Below, piece by piece: positions 1 through 42,262 of a DNA stretch of 42,262 nucleotides. The notes below the pieces were generated by a model that was not told the DNA's origin, ran no database searches, and worked only from the letters and a program-made list of their open reading frames with translations. Positions within the stretch are counted from its first letter, which is position 1. Each line of letters starts with the position of its first letter. The position numbers were made by a program, and so were the translations under genes. The stretch comes from a virus. Location: positions 1 through 42,262 of IMG/VR virus record IMGVR_UViG_3300042991_000229; one strand, given 5' to 3'.

Positions 1-183
1 CGAGAATATAGAAAATAAAAAATAGCGACGAGAATATAGAAAATAAAAAATAGCGACGAGAATATAGAAAATAAAAAATAGCGACGAGAATATAGAAAAT
101 AAAAAATAGCGACGAGAATATAGAAAATAAAAAATAGCGACGAGAATATAGAAAATAAAAAATAGCGACGAGAATATAGAAAA
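1..183. repeat. 28-bp AT-rich tandem repeat array, left end
   Basis: Six full head-to-tail copies of a 28-bp unit begin at 1, 29, 57, 85, 113 and 141, with a 15-base partial copy at 169-183. The unit starts CGAGAATATAGAAAA and ends AAAAATAGCGA. Copies are identical, so there are no spacers and this is not a CRISPR. The same unit fills the right end of the window. It could be an AT-rich unwinding element of an origin, a partition site, or short repeats beside a genome terminus as in T7. Copy number in an assembly of such a repeat is unreliable. Confidence 0.95.
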
Positions 184-229
184 CTATAAGAAATGTGAGA
201 GGGGGGACATATATTTATGTATTGACGGT

Positions 230-446
230 TAACGGTTTTTCGCGGGCGTGACTCCCCGCCCACCCGGACGTAGTACCTTTTCGCCCGTGGGCGGGCTTTG
301 GGCTGCGTGGCGGGCGTTAATTGGGGAAGCCGGGCGGCTGGGGTGTGCTTCCAGGCGGCTGGGTGCATACTTGAGGGAATCCGAAGGCGTGGCCGGTAGC
401 GTGGCCGGGAGCGTGGCCGGGAGCGTGCCGGTAGCGTGGCCAGCAG
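230..446. repeat. GC-rich block with hairpin and 12-bp GTGGCCGG iterons
   Basis: This block is strikingly GC-rich beside AT-rich flanks. A perfect 9-bp inverted repeat, CCCGCCCAC at 255-263 and GTGGGCGGG at 287-295, encloses a 23-nt loop. From 389 to 446 there are five consecutive near-identical units: GTGGCCGGTAGC, GTGGCCGGGAGC twice, an 11-bp GTGCCGGTAGC and GTGGCCAGCAG. Open frames exist here on both strands but they only reflect high GC and the 12-bp period. Iterons next to AT-rich repeats are typical of replication origins; the origin role is inferred. Confidence 0.7.
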
Positions 447-480
447 TTAATCCAGCTTTGAGCGTGCTAGAGGCTATTTT

Positions 481-590
481 TTGGAAGCTTCCAACCGGAA
501 ACGGTAAAAAGCAAATTCTAACCCCCACTAGCCATGATCCCAGCCGCTCCCGGTGGCTTTCCGGGAGTTCAGCCGGTGGCTTTCCGGGAG
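481..590. repeat. 14-bp palindrome and 18-bp direct repeat
   Basis: TTGGAAGCTTCCAA at 481-494 is a perfect 14-bp palindrome. CCGGTGGCTTTCCGGGAG occurs at 550-567 and again at 573-590, spaced 23 bp start to start, about two helical turns. Both lie between the GTGGCCGG iterons and the GACCCCAATTTT array, and no convincing gene covers them. They look like protein-binding sites of the putative control region. Confidence 0.75.
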
Positions 591-598
591 CAAATTTT

Positions 599-762
599 GA
601 CCCCAATTTTAACCCCAATTTTGACCCCAATTTTGACCCCAATTTTGACCCCAATTTTAACCCCAATTTTGACCCCAATTTTGACCCCAATTTTGACCCC
701 AATTTTGACCCCAATTTTGACCCCAATTTTGACCCCAATTTTGACCCCAATTTTGACCCCAA
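599..762. repeat. 12-bp tandem repeat GACCCCAATTTT, 13 copies
   Basis: Thirteen full 12-bp units run from 599 to 754 and a partial unit follows to 762. Units two (611) and six (659) read AACCCCAATTTT; the others are identical. Because 12 is a multiple of three the array leaves frames open on both strands, giving artefactual low-complexity proteins of DPNF or KLGS repeats. It is a second iteron-like family in the same control region, with a different sequence from the GTGGCCGG units. Confidence 0.95.
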
Positions 763-787
763 AAGCTCACATAACCAAAAAGCAAGT

Positions 788-1006
788 GTAACCGATGTTA
801 CCCTTGTGTCCCTCATTTTCCATGTAGCTATATAGAATATGTGTATAGGAATTATACCCTATTTTCATATGTAAAAGATAGGACACTAAGGTTACAATTT
901 ACATAACAATAAGGGAAATAAAAACTTGCTAATGTGTCCATGACAGACACTGTGTCCCATCTTTAAGGACACAACTGCCAAAAAACCACTTGTGTCCTTT
1001 GTGTCC
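788..1006. promoter_or_regulatory. GTAACC/GTGTCC box cluster before the plus-strand small genes
   Basis: GTAACC at 788-793 is followed by GTTACC at 797-802. GTGTCC occurs at 806, 934, 952, 992 and 1001, and its complement GGACAC at 881 and 967. The composite GGACACTAAGGTTAC at 881-895 recurs almost exactly at 42112-42126, and an inverted version is at 797-811. The last box ends one base before the ATG at 1008. The cluster probably binds a phage or host regulator. No convincing -35/-10 pair is visible here. Confidence 0.6.
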
Positions 1007-1007
1007 A

Positions 1008-1154
1008 ATGGAAAAGGAAGCGCTGGAAGTTCTTGGGATGGTTTTAAAATATCACGATTGTAATTATGGGGTATCTTGGGATAGCTTTAAATATCCCATC
1101 AGTGAGGTTATAGAAGGAAGGTTAGAAGATGAAACCGCCACGGATAAGATCTAA
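1008..1154 (+). CDS. Small protein of unknown function (48 aa)
   Basis: ATG at 1008 opens a 48-residue frame ending in TAA at 1152-1154. The protein begins MEKEALEVLGMVLKYHDCN and ends ETATDKI; it is acidic, has no membrane segment and no family I recognise. There is no Shine-Dalgarno sequence; the ATG directly follows two GTGTCC boxes, so it may be leaderless or start elsewhere. It is the first of three overlapping or adjacent plus-strand frames, opposite to the rest of the left half, which supports it being real. Confidence is moderate because of the small size. Confidence 0.45.
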   Translation: MEKEALEVLGMVLKYHDCNYGVSWDSFKYPISEVIEGRLEDETATDKI

Positions 1155-1200
1155 TAAGCGTAAACATTCCCCGGTTTGTTTTATCGGGCTGAAGGAGTAA
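1129..1200 (+). CDS. Tiny basic peptide (23 aa)
   Basis: The ATG at 1129 has a good ribosome-binding site, GGAAGG seven bases upstream, inside the end of the preceding frame. The peptide begins MKPPRIRSNKRKHSPV and is strongly basic at its N-terminus. It ends at 1200, only three bases before the next start. Its size precludes family assignment; it may be a leader that couples translation of the next gene. Confidence 0.35.
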   Translation: MKPPRIRSNKRKHSPVCFIGLKE

Positions 1201-1203
1201 TTT

Positions 1204-1314
1204 TTGTCTAAAGAAATCAACCGAAAAACTCAAAAAGATTCCCGGTTTATTTTAGCTTTTGCTCTTATTGTCAACGTTCTTATTTTTGCGTATTGTGTCA
1301 TCAAGATGTTTTGA
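1204..1314 (+). CDS. Small single-pass membrane protein (36 aa)
   Basis: A TTG start at 1204 is preceded by AAGGAG at the ideal distance. The 36 residues are a charged N-terminus (SKEINRKTQKDSRF) followed by one hydrophobic helix (ILAFALIVNVLIFAYCVI) and a short KMF tail, a clear single-spanning membrane peptide. It runs convergently into the 3' end of the minus-strand gene at 1252-1569, overlapping it by 63 bases. The strong RBS, the tight spacing and the TM segment make it the most credible of the three plus-strand peptides. Function unknown; small phage membrane peptides often act on host envelope or exclusion. Confidence 0.5.
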   Translation: MSKEINRKTQKDSRFILAFALIVNVLIFAYCVIKMF

Positions 1315-1569
1315 TTCCCTTACCCTGACAACAAGGCCTTGAAACATATCGCAGATGTGGTTTACTTCTGCCAGTGTTTCGGGGCTTTCCGTTTTTTTAA
1401 GCTCTTCTTTTAAAGCCAATGATAAGGGTTCGCAAACATCTTTTATAAACCGGGAATATATCGGAGTTTTTACTTCTTTGGGATACTGGAGAAAATACTT
1501 TGTTCCCCGGGCAAAAGCTTTTTTAAGTTTCTCTTTATCGGTTAAAGAAAAATTCTCTGGCGCGTTCAA
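1252..1569 (-). CDS. Hypothetical protein, end of early operon (105 aa)
   Basis: Unrecognised soluble, charged, helix-rich protein beginning MNAPENFSLTDKEKLKKAF and ending in a lysine/asparagine-rich tail. The start overlaps the end of the upstream gene (1535-1813) by 35 bases, and it is the last minus-strand gene of the early operon. No cysteine cluster or membrane segment is present. Its last 63 bases overlap the convergent plus-strand small membrane gene, and no terminator hairpin is visible after it. Confidence 0.7.
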   Translation of the reverse strand: MNAPENFSLTDKEKLKKAFARGTKYFLQYPKEVKTPIYSRFIKDVCEPLSLALKEELKKTESPETLAEVNHICDMFQGLVVRVRESKHLDDTIRKNKNVDNKSKS

Positions 1570-1813
1570 TTATTCCCTCCTTCATTTCTGCCGGGATTTC
1601 GTCCGGCAGTAAATAATCTTCCACGTTTTCCGTTCCGCTGTATACTGACAGGATTTCAATATCTTCAATAAAAATCCTTGGTTCACCCCGGTTGCCATCA
1701 GCATCAGCGCCGTAATCGTTATCAATATAATAGGACACTTGACATGAACATTCATATTCGGTTATATCGTCCCTGGATTCATGTTCATAATTAAAATCAA
1801 TGACGTCTATCAT
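1535..1813 (-). CDS. Acidic hypothetical protein (92 aa)
   Basis: The start is taken as ATG at 1813 because GGGAG sits seven bases upstream; a longer frame would need a TTG at 1846 inside the preceding helicase gene. The protein begins MIDVIDFNYEHESRDDI and is rich in Asp and Glu with many Tyr, and contains the pattern ECSCQVSYYIDNDYG. Acidic, compact proteins beside replication genes are common in phages, but I cannot assign a family. It lies 21 bases after the VapE-type helicase gene and overlaps the next gene. Confidence 0.7.
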   Translation of the reverse strand: MIDVIDFNYEHESRDDITEYECSCQVSYYIDNDYGADADGNRGEPRIFIEDIEILSVYSGTENVEDYLLPDEIPAEMKEGIIERAREFFFNR

Positions 1814-1833
1814 ATCAATGCTCCCTTCTCCTT

Positions 1834-3126
1834 TTATTCTTTCCAAGGAACGTCATCCTCGGCGGTATCATTTTCAGCGTTTTCAAGCGACGGATCCTTC
1901 GAGAACCCTTTCTTGAGTTCTCCGCTTATCCGGATCGTCCGGCGATCCCAGCCGTCTTTCTGAAGGCAGTCCGAAATTCGCATTTGGCTGGTGCGGTCGA
2001 GTTTATCGATATGGCCGTGTAAACATTCCGTCCATATTTCCTGTGATGTAACCCGGATCCTGTCTTTACAGTAATTTTTGATTTCTTGTTGCCAAGCATC
2101 GTCTATTTCCCGGCTAGATTGCTCCGAATATGACATCGCGGATATTTCCCCTGTGAGGTATAATGGGGATTTTTCTTTATACGCTTTCCATGCTTCCGCC
2201 CAAAGTTGGTCTTTGTCGGCCAGAATCTTTCCGATATTGATGTCCCCGTTACAGAATACCGGCAGGAACCGGCGGTTTCCCGTTGAATCTGTCAAATATC
2301 CGCTGTTACTTGGGTTAACCGTCCCGATAAAAATGTTGCGCCGCGGGAATATCTGCGATCTGCGGCCATAAGGAAGACGTTGCTTGTCTTTGGTGATTGT
2401 GATAAAAGCCTTAAGGGATTCGATGTCTTTCTTTTTAAACACGGATAGTTCCGGGACCTCGATTATCCAAGCGCCTTGCATAGACTCGACCGTTTCCTTC
2501 GTCCTGTCGCTCAATGACATCTCAGTGAACCATTCCCCGCCAAGGGCTTTACAGGCTTCCGATTTCCCGATCCCCTGTTTGCCTTCAAGGATTAGCATAT
2601 AATCGTACTTGATCCCGGGTTTGTCGATTCTAGCGCAAGCGCCAACGAGCGTCATCTTGCCAACAAACCGGGTATACGCGTTATCTGCGGCGTTCATGTG
2701 GGTGCATAACCAGTTATCGATCCGGGGAGTGCCGTCCCATTTTATGCTGTTAAGGTAATCTTTGACGGGGTCGTACGAGTATTTTCCGGACACAAACGTC
2801 ACGGCATCGCTAAGGTTAGCCATTGAGAAATCAGCCTTATGCGCGATCGCGAGGTATTTGCGCAGGTTTATCACATCGGCATCTGTTAAAGGTTTTGGGT
2901 AGTCGCCAAGCCGTCCCCATGACGGCATCTTGACCAGTTCTGTCTGATGGGCGAAATCGTTGAACCTAAATAAGCCTACGAGTTCCGGGTTTGTCTGCAA
3001 AAGTATAGTGGCGTTGTTAAAGGTCGGGAGGATGATCGTGCCTGATTTGGTACTTTTAAAATCAAGCTGAATCGCTTCCAAATCTGATTCCTCTTTGAGT
3101 TTCTTCACTAAATTATCTGATTTCAT
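1834..3126 (-). CDS. VapE-family primase-helicase ATPase
   Basis: Virulence-associated protein E family (PF05272), an AAA-type replicative helicase found with primase domains in phages and islands. Residues 128-137 (SIKWDGTPRI) are the family signature. Walker A is GKQGIGKS at 182-189, Walker B is WIIEVPE near 220-226, sensor 1 is around FIGTVNPS (N271), and the arginine finger region is GNRRF at 283-287. At 430 residues it is the helicase part without a primase domain; the zinc domain is supplied by the next upstream gene, two bases away. Together they should open and prime the origin. Assignment is confident from motifs; its role as the main replicative helicase is inferred. Confidence 0.9.
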   Translation of the reverse strand: MKSDNLVKKLKEESDLEAIQLDFKSTKSGTIILPTFNNATILLQTNPELVGLFRFNDFAHQTELVKMPSWGRLGDYPKPLTDADVINLRKYLAIAHKADFSMANLSDAVTFVSGKYSYDPVKDYLNSIKWDGTPRIDNWLCTHMNAADNAYTRFVGKMTLVGACARIDKPGIKYDYMLILEGKQGIGKSEACKALGGEWFTEMSLSDRTKETVESMQGAWIIEVPELSVFKKKDIESLKAFITITKDKQRLPYGRRSQIFPRRNIFIGTVNPSNSGYLTDSTGNRRFLPVFCNGDINIGKILADKDQLWAEAWKAYKEKSPLYLTGEISAMSYSEQSSREIDDAWQQEIKNYCKDRIRVTSQEIWTECLHGHIDKLDRTSQMRISDCLQKDGWDRRTIRISGELKKGFSKDPSLENAENDTAEDDVPWKE

Positions 3127-3128
3127 AT

Positions 3129-3638
3129 TTATTTTCCCATGTATTTTAAGGCATCTTTAAAAGATAAATTATGGAGTAATTGTACGAACCTTATTGAATC
3201 GCCACCAGCATGACATCCAAAACAATAGAACGTATTAGTCTTATGGTAAATACAAAAAGATGCGGTTTTTTCTTTGTGGATTGGACAACAGCAGAACGTT
3301 CGTGTCGAGGATCTTTTAACTTTTTCAGGAGTAAATAATTCCAAGATAGGGAAAACTTTTGCGTATTCCATATTGGAATTATCATATTCCTTATTGGAAT
3401 ATATGAATTGATAGCGGCCTAACCGGTCTTTCTCGGCCAGAAGCTTATCCAGATAAAACGCTTGAACCATCATTATGCAAAAATCTTTTGTTGCCGGATC
3501 ATACGTTTTATTTTTATAGATATCCTTGATTCGCTGGGAGTATTGGCCTATGAGGCGGTTGTTCTCCCGGATTAATCTAGCTGATATTTGCTTTCCTTCC
3601 GGAAAGGCTTCTTTTATTTCTTTTAGGGTTAGGCTCAT
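3129..3638 (-). CDS. CHC2 zinc-finger primase fragment/protein
   Basis: The C-terminal third is a DnaG-type zinc-binding domain: C118-x2-H121 and C139-x2-C142 in the pattern CCPIHKEKTASF ... YCFGCHAGGDSIRF, followed by the usual helix NLSFKDALKYMG. No TOPRIM catalytic domain follows, so this 169-residue protein alone cannot be a complete primase. The N-terminal 110 residues are unrecognised. GGAG precedes the ATG at 3638. Directly upstream of the VapE-type helicase, it probably recognises template for priming, with VapE or a host enzyme supplying activity. Confidence 0.87.
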   Translation of the reverse strand: MSLTLKEIKEAFPEGKQISARLIRENNRLIGQYSQRIKDIYKNKTYDPATKDFCIMMVQAFYLDKLLAEKDRLGRYQFIYSNKEYDNSNMEYAKVFPILELFTPEKVKRSSTRTFCCCPIHKEKTASFCIYHKTNTFYCFGCHAGGDSIRFVQLLHNLSFKDALKYMGK

Positions 3639-3753
3639 TCCATCTCCGGGTTTTACAGTTGGGACAGCGTATGATCATTGTGGATCTCGGGATCCATTGA
3701 TGATCACATTTCTTACAAGTTAATAAGACCAACGACACGAACATTCTGTCCAT
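3577..3753 (-). CDS. Small zinc-ribbon protein (58 aa)
   Basis: ATG at 3753 follows the SSB stop codon by three bases and has GGGAGGA upstream. The protein contains two cysteine knuckles, LTCKKCDHQW and IRCPNCKTRRW, 14 residues apart, a zinc-ribbon layout seen in many small archaeal and phage proteins with the C-x2-C-x-H-x-W-x-P-R pattern. The tail is basic (PKRNKRSLSGRK). The 3' end overlaps the primase gene by 62 bases. A nucleic-acid-binding or regulatory role is likely by family, but the target is unknown. Confidence 0.7.
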   Translation of the reverse strand: MDRMFVSLVLLTCKKCDHQWIPRSTMIIRCPNCKTRRWNEPNPKRNKRSLSGRKANIS

Positions 3754-3756
3754 TAC

Positions 3757-4272
3757 CTATTCCTCCCAAGGAGTTTCAGACTTTTGTTCAACGACATATC
3801 CTTCTTCTTTCGTGAAACCACAGCTTTCAGCTGAAGCTCCGCCCTTAAGCTCGATTATCTGGACACCGCGGATGTATTTCGTCAGGCCTTTTGATCCATC
3901 AACGTCAAACTCTTTTAACGTAAACGCTACTCGCACACGGGATCCCCAGCCGACTTCTGCCTTTTCAACAGCATTGTTCTGGGAATCGAATAGTGCGATA
4001 GGATAGCTTGAAGTGAAATTGATTAGGATCTTTCCAGTAGCCGCTAGCTCCCCGGACTCATTCTTTTGCTTATCGGCCTTAACGAGCTTAGTATATTTCG
4101 GGTAAGACGATTCCGCGACCGCTTGGTTTAACTCATCCATGAACTTTTTAACGGCTTCTTCTGCCGGATCCAAAACTAAAGCAAGCCCATACTTGCCTTT
4201 AGCATCCGGGGTGCTGATTTGTGGGAATTTGACTGTCCCGATTGGGGTTGTTAATTTGTTCGCCATCTTCAT
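3757..4272 (-). CDS. Single-stranded DNA-binding protein, gp2.5/Enc34-like
   Basis: Matches the DUF2815/Enc34-type ssDNA-binding family: the N-terminal strand pattern TPIGTVKFPQISTPDAKGKYG, LALVLDP, GKILINF, GWGSRVRVAFTL and the TKYIRGVQIIEL strand form an OB-fold layout. The acidic tail ending ETPWEE is typical of phage SSBs, used to recruit replication partners. AAGGAG precedes the ATG at 4272. It lies between the exonuclease and primase genes, as expected for a recombination/replication cassette. The precise family name is from pattern memory, so moderate to high confidence. Confidence 0.8.
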   Translation of the reverse strand: MKMANKLTTPIGTVKFPQISTPDAKGKYGLALVLDPAEEAVKKFMDELNQAVAESSYPKYTKLVKADKQKNESGELAATGKILINFTSSYPIALFDSQNNAVEKAEVGWGSRVRVAFTLKEFDVDGSKGLTKYIRGVQIIELKGGASAESCGFTKEEGYVVEQKSETPWEE

Positions 4273-4480
4273 TTCTCCTTTTTGTTGGTTGGTTGGTTTT
4301 TTGTTTACATTCAGAACAAATAACTTTTAAAGAACTATCAATTTTCTCCATGGATAAATAGCGATTGCCCGTTTCCATTGCGTCAATGAGATCGTCATAA
4401 GATGTGGCCTCGATGTCCCTAGACCAATCGCAATAATCGCATTTAACAAGAAACACGGATGCAATCCATTCGATACTCAT
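4199..4480 (-). CDS. Small zinc-binding hypothetical protein (93 aa)
   Basis: Begins with an ATGA overlap on the stop of the exonuclease gene, indicating coupled translation. It has two cysteine pairs, KCDYCDWSRD and VICSECKQK, about 39 residues apart, likely one zinc site. The last 24 residues overlap the start of the SSB gene by 74 bases and look low in structure (Asn, Gln and Pro rich). Function is unknown; the position suggests an accessory factor to the exonuclease or SSB. Confidence 0.65.
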   Translation of the reverse strand: MSIEWIASVFLVKCDYCDWSRDIEATSYDDLIDAMETGNRYLSMEKIDSSLKVICSECKQKTNQPTKRRNEDGEQINNPNRDSQIPTNQHPGC

Positions 4481-5337
4481 AAGGAAAACCTTTCTTTAAA
4501 AGCGGCCAGATCATCTAAAAACATCGGGAAATATTTCCTTGGGTCTTCTTCAATGATAGGCTTCGACCAGCCTTGCTCAGTCTTATCGTTTAGCGGTATA
4601 ATCATAAGCTCCTGAACGTCTTCATTCCCTTCGCATGAAGCATAAGCCGATAACTGCTTTAGGCAATAAGCCCGGTCGATCGTCCCGGTCTTAATGTCTG
4701 CGATACCAATTTGGTTTCCCCTTTTATACTTAATATCTTGCCGGCCAGCGAAACCGTGAGTGTTGTTAACTACCGCCTTTTCAAGCTCCACAACATCAAA
4801 CGGGTTCTTGGCTTTAAACGATCGGAAATTATACCCATCTAAACCCAACGTCAGGCTCCCCCTTTTAAGGATAACCATCTGGGTATAGATTTCCGGTATG
4901 TCTTTTGGTTCTTTCCATTCCCCGGATTCTAGGTAGATCTTGCACTGGGCGTGGATAATCGTTCCGCGCGCGGCGTACTGGATGAGCTCATCCGGGCTGA
5001 CATAGAAGTCGGCGTCCCAGTTAAGGATCGATGTAACGCTGGGTAAATCACCGTAGAAACGGATATCTTTCCGTTTCTTCTTTATAAGTTCCAATAGTGA
5101 CCGCCGTTCACATTCGGCAAACTTAGAATAACACTTATCAAACAGGATCCGTTGCCGTTCCTCTAAAAATCCTTCCGGCAAATTCCCCGACCAAGTTTCT
5201 TTATTAGCAAAAAAAGGTGACTCGTTCTCATACGAACCAGTAGCTATTTTCCCTGTATATGAAACAGTTATTTCTGTTGTGAGCAATTTTGGCTGATCGG
5301 GCTTATTTGCTTTAGTCTTTTTATTCTTTGTTTCCAT
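4477..5337 (-). CDS. PD-(D/E)XK exonuclease (RecB/Cas4-like)
   Basis: The catalytic core is typical of RecB-type nucleases: RGTIIHA with H129, GRQDIKY with D201, ADIKTG with D214 and K216, and KQLSAYA with Q228. Phage members of this family process DNA ends for recombination or degrade DNA during replication. GGGGGAAAA precedes the ATG at 5337. The gene sits directly before the small zinc protein and the SSB, which is the usual exonuclease-SSB partnership. The first 25 residues are Lys/Thr rich and overlap the end of the upstream HNH gene. Confidence 0.87.
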   Translation of the reverse strand: METKNKKTKANKPDQPKLLTTEITVSYTGKIATGSYENESPFFANKETWSGNLPEGFLEERQRILFDKCYSKFAECERRSLLELIKKKRKDIRFYGDLPSVTSILNWDADFYVSPDELIQYAARGTIIHAQCKIYLESGEWKEPKDIPEIYTQMVILKRGSLTLGLDGYNFRSFKAKNPFDVVELEKAVVNNTHGFAGRQDIKYKRGNQIGIADIKTGTIDRAYCLKQLSAYASCEGNEDVQELMIIPLNDKTEQGWSKPIIEEDPRKYFPMFLDDLAAFKERFSL

Positions 5338-5741
5338 TTTTCCCCCTTTATAAAACGTGTCTTTTTCCCATTTTCAGGATGATATAATTTAAAATGTTCT
5401 GAATTGCTCTTGCATAGAACGAGATTTTCAATTCTATTATCATCCTGTTTGCCGTTCAGATGATGTATACATTCTCCTTTATCTAAGAAACGGCTAATAT
5501 AATTCTCCATGACAATCCTATGTTCATAAACGTAGTTTTTTACTTGAGATGGATGCCTCGGACAATAAATCATAACAAATCCATAGCTATATTTCCTACC
5601 ACCGGACCAGCGACCATTATTTATTCCTTTAGCATGATGGCCATGAACAAATCGGCTATATCGCCCTTTTATTCTATTCTGAGCAATACTTGTTTTCGCT
5701 ATAATCTTTGTTTTTTGTCCACATCCGCACTCACAAAACAT
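5268..5741 (-). CDS. HNH homing endonuclease 1
   Basis: Contains EHRIVME (73-79) and the HNH core CIHHLNGKQDDNRIENL (H93, H94, N96, D101, N102, N106) with H116 downstream, as in free-standing phage homing endonucleases. The N-terminus has a cysteine pattern CECGCGQKT that probably binds zinc, followed by the common RFVHGHHAKG segment. AAAGGGG lies before the ATG at 5741. The 3' end overlaps the exonuclease start by 70 bases, suggesting it landed at that gene boundary. Such genes are mobile; the target site is likely near the exonuclease gene. Confidence 0.9.
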   Translation of the reverse strand: MFCECGCGQKTKIIAKTSIAQNRIKGRYSRFVHGHHAKGINNGRWSGGRKYSYGFVMIYCPRHPSQVKNYVYEHRIVMENYISRFLDKGECIHHLNGKQDDNRIENLVLCKSNSEHFKLYHPENGKKTRFIKGEKWKQRIKRLKQISPISQNCSQQK

Positions 5742-5783
5742 TCTTTTCCCCTTTCTATTTAGTCATTAATAAAACACAAATGC

Positions 5784-5837
5784 TTAGGACCGCGCTGTAA
5801 CAGTATTTGATGCTTGTTTTTTTGTTTTAGCTTTCAT
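5784..5837 (-). CDS. Possible 17-aa mini-ORF with a strong RBS
   Basis: AAGGGG lies six bases before an ATG at 5837; the frame encodes MKAKTKKQASNTVTARS and stops at 5784. Its start resembles the Lys/Thr-rich start of the exonuclease gene (METKNKKTKANK), from which it is separated by the HNH endonuclease. It may be a relic of the exonuclease 5' end left when the endonuclease inserted, or a short leader peptide. The evidence is thin. Confidence 0.25.
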   Translation of the reverse strand: MKAKTKKQASNTVTARS

Positions 5838-5865
5838 GTTAGCCCCTTTCGGTTTTAGTTACCTG

Positions 5866-6009
5866 TTATTTCATCCCCCACAATATGCTTATTTGAAGTA
5901 GTGAAGCCCCGAACCAGTAGAGCGTTCTAGCCCAGTTCTTTTCATATAAACATACTGCCATTATAACAACATACTCAATCAACAAAAACTTTATTAGCAA
6001 GTTACTCAT
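5866..6009 (-). CDS. Small membrane protein (47 aa)
   Basis: The start is taken at ATG 6009, with AGGA seven bases upstream; longer versions lack an RBS. It overlaps the previous gene stop by eight bases. Two hydrophobic helices are visible: LLIKFLLIEYVVIMAVCLY and LYWFGASLLQISILWGM, separated by EKNWART. This two-helix hairpin with E-x-N-W and Y-W-x-G-A is a recurring small phage membrane protein whose function is unknown to me. It is too far from the lysis cluster to call a holin. Confidence 0.65.
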   Translation of the reverse strand: MSNLLIKFLLIEYVVIMAVCLYEKNWARTLYWFGASLLQISILWGMK

Positions 6010-6127
6010 CGCGTAATCCTTTATTAAACGCATCTCGAAATAAGTCCCAGTTTTCCCGGGCTTTCTCGTGGTAATGGTCACTTCGACCGATACAGTAGCC
6101 CATGATTAATATTAGCAATGTGTTCAT
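6002..6127 (-). CDS. Small N-terminally anchored protein (41 aa)
   Basis: A perfect ribosome-binding site, AAAGGAGG, precedes ATG at 6127. The peptide has a short hydrophobic N-terminus (MNTLLILIMGYCIG) and a charged amphipathic helix (HEKARENWDLFRDAFNKGL). Its stop overlaps the start of the next small membrane gene in the arrangement ATGAGTAA, so the two are translationally coupled and may act as a pair. No family recognised. Confidence 0.6.
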   Translation of the reverse strand: MNTLLILIMGYCIGRSDHYHEKARENWDLFRDAFNKGLRDE

Positions 6128-6325
6128 TTATCCTCCTTTATTAATTTTTGCTACAATCTCAACTAACATATCATAGTTTAAGGATGTATTCTGTATCTTC
6201 CATTCCCAATCGCTATCCCAGCTCATTAACTCGCATAATTCTTTAATAACTTCTTTCTTCCGAATTCCTTTTGAATTGCGTATCCATTGTCCGCAACATT
6301 TACATTTATCATTTAACTTGGTCAT
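6128..6325 (-). CDS. Hypothetical zinc-finger-like protein (65 aa)
   Basis: The start is set at ATG 6325 (GGGGG six to seven bases upstream); the longer frame to 6445 lies inside the upstream gene. The protein begins MTKLNDKCKCCGQWIRNSKG, with a Cys cluster C-x-C-C that could bind a metal with a further Cys, then a helical acidic part rich in Trp. It overlaps the upstream gene by 17 bases. Unknown function. Confidence 0.6.
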   Translation of the reverse strand: MTKLNDKCKCCGQWIRNSKGIRKKEVIKELCELMSWDSDWEWKIQNTSLNYDMLVEIVAKINKGG

Positions 6326-6584
6326 CTTGCACCCCCAGATTCTTCTGCATCTCACGAATTGCATTATTCCAACCAAAAACAGATAGAGTTGAGCCATCAA
6401 AACTTCTCTGACAAGTATCACACCATCCCAATTCACCATCTTCATCCCGGGTGCTATGGGATAAACATTTATGTTCTCGCTTTGTCGGAATACACGACTC
6501 TATCCAGTCGGTGAGTGCTTCTTTAAACCCTTCTTTGCCCGTAATCCCGTACTCGGCTTCTAATTGCCCTATCCTCTCTTTCAT
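6309..6584 (-). CDS. Hypothetical protein with His/Cys cluster (91 aa)
   Basis: Begins MKERIGQLEAEYGITGKEG and carries HKCLSH ... GWCDTCQRSF, a likely zinc site with two Cys after a His-Cys-His. It resembles other small early phage proteins of one zinc knuckle and a helical remainder. It overlaps both neighbours (four bases with 6581-6844 and 17 with 6128-6325), so it belongs to the same polycistronic early unit. No family named. Confidence 0.65.
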   Translation of the reverse strand: MKERIGQLEAEYGITGKEGFKEALTDWIESCIPTKREHKCLSHSTRDEDGELGWCDTCQRSFDGSTLSVFGWNNAIREMQKNLGVQDDQVK

Positions 6585-6844
6585 TTCTCCACCTTCCTGG
6601 TTACGTTGTATTTGGAGAGAATTACAATGGCTAAAGTAATTGCTCCCTCATAATAACTTGCCTCAGACATTAAAAAGTTCGCTAACTCCTCTGCGGTGAC
6701 TGGAAGGTCTTGTTTAATTTTATGGTTTAATACATTTTTAAGCATATTAATTTGTTTAATTAACTCCCCCTTTGAATATATGGTATAATTGTTCCCGCAA
6801 GTGCATGGAGTATCCCAACACTTTTCACAATCAGATAGAGCCAT
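6581..6844 (-). CDS. Small zinc-binding early protein (87 aa)
   Basis: Start at ATG 6844 with AAAGGA six bases upstream; the GTG at 6859 is less likely. The N-terminus MALSDCEKCWDTPCTCGNN has the motif C-x2-C-W-D-T-P-C-x-C-G that recurs in small phage proteins and probably binds zinc. The remainder is two helices, the last with hydrophobic character (GAITLAIVILSKYNV). Function unknown. Confidence 0.65.
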   Translation of the reverse strand: MALSDCEKCWDTPCTCGNNYTIYSKGELIKQINMLKNVLNHKIKQDLPVTAEELANFLMSEASYYEGAITLAIVILSKYNVTRKVEK

Positions 6845-6869
6845 TTTAGATCCTTTCACATAAAAACAA

Positions 6870-7166
6870 TTACTGAGTTAACATTAAAAACGGTTCTTCA
6901 TATTCTAGCATTGCCCATCCATCCGCAGAAAAAGCGTGTCGTCTATTTATATGGTGATATTTTATTTTCCCCTCATAAACATAAAAATTTGTATATCTCT
7001 CTGGTGCTTCTTCTTTAGACATAGCATCAAAATTTTTGTTCTTATCATTCCATCCCTTACTTACCTTATATGCGTCATCAATAGTTTTGCAAGTTTCTAT
7101 AAGCAACTTTTTTATTTCTTCCCTTGTTCTGGTTTCAACTGCTCCAAATCCTAATATAATTTCCAT
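6870..7166 (-). CDS. Hypothetical protein (98 aa)
   Basis: ATG at 7166 has an excellent RBS (AAAGGAGG). The sequence begins MEIILGFGAVETRTREEIKK and has many aromatic residues in its second half (TNFYVYEGKIKYHHINRRHAF). It looks like a compact alpha/beta protein without cysteine clusters or membrane segments. No family recognised; it sits in the early operon. Confidence 0.65.
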   Translation of the reverse strand: MEIILGFGAVETRTREEIKKLLIETCKTIDDAYKVSKGWNDKNKNFDAMSKEEAPERYTNFYVYEGKIKYHHINRRHAFSADGWAMLEYEEPFLMLTQ

Positions 7167-7195
7167 TACATCCTCCTTTATCCTGCCTATCCTAT

Positions 7196-7390
7196 CTATA
7201 ACCGCACCACCCTGCCGTACTGGTTGACATACCTACCGTGCATCCTGCTGTTTCGGAGTATGCCGTCATTCTTTATCTCCAGCCAGTCGTTATCACTCTT
7301 TGGCCTATGCGTTATCGTATGCGGATGTTTTAGCTTTTTTGTTAGATACTTCAACGCTTCTTTGATTTGCTTATCTTTCATTTCTACCAT
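7196..7390 (-). CDS. Hypothetical basic protein (64 aa)
   Basis: A basic protein starting MVEMKDKQIKEALKYLTKKL, then HPHTITHRPKSDNDW and a C-terminal HGRYVNQYGRVVRL. The start at 7390 could instead be the second ATG three codons later. The gene overlaps the end of the MT-A70 remnant by 20 bases. No known domain is apparent; basic charge suggests nucleic-acid contact. Confidence 0.55.
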   Translation of the reverse strand: MVEMKDKQIKEALKYLTKKLKHPHTITHRPKSDNDWLEIKNDGILRNSRMHGRYVNQYGRVVRL

Positions 7391-7595
7391 CTTTACATTT
7401 AGTAATTAGTTTGTTAAGGCTTTCTTTTATATCAACACCATCTATATCATAGCCTATTGAATCCCAACCTTCTGTCTTTTTCCGTGCGAAAAGTTCTATG
7501 CGGGGAAGATTTCCTACAAGCTCAACAATTCTTTTCTTTGCTTTATCCCTGTAACTCCAAGGTGGATCCGCGTAAATTATTTTATATTTCTTCAC
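7371..7595 (-). pseudogene. MT-A70-type adenine methyltransferase with internal deletion
   Basis: A GTG at 7595 with AGGA upstream gives KKYKIIYADPPWSYRDK, the N-terminal strand and catalytic DPPW motif (residues 10-13) of MT-A70/Dam-like phage adenine methyltransferases. It is fused directly to KKRIVELVGNLPRIELFAR, which in complete relatives is the C-terminal motif about 100 residues later. The middle of the domain, including part of the SAM-binding fold, is missing, yet the frame stays open. It is therefore an in-frame internal deletion and probably inactive. The tail (EGWDSIGYDIDG onwards) is intact. Its GTG overlaps the stop of the upstream gene. A minimal peptide retained for another role cannot be excluded. 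Confidence 0.75.
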
Positions 7596-7887
7596 CTTTA
7601 CGATCCTTTTTATCTTTATACTTCTCCATAACTTCAGCCCTGAACTCATAAAAGGCCATGGTTAAATCATGTTTATACGGATGGCAGTAATGCCCGAAAT
7701 TATACTTGTTTAACCGCATCCCACAATGCTTGCATAATCGAACGTCTTCTTCTTCTCTGCACGGTATGGGATTTTTCCCGAGCCAAACTTCCCCCCAAGA
7801 CCAATCCGCCGTAGCATATCTTCCCGGAAACTCTTTCTTTACCAAGCAACGCTCTTTCGGTTTCGTTAACCCATTCTCTGGTGTCAT
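7582..7887 (-). CDS. Hypothetical zinc-binding protein (101 aa)
   Basis: ATG at 7887 follows GAAGGG at a good distance. Internal CKHCGMRLNKYNFGHYCHPY gives C-x2-C and C-H, a likely single zinc site, and the C-terminus is a Lys/Asp/Glu-rich helix. An Asp/Trp-rich patch (ADWSWGEVW) precedes the zinc site. The 3' end overlaps the methyltransferase remnant by 14 bases. The function is unknown. Confidence 0.6.
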   Translation of the reverse strand: MTPENGLTKPKERCLVKKEFPGRYATADWSWGEVWLGKNPIPCREEEDVRLCKHCGMRLNKYNFGHYCHPYKHDLTMAFYEFRAEVMEKYKDKKDRKGEEI

Positions 7888-7901
7888 TATCTACCCTTCG
7901 A

Positions 7902-7997
7902 TCAGTAATCATCTGTTGACCTCACTGTTCCCCGCTTGGCGATTAACTCATTCGTCCAGTAATCCCTAGGAGTACTAGGAGTAACAAGGGATTTCAT
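7902..7997 (-). CDS. Possible 31-aa ORF
   Basis: ATG at 7997 opens a 31-residue frame starting MKSLVTPSTPRDYWTNELIA. It fills an otherwise empty stretch between two minus-strand genes, 19 bases after one stop and 14 before the next start. No RBS is visible; a longer version from TTG at 8087 would overlap the upstream gene. It could be a fragment of a larger ancestral gene. Confidence 0.3.
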   Translation of the reverse strand: MKSLVTPSTPRDYWTNELIAKRGTVRSTDDY

Positions 7998-8016
7998 CGT
8001 AGAGCGCCAATTACTG

Positions 8017-8220
8017 TTATGGGCGACTGTTTTCCTTCGCTCGTATCTGCTGTTTAGTTTCTTTTGCAGGGATCCCGATTTCTTCAATTGTAATCCTCAC
8101 CTGTTTATCTGTCCTAAATGATCTCCTATCCATAATAACAGGAAGCTTTATAACGTGCCAATCCTCGTAACTAACGTCCCAATCTTTATCAACCCAAGCT
8201 AAGATTGTTCTCTTGATCAT
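8017..8220 (-). CDS. Hypothetical protein (67 aa)
   Basis: Starts with an ATGA overlap on the stop of the glycosyltransferase-like gene, indicating coupled translation. The sequence MIKRTILAWVDKDWDVSYED looks like a beta-rich small domain, with a basic C-terminus (KETKQQIRAKENSRP). No family recognised. Its coupling suggests a role linked to the membrane protein upstream, but this is only context. Confidence 0.6.
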   Translation of the reverse strand: MIKRTILAWVDKDWDVSYEDWHVIKLPVIMDRRSFRTDKQVRITIEEIGIPAKETKQQIRAKENSRP

Positions 8221-9599
8221 TTTTTCGGGCCGAAATGCTTTGCGTTCTTTTGCATATCAACCAACAAATTCTTTAACCATTGAAGCTGTTCCCGGGACCC
8301 TTTAATATTCGGTTTTTCTCTTTCGGTAGCGTATTTTTCCATAAGTTCAATAGTACGTTCGTTCGCTTTAATGCCTTCCTCAATCTTACCGATCATGATG
8401 AGATAAGCCGTAAAGTTCATCCAAACAACCCAGCTTTCCGGCTCTAATAAAACAGCTTTTCTTATGTGAGAGGAAACAAGGTTAATCTCCCAGTGTGGAT
8501 ATTCGATCAGCTTTTTCTTTGATATGTAATATTGGGACAATGCGCTATACGCTCCGCCGCGTTCCGGGTTCATCAAAACTTCGTTTTCTAGCAAGGTCTT
8601 TTGGTCTTTCCAGTTTGGAATAACCGTCCAAGCCTTATAAATGTAAAAACCAACGATCATAAACAGGATGTCAGGATGATTTGCTAAGCCAGTACCTAAG
8701 ACAACACATAGGCCAATCATGGGGAGGTAAAGGTACCTTTGGGCGAACGGCTGGCCTAAGACTTTAAACTGGCTGTGTAAGCCCATCAAAACAAAGAACC
8801 AAATTGCCCCAACAGGGTGAATCATAAACGAAACAAACGCTGTGGCGAGGAATATAGCAAGCGAAATCCAAAACTCCCGGTTACACGCATGGTAATAATC
8901 CCAGTTTGCCCGGGATTCCCGGATCTTCTCGCACCATTTCCCAAAGAAATAGACCTTATCCGGGAAAAAGAAATGCTCAATGTACCGTGCCATAACCTTT
9001 GTCATAAGGAATATTCTGCGCCATTCCCAATGCTGATCTTCGACTTGTTTTCCCTTAATAATCTCTACCCGTGTAGCAAGCCCGGTCTTCCATCGTTTAC
9101 GGCCCATGAAATATATTAGCGGAATGAAAGTCATCAATCCCCAAAAGTGGCCGAATAAAAAGATAAAAGGGAAACTCATGGAATCAACGGTCGAGTTTAA
9201 CGCGCAATAAAAGAATATCATCCCGGCCGGGACACCTATAAGTAATGGCATCTTCACTAAAAAGAAATACGCGATTAATGTGAAGTATGCGGTTGTCGCA
9301 TAATAATTTCCCGTAACCCAAGCGACTCCCCATGCACTCATGGGATGAACCGCAAATAATAATGATGCTTGCCAGCCCCAAAGCAAATACACGACGAGAG
9401 AATTGACAATGTGCATCCCGATCATGAATAATCGGTAATACTCCGACGGGCGAGTATCAAAAAACTTTGGATGCTGGCTTTCCTTCGGGACGTTCCAAAG
9501 GTATTCTTCCCGACGGACGTAATCATCTATGACGTAATTGTATTTGAGGGATTTGATATAAAGGGCGAGGATGATTAAAGCGATAATAATGAAATTCAT
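8217..9599 (-). CDS. TMTC-like GT-C membrane glycosyltransferase with TPR tail
   Basis: A 460-residue polytopic protein. Features of the TMTC/TPR-type GT-C family are visible in order: Asp-Asp (D25-D26, YVIDDY) just after the first TM helix, YYRLFMIGMHIVNSLVVYLL (55-73), LLFAVHPMSAWGVAWVTG (80-97; HP at 85-86), roughly nine more hydrophobic segments, FAQRYLYLPMIGL near 290-302, WKDQKTLLENEVLMNPERG near 335-353, then TPR-like helices to the end. Cellular relatives transfer sugars from lipid carriers to the outer face of the membrane, often to proteins. The catalytic Asp pair is retained. It lies in the early operon between the HNH gene and a 67-residue partner. Activity and substrate are inferred; a pure membrane anchor is the alternative. 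Confidence 0.75.
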   Translation of the reverse strand: MNFIIIALIILALYIKSLKYNYVIDDYVRREEYLWNVPKESQHPKFFDTRPSEYYRLFMIGMHIVNSLVVYLLWGWQASLLFAVHPMSAWGVAWVTGNYYATTAYFTLIAYFFLVKMPLLIGVPAGMIFFYCALNSTVDSMSFPFIFLFGHFWGLMTFIPLIYFMGRKRWKTGLATRVEIIKGKQVEDQHWEWRRIFLMTKVMARYIEHFFFPDKVYFFGKWCEKIRESRANWDYYHACNREFWISLAIFLATAFVSFMIHPVGAIWFFVLMGLHSQFKVLGQPFAQRYLYLPMIGLCVVLGTGLANHPDILFMIVGFYIYKAWTVIPNWKDQKTLLENEVLMNPERGGAYSALSQYYISKKKLIEYPHWEINLVSSHIRKAVLLEPESWVVWMNFTAYLIMIGKIEEGIKANERTIELMEKYATEREKPNIKGSREQLQWLKNLLVDMQKNAKHFGPKK

Positions 9600-9603
9600 A
9601 TTT

Positions 9604-10098
9604 CTATATTCTCCACGTTTTATTCTTCTTTATATTATTTATAGACCAATATGTTACATTATATTTTTTTGCTATGTCGTAACTTGAAATATCTTTTTTT
9701 AACATAACTCTTATATCCCTCACATCTTTAATAGATAATTTTGTTTTTCCATTAAGATGTAAAATAATATGGTTGGAATTTGTCATTTTTTTTAGGTTAC
9801 ATGGCCTGTTATCTCCCGGGCTTCTATTCACATGATGTATAATATCGCTTTTTCTTAATTTGACTTTATGGTACTTTTCATATACCCATCTATGTAAAGC
9901 ATAAGAATTGTATCCAAGTGGCTTCTTCCTAATATTTATTGTTCCATATTTTTTTTGCTTTAAGCTTTTCCTTAATGTTGTTTTATTTTTACAACTCTTG
10001 CAAATAGCTTTTGTTATTAAAGAGTTTTTAGATATAGATTTGTATTCTACTAAATATATCTTGCATCCACATTTTTTGCAGTTAAAATTATTAATCAT
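9604..10098 (-). CDS. HNH homing endonuclease 2 with DNA-binding tail
   Basis: An N-terminal zinc pair (CKKCGC at 7-12, CKSC at 33-36) precedes YALHRWVYEKYH and the HNH core DIIHHVNRSPGDNRPCNL (H88, H89, N91, D96, N97, N101) with H110. Residues 122-164 form a helix-turn-helix like those that give homing enzymes their specificity (SSYDIAKKYNVTYWSI). Base composition is more AT-rich than neighbours. It has its own promoter (10122-10150), unlike the genes around it, which fits a mobile insertion into the operon between VRR-NUC and the glycosyltransferase-like gene. Confidence 0.9.
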   Translation of the reverse strand: MINNFNCKKCGCKIYLVEYKSISKNSLITKAICKSCKNKTTLRKSLKQKKYGTINIRKKPLGYNSYALHRWVYEKYHKVKLRKSDIIHHVNRSPGDNRPCNLKKMTNSNHIILHLNGKTKLSIKDVRDIRVMLKKDISSYDIAKKYNVTYWSINNIKKNKTWRI

Positions 10099-10121
10099 TG
10101 TAATTCCTCATAGTACCAAAT

Positions 10122-10150
10122 ATAATATCACAAAGAATATTTCATGTCAA
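10122..10150 (-). promoter_or_regulatory. Sigma70-like promoter for HNH endonuclease 2
   Basis: On the minus strand TTGACA (10145-10150) and TATTAT (10122-10127) are separated by 17 bases, a six-of-six and five-of-six match. The start of transcription should fall near 10115, about 17 bases before the ATG at 10098, with GAGG as RBS. The -35 box is directly beside the stop of the VRR-NUC gene. Confidence 0.75.
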
Positions 10151-10432
10151 TTAACATATCTCTTTTAACAATTCCTTGACATTCTCGACGGAGAAAACAA
10201 CTTCAGCAATAACTCCCTGAGAATTTATTTTCCTTATTACACATTCTTGTATCCTTGAAACCCGACCACCCGGACGTTTGGCTTCAATGAAAGCGACCTT
10301 CTTATTATGGATGAAAATGATGTCAGGGATACCACAATTTGTGGTTTCGGTTAGCTTGTATACTACCGCTTGAGGATATGTCTTTCGTAGGTATTTAAGG
10401 ATCTTTGCTTGGACGTCTTTTTCTAGTGCCAT
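10151..10432 (-). CDS. VRR-NUC nuclease
   Basis: A stand-alone VRR-NUC domain (93 residues) of the PD-(D/E)XK superfamily: E4 in the first helix, NCGIPDIIFIHNKKVAFIEAKRPGG with D37 and E50-A-K52, then a helix starting VSRIQE. Phage versions act as structure-specific nucleases, often cutting branched DNA, and commonly neighbour a SNF2-like helicase. This gene starts inside the zinc-protein gene (10 bases overlap) two genes downstream of such a helicase, which matches that pairing. Confidence 0.92.
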   Translation of the reverse strand: MALEKDVQAKILKYLRKTYPQAVVYKLTETTNCGIPDIIFIHNKKVAFIEAKRPGGRVSRIQECVIRKINSQGVIAEVVFSVENVKELLKEIC

Positions 10433-10596
10433 CTGAGTAGCTTTCTAAGCTTATCTGTCATTGGCTTAAACCCCAAAAGCTGCTTATGACATTCCGCGCA
10501 AAGATAAAGGTGTTTATTCCTAGTGTAATTAGTGCATATATGGATTACCCATTCCGGGTCTTTACATATCCCGCACTCCAATTTTCGTTCTCGCAT
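10423..10596 (-). CDS. Small zinc-finger protein (57 aa)
   Basis: ATG at 10596 opens MRERKLECGICKDPEWV and continues with LYLCAECHKQLLGF, so C-x2-C and C-x2-C-H pairs are 22 residues apart, a probable zinc ribbon or HNH-like knuckle. The gene overlaps the helicase stop by 35 bases and the VRR-NUC start by 10. AGGAG lies about 11 bases upstream, longer than ideal. It fits a helicase-zinc protein-nuclease cassette and may help DNA recognition. Confidence 0.65.
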   Translation of the reverse strand: MRERKLECGICKDPEWVIHICTNYTRNKHLYLCAECHKQLLGFKPMTDKLRKLLRWH

Positions 10597-11971
10597 TTTT
10601 TATGATACTCCTGAATAACTTATCGTTATCTTGTTTTGTTCTTAAGGCCTGAATGATTATTCTGTCAAGCGAGTTTTCAGCGACGAGATGGATATAAGTC
10701 GCGTTATTCTTTTTATTCGCCCGCATGATCCGGCCCCGGCATTGGTAGTAATTCATGTAAGAATAATCCAGATCGTAAAATATCATATAATCGCAATCGT
10801 TAAAGCTCAGCCCAACTCCTCCGCTTGCCGGATGAGCGACAAGGATTCTTCCAGTTTCATTTTTAAATCGGTGTATAACTTCATCCGGAGATCGTGTTCC
10901 GGCATAGAGCGCTTGGCATCTTGGGCCAACAACTCCGCAAATTCGCTCAATTGACCAACGATACTGGCAAAAGATGATAATGTTTTTATCCGGGCTAATT
11001 TCGGAAATGACATCTTCCAGATCCCTCATTTTTGGGTTTGGGTTAAATTCAATGGCCTCACCTTCACTATTATATATGAACCCAGCGCTTATTTGTCTGA
11101 GCTTCATAAGTTTGGCCAACGCGTTCGGTACGCTGATTTCTTCCTTCTCAATCTCAGTTATCAGGTCCGTTTTCATCTGCTTAAAGGCCTTCGTCTGCCC
11201 GGGTGTCATTTCAACATATCTATAAATATCAATCTCATCAGGAAGGTCTAAGACCTCCCTCTTATTAACGAACTGGCAATAAGGCGACATCTTATCGGAC
11301 AACAGGCGCGCGACTCCCGGGATCATTTCCATGGTATAACCACGTTGCATCATCATCATCATTTCTTTCCGGCCAAGACTTTGGAGAGGGATTAGTGATG
11401 TGCCTCGCTTCAGGCAAAAGAACCGGTTCCTAAATGAAAAAAAATTCTTGCCCAATAACCCGGGCCTTAAAAACTCCATTTGTGACCAGTATTCGAGCTT
11501 GCTGTTTGGAGCGGGTGATCCTGATAAAAGAAGCCTGTGTTTAAAGAACCTAGACAGAGCTAAGAGATATTTGGTTGTTTTCGCATTGTAGGACTTTATG
11601 CGCTGGCTTTCATCGACTACTCCCATAAGCTTACCATAGTCAAGAATTTTCTTTAGCGTTGGAGAGAACTTCCGAGATATGAGAGTCTCGAAATTGACAA
11701 TGAGGATGTTTGCATCGAGGGTTTTTGTGGTACGGAGATTGGCATAGTTTAATCCGGTAAACTTTTTGATGTCGTCAGCCCATGATGATTCGATCAGCGA
11801 TACTGGACAAACAACAAACATCTTTAGCTCTGGATCTAGGCTCTTGTAATATTCGTATATCTTAAGCGCGGCAAGTGTCTTCCCGCACCCGACGTCCCAG
11901 TATAATGCTCCGACGCCATTTAAGGTTTTTACCTGATCAATCCCGTTGACTTGATGCTTGAATAAATCCAT
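10562..11971 (-). CDS. SNF2-family DEAD/DEAH-box helicase
   Basis: Two RecA-like lobes of a superfamily 2 translocase: Walker A DVGCGKT at 26-32, VVCPVSLI (motif Ia region), DESQ at 120-123 in place of DEAH, LLSGSPAPN (motif III), then IIIFCQYR, ALYAGTR and motif VI YQCRGRIMRANKKN near 400. It remodels DNA or protein-DNA complexes using ATP. The gene is first in the early operon, and its promoter places transcription start at the ATG, so its mRNA should be leaderless. It stands beside a VRR-NUC nuclease, a frequent phage combination. Confidence 0.93.
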   Translation of the reverse strand: MDLFKHQVNGIDQVKTLNGVGALYWDVGCGKTLAALKIYEYYKSLDPELKMFVVCPVSLIESSWADDIKKFTGLNYANLRTTKTLDANILIVNFETLISRKFSPTLKKILDYGKLMGVVDESQRIKSYNAKTTKYLLALSRFFKHRLLLSGSPAPNSKLEYWSQMEFLRPGLLGKNFFSFRNRFFCLKRGTSLIPLQSLGRKEMMMMMQRGYTMEMIPGVARLLSDKMSPYCQFVNKREVLDLPDEIDIYRYVEMTPGQTKAFKQMKTDLITEIEKEEISVPNALAKLMKLRQISAGFIYNSEGEAIEFNPNPKMRDLEDVISEISPDKNIIIFCQYRWSIERICGVVGPRCQALYAGTRSPDEVIHRFKNETGRILVAHPASGGVGLSFNDCDYMIFYDLDYSYMNYYQCRGRIMRANKKNNATYIHLVAENSLDRIIIQALRTKQDNDKLFRSIIKNARTKIGVRDM

Positions 11972-11977
11972 TCACTT

Positions 11978-12005
11978 ATTATACATTGGATTATTATAGT
12001 GTCAA
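11978..12005 (-). promoter_or_regulatory. Early promoter, consensus, leaderless
   Basis: Minus strand TTGACA at 12000-12005 and TATAAT at 11978-11983 are both perfect, spaced 16 bases. Six bases (AAGTGA) then lead to the ATG at 11971, so the +1 should be the A of the start codon and the transcript has no leader. This is the only strong promoter seen ahead of the early operon. Confidence 0.85.
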
Positions 12006-12021
12006 GAAGTAAAGATTGACA
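12000..12021. promoter_or_regulatory. Inverted repeat TGTCAA-N10-TTGACA, candidate operator
   Basis: The two divergent -35 boxes form a perfect 6-bp inverted repeat spaced ten bases (12000-12005 and 12016-12021). A dimeric repressor binding here would block both promoters. The plus-strand regulator gene just downstream is the natural candidate. Symmetry follows automatically from two consensus -35 elements, so the operator idea is inference. Confidence 0.5.
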
Positions 12022-12044
12022 TTAAGGTTTTACAATGATATATT
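12016..12044 (+). promoter_or_regulatory. Promoter of the plus-strand regulator gene
   Basis: TTGACA at 12016-12021 and TATATT at 12039-12044 with 17-base spacing. Predicted start near 12051, followed by AAAGGAGAAGG and the ATG at 12066. It faces away from the early promoter and its -35 lies ten bases from the other -35. Confidence 0.8.
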
Positions 12045-12065
12045 ACATCAAAAGGAGAAGGTGAG

Positions 12066-12257
12066 ATGAGACAAAAGAGAGCTATCATTACTCTATACGA
12101 GAATGATCACACTGATTTCAAAACATATTGCGCTTCGATAGCGTCTAATATTCAGGAAGAAGGCATTAAGGCATTGAAAGAATATGCGGCGAGTAGAAAC
12201 ATCGATATGAAATTTGAAACCCCCAGCCAAGCCACGGGAAAAAAGAAGTCAAGCTAA
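12066..12257 (+). CDS. Putative ribbon-helix-helix regulator (63 aa)
   Basis: The sequence MRQKRAIITLYENDHTDFKT gives a basic start and a beta-strand with alternating residues (AIITLY), then two helices (HTDFKTYCASIAS and IQEEGIKALKEYAAS), the layout of small ribbon-helix-helix repressors, followed by a Lys-rich tail. I see no diagnostic signature, so the family is a structural inference. It has its own consensus promoter and RBS, is divergent to the early operon and convergent with the late operon, with which it overlaps by four bases. This is where an early-gene or copy-control repressor is expected. Confidence 0.6.
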   Translation: MRQKRAIITLYENDHTDFKTYCASIASNIQEEGIKALKEYAASRNIDMKFETPSQATGKKKSS

Positions 12258-12328
12258 TTGTTCGTCCTGAAGAACCTTGTCTTGAAATGTTTCAAGTGTT
12301 GGGCTTTCTTCGCGTCAGTTAGCTTGAC
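12248..12328. terminator. Nested inverted repeats at convergent gene ends
   Basis: GTCAAGCTAA at 12248-12257 pairs with TTAGCTTGAC at 12319-12328, a perfect 10-bp inverted repeat. Inside it CTTGAAATGTTTCAAG at 12281-12296 forms a 7-bp hairpin. They cover the overlap of the plus-strand regulator and the last late gene. No U-tract follows, so intrinsic termination is doubtful; it may help stop or separate convergent transcription. Confidence 0.35.
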
Positions 12329-12520
12329 CCCTTCATATAACCCGGATTCACTAATCAGAATATACTGTTCAGCCGCTTCAATTGCCGCTCGCATACGCCT
12401 AATATCTGCGCCTTTGATCCATAGGCCTATTGCCATGGCAAGCTCCCGGATCGCGCCGGCAATCTGCGTTACTGCATCCACAGGAGTTGATACGCTGACC
12501 TTTACCTTGGGATCTGTCAT
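12254..12520 (-). CDS. Hypothetical lysis-region protein (88 aa)
   Basis: ATG at 12520 overlaps the holin stop (ATGA), preferred over a GTG at 12526. The first part (MTDPKVKVSVSTPVDAVTQIAGAI) is a beta/helix segment and the second (ADIRRMRAAIEAAEQYI) a charged helix followed by KKAQHLKHFKTRFFR. This small protein type is often placed after phage holins, but I cannot name a function. It is the last gene of the late operon. Confidence 0.65.
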   Translation of the reverse strand: MTDPKVKVSVSTPVDAVTQIAGAIRELAMAIGLWIKGADIRRMRAAIEAAEQYILISESGLYEGVKLTDAKKAQHLKHFKTRFFRTNN

Positions 12521-12699
12521 TTCCACTCAATAGGCTCTTTTGTGACAAGCCTCAAAATCACGTTAACGAAAGCCAAGATCCCGGCTTGGATTTCAATATT
12601 AACAATATCCTTTCCCGTAACAGCCTGAACGATCATCGCGACCATTGCTACCACATTGACCCATAATGTTTTACTCTTCCATAGTGATTTACCGCCCAT
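12517..12699 (-). CDS. Holin-like small membrane protein
   Basis: Two hydrophobic helices, LWVNVVAMVAMIVQAVTG and IEIQAGILAFVNVILRLV, with a charged N-terminus (MGGKSLWKSK) and the C-terminal signature TKEPIEWK, match the class II-like holin group that begins W-x-S-K-T. At 60 residues the size fits. Holins form membrane lesions at the end of infection. AAAGGAGG precedes the ATG at 12699. Location in a late cassette of membrane genes supports the call. Confidence 0.8.
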   Translation of the reverse strand: MGGKSLWKSKTLWVNVVAMVAMIVQAVTGKDIVNIEIQAGILAFVNVILRLVTKEPIEWK

Positions 12700-12710
12700 A
12701 AAGACCTCCT

Positions 12711-13172
12711 TTATACCATCATTATTGGGATGAAACCGATATAAAAGCCAATCATGGTCTCTTCCCCTCGTGCTGGTATTGGGTTTTGTGTCCCTAACAT
12801 TATGCTTCCAACAATGTTAAGGGCTACATGGATTAAAAATAAAAGCCACTGTCCCGTGACGATGGCTATTGGTATGGCCGCTATTGACGTCGCGATCCCA
12901 TAGATAGCCCTTTTCTTAAGCTTGACTCCAAACGAGTCCGCCCCATATCCTAAACACAAAGCCGCTGACAACAAAGGACCAAAGGAGATTAACACTAAAG
13001 AAAACGTTCCCATAAGTAAACTATAACCGCAGATAGCAAGAGTGAGAATAGCCGGAGCCAGAAATCTTCGCTTCCATTTCCCATTCATTCCTCCTAGCCC
13101 ATAAAGCAAGGCGAATAATGCCACTACGATTATCCGGCTGAAATAAATGTACTGCAAAGTTATTTCATTCAT
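12711..13172 (-). CDS. Polytopic membrane protein (153 aa)
   Basis: About five hydrophobic segments are visible, including IIVVALFALLYGLGG, LAPAILTLAICGYSLLM, LVLISFGPLLSAALCLG, IYGIATSIAAIPIAIV and IHVALNIVGSIML, ending IGFIPIMMV. The pattern LYGLGGMNGKWKRRFLAPA recurs in phage lysis-region membrane proteins. It probably contributes to membrane disruption or is an accessory to the holin, but no enzymatic motif is seen. It lies 12 bases upstream of the holin gene. Confidence 0.7.
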   Translation of the reverse strand: MNEITLQYIYFSRIIVVALFALLYGLGGMNGKWKRRFLAPAILTLAICGYSLLMGTFSLVLISFGPLLSAALCLGYGADSFGVKLKKRAIYGIATSIAAIPIAIVTGQWLLFLIHVALNIVGSIMLGTQNPIPARGEETMIGFYIGFIPIMMV

Positions 13173-13173
13173 G

Positions 13174-13341
13174 TTAATATCCCCACTTTTGGAGTTTTGT
13201 TAGGTATTGGTCAGTCTTCCTCATCTCCCCCTTAAACCTTTGACAACTAAGACACGCGGCCATTTTTACCTCTATCTGCCCGTTCCCGTCAATTTGTTCG
13301 GCCCAACACCCGTTACACTTGTTTTCTTCTTTCTTCTCCAT
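13174..13341 (-). CDS. Small zinc-ribbon protein (55 aa)
   Basis: ATG at 13341 after AAAGGTGG opens MEKKEENKCNGCWAEQIDG. Two Cys pairs, CNGC and CLSC, 17 residues apart, form a zinc ribbon. It ends one base before the next gene's ATG and overlaps the previous frame by 29 bases. Lysis-region zinc ribbons of this kind have unknown roles. Confidence 0.6.
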   Translation of the reverse strand: MEKKEENKCNGCWAEQIDGNGQIEVKMAACLSCQRFKGEMRKTDQYLTKLQKWGY

Positions 13342-13480
13342 ACCACCTTTTCTCAGCAGCAGCCCGATCTAATTCTCTTTCGATCTTATCCAGTAGAAAC
13401 CGGACCGTCTTTACCCATTGGGCAATGTGGATGTAATCAACCGTTACATCTAAAAAACCTTTATTCCGTCGTTCATCCAA
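13313..13480 (-). CDS. Small charged helical protein (55 aa), TTG start
   Basis: A TTG at 13480 with GAGG ten bases upstream opens a 55-residue frame: a short N-terminus (DERRNKGFLDVT), an amphipathic helix (DYIHIAQWVKTVRFLLDKIE) and a basic helical end (RELDRAAAEKRWYGEERRK). It fills the only gap between the lysis membrane protein and the zinc-ribbon gene and overlaps the latter. No family recognised; the non-ATG start lowers confidence. Confidence 0.45.
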   Translation of the reverse strand: MDERRNKGFLDVTVDYIHIAQWVKTVRFLLDKIERELDRAAAEKRWYGEERRKQV

Positions 13481-13492
13481 GCTGTTCTTGCC

Positions 13493-13792
13493 TCACGGTT
13501 TAATATCTTTATTTATGATGTCAAGCAATTGTACTTCTCTTTCATTTACCCGGCTGAACCTATTTTCATGTTCCTGTACCGTATGCGATAACGTCCCAAA
13601 CAAATAAGCAAAAGATACTATCTGGACAAACCCGGCAAAGATTATCCCAACAATAGCTTTTCGCCATCCTTCCCCTTGCATAATATGGGCCTGTATTTCT
13701 TCATAATTACTTCTTAGCTTATCGTTTATACTGTTTAATGTTGCCTTAATGTATCCGATGTCTTCTTCGTATTTGCAGTCATGTGATTCCAT
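13493..13792 (-). CDS. Coiled-coil and single-TM protein, XhlA/spanin-like
   Basis: An N-terminal helix (IGYIKATLNSINDKLRSNYEE) is followed by one TM segment (AIVGIIFAGFVQIVSFAYLF) and a charged helix (HTVQEHENRFSRVNEREVQL). This arrangement resembles XhlA-type holin accessories and some inner-membrane spanins. Positioned between the exported coiled-coil protein and the holin group. Lysis function is inferred from topology and context. Confidence 0.6.
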   Translation of the reverse strand: MESHDCKYEEDIGYIKATLNSINDKLRSNYEEIQAHIMQGEGWRKAIVGIIFAGFVQIVSFAYLFGTLSHTVQEHENRFSRVNEREVQLLDIINKDIKP

Positions 13793-13801
13793 GGGATCCC
13801 C

Positions 13802-14101
13802 CTACTTAGTTGCGTCAATTTCTTTTAGTATCTTTTCTATCTCTTTATCAATAATTTTCTGATAGTCCGCATCCGGCCCCTGTTGTTGCCAGAAATTAAC
13901 AATATCAATCACTTCTTTATCTGTCAGGGTTTTGTAAAACTCTAATTCGGTGATCCTAGCTTGTAAATCTTTAATGTCTATCGTTTCTTCCCTTGTTATA
14001 GCCTTAGTAAAAACTCCGTCGCCAATGTCCTTATAGCTCGTTGTATCAGCATAAGAACATATTGCTGCCGCCAGCAAAACAATAATTAATAAATATTTCA
14101 T
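13802..14101 (-). CDS. Exported coiled-coil protein with signal peptide
   Basis: MKYLLIIVLLAAAICSYA is a clear Sec signal peptide with a likely cut after SYA. The mature part (about 81 residues) is helical and acidic (DIKDLQARITELEFYKTLTD, EIEKILKEIDATK) and would be periplasmic. It follows the fibre-like protein gene by one base. Candidate roles are a periplasmic lysis partner (spanin-like) or a chaperone for the exported fibre-like protein upstream. No lipobox is seen. Confidence 0.65.
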   Translation of the reverse strand: MKYLLIIVLLAAAICSYADTTSYKDIGDGVFTKAITREETIDIKDLQARITELEFYKTLTDKEVIDIVNFWQQQGPDADYQKIIDKEIEKILKEIDATK

Positions 14102-14102
14102 T

Positions 14103-17030
14103 TTATTCTCCTAGTTTGTCTGAAACATACTCAACCCTGATATCTATAATATAAGGTTCTGCCGTCGGGTTATTTCCACCATCTAACGCTACCCTAGCAC
14201 CGTTGAACGCTACCAAATCTTGTGCAGATAAAGACGCTCCCGATATTGTCCCTTCTGTTTTAACAACCGTATTTGCTGTCGCCGGTATATTAACATCTCC
14301 AAAATCAACTGTACCTGATGACCCTCCAGTAATAACCTCACCCACCGCCACTGCTCTCCATGCGGATGACCATTGTGCTTCACCGCTATTCGTTGCATAC
14401 GCTTCATTAATCGCCCAATAAACCTCAATTGTAATATCCGTTCCGCTTGCATAATCAGTAGGTATCTCAAAAGATGTGTGCATATCATCGCCTATGCTGA
14501 ACTCATACGTAGGGAATATGTCATGCAGCGCTGCTGTCGGACCGCTTGCGCCGGGATTGAAGTCGCTAAGCGGGACCCTGAACTCTTTGTTTACCTGGGC
14601 AGTCCCGACTAAAGATAATGTTCCGTCAGAGGCAAACGCGGCATAATTGGTAGTGCTATCACCTAACCTTGTTGTTCCTAACACATCAAGTTTCGTTGCT
14701 GGAGCAGATGTTCCTATCCCAACATTTCCCTCCATATAAACCTTTGAATTAGCAACATATAATCCCCAGGCGTTTGCGGCAGTTTCGCTGTCTCCAACGG
14801 TAATATCATTAATGTAAACTCCAATCGAGTTAGCAGTAGCATCTAAATCATCAATAGCAATTCCCCTGACAGTATCCTGCCCATCCCAGTCGTTTAGATA
14901 AAGGCCGTAAGATGTTCCACCGGTAAACGCATCAAAATCACTTGCTTTTAATAAGGTTAAATTAACAAAACCGTAAGTAGCGTCTGCATCAGTAGCGTCA
15001 TTAAATACCAGTCCTTCTGAACTAGCTACATTATCCCTTGCTCCGCTTTCCATCGACGGGAATGTGATTGCTGTGCCGCGATAAGAACCTAACAGTCCTT
15101 TATTTTTTATCGCGACAGGCCATATCTCGCATCCAGTCGCTAACCCTATTTCCGTATCATAACTAGAATCTTCACCTATCTGCATACGACCGAATGAGGC
15201 TCCTATAAAAGAGTTGATCTTTGCTTTTTTAGTAGACCCAATCAACCTACCTTGCCCCTGATAGAAAGCGTAAACCGCGTTAGCATAATCATCTTGGATT
15301 AAAACATCAGTATTAAAAGCCGAACTTCTTGTCGCAAGAGTCGGAGTTCCAGCGCTTTCCCAATCTCTACCCGATTGAATCTGCAATCCAGCATAAAAAC
15401 CATTCGCATAATCGACCACATACGGAGTTAGATGTTTAGCTTCAATACTTAATCCAGTAAACTGCCTGTTAGAAGCACTATCTCCGGTCCAGTTCGCTGT
15501 ATAATAATTCATATAATTTCCATACTCTGTCCAACCTGCATCATTCGGAGCTACTGTGCTTGAGGTGTCTATGTTAAGTCGTCTAATCATGCTACTCTTG
15601 CTAGTTGCGGCATCTCCAATATTAACTTTCTTAGCAAAGTAAGCATCGTCCAGATCATACAATCCCCAGTTATTAGCGGCATAAACAGAAGAAAGATCGG
15701 CGATATGAATACCATAGTGAGTCCCTGAAACTCTTGGTTGCTCTCCGATATTATTCAATATCCTTAAATTATAAGCGTTAGTGAATTGGCTAGTCGCACC
15801 ACTTTCATTTGTAACTTTTAGTACAATCGATGACCCTTCTGTTACATTGCCAGCACCAGCACCATAGATCGTTGTCCTGAACTCAGCACCTCTTAAATCT
15901 GACGCTACTCCTGTCCCGGTATGTTCTGCTTGGGCATAATACGCCATCAATGACCCGAGGAAGTTATCAGTAGACCCAGCCGTATTAATATAATTAACCC
16001 CTCCAATACCTAATATAGTGTTATTTGTGAATGTACTGCTTGTTATTCCTAGTATCTGAGAAATAGCAAAGATAGCGTCGCTGCTAGTTGCCGCGATTGG
16101 ATTATGATAAATGTCTATCCTCGCATCACCATTTGGCGGCTGGTTCCCAAGATGAAGTTGTCCACCTAAACTTGAGTTACCTGTTCCTGTTAAGTTAATA
16201 TCCCCTAACCCGGTATAATCACCGTCCGCGTCAATGTTTCCAGTAGCGTTTATATCTCCGCTCGTAGTTATATCTCCTGTAAGCGATTCTAAAAGGATTG
16301 ACTGCGGATAACTAGCAGTCAAGGCCGGAGGGTCGTCATAGCCACCTGTAATAGTCCAACCAGTCGGGTTGCCGATGTAGGTATAATCGCTTGTTGCCCC
16401 GTTTGCGGTAAAGATATTCTGTTCTTCTGCGTCTATTGTATATCCAGGCACACCTGCTAACTGAGCAAGAACGTTTGCCCTGTTATCTGTCCTGTAATAG
16501 AACGTAGCATAGTTTCCGTATCCTCCGCCTAAATCAGCATTTATCAGCATACAACCAATATTGTTTATCCCGTCTGGAGGTACTGCCATGCTAGTTAAAT
16601 CTGTGCCTCCGCCCCCCACGGGAGTAAGAAAATAGAAATCATCATTTGTTGGATTAGGATAATATCCAGCGGCGAATAACCCTACCGCCGTTAAGTCGTA
16701 AACATTCCCGCCAAATGTAAACGGAGTATTGGTTAAGTTCCAAGATATACCACCTATTGAATTAAGCAGTTTTATATCTGCGATAGTATCTAAACGGCCA
16801 GTCATTTCAGGGTTTTGAGATCCATCGCGTTTAACAAAAATATCTCCCGTGCCGGTAAGAATGTTTATTGTCGCGTCGCCATTGTCAGTCAAAGAACCGT
16901 TAGGGAATATTACTTTATAAGGATATGTCTGCGGAGTTCCGTCTTCTTCATTCCATTCAACGGGAGGGAATTGAGCAAAGGCCGATACAGCCATTAAAGA
17001 TATTGCTATGAATAATATTAATTTACGCAT
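14103..17030 (-). CDS. Fibre-like protein with Sec signal peptide (975 aa)
   Basis: Start chosen at ATG 17030, which overlaps the upstream stop by eight bases and gives MRKLILFIAISLMAVSAFAQ, a typical signal peptide; a longer frame would hide it. The mature protein is beta-rich and repetitive, with recurring Y-G-L/I-Y/H-I and N-N-W-G-L-Y motifs, and near residue 770 the GNVGIGTSAPATKLDVLG signature common in phage fibres and bacterial surface proteins, followed by a C-terminal beta domain. It is encoded among tail genes but is predicted to be exported, which is unusual for a virion protein. Either it is a surface adhesin made by infected cells, or the hydrophobic N-terminus is a virion anchor. 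Confidence 0.8.
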   Translation of the reverse strand: MRKLILFIAISLMAVSAFAQFPPVEWNEEDGTPQTYPYKVIFPNGSLTDNGDATINILTGTGDIFVKRDGSQNPEMTGRLDTIADIKLLNSIGGISWNLTNTPFTFGGNVYDLTAVGLFAAGYYPNPTNDDFYFLTPVGGGGTDLTSMAVPPDGINNIGCMLINADLGGGYGNYATFYYRTDNRANVLAQLAGVPGYTIDAEEQNIFTANGATSDYTYIGNPTGWTITGGYDDPPALTASYPQSILLESLTGDITTSGDINATGNIDADGDYTGLGDINLTGTGNSSLGGQLHLGNQPPNGDARIDIYHNPIAATSSDAIFAISQILGITSSTFTNNTILGIGGVNYINTAGSTDNFLGSLMAYYAQAEHTGTGVASDLRGAEFRTTIYGAGAGNVTEGSSIVLKVTNESGATSQFTNAYNLRILNNIGEQPRVSGTHYGIHIADLSSVYAANNWGLYDLDDAYFAKKVNIGDAATSKSSMIRRLNIDTSSTVAPNDAGWTEYGNYMNYYTANWTGDSASNRQFTGLSIEAKHLTPYVVDYANGFYAGLQIQSGRDWESAGTPTLATRSSAFNTDVLIQDDYANAVYAFYQGQGRLIGSTKKAKINSFIGASFGRMQIGEDSSYDTEIGLATGCEIWPVAIKNKGLLGSYRGTAITFPSMESGARDNVASSEGLVFNDATDADATYGFVNLTLLKASDFDAFTGGTSYGLYLNDWDGQDTVRGIAIDDLDATANSIGVYINDITVGDSETAANAWGLYVANSKVYMEGNVGIGTSAPATKLDVLGTTRLGDSTTNYAAFASDGTLSLVGTAQVNKEFRVPLSDFNPGASGPTAALHDIFPTYEFSIGDDMHTSFEIPTDYASGTDITIEVYWAINEAYATNSGEAQWSSAWRAVAVGEVITGGSSGTVDFGDVNIPATANTVVKTEGTISGASLSAQDLVAFNGARVALDGGNNPTAEPYIIDIRVEYVSDKLGE

Positions 17031-17517
17031 ATTCTGCCACCCCGATTTTAGTCGTTTCCCCAGTTGCGCAAGCAACATAAAAAGAGAACGTCGATTTTAC
17101 CTTACCGAAATCGATCATAAACATTGGCACCATCTTGATAGCAAAATCACTGGTAGCAACACTCATGCTGGAATCACCGATATATGCCACCCTTGTCCCA
17201 ATATTATGGATCGTCATAAACGTCTTCCCGGTCGTTACTGTTACTTCTTGGGGAGTAGACGTTACGTCAATAACCTTATGTCCAAGGATCCCCTTTGACG
17301 TGCTTTCCGGGACCTGAGCCGGATCCCCAATCGTTACCTTCAGGTTTCCAAGATCATCAAGTTGGGCTATGGCCACGTCACCATCAGACAAAGACGGAGG
17401 TGTCGTGTTATGAATCCCTACACCTTGTACCGGCAAAACAGAATCGAACCCGGATAAAGCCTCTGCCGGCTGTTTTCTCCTTGGTAAAGCACCTTCTTGA
17501 AAAGTAGGATTTGTCAT
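17023..17517 (-). CDS. Tail-associated structural protein (164 aa)
   Basis: Contains TPPSLSDGDVAIAQLDDLGN LKV, a pattern widespread in phage tail-adjacent structural proteins (SLxDGxxxxLQxDxxGNLKV), then a beta-rich domain ending KIGVAEYA. It starts with a TAATG overlap after the coiled-coil gene and ends with an eight-base overlap on the fibre-like gene. Probably a minor structural or fibre-adaptor protein; the exact place in the virion is not determined by sequence. Confidence 0.65.
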   Translation of the reverse strand: MTNPTFQEGALPRRKQPAEALSGFDSVLPVQGVGIHNTTPPSLSDGDVAIAQLDDLGNLKVTIGDPAQVPESTSKGILGHKVIDVTSTPQEVTVTTGKTFMTIHNIGTRVAYIGDSSMSVATSDFAIKMVPMFMIDFGKVKSTFSFYVACATGETTKIGVAEYA

Positions 17518-17765
17518 TATCTCCTGCCAAATATTTTAGCTTCACGTTCAGCGACTTTTTCTTCCCTATACTTAACACGCTTCTCCCTATCAGCTAAGGA
17601 TGCCTCACGCCTGACAATATCTTTTTCTCTCTCAACCACATCGTTAAGCTTGCTGGTAACCCTTTGAGCAATGATCTTAGTAACCTTTAGCTGGGCTTCG
17701 CATTTTGCTTTTAAGCCCTGTACTTCTTTTTCCTCTTTTTCCTTTATTTCTTTTTCATTTGGCAT
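17517..17765 (-). CDS. Coiled-coil protein (82 aa)
   Basis: Almost entirely a heptad coiled coil, very rich in Lys, Glu and Arg, for example EKRVKYREEKVAEREAKIF. No other domain. Gene order and TAATG coupling to the following structural gene suggest a small virion or assembly scaffold for the tail fibres. Confidence 0.65.
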   Translation of the reverse strand: MPNEKEIKEKEEKEVQGLKAKCEAQLKVTKIIAQRVTSKLNDVVEREKDIVRREASLADREKRVKYREEKVAEREAKIFGRR

Positions 17766-17778
17766 CTAGGTACCCTCT

Positions 17779-19869
17779 TTAAAAAACTGTTATGTAATGT
17801 TTGAGCTCTGAGAATCCCGGATCAGTGTTGTACGCCTCAGTCGGAACCGTAATTGTATCCGTTAAACCAACAACAGGATTAGCGTTGAAATAATTGCCTT
17901 TCTGAATCCTGAACTCATCTAACGACCCATTAAAATATCTATCCGTAAGCGTGGCCCTCGCTCCGATATATAATGGCTTGTTGGAAGTATTAACCGCGGC
18001 AGTAAGGGTTGAAAATGCAAGCTGAGTCCCATCTATGTATCCGCCAATTGTTGCCCCGATCTTAATAACAGCGATGTGAAACCATGTTCCGGTCCCAATA
18101 ACTCCGCTTCCCATATCGAAATCTCCGACACTCCCTGTCCCAGCAAGTCTCAAATAGAACCTTAATTGAGTCGGCCCTGTTAATAAATGATGAGCGAAAT
18201 AAGTCTCGACCACGTTATTATTTGTTTCCATGATCGCGCTATCCGCTACACTATTAACGTACATCCAATAGTCTATCGTCCAGTTGTCAGATAAAGACCC
18301 AAACGGGTTTAGACACCTAACGCTTGTTGAATCTGCCGGAACGAGGACGTAATCGCTATTTCCATCTAACAATAAAGAACTGTCACCCCATTTCTTTGTC
18401 GCCGTATCCAGCTGAGCTGTTGCCGCAAATGACGCGATATGATATGATTTGCCCCTATTAACGCTCCCGTCACCGGAAACGTCAAAAGAGTTCATTGTCA
18501 TTATAAGTGTCGTATAATTATCCCACACGAGTTCTGTTGTCGGAGGAGTAAAGTTACTGCTATAAACAACCACATCTTTTTTATACCTTAAGCAATCTAA
18601 ATATCCTTGAAAGTGATTAGACCCGTTTTCTGCCCCGATTTCAAGTTGAGCCCCGACATTTGCAATAGTGCCACTTCCTATCGCGACTGTTGGCGCAAGC
18701 GTTTCAGTAAAAGATATTGACGTCCCGTCAATGTAACAAGCAAAGGCTGTTCCGTTTCTCACATAAGCAACATGATGCCATTTATAAGCCGTGAAACTTG
18801 TTAACAGAATATCGTACCTACAATTAACAGTGCTAGACGTCTGGCTTACAAACCGTAACACCGTTCCGACAGATTGAATCATTACAAAAGTCGTTCCATC
18901 TCTTTGACACCAAATAGTTTTATTGGCCGCGGGATCCCAGCTTACCCAAAACTCAAGAGTGAAATCACTTGTTCCCATAGCCCAATCAACGCCATCTGCA
19001 AGCGTGAAGTATTGATTTGATCCGTTAAAATGAGCGGCAGCATTTCCGAACCTTGCTGGAGTCCTAGCCCCTCCAGTCCTCGTAACAGTCTTACTCGATC
19101 CGCTAGAATCGTCAAGATCCGGGTTGAAATGTAATAATAACTTCGTATTTGCATCTGCCGTATGCGCGGCTGTTGGTACTAAGATCGTATTTGTTTTTCC
19201 AACGTTCGGAGCAGCACTAAAAGGATTTGAGTTCTGGATCCGGATTTCATCCATGCTACCCTTAAAATAATCACCACCGCCATAAACTGATCCAATATAC
19301 AGTGACCCTGCAAATGTTACTGTACTCCCAGTCTCAGGAAAGACTACATAGTTTCTTTGTACGCCATCAATGTAAAGCGCGACCTCATCTTCAATCTTTA
19401 TCAAGGCTACATGATGCCATTCGTCATCTTCAAAACTTGTATCGGATAATTCATACATAGTATAAGGCCCACCGTCTGCTTCACCATTCCTAACCCACAT
19501 GGTCAATGTCCCGGAAGATGCTATCCTGTTAATACTCCAGAAATGAGTCGCATCCGCATACTGGCCTATGAGCGTTTCCGCTGCCGCAGCTACCGCATTG
19601 GAAGCCTTGTACCAAAAATCAATCGTCCAAGTCCCGGTAGTATCGCCATAAATATCCCAATCTGTGCTGTCAGGGATTGTTAAGTAATCTCCATCTCCGT
19701 CAAGATAGATGGCTGTATCACCAAAAACATGGTTATTAGCCACAATAATTTGCGCTCCAGCCTGAGACGGTTGATGGTTTTGGCCTGTTGCATAATCCGC
19801 AAGAGTCTGGATTCCGTCCCGTCCATCAAAGTGTAATAAAAGCTTTGTATTATGGTTTAATCCCGGCAT
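17779..19869 (-). CDS. Triple LamG/concanavalin-like adhesin
   Basis: Three successive modules of about 200-230 residues each begin NTKLLLHFDGRDG (residue 5), NTKLLLHFNPD (about 242) and TTLIMTMNSFD (about 454). Each carries LamG-type features: YLDGDGDYLTIPD, TIDFWYKA, WHHVALIK or WHHVAYV, IDGVQ or IDGTS, and EIRIQ or LRYK. Such jelly-roll domains bind carbohydrates. Located next to the tail fibre gene, it is most likely a receptor-binding accessory protein. The first and third modules share the AAPNVG/ANPVVG end pattern and appear to be duplicates. Confidence 0.85.
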   Translation of the reverse strand: MPGLNHNTKLLLHFDGRDGIQTLADYATGQNHQPSQAGAQIIVANNHVFGDTAIYLDGDGDYLTIPDSTDWDIYGDTTGTWTIDFWYKASNAVAAAAETLIGQYADATHFWSINRIASSGTLTMWVRNGEADGGPYTMYELSDTSFEDDEWHHVALIKIEDEVALYIDGVQRNYVVFPETGSTVTFAGSLYIGSVYGGGDYFKGSMDEIRIQNSNPFSAAPNVGKTNTILVPTAAHTADANTKLLLHFNPDLDDSSGSSKTVTRTGGARTPARFGNAAAHFNGSNQYFTLADGVDWAMGTSDFTLEFWVSWDPAANKTIWCQRDGTTFVMIQSVGTVLRFVSQTSSTVNCRYDILLTSFTAYKWHHVAYVRNGTAFACYIDGTSISFTETLAPTVAIGSGTIANVGAQLEIGAENGSNHFQGYLDCLRYKKDVVVYSSNFTPPTTELVWDNYTTLIMTMNSFDVSGDGSVNRGKSYHIASFAATAQLDTATKKWGDSSLLLDGNSDYVLVPADSTSVRCLNPFGSLSDNWTIDYWMYVNSVADSAIMETNNNVVETYFAHHLLTGPTQLRFYLRLAGTGSVGDFDMGSGVIGTGTWFHIAVIKIGATIGGYIDGTQLAFSTLTAAVNTSNKPLYIGARATLTDRYFNGSLDEFRIQKGNYFNANPVVGLTDTITVPTEAYNTDPGFSELKHYITVF

Positions 19870-19878
19870 TTTTATCCC

Positions 19879-21156
19879 CTATGCTAATATTCCAATTCTC
19901 ATGGTTAAGCCTTTAGCCGCAGTTGTATGCACGGCATCAATATCAAAAGTAAATATATCTCCCGCAGAAATAGCCGTTGTCGTTAACGCTGCCGCAGTCG
20001 CCGCGGTCCTTGAACTCTTTTCAGTAGTGTCAATTGACACCTTATTGGTCGTCATTATTGTTGTACCATTCTTATTAATGTCAATAACCATTGTCCCGGT
20101 CGTTCCCGCTGTATCAACCCAAGCCCCGACTTCAGATATTGTTCCCGTTACCGGACTTTCAACATCTCCTCCTATTGTTGTGTCAACCGCAACATCCGTT
20201 GCCGCGGCAATTAAACGGACGTAAATATATCTAAGCATAGTCGATGACTGCGCGCTGTTTGTCCATAACCCAGTAGCGCTATCTCCGACAATAACGTATG
20301 TTGTGTATTGACTTGTAATAGTGAAAGAAGTCGCTCCATTGATCGTATCAGTACCGCCACGGTTAATCGTAATGGTATTCGCATCGCTCGTTGTTTTAAC
20401 AAAAGCAAACTTCATATCTTCGCCATAGACCGATAAGGCAGATAAGTTGACGACAACATTTCCACCCGAAGTATCAATTTTAAACAAAGTACCTTCATTC
20501 GCCAATAAAGGTACAATCGGGCTATCTGCGAAAACCTTAGCCACAACATCGTCGTATAACCCGGAGGCCGCGCTGGCCGCAGCTGCCGCAGCTGACGCTG
20601 CCGCATTGGTTTCAGCATCTTCCGCGTTAGATTGAGCTAATTCTGCCGCAGTTTCTGCAATCTCAGCGTTTGCTTCCGCTGTTTCCGCAGCCGTTTGAGC
20701 GGCTTGAGCATCAAGCACCGCTTGGTCAAGCATGGCTAAGAGTTCATCCGGAGTTGTCGATTCGGAGACAGATACTTGAACGCACCGGGCAACTTCTTCA
20801 TCTAACTGCTGGATCATCATGGTTAAACGATCAAGGCCGGTCTCAATGGTTTCTGCTGGTAAAGTACCTTGGTTCTTATAGTCAATCTCTTGGGTGAGGT
20901 CTAACTGCCTTAAAATAACGATGCTTTCAGCTGTGGTTAATACCGGCAATCCAGACACGACCGTTGGATACGTTACCTGAGGAACAGTAAGGTCAACATC
21001 GTAATTGGCCGATAGCAAGTTTTCCGTTCCGTCCGCTTCAACATAATATACTGTTATTTCATCATCCTCAATCCCAGTTACCGGGAAAGTTATCGGCCAA
21101 TCCCGTGTTGATGCATCACCATCATAATCTTCCCTGTTATTTGTTGAAGAAAGCAT
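19879..21156 (-). CDS. T7 gp17-like tail fibre protein
   Basis: The N-terminal 130 residues (DYDGDASTRDWPITFPVTG, DEITVYYVEADGTENLL, ILRQLDLTQEIDYKNQG, ETIETGLDRLTMMIQQLDEE) match the T7 tail-fibre attachment domain. An alanine-rich coiled coil follows (AEANAEIAETAAELAQSNAE), then a beta-rich tip from about residue 210. The N-terminus should bind the tail tube and the distal part the receptor. The total length of 425 is short, and extra receptor specificity may come from the LamG protein encoded immediately downstream. Confidence 0.85.
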   Translation of the reverse strand: MLSSTNNREDYDGDASTRDWPITFPVTGIEDDEITVYYVEADGTENLLSANYDVDLTVPQVTYPTVVSGLPVLTTAESIVILRQLDLTQEIDYKNQGTLPAETIETGLDRLTMMIQQLDEEVARCVQVSVSESTTPDELLAMLDQAVLDAQAAQTAAETAEANAEIAETAAELAQSNAEDAETNAAASAAAAAASAASGLYDDVVAKVFADSPIVPLLANEGTLFKIDTSGGNVVVNLSALSVYGEDMKFAFVKTTSDANTITINRGGTDTINGATSFTITSQYTTYVIVGDSATGLWTNSAQSSTMLRYIYVRLIAAATDVAVDTTIGGDVESPVTGTISEVGAWVDTAGTTGTMVIDINKNGTTIMTTNKVSIDTTEKSSRTAATAAALTTTAISAGDIFTFDIDAVHTTAAKGLTMRIGILA

Positions 21157-21170
21157 TTTGTTTCCCCCTT

Positions 21171-24100
21171 TTATTTTAGAGAGTCAATCTCGTCTAGTAT
21201 TAAAGTCCTTAAATTATTGGTATCTTCATTCGTTTCGTTTTTATTCTCTTCCATCATATCGCGATAATCCTTGAGCATGAATTGTATATTCTTAATTGCT
21301 TCTTTATTTTTCTCGATGATATCATATTCTTCTTCAGTAAACTTATCTGGATTCTTTTCTAGCGTACTTAAATCACTTTTATTTTTATCTATTTGCTCAT
21401 AATAATTAATCATCTGTCTCCCGGCAGTAAAATGTAATCGCTTGATAAATGGGTTAGACATCTCTTTTCCTGTAAATATCGTAGAAAATCTTCCGGTATA
21501 TCCCTCAAACAAAGTTTCAAACTGAATAGGGCTTAAACCAACCTTGGGACCTAAGAACTTTGCAAGTTCAGTTGTATTCTCAAAATACCTATCCTCCTTA
21601 GCGTTAAATCTCATATAAAACGGTTCCAGATCTTTGACCGTAGGATAGAACCTTTTACCCATTACGACTTGACCTACGGGAGACACAGATTGAGGTATCC
21701 AGCTAGCGAATAACCTGAAAAAGTCTGTTGGATTAACCTGATCAGGAAGAAACGCTGTTATACCGCGGATATACTCCATTGGAGAATAATTATATTGAGT
21801 CATCAGATCTATCATCGCCATATTAAAAGCCGTAGACAATACCATCGCTTGTTCCGGCATACGAAGACGCATGAGGTCTTTACCGTTAGGGTTAGGAGCG
21901 TATAGATATTTGCCAATTTCTTCCGGCTGTAAATTCCCCATAATCTCTTTTTGCTCTTCCGAACCGCCCTTTAATATTGCAAGCATCGACAAAACGCTAG
22001 CAACATTCATTACGCTCATCGCTAATAAAGCGCGCTTAGCTGTCTTTTTCTCAGTCATTGACCGTCCCTGCTGGGCAATGACGCTCATGCTTGACTTCAT
22101 GTACGGGAGAGATCTAATCCAAGTATTTAAGAAATTTCTTGACTTACCTTTATGGTGGAATGGGACAGATACGCGCCCAGCCATCTCGAAAGCAATGATT
22201 GGATCATGCCCATTTTTCCTAGCTTGAGCATACTCAGCAAACCTTGTTAATATTTCTGAAGAAGTAACCGGAATTGTGAATAGTTTCTCCGGGTAATCTC
22301 TTAAAAACTTCATAATTTTATCACCAAGATGTTTTTCCCTAGTAATTTTATCATAAGCATCTTGGGCTTTTAATTCACCTAAAGAAAGAAAAGTTAATTG
22401 TTCGCCGCCGTACATCAAAAATTCCTTAAAGTATTGCGCTATTGGAGAATTAGTATTGTCTGTAATTATATCTCCAATTAGCTTGAAAGCATTTTTAAAT
22501 GGAGTATATATTGGGATAAAATTATTCTGAGTATTAGATACCGCGGATAATTGGTCAATTACAAAGTTAGTTAATGCGAATAATGGATATCTTCCCGTCG
22601 TACCCTTAACGAATTGTCTTGCTAGGAATGAATTTGTTTTCTTTATCGCTCCAGCAATTAAACCCGGGTCTTCAGGAAGGGAAAATGTATCTTCTAACAT
22701 TTGCCTAACATCAGCATCAACTATGTAAGGTATACGTTTTCCTTTAAAATAAGCCATCATAATATTTTCATTTAAGTCTTGAGGATATGTTACCTTGCCT
22801 GTTTTATCATCAACCTGACGCATAAGCCCGCGAGGATCAGGAACAAATATCTCCGGGTTTAATGGAGCTAAATTATTTATTATCGCATTACGGATTAATT
22901 GTTGATATGCCTTCTTAGTAATCTCAAAATGGTTTCGCATTGACTCATAAACAGGGCTTGATATATCTAGCCCGGAACCCGTTCTTGTTATTAATGAACT
23001 CGGTCTTTTCTTTCCCTTTCTCGTTGTCCCGGAGCCAACATTAATATCCCCAATTATTTCATTGAAAATGTCACGTTTAAATGGAGTATATCCTATGATA
23101 CTCTTTCCCTCCTCATACGTATTTTCTGATATAAGATGCGCTTTATACATGACGTCCCAATCTGCCTCAACCAACTTATCGTACATTGACGCGAATTCAT
23201 CATACACTGGCTTACGCTGCTGATATGCCGCCTCAGCAAGATTCCTAGGCATATTATCTTTTTTCAATATTGAATTCTGCCGATTATATCTCTTAACCAA
23301 AGTCCTGAGTTGTTTAATCAGGCCACGGTCATATTGAAGTTCTCCCGTCTCGTCATCTTCAACGGCTGAGGCTTGGATTCCTTCCTTAAGTATATCAATA
23401 TGTATACCTAACTTCTCAACATAATCATACGCGAACTTTGTCCGACGAGCAACAAGGTATTGGTTAAAATGAGATATCGTGGGAAGCGACTTTATCAACG
23501 TGCTCCAATTGAACTTATATTTCTCAATGAACCTTCCGTTCTTATTAAAAGTAACATAAGTATTATTCCCGAATCCCCACGGCCCTAAACCAAAAAAGGG
23601 ATCATCACTAATATTATGCTGGGCAATTCTGTGTATTCTATCGTACATCCTAGCTAACGAAGAAGTAACGCGTTCAGAAAGATTAATCTTTCCTTCCAGC
23701 TTCTCCAAGAATAGCCTGTCATCGTTATGTTCATTGATTAACGACTCAGTAATATTTAAAAACGGCTTTTCCGGAGCCACAACCGTGTCAGCTATCCTTG
23801 CTCCAATCTTATCTGCCGGAGATAATGCTTGATATTCTTTAAATATGCCATTCATTTCATTTGCTGCATTAACCATTGTCTCGTTATAATATTCACCATT
23901 AGGATCTATGAACTTATCATATAAATAAGGGAAAGCTTCTTTTGTGCTATCAGGATTCATTGCATAATGCTCAAAGAATACAGCTATACCTTCAGTTACC
24001 CTTGTGTATAATGGATGATCTCTTCTTGCCCGGCCATACCATTTAACGTAAGCATCAGTAAGGGCCTGCCTTAATTTAAAGGTCGCCGGATCGTATATTT

Positions 24101-27100
24101 CTGTATCTTCAGTTGATGATTCAACCGTACGCATTATTTTTTCTCTTACTTTGAACTTATCATCCATATAATGCGTGACTTCATGCATCGCGACAGAAAT
24201 AGCATTTTTAGTCTTTAGTAATATTGTTTTTGTCTTTGGTAAGTAGACTCCGGCAAACTTCTTCGGGACATATCTTTCGCCGAATATCCCGGCATATTTC
24301 TTAATAAAATCATGGACCTTCCTTGATAACTTAAACTCAGATTTTTTACTTTCATCAACCTGTCTGTCAACTTCATCAATATCTAATTTTTCATTAGGAT
24401 CATCTATCGCCACAGATCCGCTATTTCCTTCACCGCTTCCAAAATCATTCTCTACTTCTTCATTATCAATTTCGTTCAATATATTTTGTAAAGCATCATT
24501 AGATATAGCTTTCTTTTTCTTATTAGAAACAGCAATAGAACCAACCGATTTATCCTTCACAACCTTAGCCTTCTTACTTTTCTTAGAAGATACTGGCCCA
24601 TTAAAGGCTAACTCTAATTGGTCATCTGATATAACAACCTTAGCGGCTGGAGATGGAGTGCTAGAATATTCTTTATTCTTTTTCTTCTTAATTAAATCCA
24701 TTCTCCTGTCATAAGCATCCTTGGCAATTTTAATGGCCTGATCATCAGACAGTTTGTTCACATCAGATTCAGAAAATCCAGTCCTTAATTGAGGATGAGA
24801 TAAATTGCTTCTTATGTTTCCAGCAATATCTTCTTTACTCATTCCCCCCATCTTATCAATAATATAATCTTTATAGCTTCTCGCCAGTAGTTCATCTAAC
24901 GCAAGATCTGGACTGACTTCATCCGCTTCTCCACTATCTTCAGTCGCGATATCAATTTCTTTTCTAGCAGCATATTCTAATTCAAGCGCGTCTAACTCTT
25001 CCTGAATAGCCCCGGACTCATACCGCTTATCAATTAATGTTTCCAAATCCTCAGTTGATAATGCCTTGACTGAGTCAGGAAGCATAGTCCCCCCGCCCTC
25101 TTTGTTTGTTTCTTTGCTTAGTAAGTAATCAATTTGCTTATCTCCCAATACTTCTTGTATTTTTTCAAAAGTATATTTTTTATCCTTCCCAATATTAAAT
25201 CTATCAACTATAAGCTGTTTCTCTAATGAACTATACACCTTACCATCTTTGGGGGAGAGCTTCCGAGCTTTTTTACTAGATCCAGTATCAGGAGCCGGAG
25301 GTGGTAGCTTAACTGCAACACCAGCGTCACCTTCCGTCCCATATTTCTGTTGCATGAAATCTTTAAATCCTTTAATGTTTTCATCGCTTAAATCAAACTT
25401 TTCGTCATTCCGGCTTCTCACATACTCAGCAAATTCATTCGCGATGAAAGTGTCAACCGATGCTTTCTTTCTAGCTTTGTCTAACCATGGCTGATCATTA
25501 ATCCAGTTAATAACGTCTTCACCAACATCTCCAGTGCTTTCCGGGTCAGGTCCTTCAACTCTCTTGACATTACCGGCTTCATCCATAACATAGTGCCATT
25601 CATCTGAATCTTCAGGCGGTTTATTAGTATTCTCAATATTAGAGTCAGCCGTAGCTTCCTTAGCGCTTCTATTATCACTCTCCTTAGCCATCTTTTTCAT
25701 CTTTGCGTCGCTGACATAAGAACTAACAGTTTTTCCGAGTTCTCGATCGATCACCATCCTTGCAATATCCATATCAGACTTCTCTCCCAAGAATGGAAAT
25801 CTCACAACTAAATCGCCTGCCCATGTGCTAAAATCTATTATACCGTTTTTATTAGAACGTCTTTTTAGGAGCGCTTGTTCTTCCGGCTCAAAATTTCTTA
25901 ATATCTCTTCATTTATCCTAATCCCGCCTTTAACCCTTCGCATCAAGGATGAAATTCGACCGCTCTCAGCTAACTCTAAATCACTCTTTTTACGACCTTT
26001 ATTAAACTTGCGCCTATCAATTTTTTCAATGACCTTGTTATATATCTCTTGATCATTAGCCTTAATCGCCTCACCAGTAGCTTCTATTACTTCATCAACA
26101 TTAACACCGTCAGCCTTTGCGTCGCTAATCATCTTATCAACTTGATTAATCCTAGCCTTGGAAAAACCGCCAAACATAAATCCACTAATAAAACCGATAA
26201 TAATAGACTCGGAAATACCTTCAAAGATATCAATAGCTCTTTGTTCTCCTACACTATTGACAAGATTTCCCCAAACGTGCTGAGATCCTTCCTCGAACGG
26301 GCCTTCCTGTATCCCCATTTCAGTCATGTACAACAAGCGTTTCCCGGCAGTGACAATAGTTCTTCTTGCATTGCGGCCAACACCAACTTTTGCTAATCCC
26401 TTAATAACATTCTTTCCAATCTTGCCTAACGGTCGAACACCCGCTGCAAAAGTGCGGAGAGAAACAGATTCTAACGCTCCGTTAACAATCGTATCAACTC
26501 CATATAAGAATATTGCTTCAGCTGGAGTTACTTTTCCATTTTCCATTAACTCATTAAATCTTTCAGAAGTTTCAGGCATGGCAATCAAATAACCACCAAC
26601 TAGTGGATTACCAGTTACGATAGCTGTCAAGATACCAAGACCACTCATTGGAGCGGACTGGGCTACTCCTGCAACAGCCCTTGTCCATGAAGGATTCTGC
26701 ATAAAATCGCCTTCAAAGACTTTTGGATTACGCGCTAACATTTCCTCGCTGGAATTGGCAAGTAAAAGTTCTCTTAACTTATCAGCCTTATCCTCAACGG
26801 CATTTAATTCATTCATTGACTTATTAAATTCATCAACCTTCGCTTGCTCTTCAGGCGTCCTATCTTCAGGACCTTTCCCACCGCCAAAAACAGGCATATC
26901 CTTACCCATCTTAGCTTTAATGCCTTCTCTTATAAGGTTTAAACCAGCTTTCCCAACGTTAACGATCCCAGCTGGAATATCAGTATAAAAAGCCCGGCCA
27001 AGAGGTTTTCTTAAACCTTCACTAAAGAAGTTAAGTGCTTCTTCGGCAAACCCACGGTCTTCCATATCTTCAATCAAGCGTAATCTTGCTTCAAAATTAT

Positions 27101-28811
27101 TTATTTCCTTTTCTACGGGCGCAGAGAAAAATCTCCATCCGGGGATAGAATTCTTCATCTTGATATTTAAGTTTTTCATAATATCAAGCGTGCTGTTAAC
27201 ATCCACCGGCTGTTCTTTAATCTTTGTACTCTCAGATATTTCATTAGCAAACTTAGAAGCATCTTCCAGCGCCATACCACCTACAACAGCAAACTCGTAA
27301 ATAGCTTTATCAACCATGTCAATGTCAAACTTATCAATTGCGCTAACAGTAGCTTCGGTAAGCCTTCTAAACTTATTATCATTGCTATTAGACCGCTTTA
27401 TTTCATTTTCAATAGACTTGCTTGAAGCCTCGTCCGGAGAGACTCCCATTGTTATAAAATTAATGAAATCAATATAAGCTTGTCCATAAGATGTGCCAGA
27501 TTCTTTTTGCCATTTTTTTACAGTTTCGCTAGACTCATTAACTGCCTTCCTAGACTGTGCATTTTTATCAGTTCCAAGCTGTTCAGCCAACTGGAATAAA
27601 ACCATTGCTTGCTGACGTCCTTCTTTGGTCTCAAAAAAATCTTCCGTTCCCATAAGATCAACAAGATCTTTTCCTAATTGTCCTTCATCAGAAGTCGTTA
27701 ATATCTTTTTAGCATAATCAACAAAAGCCCGCGATCTTGCCGGCTCTCCCGGATAAAGATAACTTTTTTCAGGAGCACGCTTTGGCGGAGCAGAAGTAAA
27801 CTGTATAAAGGCTTGCGTAGCACCGTCAGGAAGTCCACCTTCACTGAGTTCGTCGATGCTAGACATATTAGCAATTGAGACTGTACCCTTTCTCATCCCG
27901 TCAATAACCTTAAAGAAATTATTAAGCTTTCCCTTGTCTTCCATGCGCTTCATATCATCGTCCATTGCCTTGGAAGTTTTGGAAATCTTCATCTTCAAGT
28001 CATTATATTGCTGCGTGCTAATCCTGAGATCTTTATCAATATCGTCTCTAGTAAATTTTAATAATTTATATGATTTTTCTCCAGTAGTATCAATGTGTAA
28101 AGCTGCCAAAACAGAATTTTCAACACCCTTTTGGATTGCATCGCTGACATTAGTTTTTATTATCGTAGGATCCGTTCCTATCCCGCGATCATAAACTTCT
28201 TGGCTGACTGCGATATTCCGGATTGCTGATAATAAGGATTCTCCATTCACGGCTATAGAAAAATCTCTTGTTTGCTGCGCGATGCTATTCTCCATTAAAG
28301 CTTTATGTTTTTCCTGATACTGTACGGATTCATGCCTATTAACTTCGTTATACCGTGAAACACTGAGATTATTCATCTTTTGCTTAAGCTTTAATTTATA
28401 TTCTGGATCTTGTACTGTCTCTAAATAATTAGGGACGATAGAATCGTTATACGAAACATAATCTTTCAGCGCTCCAGTAGCATTTGATAGTTTTCTATTC
28501 AAGAGCCCATAAGGTCTTTTAACTTCTAGTCCGTCAATTTTAACCGTCTCAATTTCGTCGCTGAATAAACGATTATTAATATCGTTTGAATATTTAATGA
28601 ATGAATCTTCGACCTGTTGTTCGTTAGCGATTTTTTTACGCTCTAAATAACGATCATATATCTTATCCGCAAATGTTCCGATAATCTTTGCTGTATCTTG
28701 AAGATCTTCACCAGCATTGCCAAACGCTTCCCGGGAAGCCCGTGGAAACTTTACCTGAGGAATTTCGACAACATCTATCTTTTCTGTTCTTTGATATTGA
28801 GGTACTTTCAT
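21171..28811 (-). CDS. Giant internal virion/ejection protein with HEVTH metallopeptidase motif
   Basis: 2546 residues, the largest gene. The N-terminus (VPQYQRTEKIDVVEIPQVKF) and long helical region resemble podoviral internal virion proteins that are ejected with DNA. Hydrophobic glycine-rich segments occur near residues 710-750 and 870-890 (SESIIIGFISGFMFGG). An AMHEVTHYMDD motif places H1543, E1544 and H1547 as zinc ligands and catalyst, with E1607 or E1614 (EGIAVFFEHY) as a possible third ligand. Low-complexity Lys/Ser linkers lie around 1380-1480. The C-terminal 500 residues resemble the LPD38-type domain of large polyvalent proteins. It follows the gp14-like gene with a TAATG overlap. 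Virion location is inferred from family and gene order. Confidence 0.8.
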   Translation of the reverse strand: MKVPQYQRTEKIDVVEIPQVKFPRASREAFGNAGEDLQDTAKIIGTFADKIYDRYLERKKIANEQQVEDSFIKYSNDINNRLFSDEIETVKIDGLEVKRPYGLLNRKLSNATGALKDYVSYNDSIVPNYLETVQDPEYKLKLKQKMNNLSVSRYNEVNRHESVQYQEKHKALMENSIAQQTRDFSIAVNGESLLSAIRNIAVSQEVYDRGIGTDPTIIKTNVSDAIQKGVENSVLAALHIDTTGEKSYKLLKFTRDDIDKDLRISTQQYNDLKMKISKTSKAMDDDMKRMEDKGKLNNFFKVIDGMRKGTVSIANMSSIDELSEGGLPDGATQAFIQFTSAPPKRAPEKSYLYPGEPARSRAFVDYAKKILTTSDEGQLGKDLVDLMGTEDFFETKEGRQQAMVLFQLAEQLGTDKNAQSRKAVNESSETVKKWQKESGTSYGQAYIDFINFITMGVSPDEASSKSIENEIKRSNSNDNKFRRLTEATVSAIDKFDIDMVDKAIYEFAVVGGMALEDASKFANEISESTKIKEQPVDVNSTLDIMKNLNIKMKNSIPGWRFFSAPVEKEINNFEARLRLIEDMEDRGFAEEALNFFSEGLRKPLGRAFYTDIPAGIVNVGKAGLNLIREGIKAKMGKDMPVFGGGKGPEDRTPEEQAKVDEFNKSMNELNAVEDKADKLRELLLANSSEEMLARNPKVFEGDFMQNPSWTRAVAGVAQSAPMSGLGILTAIVTGNPLVGGYLIAMPETSERFNELMENGKVTPAEAIFLYGVDTIVNGALESVSLRTFAAGVRPLGKIGKNVIKGLAKVGVGRNARRTIVTAGKRLLYMTEMGIQEGPFEEGSQHVWGNLVNSVGEQRAIDIFEGISESIIIGFISGFMFGGFSKARINQVDKMISDAKADGVNVDEVIEATGEAIKANDQEIYNKVIEKIDRRKFNKGRKKSDLELAESGRISSLMRRVKGGIRINEEILRNFEPEEQALLKRRSNKNGIIDFSTWAGDLVVRFPFLGEKSDMDIARMVIDRELGKTVSSYVSDAKMKKMAKESDNRSAKEATADSNIENTNKPPEDSDEWHYVMDEAGNVKRVEGPDPESTGDVGEDVINWINDQPWLDKARKKASVDTFIANEFAEYVRSRNDEKFDLSDENIKGFKDFMQQKYGTEGDAGVAVKLPPPAPDTGSSKKARKLSPKDGKVYSSLEKQLIVDRFNIGKDKKYTFEKIQEVLGDKQIDYLLSKETNKEGGGTMLPDSVKALSTEDLETLIDKRYESGAIQEELDALELEYAARKEIDIATEDSGEADEVSPDLALDELLARSYKDYIIDKMGGMSKEDIAGNIRSNLSHPQLRTGFSESDVNKLSDDQAIKIAKDAYDRRMDLIKKKKNKEYSSTPSPAAKVVISDDQLELAFNGPVSSKKSKKAKVVKDKSVGSIAVSNKKKKAISNDALQNILNEIDNEEVENDFGSGEGNSGSVAIDDPNEKLDIDEVDRQVDESKKSEFKLSRKVHDFIKKYAGIFGERYVPKKFAGVYLPKTKTILLKTKNAISVAMHEVTHYMDDKFKVREKIMRTVESSTEDTEIYDPATFKLRQALTDAYVKWYGRARRDHPLYTRVTEGIAVFFEHYAMNPDSTKEAFPYLYDKFIDPNGEYYNETMVNAANEMNGIFKEYQALSPADKIGARIADTVVAPEKPFLNITESLINEHNDDRLFLEKLEGKINLSERVTSSLARMYDRIHRIAQHNISDDPFFGLGPWGFGNNTYVTFNKNGRFIEKYKFNWSTLIKSLPTISHFNQYLVARRTKFAYDYVEKLGIHIDILKEGIQASAVEDDETGELQYDRGLIKQLRTLVKRYNRQNSILKKDNMPRNLAEAAYQQRKPVYDEFASMYDKLVEADWDVMYKAHLISENTYEEGKSIIGYTPFKRDIFNEIIGDINVGSGTTRKGKKRPSSLITRTGSGLDISSPVYESMRNHFEITKKAYQQLIRNAIINNLAPLNPEIFVPDPRGLMRQVDDKTGKVTYPQDLNENIMMAYFKGKRIPYIVDADVRQMLEDTFSLPEDPGLIAGAIKKTNSFLARQFVKGTTGRYPLFALTNFVIDQLSAVSNTQNNFIPIYTPFKNAFKLIGDIITDNTNSPIAQYFKEFLMYGGEQLTFLSLGELKAQDAYDKITREKHLGDKIMKFLRDYPEKLFTIPVTSSEILTRFAEYAQARKNGHDPIIAFEMAGRVSVPFHHKGKSRNFLNTWIRSLPYMKSSMSVIAQQGRSMTEKKTAKRALLAMSVMNVASVLSMLAILKGGSEEQKEIMGNLQPEEIGKYLYAPNPNGKDLMRLRMPEQAMVLSTAFNMAMIDLMTQYNYSPMEYIRGITAFLPDQVNPTDFFRLFASWIPQSVSPVGQVVMGKRFYPTVKDLEPFYMRFNAKEDRYFENTTELAKFLGPKVGLSPIQFETLFEGYTGRFSTIFTGKEMSNPFIKRLHFTAGRQMINYYEQIDKNKSDLSTLEKNPDKFTEEEYDIIEKNKEAIKNIQFMLKDYRDMMEENKNETNEDTNNLRTLILDEIDSLK

Positions 28812-29455
28812 TATCTGATACTCCCACTAAGAGTCCTGAGGTTAGTTGATTGCTTACTCGTCAGATTTCCAACAAAGTCAACTCCATTACCTCCACCTGT
28901 TGTTTTTGGCGCTGTTGCACCACTAGCCTTCGCGTATGCTCCTCCAACTAAAGAAGAAGCTGTTGATAATAGAGTATTAAATGATTTACGTTTAGCACTT
29001 GCCATTGCTTGTGCTCCGACGAATTTATTATTTTCGGATTCAGTTAAACCAGCCCATCGTTTATATTGAGCGTCAGTCTCGATTGACCAAGATTTTGCAT
29101 CAGCATTAAACCTGATTGCAAGTTCATCGGCTCTTGCGCCAGAAATAGTATCACCAACGAGATCAGACGCCGTAACTGACGACAAATCAATTCCATTCGC
29201 GACAATAGATGCTTTTTGTGCCGCGGCAAACCGAAGAATTTCTCGCTTCTTATCCTTATCTTCATACTTAGCCGCGTCTTGGACCATTTGACTTTGTTTC
29301 TGTCCAATACGATAATTATATTCCGCTTCGGTTTTAGCCACGTCAGCGAGATAATTATAATATTTCTTTTGTTGCCGACCCTCTTGATACTGGCCATAAG
29401 CACTCATGGCTCCAGTTAAAGCTACAATACCCATTGAGATCCAAAACCAACTCAT
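28811..29455 (-). CDS. Internal virion protein gp14-like
   Basis: Begins MSWFWISMGIVALTGAMSAY, a membrane-active helix, followed by a helical, Gln/Ala/Lys-rich body containing AAAQKASIVANGIDLSS, a pattern found in T7 gp14-type core proteins (VA-x-GIDL-SGS). A C-terminal Gly/Ser-rich tail follows. T7 gp14 forms the outer-membrane part of the ejection channel. The gene is between the GNAT-cupin gene and the giant protein, as in T7-like order. Confidence 0.82.
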   Translation of the reverse strand: MSWFWISMGIVALTGAMSAYGQYQEGRQQKKYYNYLADVAKTEAEYNYRIGQKQSQMVQDAAKYEDKDKKREILRFAAAQKASIVANGIDLSSVTASDLVGDTISGARADELAIRFNADAKSWSIETDAQYKRWAGLTESENNKFVGAQAMASAKRKSFNTLLSTASSLVGGAYAKASGATAPKTTGGGNGVDFVGNLTSKQSTNLRTLSGSIR

Positions 29456-30396
29456 TGTATGAGCCCTCCATCCATTTGTTCTAGCTTAGGTATTTCATCG
29501 AAAGATTTAGCAATTATATCTTGCTCTATTTCCGCAATATCTGTTTTATGGGTAGCGTGAATAGTAACCCAAACAGTATCTTCATGGGTAAAAGCCACCC
29601 TTCTCGTTCCCGGCATTGTTATCCCTTGATACGGAGCTTTGATCCTAGTAATGCCATCTTCCGTTAAAACTGATATGTCTCCCTTCATTATAAAGTATGG
29701 ATGTGTTAATTTGTGGATTTTGCTTACACCTAATATTCCTTTTGGTATAAATATTTCTCTGACATAAGACCCATCGCAGAACGTATGCTTAAGGGGACAA
29801 GAATCAGAATCCCCAATCTTAGCACCCGGGAATTTAAGTAATGCTTCTTGCAAAAGATCAGTTTTTTGCCTGACGCTTAATTCTTTTGTAACCAAAGACT
29901 TAGGAGCCTCAAGAATATTTGCTCTCTTCTCAAAAGAAAAATAACAGAACGGTAATCTTTCCGCACCATAAGGATTAGGTTCATCAATTGTTGCTCCAAG
30001 CATCCTTAACCAAAGGATCGATTTCTCATTCCTTGTATCAACAAAATTATGCAAATACGGGTACCGATCTAACATCATCGCAATAAAACACCGACTGTAT
30101 TTCAAGAATCTATATTTATGGTTTTCAAGATCATCTGTTGCCAATAACCAAACAAGCGCTGACTTCCCAAGAATATTTTCCGGCGTTACCCCAAACATTC
30201 CCATGGGATTGCCATTATGAATAGTCATTGATAAAACCGCATTGTTAAAACTTTCTAATAAAGCTTCATGTGGAGTAAGATGATCACTAGCCCATACTTC
30301 ATTAATATCAGACTGCCTCATATGTTCCGCAAGATATGGTATGTCGCTAATCACTGTGTCCTTAACTGTATTTTGTCCATCATCATAATATATCAC
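29452..30396 (-). CDS. Gp13-like GNAT-fold protein fused to a cupin domain
   Basis: Residues 1-150 (ISDIPYLAEHMRQSDINEVW, NPMGMFGVTP, RFLKYSRCFIAMML, LRMLGATID) match the GNAT-like T7 Gp13/DUF2833 family of virion-morphogenesis proteins. Residues 185-290 form a small cupin-like barrel (FIPKGILGVSKIHKLTHPYF, then PYQGITMPGTRRVAFTHEDT and WVTIHATHKTD). In many podoviruses the two are separate neighbouring genes; here they are one 314-residue protein. ATGA overlaps join it to the tail tubular B gene and to the gp14 gene. Enzyme activity is not implied. Confidence 0.78.
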   Translation of the reverse strand: MIYYDDGQNTVKDTVISDIPYLAEHMRQSDINEVWASDHLTPHEALLESFNNAVLSMTIHNGNPMGMFGVTPENILGKSALVWLLATDDLENHKYRFLKYSRCFIAMMLDRYPYLHNFVDTRNEKSILWLRMLGATIDEPNPYGAERLPFCYFSFEKRANILEAPKSLVTKELSVRQKTDLLQEALLKFPGAKIGDSDSCPLKHTFCDGSYVREIFIPKGILGVSKIHKLTHPYFIMKGDISVLTEDGITRIKAPYQGITMPGTRRVAFTHEDTVWVTIHATHKTDIAEIEQDIIAKSFDEIPKLEQMDGGLIQ

Positions 30397-33029
30397 TTGC
30401 CAGCCCTCGCTTCCGGAATCACGGCTGTAATTGTGATTGGCAAAGGATCATATTGCCTTAAACAAACCCTTCCGCCATCTTCATAACTGGCACCTAAGGC
30501 AAGCCTAATATCACCTGAATAAAGTTCAGGGGCTAATCCTAATCGTTCTCTTTCAGGGATAAAAGCTTCGTATAATTCATCAAAGTTTGGCCCGATCCAT
30601 CCACCGCGACTGTTTAGTAACCTGAAAGTAACATTACTAATTTTAACCGGAACACCTTGTAATGTTCCGTTATCAATATTTTTTTCTATATTAAGCGTTT
30701 CAAAATCTGAAGTATACGGTAAGCCGGCATGAATCCTTGAACAAGCTCTTGTTAAAGTTATCTGCCCTGAAGATACTGCCTGTTGAGGATAAACTTCACC
30801 ATTCCCAAGAATTGCCACATATTCACCCTCAAGATGATCTAACCCTGAAAAGGTCGTATAACATTTCCTAAAATATCCGCCAGAAACATAAGCTGTAAAA
30901 CTAGTAGAATCAATATCATCCCCAGTGTCTTCTTCTGTTAACTCAAAAGTATCATCTGTTTTATTTGCTACCTTAAACCTTATAGTATTTACCTCGGTCA
31001 TTCCAACGACATCTGTAATATCCACATAATCGCCGTTACTTAACCCATGTGCAACACTTGTGACAACCGCTGGATCAGCTTTTGTAATCCCGGTTATTGC
31101 AACTGGAACATCATAAGATATTCCACTATCAACAAAAAACTGATCTTGCGGATCAGTTGACTCCATGCGTTTTACTAATCTTTCAATAAACCTATGGCTT
31201 CCACGCTTAACGGAAATCCAAACTTCATCATAACCTTCTGCCGGTATAACCGCGACTGACTCAACTTCTCCATCAGTTTCGTGCCAAGTCCAAGCGATAA
31301 CTTCTTGTTCATACAAATAAGTTAAAGCTAACAGTATCCCGTCATCCCTAACCATCCAAACAATGCTGTCATTATCTTGCTGATATGCCATATCGATTAT
31401 TTCATGGCCTTCGAATAAATGTTCAGCAAGAATCCTTAAATCTGTTCCATTGAATGAATCAGAACTAAAATCATATCCAAAATTCCTAACAACAGATCCA
31501 TTCGATTGTATATAGATTAATTGGTTTCCGATTACAACAGGATTTACTCCGTTAGATCCACGATATGATTGAGGCTTTGCCCTTACAGTTGTGGGAGTTA
31601 AGATCCCGGTATCCGAAGAAATATCCCATTCCGATGCAGTCGTAAATGAAATAAGATTAGATAAAGGGACCATGCCGTTTATGGCATTTAATTGACGAGA
31701 TAACAAGTTAACGCTAATAGCATCAGTGTCTAATATTGTTGAAGAATTCCTTCCAAAGCTTGTATATTCACCAACTTTGCTCATCCATTTTGTCATCGGT
31801 TCTTCATCCGTAGCTGCAAGAATAAATCTATCTTGATGAAAAGTTGACTCCGCCGGCCAACCTCGTCTATTTGACCAAGATCCTTCTGACCATGTTGCAG
31901 TCATAGCTGTTGACCCAACGGCAGTAATGACCGATGCTGTCATAGCAGTTGCACTCGTATATCCTGACATTTGGATAACTCCAGTTTGATAAAAAGCATC
32001 TGTCGTTAAGTCACAATTGCACGTTCCGGATGTATACGAATACATATTTGCCCGAACAAGAAATGGTTCAGTATTGAGTTCAGCATCTTCAGTCCCATAA
32101 GTGTTAACATTAAAATCATTAGAACTTGTGAATACGCGTAAAGCAGTCCATGTTGCTCCGGCGTCTGTGGACTTTTCAATCTTTAATTTTCCCGTCCAAG
32201 TCCCATGCGAAACAATACGCCAAGTCGTGAAACAGGCAATACTTGTCCCGGTAGTCGCGCTTGTAAAAGAATCAGATGCCGTTTGTCCTTCAATATAATG
32301 AACAAGTTTAAATAACGATCCGACATTCGCAGATTCAAAATAAGCCGTTGAAACCGTTGCCGTAACCGCTGTTCCCGTAACAGCTGATACTCGCATGGTT
32401 GTTGATGTTATATTCTCAGGCATAAATGGGCCATCTTCTGGCTCAAATAAATCTATTTGCCAATCAGTTTCCGCATATCGTGTTATTGTTCTCGTCTGGT
32501 AATCAGGATGAGTTACAAAGATAACGTCAGCTGAACTTGTAAATTTAAGATCTGGAAGATCTGCTTCTTCGTAAGGAGAATATATTTCATACTCATCTTG
32601 AGCAGTCCAATAGGTTGGACTTGTGTTTGGAGTTTGTCCGGTTCCGGCCTTAATACATCTATATTGGACAGTAAGATAGGTTACATAATCATCAACAGCA
32701 TAAGTCGTTCCAGCGTTATAAGCTGCCGCGCCAGTGACAACGACTTGTCCTTGATCAGTAAAAAATCTGATATAATTATTACCAACTTCTAATATATAGG
32801 CTTGAGTTCTTGAAAAAACGTGAGGGACAACGCGGGATTTTTTTGCTTCGTTTCCTTGGGTGGCTACATACATAAATCCCGGACGGTTACTGACTCCGCC
32901 ATGAGGATGAACAAAGAAATTCTTGCAAGTTTTTAGACCAGTCTGATATTTTTGAATATCAACTCTTGCATAAATGTTTGGAGAATATTCTCCACCGGCA
33001 AAACTGAATTGCGCTGCCCTGTATGGCAT
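30393..33029 (-). CDS. Tail tubular protein B (gp12-like nozzle)
   Basis: The N-terminus AAQFSFAGGEYSPNIYARVD and CKNFFVHPHGGVSNRPGF is the hallmark of podoviral tail nozzle proteins (FxGGExSP ... NFxVxPxGGxxxRPGT). Later VPHVFSRTQAYILEVG, WPAESTFHQDRFILAAT, FTTASEWDIS and a beta-rich C-terminus with the TYLYEQEVIAWTWHETDG motif agree. 878 residues, usual length. It closes the tail distally to tail tubular A and binds the fibres. An inserted domain around residues 660-720 looks like an Ig-like/ubiquitin-activating-type repeat (GITKADPAVVTSVAHG). Confidence 0.9.
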   Translation of the reverse strand: MPYRAAQFSFAGGEYSPNIYARVDIQKYQTGLKTCKNFFVHPHGGVSNRPGFMYVATQGNEAKKSRVVPHVFSRTQAYILEVGNNYIRFFTDQGQVVVTGAAAYNAGTTYAVDDYVTYLTVQYRCIKAGTGQTPNTSPTYWTAQDEYEIYSPYEEADLPDLKFTSSADVIFVTHPDYQTRTITRYAETDWQIDLFEPEDGPFMPENITSTTMRVSAVTGTAVTATVSTAYFESANVGSLFKLVHYIEGQTASDSFTSATTGTSIACFTTWRIVSHGTWTGKLKIEKSTDAGATWTALRVFTSSNDFNVNTYGTEDAELNTEPFLVRANMYSYTSGTCNCDLTTDAFYQTGVIQMSGYTSATAMTASVITAVGSTAMTATWSEGSWSNRRGWPAESTFHQDRFILAATDEEPMTKWMSKVGEYTSFGRNSSTILDTDAISVNLLSRQLNAINGMVPLSNLISFTTASEWDISSDTGILTPTTVRAKPQSYRGSNGVNPVVIGNQLIYIQSNGSVVRNFGYDFSSDSFNGTDLRILAEHLFEGHEIIDMAYQQDNDSIVWMVRDDGILLALTYLYEQEVIAWTWHETDGEVESVAVIPAEGYDEVWISVKRGSHRFIERLVKRMESTDPQDQFFVDSGISYDVPVAITGITKADPAVVTSVAHGLSNGDYVDITDVVGMTEVNTIRFKVANKTDDTFELTEEDTGDDIDSTSFTAYVSGGYFRKCYTTFSGLDHLEGEYVAILGNGEVYPQQAVSSGQITLTRACSRIHAGLPYTSDFETLNIEKNIDNGTLQGVPVKISNVTFRLLNSRGGWIGPNFDELYEAFIPERERLGLAPELYSGDIRLALGASYEDGGRVCLRQYDPLPITITAVIPEARAGK

Positions 33030-33032
33030 CTT

Positions 33033-33632
33033 TTACCCTCTTGAGTTTACATAAGAAGAAGTCTGATACGGTTTCTTTATTCTCTCGATGCTATTCATTC
33101 TTTTTGCGTCTGAAATTGCGTTTGCATAAGTAGTTAAAAGATCCTTACTTACTTCTGCATCTCCAATTAATGTGTGCGCCATACTTCCAGCCATCCGCAA
33201 AGAAAACGCTAAATTAAACAGCGGATCATAAATATTTGTATCCTGTACGCGATAACTGTATTCAGCGTAAGCACTATCATTGTTTGAACAAATGACTTTC
33301 CTATTTTCATCTACCTGAAAAACGACTTCAAATTCTTGTTGGTCTTTATCAACAATAGTTGATTCATTATAAACGTTCCAAATCCTTAAAGCCTGTGTTG
33401 GGTAAACATAAATATAGTCCCATTCCATTTCAAGGGTTTCATCTGTCACTCCGACGAGAGCTTGTTTTACTGTCGCAAACGGCCATCTAAATTCAGATAA
33501 TACAGCATCCAACGATGGATCATAGAACTTATTACAAGCCCTTGTGGACGGATTATCTTCCAATAAAGTTGTAATAGCTTGCATACCAAGATGGCTTAAA
33601 GCCATATTACATATATCAACTTTTGTGATCAT
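33033..33632 (-). CDS. Tail tubular protein A (gp11-like)
   Basis: The pattern VDICNMALSHLGMQAITTL, then PSTRACNKFYDPSLDAVLSE, FRWPFATVKQAL and YVYPTQALRIWNVY is typical of the gp11/adaptor family that links portal to nozzle. 199 residues, matching the family size. It ends three bases before tail tubular B and starts after a strong hairpin that separates it from the head genes. Confidence 0.92.
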   Translation of the reverse strand: MITKVDICNMALSHLGMQAITTLLEDNPSTRACNKFYDPSLDAVLSEFRWPFATVKQALVGVTDETLEMEWDYIYVYPTQALRIWNVYNESTIVDKDQQEFEVVFQVDENRKVICSNNDSAYAEYSYRVQDTNIYDPLFNLAFSLRMAGSMAHTLIGDAEVSKDLLTTYANAISDAKRMNSIERIKKPYQTSSYVNSRG

Positions 33633-33646
33633 ATTGGCCTCTTTAG

Positions 33647-33676
33647 ATTAAAGGGGAGCGGATGCTCCCCTTTAAT
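33647..33676 (-). terminator. Strong hairpin between head and tail genes
   Basis: ATTAAAGGGGAGC at 33647-33659 and GCTCCCCTTTAAT at 33664-33676 form a perfect 13-bp stem with a four-base loop, right at the stop codon of the last head-region gene. No clear U-run follows on the minus strand. It resembles in position T7 terminator Tphi, which lies behind the major capsid gene and lowers tail gene expression. Confidence 0.7.
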
Positions 33677-33957
33677 TATTTTTCGTTCTTGGACTTAGAA
33701 AACTTAGATACCTTCTTCGGCTCTCCATTGCTTAATCCAGCTCCAAACCCTGTCTTAGGTTTCATAGCGTCTACTTGCTTTTTGGCAAGTCCGCTCATAG
33801 TATCCTCAGAACTTTTAGGTTTTTGAACTTCAGCTGTATTCTCGGCAAGGATAAGATGCCGAGGCACGGCAACGTCGTCAGGATATTCGACGACCTTGCC
33901 GGCCTCTAAGTATTTACGTTCAAAAGTACAAGTCGTTTTAACGATATACTTTTTCAT
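33676..33957 (-). CDS. Small structural protein of head region (93 aa)
   Basis: Start at ATG 33957 with AGGA upstream; a TTG at 33972 is less likely. MKKYIVKTTCTFERKYLEAG is a compact beta pattern (VKTTCTFERKYLEAGKVVEYPDD) with a long basic, low-complexity tail (GEPKKVSKFSKSKNEK). Similar small genes often lie between the cement protein and tail genes of such podoviruses. A head-tail junction or capsid accessory role is possible but not shown. Confidence 0.6.
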   Translation of the reverse strand: MKKYIVKTTCTFERKYLEAGKVVEYPDDVAVPRHLILAENTAEVQKPKSSEDTMSGLAKKQVDAMKPKTGFGAGLSNGEPKKVSKFSKSKNEK

Positions 33958-33964
33958 AGTTTTC

Positions 33965-34378
33965 CTATGCAATTAGTTGAGCGTTGACGTCAACATCTTT
34001 GGCAATGAAAACTGACACGGTACCAGAAGTAGTAACCTGAGTAGTCGTGATAGTTCCCCTAAGATAACGCTTTGTTCCGGTTGGAATCCTTAATTTGCTA
34101 AGGTATCCAGCAACAACAAGGGCGTCATCAATCGGGCCGGATGTAACCAAGTCCGTAAACGCTGAAGAAATAGTCGTATCGCAATGCTGTAAAGAGAATG
34201 TGACAGTTGCGCCAGCAGTCCCGGAGAGGACAGCCGTCTCAGCGTGATGAACGATGAAACATCCAGCATAGTCGTCCGACTCTGCGATGGTATCAATATA
34301 GCTAGTCGTGACAACAGCAGCAGTCGAACTGCCAACTGTTATCGCGTCTGCCATGTTTAAAAAATTATCAATAATCAT
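33965..34378 (-). CDS. Bbp16-like capsid cement protein
   Basis: A beta-rich 137-residue protein directly after the capsid gene. Motifs GATVTFSLQHCDTTISSAF, FTDLVTSGPI and IPTGTKRYLRGTITTT, with an N-terminal MADAITVGSSTA, resemble the Bbp16 cement family of Bordetella phage BPP-1. AGGAGT precedes the ATG. It probably decorates or stabilises the capsid. Confidence 0.68.
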   Translation of the reverse strand: MIIDNFLNMADAITVGSSTAAVVTTSYIDTIAESDDYAGCFIVHHAETAVLSGTAGATVTFSLQHCDTTISSAFTDLVTSGPIDDALVVAGYLSKLRIPTGTKRYLRGTITTTQVTTSGTVSVFIAKDVDVNAQLIA

Positions 34379-34420
34379 TTAAAACTCCTTTCCTATGTTA
34401 GGTTTTATTTTCTTTTTTTA

Positions 34421-35446
34421 CTATGATAAGGTCGATTCTGTGCTCAAGATCGAATCCAATCTACGGCAAGGAACGCCTTGGAATGATAGAATGTTATTCG
34501 GCCTGAAAACAGGAGTATTCTTGATTTCGCTCATACTCAGATAAGCATTTCCCTTATCAAGTAATTTAACGGCTAACATAGACTGAACTGTTGAATTCAT
34601 GTAAAACACCGGCCTGATACCAGACATAGGAGGAAGCAAACCTAAGGCCCTTGTCATAAGTTTTAAGATGTTAGCCGAAGAGTCGGTTGCGTCACTTGCG
34701 GTTAACAAATTGGAAACGTCTATGTTACAGATACGGATAACATAGCGATAATCTTGAACGACTAACCCGCACTTCCATTGGAACCAAGAAACATAGGCTT
34801 TCATGTAAGCGCCGGTTGTAGAATCCATTAATAAATCTTGGATTCCGCGATCTTCAAATTGAAGACCAGCTTTGCTGCCCTTAGGATAAGTACAAAAAAC
34901 CCTATTGGGTCCCCAGCCGATTAACCAGATAGATGTATTATCCGAAGTACCGCCACTGCCGGAAATAACTTGAGCGGATGTTGCTTCACCAGATAGAGAA
35001 TAATATCTGGAGCTAAGACCATTAAACTTTTCCGGATCTGTGGAAACGTCGCCATAGATCAAGGTATCAGTAAAGGTCTTGTTGAATCCTTGGATGAAAC
35101 CTTCATCTTCGGATTTTCTGAACGCTGCTGTGTTACCGTTTAACATTGCTAAATCAACGTCGATGTGGTTACGATCTTCCATGATCGCGCAAGGATCAAC
35201 GATCTGTCCACGAGTTGTTTTAGCCGGCACAACACCTTGGTTTAAAAGTCTAAACTTCGGAGTCGGTAAACTTGTCCTGATGCTTGATTGATGCCCAGTA
35301 GGAAGGTTTCCTTCATACCAAGGAATATCATCAAGTATCTCGTTGTACGTCTGTAAAACCTCTGCTACTGCTGCAACACTACCATCAGGTGCCATTGCTT
35401 TCGACACGTCAAGTAATGTTGGCCAAGTGCTAGTTAAAGCTCCCAT
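34421..35446 (-). CDS. Major capsid protein (BPP-1/epsilon15-like HK97 fold)
   Basis: 341 residues with a clear match in pattern to podoviral capsid proteins: an N-terminal arm (TWPTLLDVSKAMAPDG), LDDIPWYEGNLPTGHQSSIR, LPTPKFRLLNQGV, MLNGNTAAFRKSEDEGFIQG, TLIYGDVSTDPEKFNGLSSR, WFQWKCGLVVQDYRYVIRI and FRPNNILSFQGVPCRRLDSI. It follows the scaffold and precedes the cement gene, as expected. AAAGGAGTT is the RBS. Confidence 0.93.
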   Translation of the reverse strand: MGALTSTWPTLLDVSKAMAPDGSVAAVAEVLQTYNEILDDIPWYEGNLPTGHQSSIRTSLPTPKFRLLNQGVVPAKTTRGQIVDPCAIMEDRNHIDVDLAMLNGNTAAFRKSEDEGFIQGFNKTFTDTLIYGDVSTDPEKFNGLSSRYYSLSGEATSAQVISGSGGTSDNTSIWLIGWGPNRVFCTYPKGSKAGLQFEDRGIQDLLMDSTTGAYMKAYVSWFQWKCGLVVQDYRYVIRICNIDVSNLLTASDATDSSANILKLMTRALGLLPPMSGIRPVFYMNSTVQSMLAVKLLDKGNAYLSMSEIKNTPVFRPNNILSFQGVPCRRLDSILSTESTLS

Positions 35447-35471
35447 GTTTAACTCCTTTCAAAATTCAAAA

Positions 35472-36161
35472 TTAAATATCTTTCATTGTTGGATACATCG
35501 CCTTTAGTTTAGCTTCACTCGTTTGACCGGGAAGTGGATTCTTTGGGTCGATAAAAGCATCCTCCGTAATGGTTTCTCCTACTCTTAACATAAACTTCAC
35601 GAACTCTGGATGATTTCCCATCCCAGTCTGATCTAACGCGGCCCTAAGATTATCTCCACCGTACTTATTGATAGCTTTGGCGCAAAGAGCTAATTTCTTC
35701 GATGAGTCCGTCCCTAATTCTGCCAAGGTTTCTTTTTTCCAACCTTCAACGATCTCTTTATATTGCTTAAGAGATTGTTCTCTCATCCGTTGTTCCATGC
35801 CTTCGAGTGTCGGAACATACGCGTCTACTAACTTTTGCGCTCCCTCTTCTGAAATTCCAAGCTCTTTAAATATGGGTGTAAATAGATCAAGTGCTGCCTG
35901 ATCAAACTCAAGTCCCTCAGGAATTTTAATTTCATATTTCTCAGGGACCTCCTTAGATCCTTCCTCTTTGGGGACGTCTTTGCCGTCCGTCGCTGGTTTC
36001 GGATCTCCTTCAACTTTCTTTGTTTCTGCCCCTAACAGCGTGGTATCTTCGAGATCAGATTCATTTTGATTCCCGATTACCGTGCCGTCTTGGGTTGTTA
36101 CTGCCGGTTTCGCCGCGGAGTCTGGTGTGGGGACCGCGGGATTAATTGGCTCTACCATCAT
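35472..36161 (-). CDS. Capsid scaffolding protein
   Basis: Disordered acidic N-terminus (NQNESDLEDTTLLGAETKK, GDPKPATDGKDVPKEEGSKE), then YEIKIPEGLEFDQAALDLFT, a helical segment, LAELGTDSSKKLALCAKAIN and a basic C-terminus, the typical plan of podovirus scaffolds. Positioned between Bbp19 and the capsid gene, 25 bases before it. No protease motif is seen. Confidence 0.85.
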   Translation of the reverse strand: MMVEPINPAVPTPDSAAKPAVTTQDGTVIGNQNESDLEDTTLLGAETKKVEGDPKPATDGKDVPKEEGSKEVPEKYEIKIPEGLEFDQAALDLFTPIFKELGISEEGAQKLVDAYVPTLEGMEQRMREQSLKQYKEIVEGWKKETLAELGTDSSKKLALCAKAINKYGGDNLRAALDQTGMGNHPEFVKFMLRVGETITEDAFIDPKNPLPGQTSEAKLKAMYPTMKDI

Positions 36162-36480
36162 TCTTCTCCTGTAATTTTTTGAAGCTCTTAATCTCAGAAT
36201 AATTTTCTTGCATCATTTGAGTAAAAGCTTCGGGCTTTGCTTCCATCAGATCTCTTAATACAATCAATCCAAGGTTTCTAGCCCCTTCGTTAAAAAACGT
36301 CGTGCTATTTCCAGTAAAAGAAGACTTGAAACATCCGGCTTCTTTTAACACATAAAAATAAAACCTTCTGCCTTCCGGAGCGCTAACAAGCTTTCTTATA
36401 TCATTAAGATGCCGTAAACGTAACTGATCTTCTTTTTTTACGACTTCTTCCTGTGCTGTTGTATCTTGAAATTCGCTCAT
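36142..36480 (-). CDS. Bbp19-like protein
   Basis: Residues 40-85 (LVSAPEGRRFYFYVLKEAGC, FFNEGARNLGLIVLRDLMEA) match the Bbp19 family from Bordetella phage BPP-1 relatives (GRR...LL..AG... EGxRNxGL.LL). The gene lies between portal and scaffold, as in that group. Function unknown; a structural or assembly role is inferred from synteny. It overlaps the scaffold gene by 20 bases. Confidence 0.8.
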   Translation of the reverse strand: MSEFQDTTAQEEVVKKEDQLRLRHLNDIRKLVSAPEGRRFYFYVLKEAGCFKSSFTGNSTTFFNEGARNLGLIVLRDLMEAKPEAFTQMMQENYSEIKSFKKLQEKNDGRAN

Positions 36481-36482
36481 TG

Positions 36483-38147
36483 CTATTGCTTGCCTTGCAC
36501 TTGAGTTAATCTCGTTAAGGCATTATCATCATCAAGCTTTGCCTGTGATAGTTTACGAGCTGATTCAGCTCCCTGAGCGGCCATTGCCATTTGCTGCTGG
36601 ATCTGTTGTTGTCTCGCGCGTCCCTCTCTTATTTGTTCAACGACGGATTGCTCAACTAAGAGTTTCGCCGGGACACCTTCCATCTTCGCAACTTCACGAA
36701 TGGCCTCATCTATATTAATAACATCCGGGGCTTGCGGAGCGATCGCCGTAACTCCATTTAAAAATCCGATCACACGGCTAATAGAGTCAACCCCGACTGC
36801 TTTTTGCGCTTGAGCTAAAATAGAAATATATTCAATCTTAACTTTCATTCCTTCCATTTCCTCAGGAGCAGTAGGAAGAAGTAAGTTCCTCTCCATGATT
36901 CCATATAACCTATTGATGAAAGGTTCCAACATTTCCTTCTGAAGCTTTTCGAGTACAGGACCCATCATCAATATCTTTTCTTGCTGACGTTCAGCGACTT
37001 CCGTCGCTGTCATATTTGACTTATCAAAGTTGATCATCATTAAAAACAAATCAACAAAGAAATCTTTATTAATAGATTCCCGTAATGAATTAATTAATTC
37101 CAAAAATGATTCCAAGTTGGCATTTACCTGATACGCTGGACGGAGTCCGGCATTAGGTAGCGTTGTGGAGGTAGGAGTTACTCCACCCGGTAAAAGGTTC
37201 ACATATCCCTCTACACTAGCGTCTTTTTGCATTGGTGGATTGTGACTTTTCTCCTGAGCGAGCAACTTATCAAGCTGAGTCTTTTGCAGTTGTTTGACGT
37301 TACCAAGCAAATGCCACCCCGGACCATAACCATAAACCATATCGGTGGTTATTGTATCCCAGCGTGGAGCTATTACGGGAAATTCTTCAAATCCGCTCAT
37401 CCTTAATACTTCTTCTCCACTATTATTTTCCCAGTACAGTGACCTATAAGCCATCCCTTCAAGCCCGCCTTTTCCATCGATGCGACTATCATTCGGTTCT
37501 ATTAAATGATAAACAGAAATCCAATCGTCAACATTATTTGAATTATACTTTGCCTGAGTCGATACAGAACAATTCGCGTATCCGAACATTTCAACGGCTT
37601 GGCCAACGGTCATTTTTATGTCACGGCCAAAAGTATCAACAACACCTTTTGAGTTTATGCCTAAATAATATTCTCCAATAGTGAATGACCGGCCACGGAT
37701 AACATCATCCAGATCTTCTAAAATAATACACGCTGCGGTTCCGAAATCACCAATCTCTTCATACATCTGATAAAAAACTCCATAGATGTTACTGCCGTTA
37801 CAAATTCTTAACATACTCTTAGTGACCTCGTCGAGCCATTGTTGGACTGGAGGAAGCGTCATCAAATAATCATCTTCAATCCCGAGTTTAAACCAAGGTC
37901 TCGTCGGAGAAGTCATCCCAGATTGCATACCGCTCGCGAGTATCCGGCTTGCCTGAGTCGCGTGACCGTCGAGGATTGTCTTGTGATCAATCATTTTACC
38001 TTTGTTCGCAATATCATCGAAACGTCCTCGAGTAGGATTAATATATTTAGAAAGATCTTTCCAAGCCGCAATCCACTGGTTCGCTTCAAGCTTGAGGTCC
38101 TTAAACCTTTTTACCATCGCTTCTTTTTTTGTATATTGTAATCTCAT
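36483..38147 (-). CDS. Portal protein (head-tail connector)
   Basis: 554 residues. N-terminal AWKDLSKYINPTRGRFDDIA, LASGMQSGMTSPTRPWFKLG, MYEEIGDFGTAACIILEDLD, and later WDTITTDMVYGYGPGWHLLG, LLAQEKSHNPPMQKDASVEG, NMTATEVAERQQEKILMMGP match the podoviral portal family (PF12236-type). The C-terminal helix is Gln/Ala rich. It forms the DNA channel at one vertex. Located between the small repeat proteins and Bbp19. Confidence 0.93.
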   Translation of the reverse strand: MRLQYTKKEAMVKRFKDLKLEANQWIAAWKDLSKYINPTRGRFDDIANKGKMIDHKTILDGHATQASRILASGMQSGMTSPTRPWFKLGIEDDYLMTLPPVQQWLDEVTKSMLRICNGSNIYGVFYQMYEEIGDFGTAACIILEDLDDVIRGRSFTIGEYYLGINSKGVVDTFGRDIKMTVGQAVEMFGYANCSVSTQAKYNSNNVDDWISVYHLIEPNDSRIDGKGGLEGMAYRSLYWENNSGEEVLRMSGFEEFPVIAPRWDTITTDMVYGYGPGWHLLGNVKQLQKTQLDKLLAQEKSHNPPMQKDASVEGYVNLLPGGVTPTSTTLPNAGLRPAYQVNANLESFLELINSLRESINKDFFVDLFLMMINFDKSNMTATEVAERQQEKILMMGPVLEKLQKEMLEPFINRLYGIMERNLLLPTAPEEMEGMKVKIEYISILAQAQKAVGVDSISRVIGFLNGVTAIAPQAPDVINIDEAIREVAKMEGVPAKLLVEQSVVEQIREGRARQQQIQQQMAMAAQGAESARKLSQAKLDDDNALTRLTQVQGKQ

Positions 38148-38148
38148 G

Positions 38149-38403
38149 TTAAGATCCTAAATTTTGCTTTCCAGTTAATGTTGCCCCAACTAATTCAGCA
38201 CCAGATCCAGCAATACCCCTTGTTGAAGTTTTGATCGTAGAGCTTAATCCCCGCCGGAAGTTAGCCTTACGTTCCTGTTCAACCGCAGTTCCCTTTTGGC
38301 CTTCTATGTTTGAAGGACTTATGACAAGAGGAGGGATTGGCGCAGTCACGGGTTGGGCTTGTACCGGAGCAGCTTGTTGTTTTCTATTTCCGCCTGAACA
38401 CAT
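38149..38403 (-). CDS. Small head-region protein, paralogue 2 (84 aa)
   Basis: Starts MCSGGNRKQQAAPVQAQPVT, a Gly/Pro/Gln-rich N-terminus, and ends RRGLSSTIKTSTRGIAGSG plus TLTGKQNLGS. Small podovirus proteins between terminase and portal often share an initial MC-G-G and a terminal RRG-x-STI-x-TS...GK-x-LG; function unknown. It is a paralogue of the next upstream gene and lies one base from it. No membrane segment. Confidence 0.75.
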   Translation of the reverse strand: MCSGGNRKQQAAPVQAQPVTAPIPPLVISPSNIEGQKGTAVEQERKANFRRGLSSTIKTSTRGIAGSGAELVGATLTGKQNLGS

Positions 38404-38404
38404 A

Positions 38405-38695
38405 TTAAGCCCCCAAGTTTGTTTTGCCAGTTAGAGTCTGCATAGTCAAATCAGCGCCCGACCCTGTCAATCCTTTGGCTGAAGTTTTAATTGTTGACCT
38501 TAGTCCTCGTCGTAATCTTTCAATCTTTCTACGTCTTTCCTCTTCAGTAACTTGGCCTTCAACAGATGACGGCTGTATCGGACTCGGAGAAGGATCTGGC
38601 GGCGGAGTTACTGCTGGAGTGGGCGGTGCCTTGCCACCACCAAAACATCCTTTTTCATTAAACAAGATCTTGAATATCTTTAAAACTCGTAACAT
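38405..38695 (-). CDS. Small head-region protein, paralogue 1 (96 aa)
   Basis: Ends RRGLRSTIKTSAKGLTGSG and TLTGKTNLGA, clearly homologous to the C-terminus of its neighbour (about two thirds identity over 35 residues). The N-terminus differs: MLRVLKIFKILFNEKG precedes CFGGGKAPPTPAV, so the CFGG core that usually starts such proteins lies internally, perhaps after fusion of an extra hydrophobic helix. A tandem duplication is the simplest origin. A role in packaging or connector assembly is inferred from position. Confidence 0.75.
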   Translation of the reverse strand: MLRVLKIFKILFNEKGCFGGGKAPPTPAVTPPPDPSPSPIQPSSVEGQVTEEERRRKIERLRRGLRSTIKTSAKGLTGSGADLTMQTLTGKTNLGA

Positions 38696-38707
38696 CTTAT
38701 TTCCTCC

Positions 38708-40258
38708 TTAATTTAAACTTCTTCCCGCCAACGGAGATAATGGGTTAAAAAGGTTTTGCTCACCTAATTGCAAATTACCGACTAGCGGATCGTAAATAAG
38801 ATTAGATCTATTGTGCCTTTGATCATATAACTGTTGCGCTTTACTCTTGACCGGATAAGCGAACGTTAACGCTAGGGCATCAGCTTTATTTGGAGATGCA
38901 AGCCCGCGTGACTTCATCATTTCCTTCGACTCTAAATAAGTCTTACCATAATTCGCGCCGGTCTCACCGACCTTATACTCAACACTGACAAGATCGTTAC
39001 ATAATTCGCTATCGTCCGGCAAAGATCCGCCGGCTTGTAACCACTTCTTTATACCATCCCACATCTCAACACGTTTATTTAATAACCCCGGATCATTACT
39101 GCTGCCGCCAAAAGGAACAAGAACCCATTTCCTTCCCATCTGTTTACCCATAGAATAAACTCCAGTACCCCAACCAAGATCAATAAATACAGCGTCAGCT
39201 TTATACTGGTCCTCGAACTTCGCCAAGTATCCGGCAATCTCGCCATCATTTTCGTTCTTGCGGTATTTCATTAGGATCTTGCTCATTAACCCCTGTCGTA
39301 AAACCATCGCGCCTTCATCTTCACCCGTCCAGCAATTGTCAACTCCAATAATCACCGGCGCAAAATTGTACTGCCTTTCGTTTAAATGTTTACCACGGGC
39401 AATCTCCACAAGATCACTCGGTATGAACTGCATCGAAGAGGTATGCGGGAATTCCCCTCGAACGTGGACACGGAAGAAATCAGAATCTTCCCCATAGTCG
39501 TCGTGCCATTTTTGTATTTGGTCTTTATTCGTATACTTGCACTTTCTTGTATCAATATGCTTGCCATACCATCGATGCCTATGTGCGTTGAAACAAGAAT
39601 GGAATCGTCCAGTATTTCTCGTCGGGTTTCCGAAGACGCACCAGATAATTTCCGTGTCTTCATCGGTCATGGCTCCTTCCGCTGTTTCCCATATAATGTC
39701 AGGAATAGCACTCGCCTCATCAAATAAAAGAAGCACACGTTTGCCTGAGTTATGGAGACCAGCGAAACTTTCAGGCTTGCTATCACTCCACGGGATCTGG
39801 TCAACCCGCCAAGTCTTCTCATGTTCCGGATTAACGCTGTATATTGCCGTCGCCGTTACCTTAAACCAATGCTTGACTATGCTTAACCTGTTCCACTTGG
39901 AAACTTCCGCCCACGTTTTTGTGCGCAATTGGTTTTCAGTATTAGCCGTCACAACTCCGCGCGTATCCTCGAACGTGCTCATCGCCCATAAAATAAGCCA
40001 AGCGACTAAACAAGTCTTGCCCGGCCCGTTACCCGACGATATTGCTACCCTTATGACTTCTTTGAATGTTATCAATCCGCTTCTTAACTGCCGGCCAATT
40101 TCTCCCAATACTTCTGCTTGCCATATATCTGGCCCGGAATATTTTTCCAACTCCCCTTTTCCCCATTCAAAAGCGTAAAGTACCCACCCCAGTGGATCCT
40201 GTGAGTATTTACCCATGTCTTCAATCAGCATTTGTTCGTTTCGTAACTGTGAACTCAT
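38708..40258 (-). CDS. Terminase large subunit
   Basis: ATPase: Walker A SSGNGPGKT at 74-82, Walker B VLLLFDEAS (D180, E181), coupling motif GNPTRNTG near 210-217. Nuclease: D307 (VIIGVDNCW), D360 (AVFIDLGWG) and D460 (NKADALALTFA). 516 residues, normal for TerL. The enzyme pumps DNA into the prohead and cuts concatemers. The RBS GAGGAG precedes the ATG. A 176-base gap with a hairpin separates it from the methyltransferase gene. Confidence 0.95.
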   Translation of the reverse strand: MSSQLRNEQMLIEDMGKYSQDPLGWVLYAFEWGKGELEKYSGPDIWQAEVLGEIGRQLRSGLITFKEVIRVAISSGNGPGKTCLVAWLILWAMSTFEDTRGVVTANTENQLRTKTWAEVSKWNRLSIVKHWFKVTATAIYSVNPEHEKTWRVDQIPWSDSKPESFAGLHNSGKRVLLLFDEASAIPDIIWETAEGAMTDEDTEIIWCVFGNPTRNTGRFHSCFNAHRHRWYGKHIDTRKCKYTNKDQIQKWHDDYGEDSDFFRVHVRGEFPHTSSMQFIPSDLVEIARGKHLNERQYNFAPVIIGVDNCWTGEDEGAMVLRQGLMSKILMKYRKNENDGEIAGYLAKFEDQYKADAVFIDLGWGTGVYSMGKQMGRKWVLVPFGGSSNDPGLLNKRVEMWDGIKKWLQAGGSLPDDSELCNDLVSVEYKVGETGANYGKTYLESKEMMKSRGLASPNKADALALTFAYPVKSKAQQLYDQRHNRSNLIYDPLVGNLQLGEQNLFNPLSPLAGRSLN

Positions 40259-40273
40259 TCATCTCCTCAGTAT

Positions 40274-40317
40274 AATAGCCCACATCATCTCACATTCCGC
40301 GGATAACGTGGGCTATT
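40274..40317 (-). terminator. 10-bp hairpin in the terL leader
   Basis: AATAGCCCAC at 40274-40283 and GTGGGCTATT at 40308-40317 are perfect arms around a 24-base loop that itself contains CCGCGG. It sits just upstream of the terL RBS, after the methyltransferase gene. No U-tract follows on the minus strand, so it could be a leader structure controlling terL or a weak terminator for the upstream cluster. Confidence 0.5.
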
Positions 40318-40393
40318 TTAAAATCCGACTTGATCAGGGTCAGGGGGAATTTCGATTATAATAAATGTAAAACAAAACTTTACTGCTATCCTT

Positions 40394-40422
40394 AAACTAC
40401 CATAAGACTGTCATTCTGTCAA
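40394..40422 (-). promoter_or_regulatory. Weak promoter candidate for terL
   Basis: Minus strand TTGACA at 40417-40422 and TAGTTT at 40394-40399 with 17-base spacing. The -10 matches in only three positions. A second TATAAT-like box is at 40355-40360 without a good -35. The 176-base non-coding stretch between methyltransferase and terL otherwise holds only the hairpin. Confidence 0.35.
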
Positions 40423-40434
40423 TTTTGTTTAAGA

Positions 40435-41097
40435 TTATTTTTTGCGAAGTCCTTGCCATACGCTGGAATCGATTTTCCCGTCACTGATAGAAACCTTTAT
40501 ATCATTGAAACTTTCTTTAACTGCCTTTATGACACCATGATGCTTTCCATTTACATAATCTTGACCTGTGAATATCTCTTCAAAATCCCCGCCATCAAAA
40601 TCATGGCCACAAAAGAACCCATCAGGCGCAAGCATCGGATAAAAATGGTCTATATCTTTCTTTACCTGAGAATACCTGTGGTCCCCGTCAATGAAAATCA
40701 AATCGTACTTCTCATCCGTCCAGAAATCGCTTGAATTACATTCGCTGAGCGATACAATATTAAAGTCTTTCCTGAAATTGTATAGCCACCGCCCGCGCGC
40801 TTCTTTAGCGAATAACGGCTGGCTGCTCCCCGGAGAACCTTTGAAATTATCCACACAATCAACGTGCCCGCCATTTTTCCCTACATAATTAACAAATAAC
40901 CTCGTACACATCCCAGACCAACACCCAACTTCCAAAATCAGCTTGGGCTTACATTCGTTTAATATATTTATCAGCCTGATTATATCAGCCATTTTCATTT
41001 CGTTATAAGTTATCCGGTCCCCGCTAATAACCATAAACGGAAATAAAGTCTGTAACTGATCTTGCCAGCTGTTAGTTTGAATCAATGGCGCTCCCAA
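40435..41097 (-). CDS. Class I SAM methyltransferase (Methyltransf_24/CmcI-like)
   Basis: Motif I is LILEVGCWSG (53-62), the acidic residue after beta 2 is D83 (VDCVDNF), motif IV is LIFIDGDHRYSQVKKD (133-148), and GHDFDGGD (164-171) resembles the metal-binding part of CmcI-type and sugar/macrolide O-methyltransferases. No DNA methyltransferase motif (DPPW, NPPY) is present, so nucleic acid is not the likely substrate. The start is uncertain: TTG at 41097 or TTG at 41085 with GGGAG five bases upstream. The gene overlaps TerS by up to 26 bases and separates it from TerL, an unusual place. Confidence 0.82.
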   Translation of the reverse strand: MGAPLIQTNSWQDQLQTLFPFMVISGDRITYNEMKMADIIRLINILNECKPKLILEVGCWSGMCTRLFVNYVGKNGGHVDCVDNFKGSPGSSQPLFAKEARGRWLYNFRKDFNIVSLSECNSSDFWTDEKYDLIFIDGDHRYSQVKKDIDHFYPMLAPDGFFCGHDFDGGDFEEIFTGQDYVNGKHHGVIKAVKESFNDIKVSISDGKIDSSVWQGLRKK

Positions 41098-41629
41098 TAT
41101 CTTCTTCTTCTTCTTCTTCTTCTTCTTCTTCTTCTTCTTCTTCTTCTTCTTCCTCGGCGCTCGCGTCTATGACCATCGTATTCCCGTTAAGATGCGCTGA
41201 GTTTACCTTTACCATCATCGCGTTCTTCTCCCGCGCAACCTTGATCCGCTCCGCTAACGTCCCGATAACAAGAACATTCGTCGTGTCACCTTGCTTGCCA
41301 GTATCTAAATACTTGCATAACTTTAAACTCGTCTCTAAATACTTGTGCCTCGCCGCCCAGTCGGGAGTTTCATAAGTGTCCCCGCTCCTCGTCACCATCG
41401 TCCTCGTAGCGTTCATCCCGTTAATGCACTTCTCAACAAACGCGTGGTTCGTTAACCCCTTCTGCTCAAATATCGCCTGATGATCAACTTCAATTACCGT
41501 CTCACTTCGCCTAGTCGCAACTGACATGGTGTAACCAGCAGCTATCGCCGCGTTCTTCCTCGTCATCTTCATCCGACGGTTCCGCCGATAAACGCGCCAT
41601 CTCGTATCTTTGATCCTTAATTCGCTCAT
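41072..41629 (-). CDS. Terminase small subunit with polyglutamate tail
   Basis: Residues 22-36 (MTRKNAAIAAGYTMS) are the helix-turn-helix of the Terminase_2-like small subunit, and TPDWAARHKYLETSLKLCKYL matches the oligomerisation region of that family. The C-terminus carries 18 consecutive Glu, encoded by 17 GAA codons and one GAG, followed by DIGSAIDSN. TerS recognises the packaging site and recruits TerL. The long acidic run is not part of the family core and comes from a trinucleotide repeat. Confidence 0.85.
   Translation of the reverse strand: MSELRIKDTRWRVYRRNRRMKMTRKNAAIAAGYTMSVATRRSETVIEVDHQAIFEQKGLTNHAFVEKCINGMNATRTMVTRSGDTYETPDWAARHKYLETSLKLCKYLDTGKQGDTTNVLVIGTLAERIKVAREKNAMMVKVNSAHLNGNTMVIDASAEEEEEEEEEEEEEEEEEEDIGSAIDSN
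41102..41152. repeat. (GAA)17 trinucleotide repeat inside terS
   Basis: Seventeen perfect TTC units on the plus strand, read as GAA on the coding strand. Changes in unit number keep the reading frame and would only alter the length of the glutamate tail. The run ends five bases before the first possible methyltransferase start. Confidence 0.98.
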
Positions 41630-41719
41630 TGTACCCCCTGCTAAAACCCAATAAATATCCGCAGAAATATCCTAACATAAAAATAAAGGATATTCCAACC
41701 CATACTAATATCAGTCACG

Positions 41720-41986
41720 TCATAATATCCCTAGAAAATGTAGAATCAACGCGCCCCACCCAACTACCATCGCAGATAAAACAATCCATAACTTCCACTT
41801 CGGTAAACTCTGGACGTGCTGGGTAACACTCTTCCCCGTTTTCTTGATCGAAATAAATTCAATCAACCCGAATATACCATAGAAAATAATGAACACTAAC
41901 CCTAACCACACTTGCCCGACAGCAAAAGCCGCTATCGGCATACTCAGTAAAGCTGAAATAAATATTATCATTTTTAAGTTTTTCAT
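41720..41986 (-). CDS. Small membrane protein, first gene of late operon (88 aa)
   Basis: Three hydrophobic segments are seen: MIIFISALLSMPIAAFAVG, VWLGLVFIIFYGIFGLIEFI and LWIVLSAMVVGWGALILHFL, with a basic N-terminus (MKNLK) and a loop KKTGKSVTQHVQSLPK. The first could be a signal peptide (AFA cut site). The ATG is exactly six bases from a -10 box, so it would be translated from a leaderless message. Function unknown; membrane proteins in this place could act in lysis or exclusion. The 91 bases between its stop and terS hold no supported gene. Confidence 0.65.
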   Translation of the reverse strand: MKNLKMIIFISALLSMPIAAFAVGQVWLGLVFIIFYGIFGLIEFISIKKTGKSVTQHVQSLPKWKLWIVLSAMVVGWGALILHFLGIL

Positions 41987-41992
41987 AAACTC

Positions 41993-42021
41993 ATCCTACC
42001 ATAAACACAAAAAGATGTCAA
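41993..42021 (-). promoter_or_regulatory. Late-operon promoter, leaderless
   Basis: Minus strand TTGACA at 42016-42021 and TAGGAT at 41993-41998 with a 17-base spacer. Six bases (GAGTTT) lead to the ATG at 41986, the same geometry as the early promoter, so transcription should start at the A of the start codon. GTAACC boxes lie immediately upstream of the -35. Confidence 0.75.
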
Positions 42022-42024
42022 TAT

Positions 42025-42045
42025 GTAACCGTAACCGTTGTTACC
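42025..42045. promoter_or_regulatory. GTAACC boxes upstream of the late promoter
   Basis: GTAACC at 42025-42030 and 42031-42036, and GTTACC at 42040-42045, occupy about -40 to -60 of the late promoter. The same hexamers occur at 788-802 near the left end. They are likely regulator binding sites. Confidence 0.55.
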
Positions 42046-42066
42046 GATCTTTTTGGAAGACTTTAT

Positions 42067-42089
42067 AAAAAAAATATTATATTTTTTTT
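42067..42089. repeat. 23-bp AT palindrome
   Basis: Eight A, TAT, a central T, ATA, and eight T form a perfect 11-bp palindrome with one central base. It lies about 80-100 bases upstream of the late promoter start and might act as an UP-like element or an easily melted site. Confidence 0.7.
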
Positions 42090-42100
42090 AAGGCCTGTCT

Positions 42101-42126
42101 TGGAAAATGAAGGACACAAAGGTTAC
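42101..42126. repeat. 26-bp box shared in inverted orientation with 797-823
   Basis: TGGAAAATGAAGGACACAAA followed by GGTTAC is nearly the reverse complement of 798-823, differing at a few positions. It contains the GGACAC and GGTTAC motifs of the left control region. The two copies flank the 28-bp repeats and GC-rich block if the ends are joined. Confidence 0.8.
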
Positions 42127-42143
42127 TTCATTATTTGAAAAAA

Positions 42144-42262
42144 TAAAATAAAAAATAGCGACGAGAATATAGAAAATAAAAAATAGCGACGAGAATATAG
42201 AAAATAAAAAATAGCGACGAGAATATAGAAAATAAAAAATAGCGACGAGAATATAGAAAATA
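42144..42262. repeat. 28-bp tandem repeat array, right end
   Basis: A degenerate partial unit up to 42161 is followed by full units at 42162, 42190 and 42218 and a 17-base partial unit at 42246. The last 101 bases equal the first 101 bases of the window. This gives a terminal overlap but within a repeat, so the junction cannot be fixed by sequence. Confidence 0.95.

Follow-up and report, generated by a model that had tools for sequence, protein, structure and literature searches.

A shortened, diverged TMTC-like membrane protein gene in uncultured viruses, possibly encoding a lytic-phase surface glycosyltransferase

The gene at 8217-9599 (minus strand) in the genome of an uncultured bacterial virus codes for a shortened, diverged relative of the TMTC membrane enzymes, which attach sugars to proteins, and it is carried by at least 13 further uncultured viral contigs. 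We put at roughly even odds (probability about 0.5) the reading that it is a surface glycosyltransferase used in the lytic phase with a donor made by the host. The protein is TMTC-like in sequence and probably in mechanism; it is not a proven TMTC enzyme.

The stretch of DNA analysed (the window) covers an IMG/VR virus record from end to end (42,262 bp). Its terminase is 52% identical to that of phiV10-like phages, and it encodes T7-like internal virion proteins as well as helicase, primase-like, SSB, and exonuclease genes. The two ends (1-183 and 42145-42262) consist of a 28-bp tandem repeat (6.5 and 4.2 copies), and there is an exact 101-bp direct terminal repeat, though the record is listed as linear; this could reflect a circular genome, a terminally repeated genome, or a limit of the assembly. 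The match of a 92-aa ORF (7371-7649) to MT-A70-type DNA methyltransferases is confined to their end, as if the gene had been broken or split, and a 12-bp repeat (AATTTTGACCCC, 14 copies at 593-762) lies within a short ORF whose match to a tail-lysin type is weak. The TMTC-like gene stands after SNF2 helicase, VRR-NUC, and HNH genes, all on the same strand:

8017-8220, minus strand: 67-aa ORF with a 4-base overlap with the end of the TMTC-like gene (sequence; no family match)
8217-9599, minus strand: TMTC-like membrane protein gene, 460 aa (ORF; 14 homologues; hhalign match to the TMTC-like protein L042)
9604-10098, minus strand: HNH endonuclease-like gene directly upstream (PHROG 59, E 8e-12)
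9611-9614, minus strand: GGAG ribosome-binding site of the TMTC-like gene (sequence)
10151-10432, minus strand: VRR-NUC-like endonuclease gene (PHROG 93, E 1.9e-19; tblastn to the contig L034, E 1e-15)

The gene is real: it has 460 codons from an ATG start, a ribosome-binding site, homologues, and the mark of purifying selection. The first-pass annotation, made from the letters alone, had coupled it to the 67-aa ORF. The overlap is genuine, but no relative of the gene has a counterpart of that ORF, and the proposed partnership was dropped.

A degenerate DNA pattern encoding HP-x5-VAWVxG, followed by growing alignments, was run on 2.9 million viral contigs (metagenomic, and of uncertain completeness) and yielded the homologues. 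The pattern matches the window once and 100 shuffles not at all, and it recovers homologues, so the landmarks go beyond chance. There are 14 homologous ORFs on 13 uncultured viral contigs, 27-50% identical to the window protein; the closest full-length ones are 39-44% identical. One contig (L033) carries tandem TMTC-like genes (7752-9083 and 9071-9588), of which the first is 34% and the second, cut by the contig end, 47% identical to the window protein. Sixteen positions are invariant in the 15 sequences: D25, D26, R30, P38, G75, W76, F82, P86, W94, T96, G97, Y99, Y100, S136, T137, and G154. The predicted outward loops are the best conserved; mean entropy is lowest of all segments at residues 93-100 (0.31 bits), 1.02 at residues 277-293, and highest, at 2.06, in the least conserved TPR part. 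For the one pair where the ratio is computable, dN is 0.34 and dS 2.87 (dN/dS about 0.12), and the gene is under purifying selection.

Single-protein searches of Pfam, PHROGs, NCBIfam, and PDB sequences returned nothing useful in the membrane part, and the phage TMTC-like family has no match in PHROGs or annotated phage records. The window protein matched nothing by tblastn in INPHARED and PLSDB, nor did the L033 protein in phage records or a bacterial TMTC-like consensus, which served as a query alone; the profile comparison below uses the real sequences L041 and L042. Pattern scans of GTDB genomes, which sense near-exact short stretches only and are hence shallow, revealed no bacterial relative. 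In the literature searched, we found no work on TMTC-like proteins of phages.

Profile comparison supports homology of the gene product to TMTC-like proteins, as the first reading of the sequence had proposed. With hhalign, two TMTC-like proteins (L042 and L041) are matched at 98.5-99.1% probability; for the family profile (A4) against L042 the value is 98.5% (E 3.2e-15), over 364 collinear columns and the full length, and restricting the comparison to the membrane part leaves it at 97.2% (E 4e-11). L042, which carries Pfam PMT_2 and TPR domains above their cut-offs, is a protein of an integrase-bearing viral contig, not of a named bacterium. Since hhalign E-values apply to single comparisons, decoys were run: reversed L042 and five shuffles each gave at most 1% probability, as did the Escherichia coli controls ArnT (0.2%), YfdI, LacY, RfbX, WbbH, and CynX. 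The TPR helices proposed to follow the membrane part are borne out by a match of the C-terminus to TPR proteins in the PDB (profile A2, E 2.4e-17).

Structure prediction points the same way with less force. AlphaFold2 supplied with the A4 family alignment gave a model with pLDDT 86.9 and pTM 0.87 (the single sequence, at pLDDT 44, was not usable). Foldseek of this model against the PDB gave no hit below E 1e-3; the best non-TPR matches are the GT-C enzymes of solved structure PglB (5ogl) and ArnT (5f15 and 5ezm), with probability 0.92-0.99 and weak values of E (0.05-0.11) and TM-score (0.34-0.38). The outcome that the first-pass annotation would have taken as a refutation, a predicted structure lacking a GT-C fold, did not arise; such a fold may be present, with matches whose E-values are not significant. 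Human TMTCs are also most similar to PglB and ArnT (PMC7801869).

The landmarks named in the first-pass annotation are present in its order: D25-D26 after the first transmembrane helix, H85-P86-x5-V92-A93-W94-V95-x-G97, F285-A-Q-R288-Y289-L-Y291-L-P, and W330-K331...N344-P345, followed by the TPR helices. The phage protein shares this order, with the DD loop, the HP...W and R-Y motifs, and the TPR tail, with TMTC1-4 and prokaryotic TMTC-like proteins; it differs from them in being shorter (460 aa), in having few TPR helices, and in its shortened TM6/TM7 region. L042, the closest sequence relative found outside the phage family and likewise on a viral contig, has 518 aa and, unlike the phage family, keeps the M4 Lys and a TM7-like segment. 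Its gene (2604-4160 of its contig, minus strand) is flanked by tail-type ORFs on one side and by a repressor-like ORF and an integrase on the other, where lysogenic-conversion genes usually sit. The protein was compared with motifs M1-M7 as defined for human TMTCs (PMC7801869, Table 4), and the following features were placed on the window:

9522-9527, minus strand: Asp25-Asp26, first outward loop, motif M1 (invariant, 15 of 15)
9300-9347, minus strand: H85-P86...W94-V-T-G-N-Y-Y100, third transmembrane helix and second outward loop (invariant residues, lowest entropy)
9189-9194, minus strand: Ser136-Thr137 in place of the M4 Lys-Glu (invariant, 15 of 15; aligned to Ser-Lys of L042)
8967-9017, minus strand: helix 195-211, in the place of the juxtamembrane helix of the DUF1736 loop (AlphaFold2 helix, hhalign register; topology uncertain)
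8733-8741, minus strand: Gln287-Arg288-Tyr289, motif M7, E/D-R-x-x-Y (Arg-Tyr in 13 of 13 covering sequences)
8331-8609, minus strand: C-terminal TPR-like helices, residues 331-423 (TPR profile match; helix pairs in the model)

The Asp-Asp pair of M1, whose absence from close relatives would have counted against the assignment, is thus kept throughout. M7 (ERxxY, fifth outward loop) is kept as Arg-Tyr, with Gln, Glu, Asp, or Ala before it and the Tyr of R-x-x-Y in most members. Only Tyr-Arg (55-56) of M2 (SHKSYRP, first outward loop) is left in most members, and the stretch after it is shorter. M3 (RxD, second outward loop) is replaced by N98 (Gly in two sequences) and the invariant Y100; M4, KE(T/Q)xxT, by the invariant S136-T137 followed by V, I, or F; M5 (DW, DUF1736 loop) by FF; and M6 (PxxP, TM9) by HSQ-type residues. 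The window has no match to PF08409. Published TMTC models assign the M4 Lys to contact with the donor phosphate and the M4 Glu, with the M5 Asp, to metal binding. Because these residues are not kept, the donor site of the phage protein, read from the alignment, would have to be different or dead, and the catalytic activity first assigned to the gene is not supported by the motifs, given the replaced Lys/Glu of M4 and Arg/Asp of M3.

Residues 139-166 may form one or two helices, and across residues 139-240 the path through the membrane is uncertain. TMTCs have 11 transmembrane helices with the TPR part outside, and on this kinship the phage TPR tail is probably on the outer side; an alternative topology that lacks TM7 and leaves the TPR part inside is compatible with hydropathy and may apply instead.

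The same motif losses bear on a rival explanation that survives better than the others, although we think it rather unlikely: that the protein is a catalytically dead TMTC/GT-C derivative, which binds polyprenyl-phosphate or the substrate of a host GT-C enzyme and so disturbs surface glycosylation, or which serves as a membrane-anchored TPR scaffold. Such a derivative might display both the shortening of the TM6/TM7 region and the replacement, in M3, M4, and M5, of residues that contact the donor or the metal. Yet conservation is highest in the would-be active-site loops, with DD, YY, ST, and RY invariant, and the canonical TMTC-like L042, which has Lys-Pro at M4, likewise does without the Glu.

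The genomic setting raises other alternatives. The first-pass annotation had placed the gene in an early operon, which is correct for the window, but the usual site in the family is the late head module, where the gene is found in 11 of the 13 relatives. Eight of these (L027, L028, L029, L031, L032, L033, L038, and L039) have upstream terminase and head-protein genes related to those of L026/L032, and three (L035, L036, and L037) have a more distant head protein upstream. A small gene of about 130-160 codons follows the head protein in all 11 and is the sole gene before the TMTC-like gene in nine; L029 and L031 have endonuclease-like ORFs there as well. The small gene was considered as a cement protein, on the model of the slot in phage DSL-LC04, and this was rejected (similarity not significant, E 0.016). 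In L040 the TMTC-like gene comes after ORFs that are terminase- and portal-like by position alone. The proposed survey of related contigs for the same operon found the gene on 13 viral contigs, but the VRR-NUC setting of the window only in L034 (the SNF2 helicase relatives, at 24-28% identity only, are uninformative for synteny). The window and L034 form a supported clade (99/97), so one relocation accounts for both; the early position of the window gene is an exception within the family.

This arrangement suggests a head-module protein for virion making or release, for example one that glycosylates or anchors a virion or lysis component. The major head protein precedes the gene in most relatives, and divergence of the gene correlates with head-protein divergence (r 0.66, Mantel p 0.004), though it is faster. 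We nevertheless consider such a role unlikely: heads are assembled in the cytoplasm whereas the active sites of GT-C enzymes face outward, none of the six annotated phages examined, whose head proteins are related, has the gene in the corresponding slot, and in the window and L034 the gene stands apart from head genes.

HNH/endonuclease VII-like genes adjoin the TMTC-like gene, or lie one gene off, in the window (9604-10098), L029 (9420-9968), and L031 (9007-9432). The GC content of the window HNH gene (26%, versus 41% for the window) hints at a recent arrival, perhaps with homing-assisted movement. Such neighbours invite the explanation that the TMTC-like gene is a passenger of bacterial origin, kept by its neighbourhood of homing endonuclease genes and with no phage-specific task. 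This seems quite improbable in view of the dN/dS value, the retention of the same invariant residues over deep divergence, and the lack of a bacterial relative in the shallow search. Weakest of all is the idea that the protein is no TMTC/GT-C relative and that a membrane protein with TPR helices resembles one by chance, which is very hard to credit: the membrane part has no Pfam, NCBIfam, PHROG, or PDB sequence hit and the Foldseek E-values are weak, but L042 scores 117 with hhalign against at most 23 for six other multi-pass proteins and six decoys.

Phages are known to modify O-antigen receptors with GtrABC cassettes (reviewed in PMC11436027). The window protein and the GtrC/YfdI type have in common that they are multi-pass membrane proteins carried by phages, with a presumed action on a lipid-linked sugar outside the cytoplasm (PMC11436027); the window protein differs from a Gtr cassette in its TPR tail and in standing in head or replication blocks, and hhalign finds no match to YfdI (0.1-0.2%). 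The window record has no match to PF00535 (GT2, GtrB) or PF00589 (integrase), so Gtr-type lysogenic conversion by this gene is unlikely, and lytic-phase use with a host-made donor is the simpler reading. No integrase was found in the relatives' contigs either (L029 searched through L020, the same contig; L037 left out). Among the relatives searched (again without L037), a GT2 gene occurs only in the contig of L028 (G003), where GT2-type matches downstream of the TMTC-like gene (12667-12930 and 15143-15421) mark a possible donor-making partner.

According to the lytic-phase glycosyltransferase reading, the gene encodes a compact multi-pass inner-membrane protein with its Asp-Asp, T-G-N-Y-Y, Ser-Thr, and Arg-Tyr loops outward and a short TPR tail. 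By analogy with the GT-C family, its sugar would come from a polyprenyl-phosphate donor made by the host and would be transferred, in the course of lytic infection, to a surface protein or glycan of the host that faces outward; the TPR part would hold this acceptor. Unproductive adsorption to the changed surface would then be avoided, to the benefit of the infected cell or the released progeny. Where the gene lies in its usual setting, the protein would be a late product alongside those of the head genes; in the window lineage, a move to the replication operon would bring earlier expression. Receptor masking by the product is speculative; late action that frees progeny from the spent cell fits the head-module setting, and superinfection exclusion fits that of the window better. 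Three points count against the surface-glycosyltransferase reading: a gene for receptor masking would not be expected to be linked so tightly to head genes; the M3 Arg/Asp, M4 Lys/Glu, M5 DW, and M6 PxxP are not kept; and the Foldseek comparison of the predicted model remains below significance. A fuller version of it, offered tentatively and with some doubt, is that the family is a distinct, phage-only TMTC-like branch with a rebuilt donor site (Ser-Thr for Lys-Glu), residing stably in the late head module of lytic phages and using a lipid-linked sugar of the host to remodel the outside of the infected cell so that progeny are not trapped.

The stable place beside capsid genes raises the question of why a relative of membrane sugar transferases travels with the head module. 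The activity of TMTC enzymes themselves is hard to show, and the phage protein, if active, would be a compact model for them. It would also represent a single-gene, lytic-phase form of phage glycosylation of the host surface, distinct from Gtr cassettes, and the spread of the gene among viral contigs suggests a so far undescribed viral route to host-surface modification during infection.
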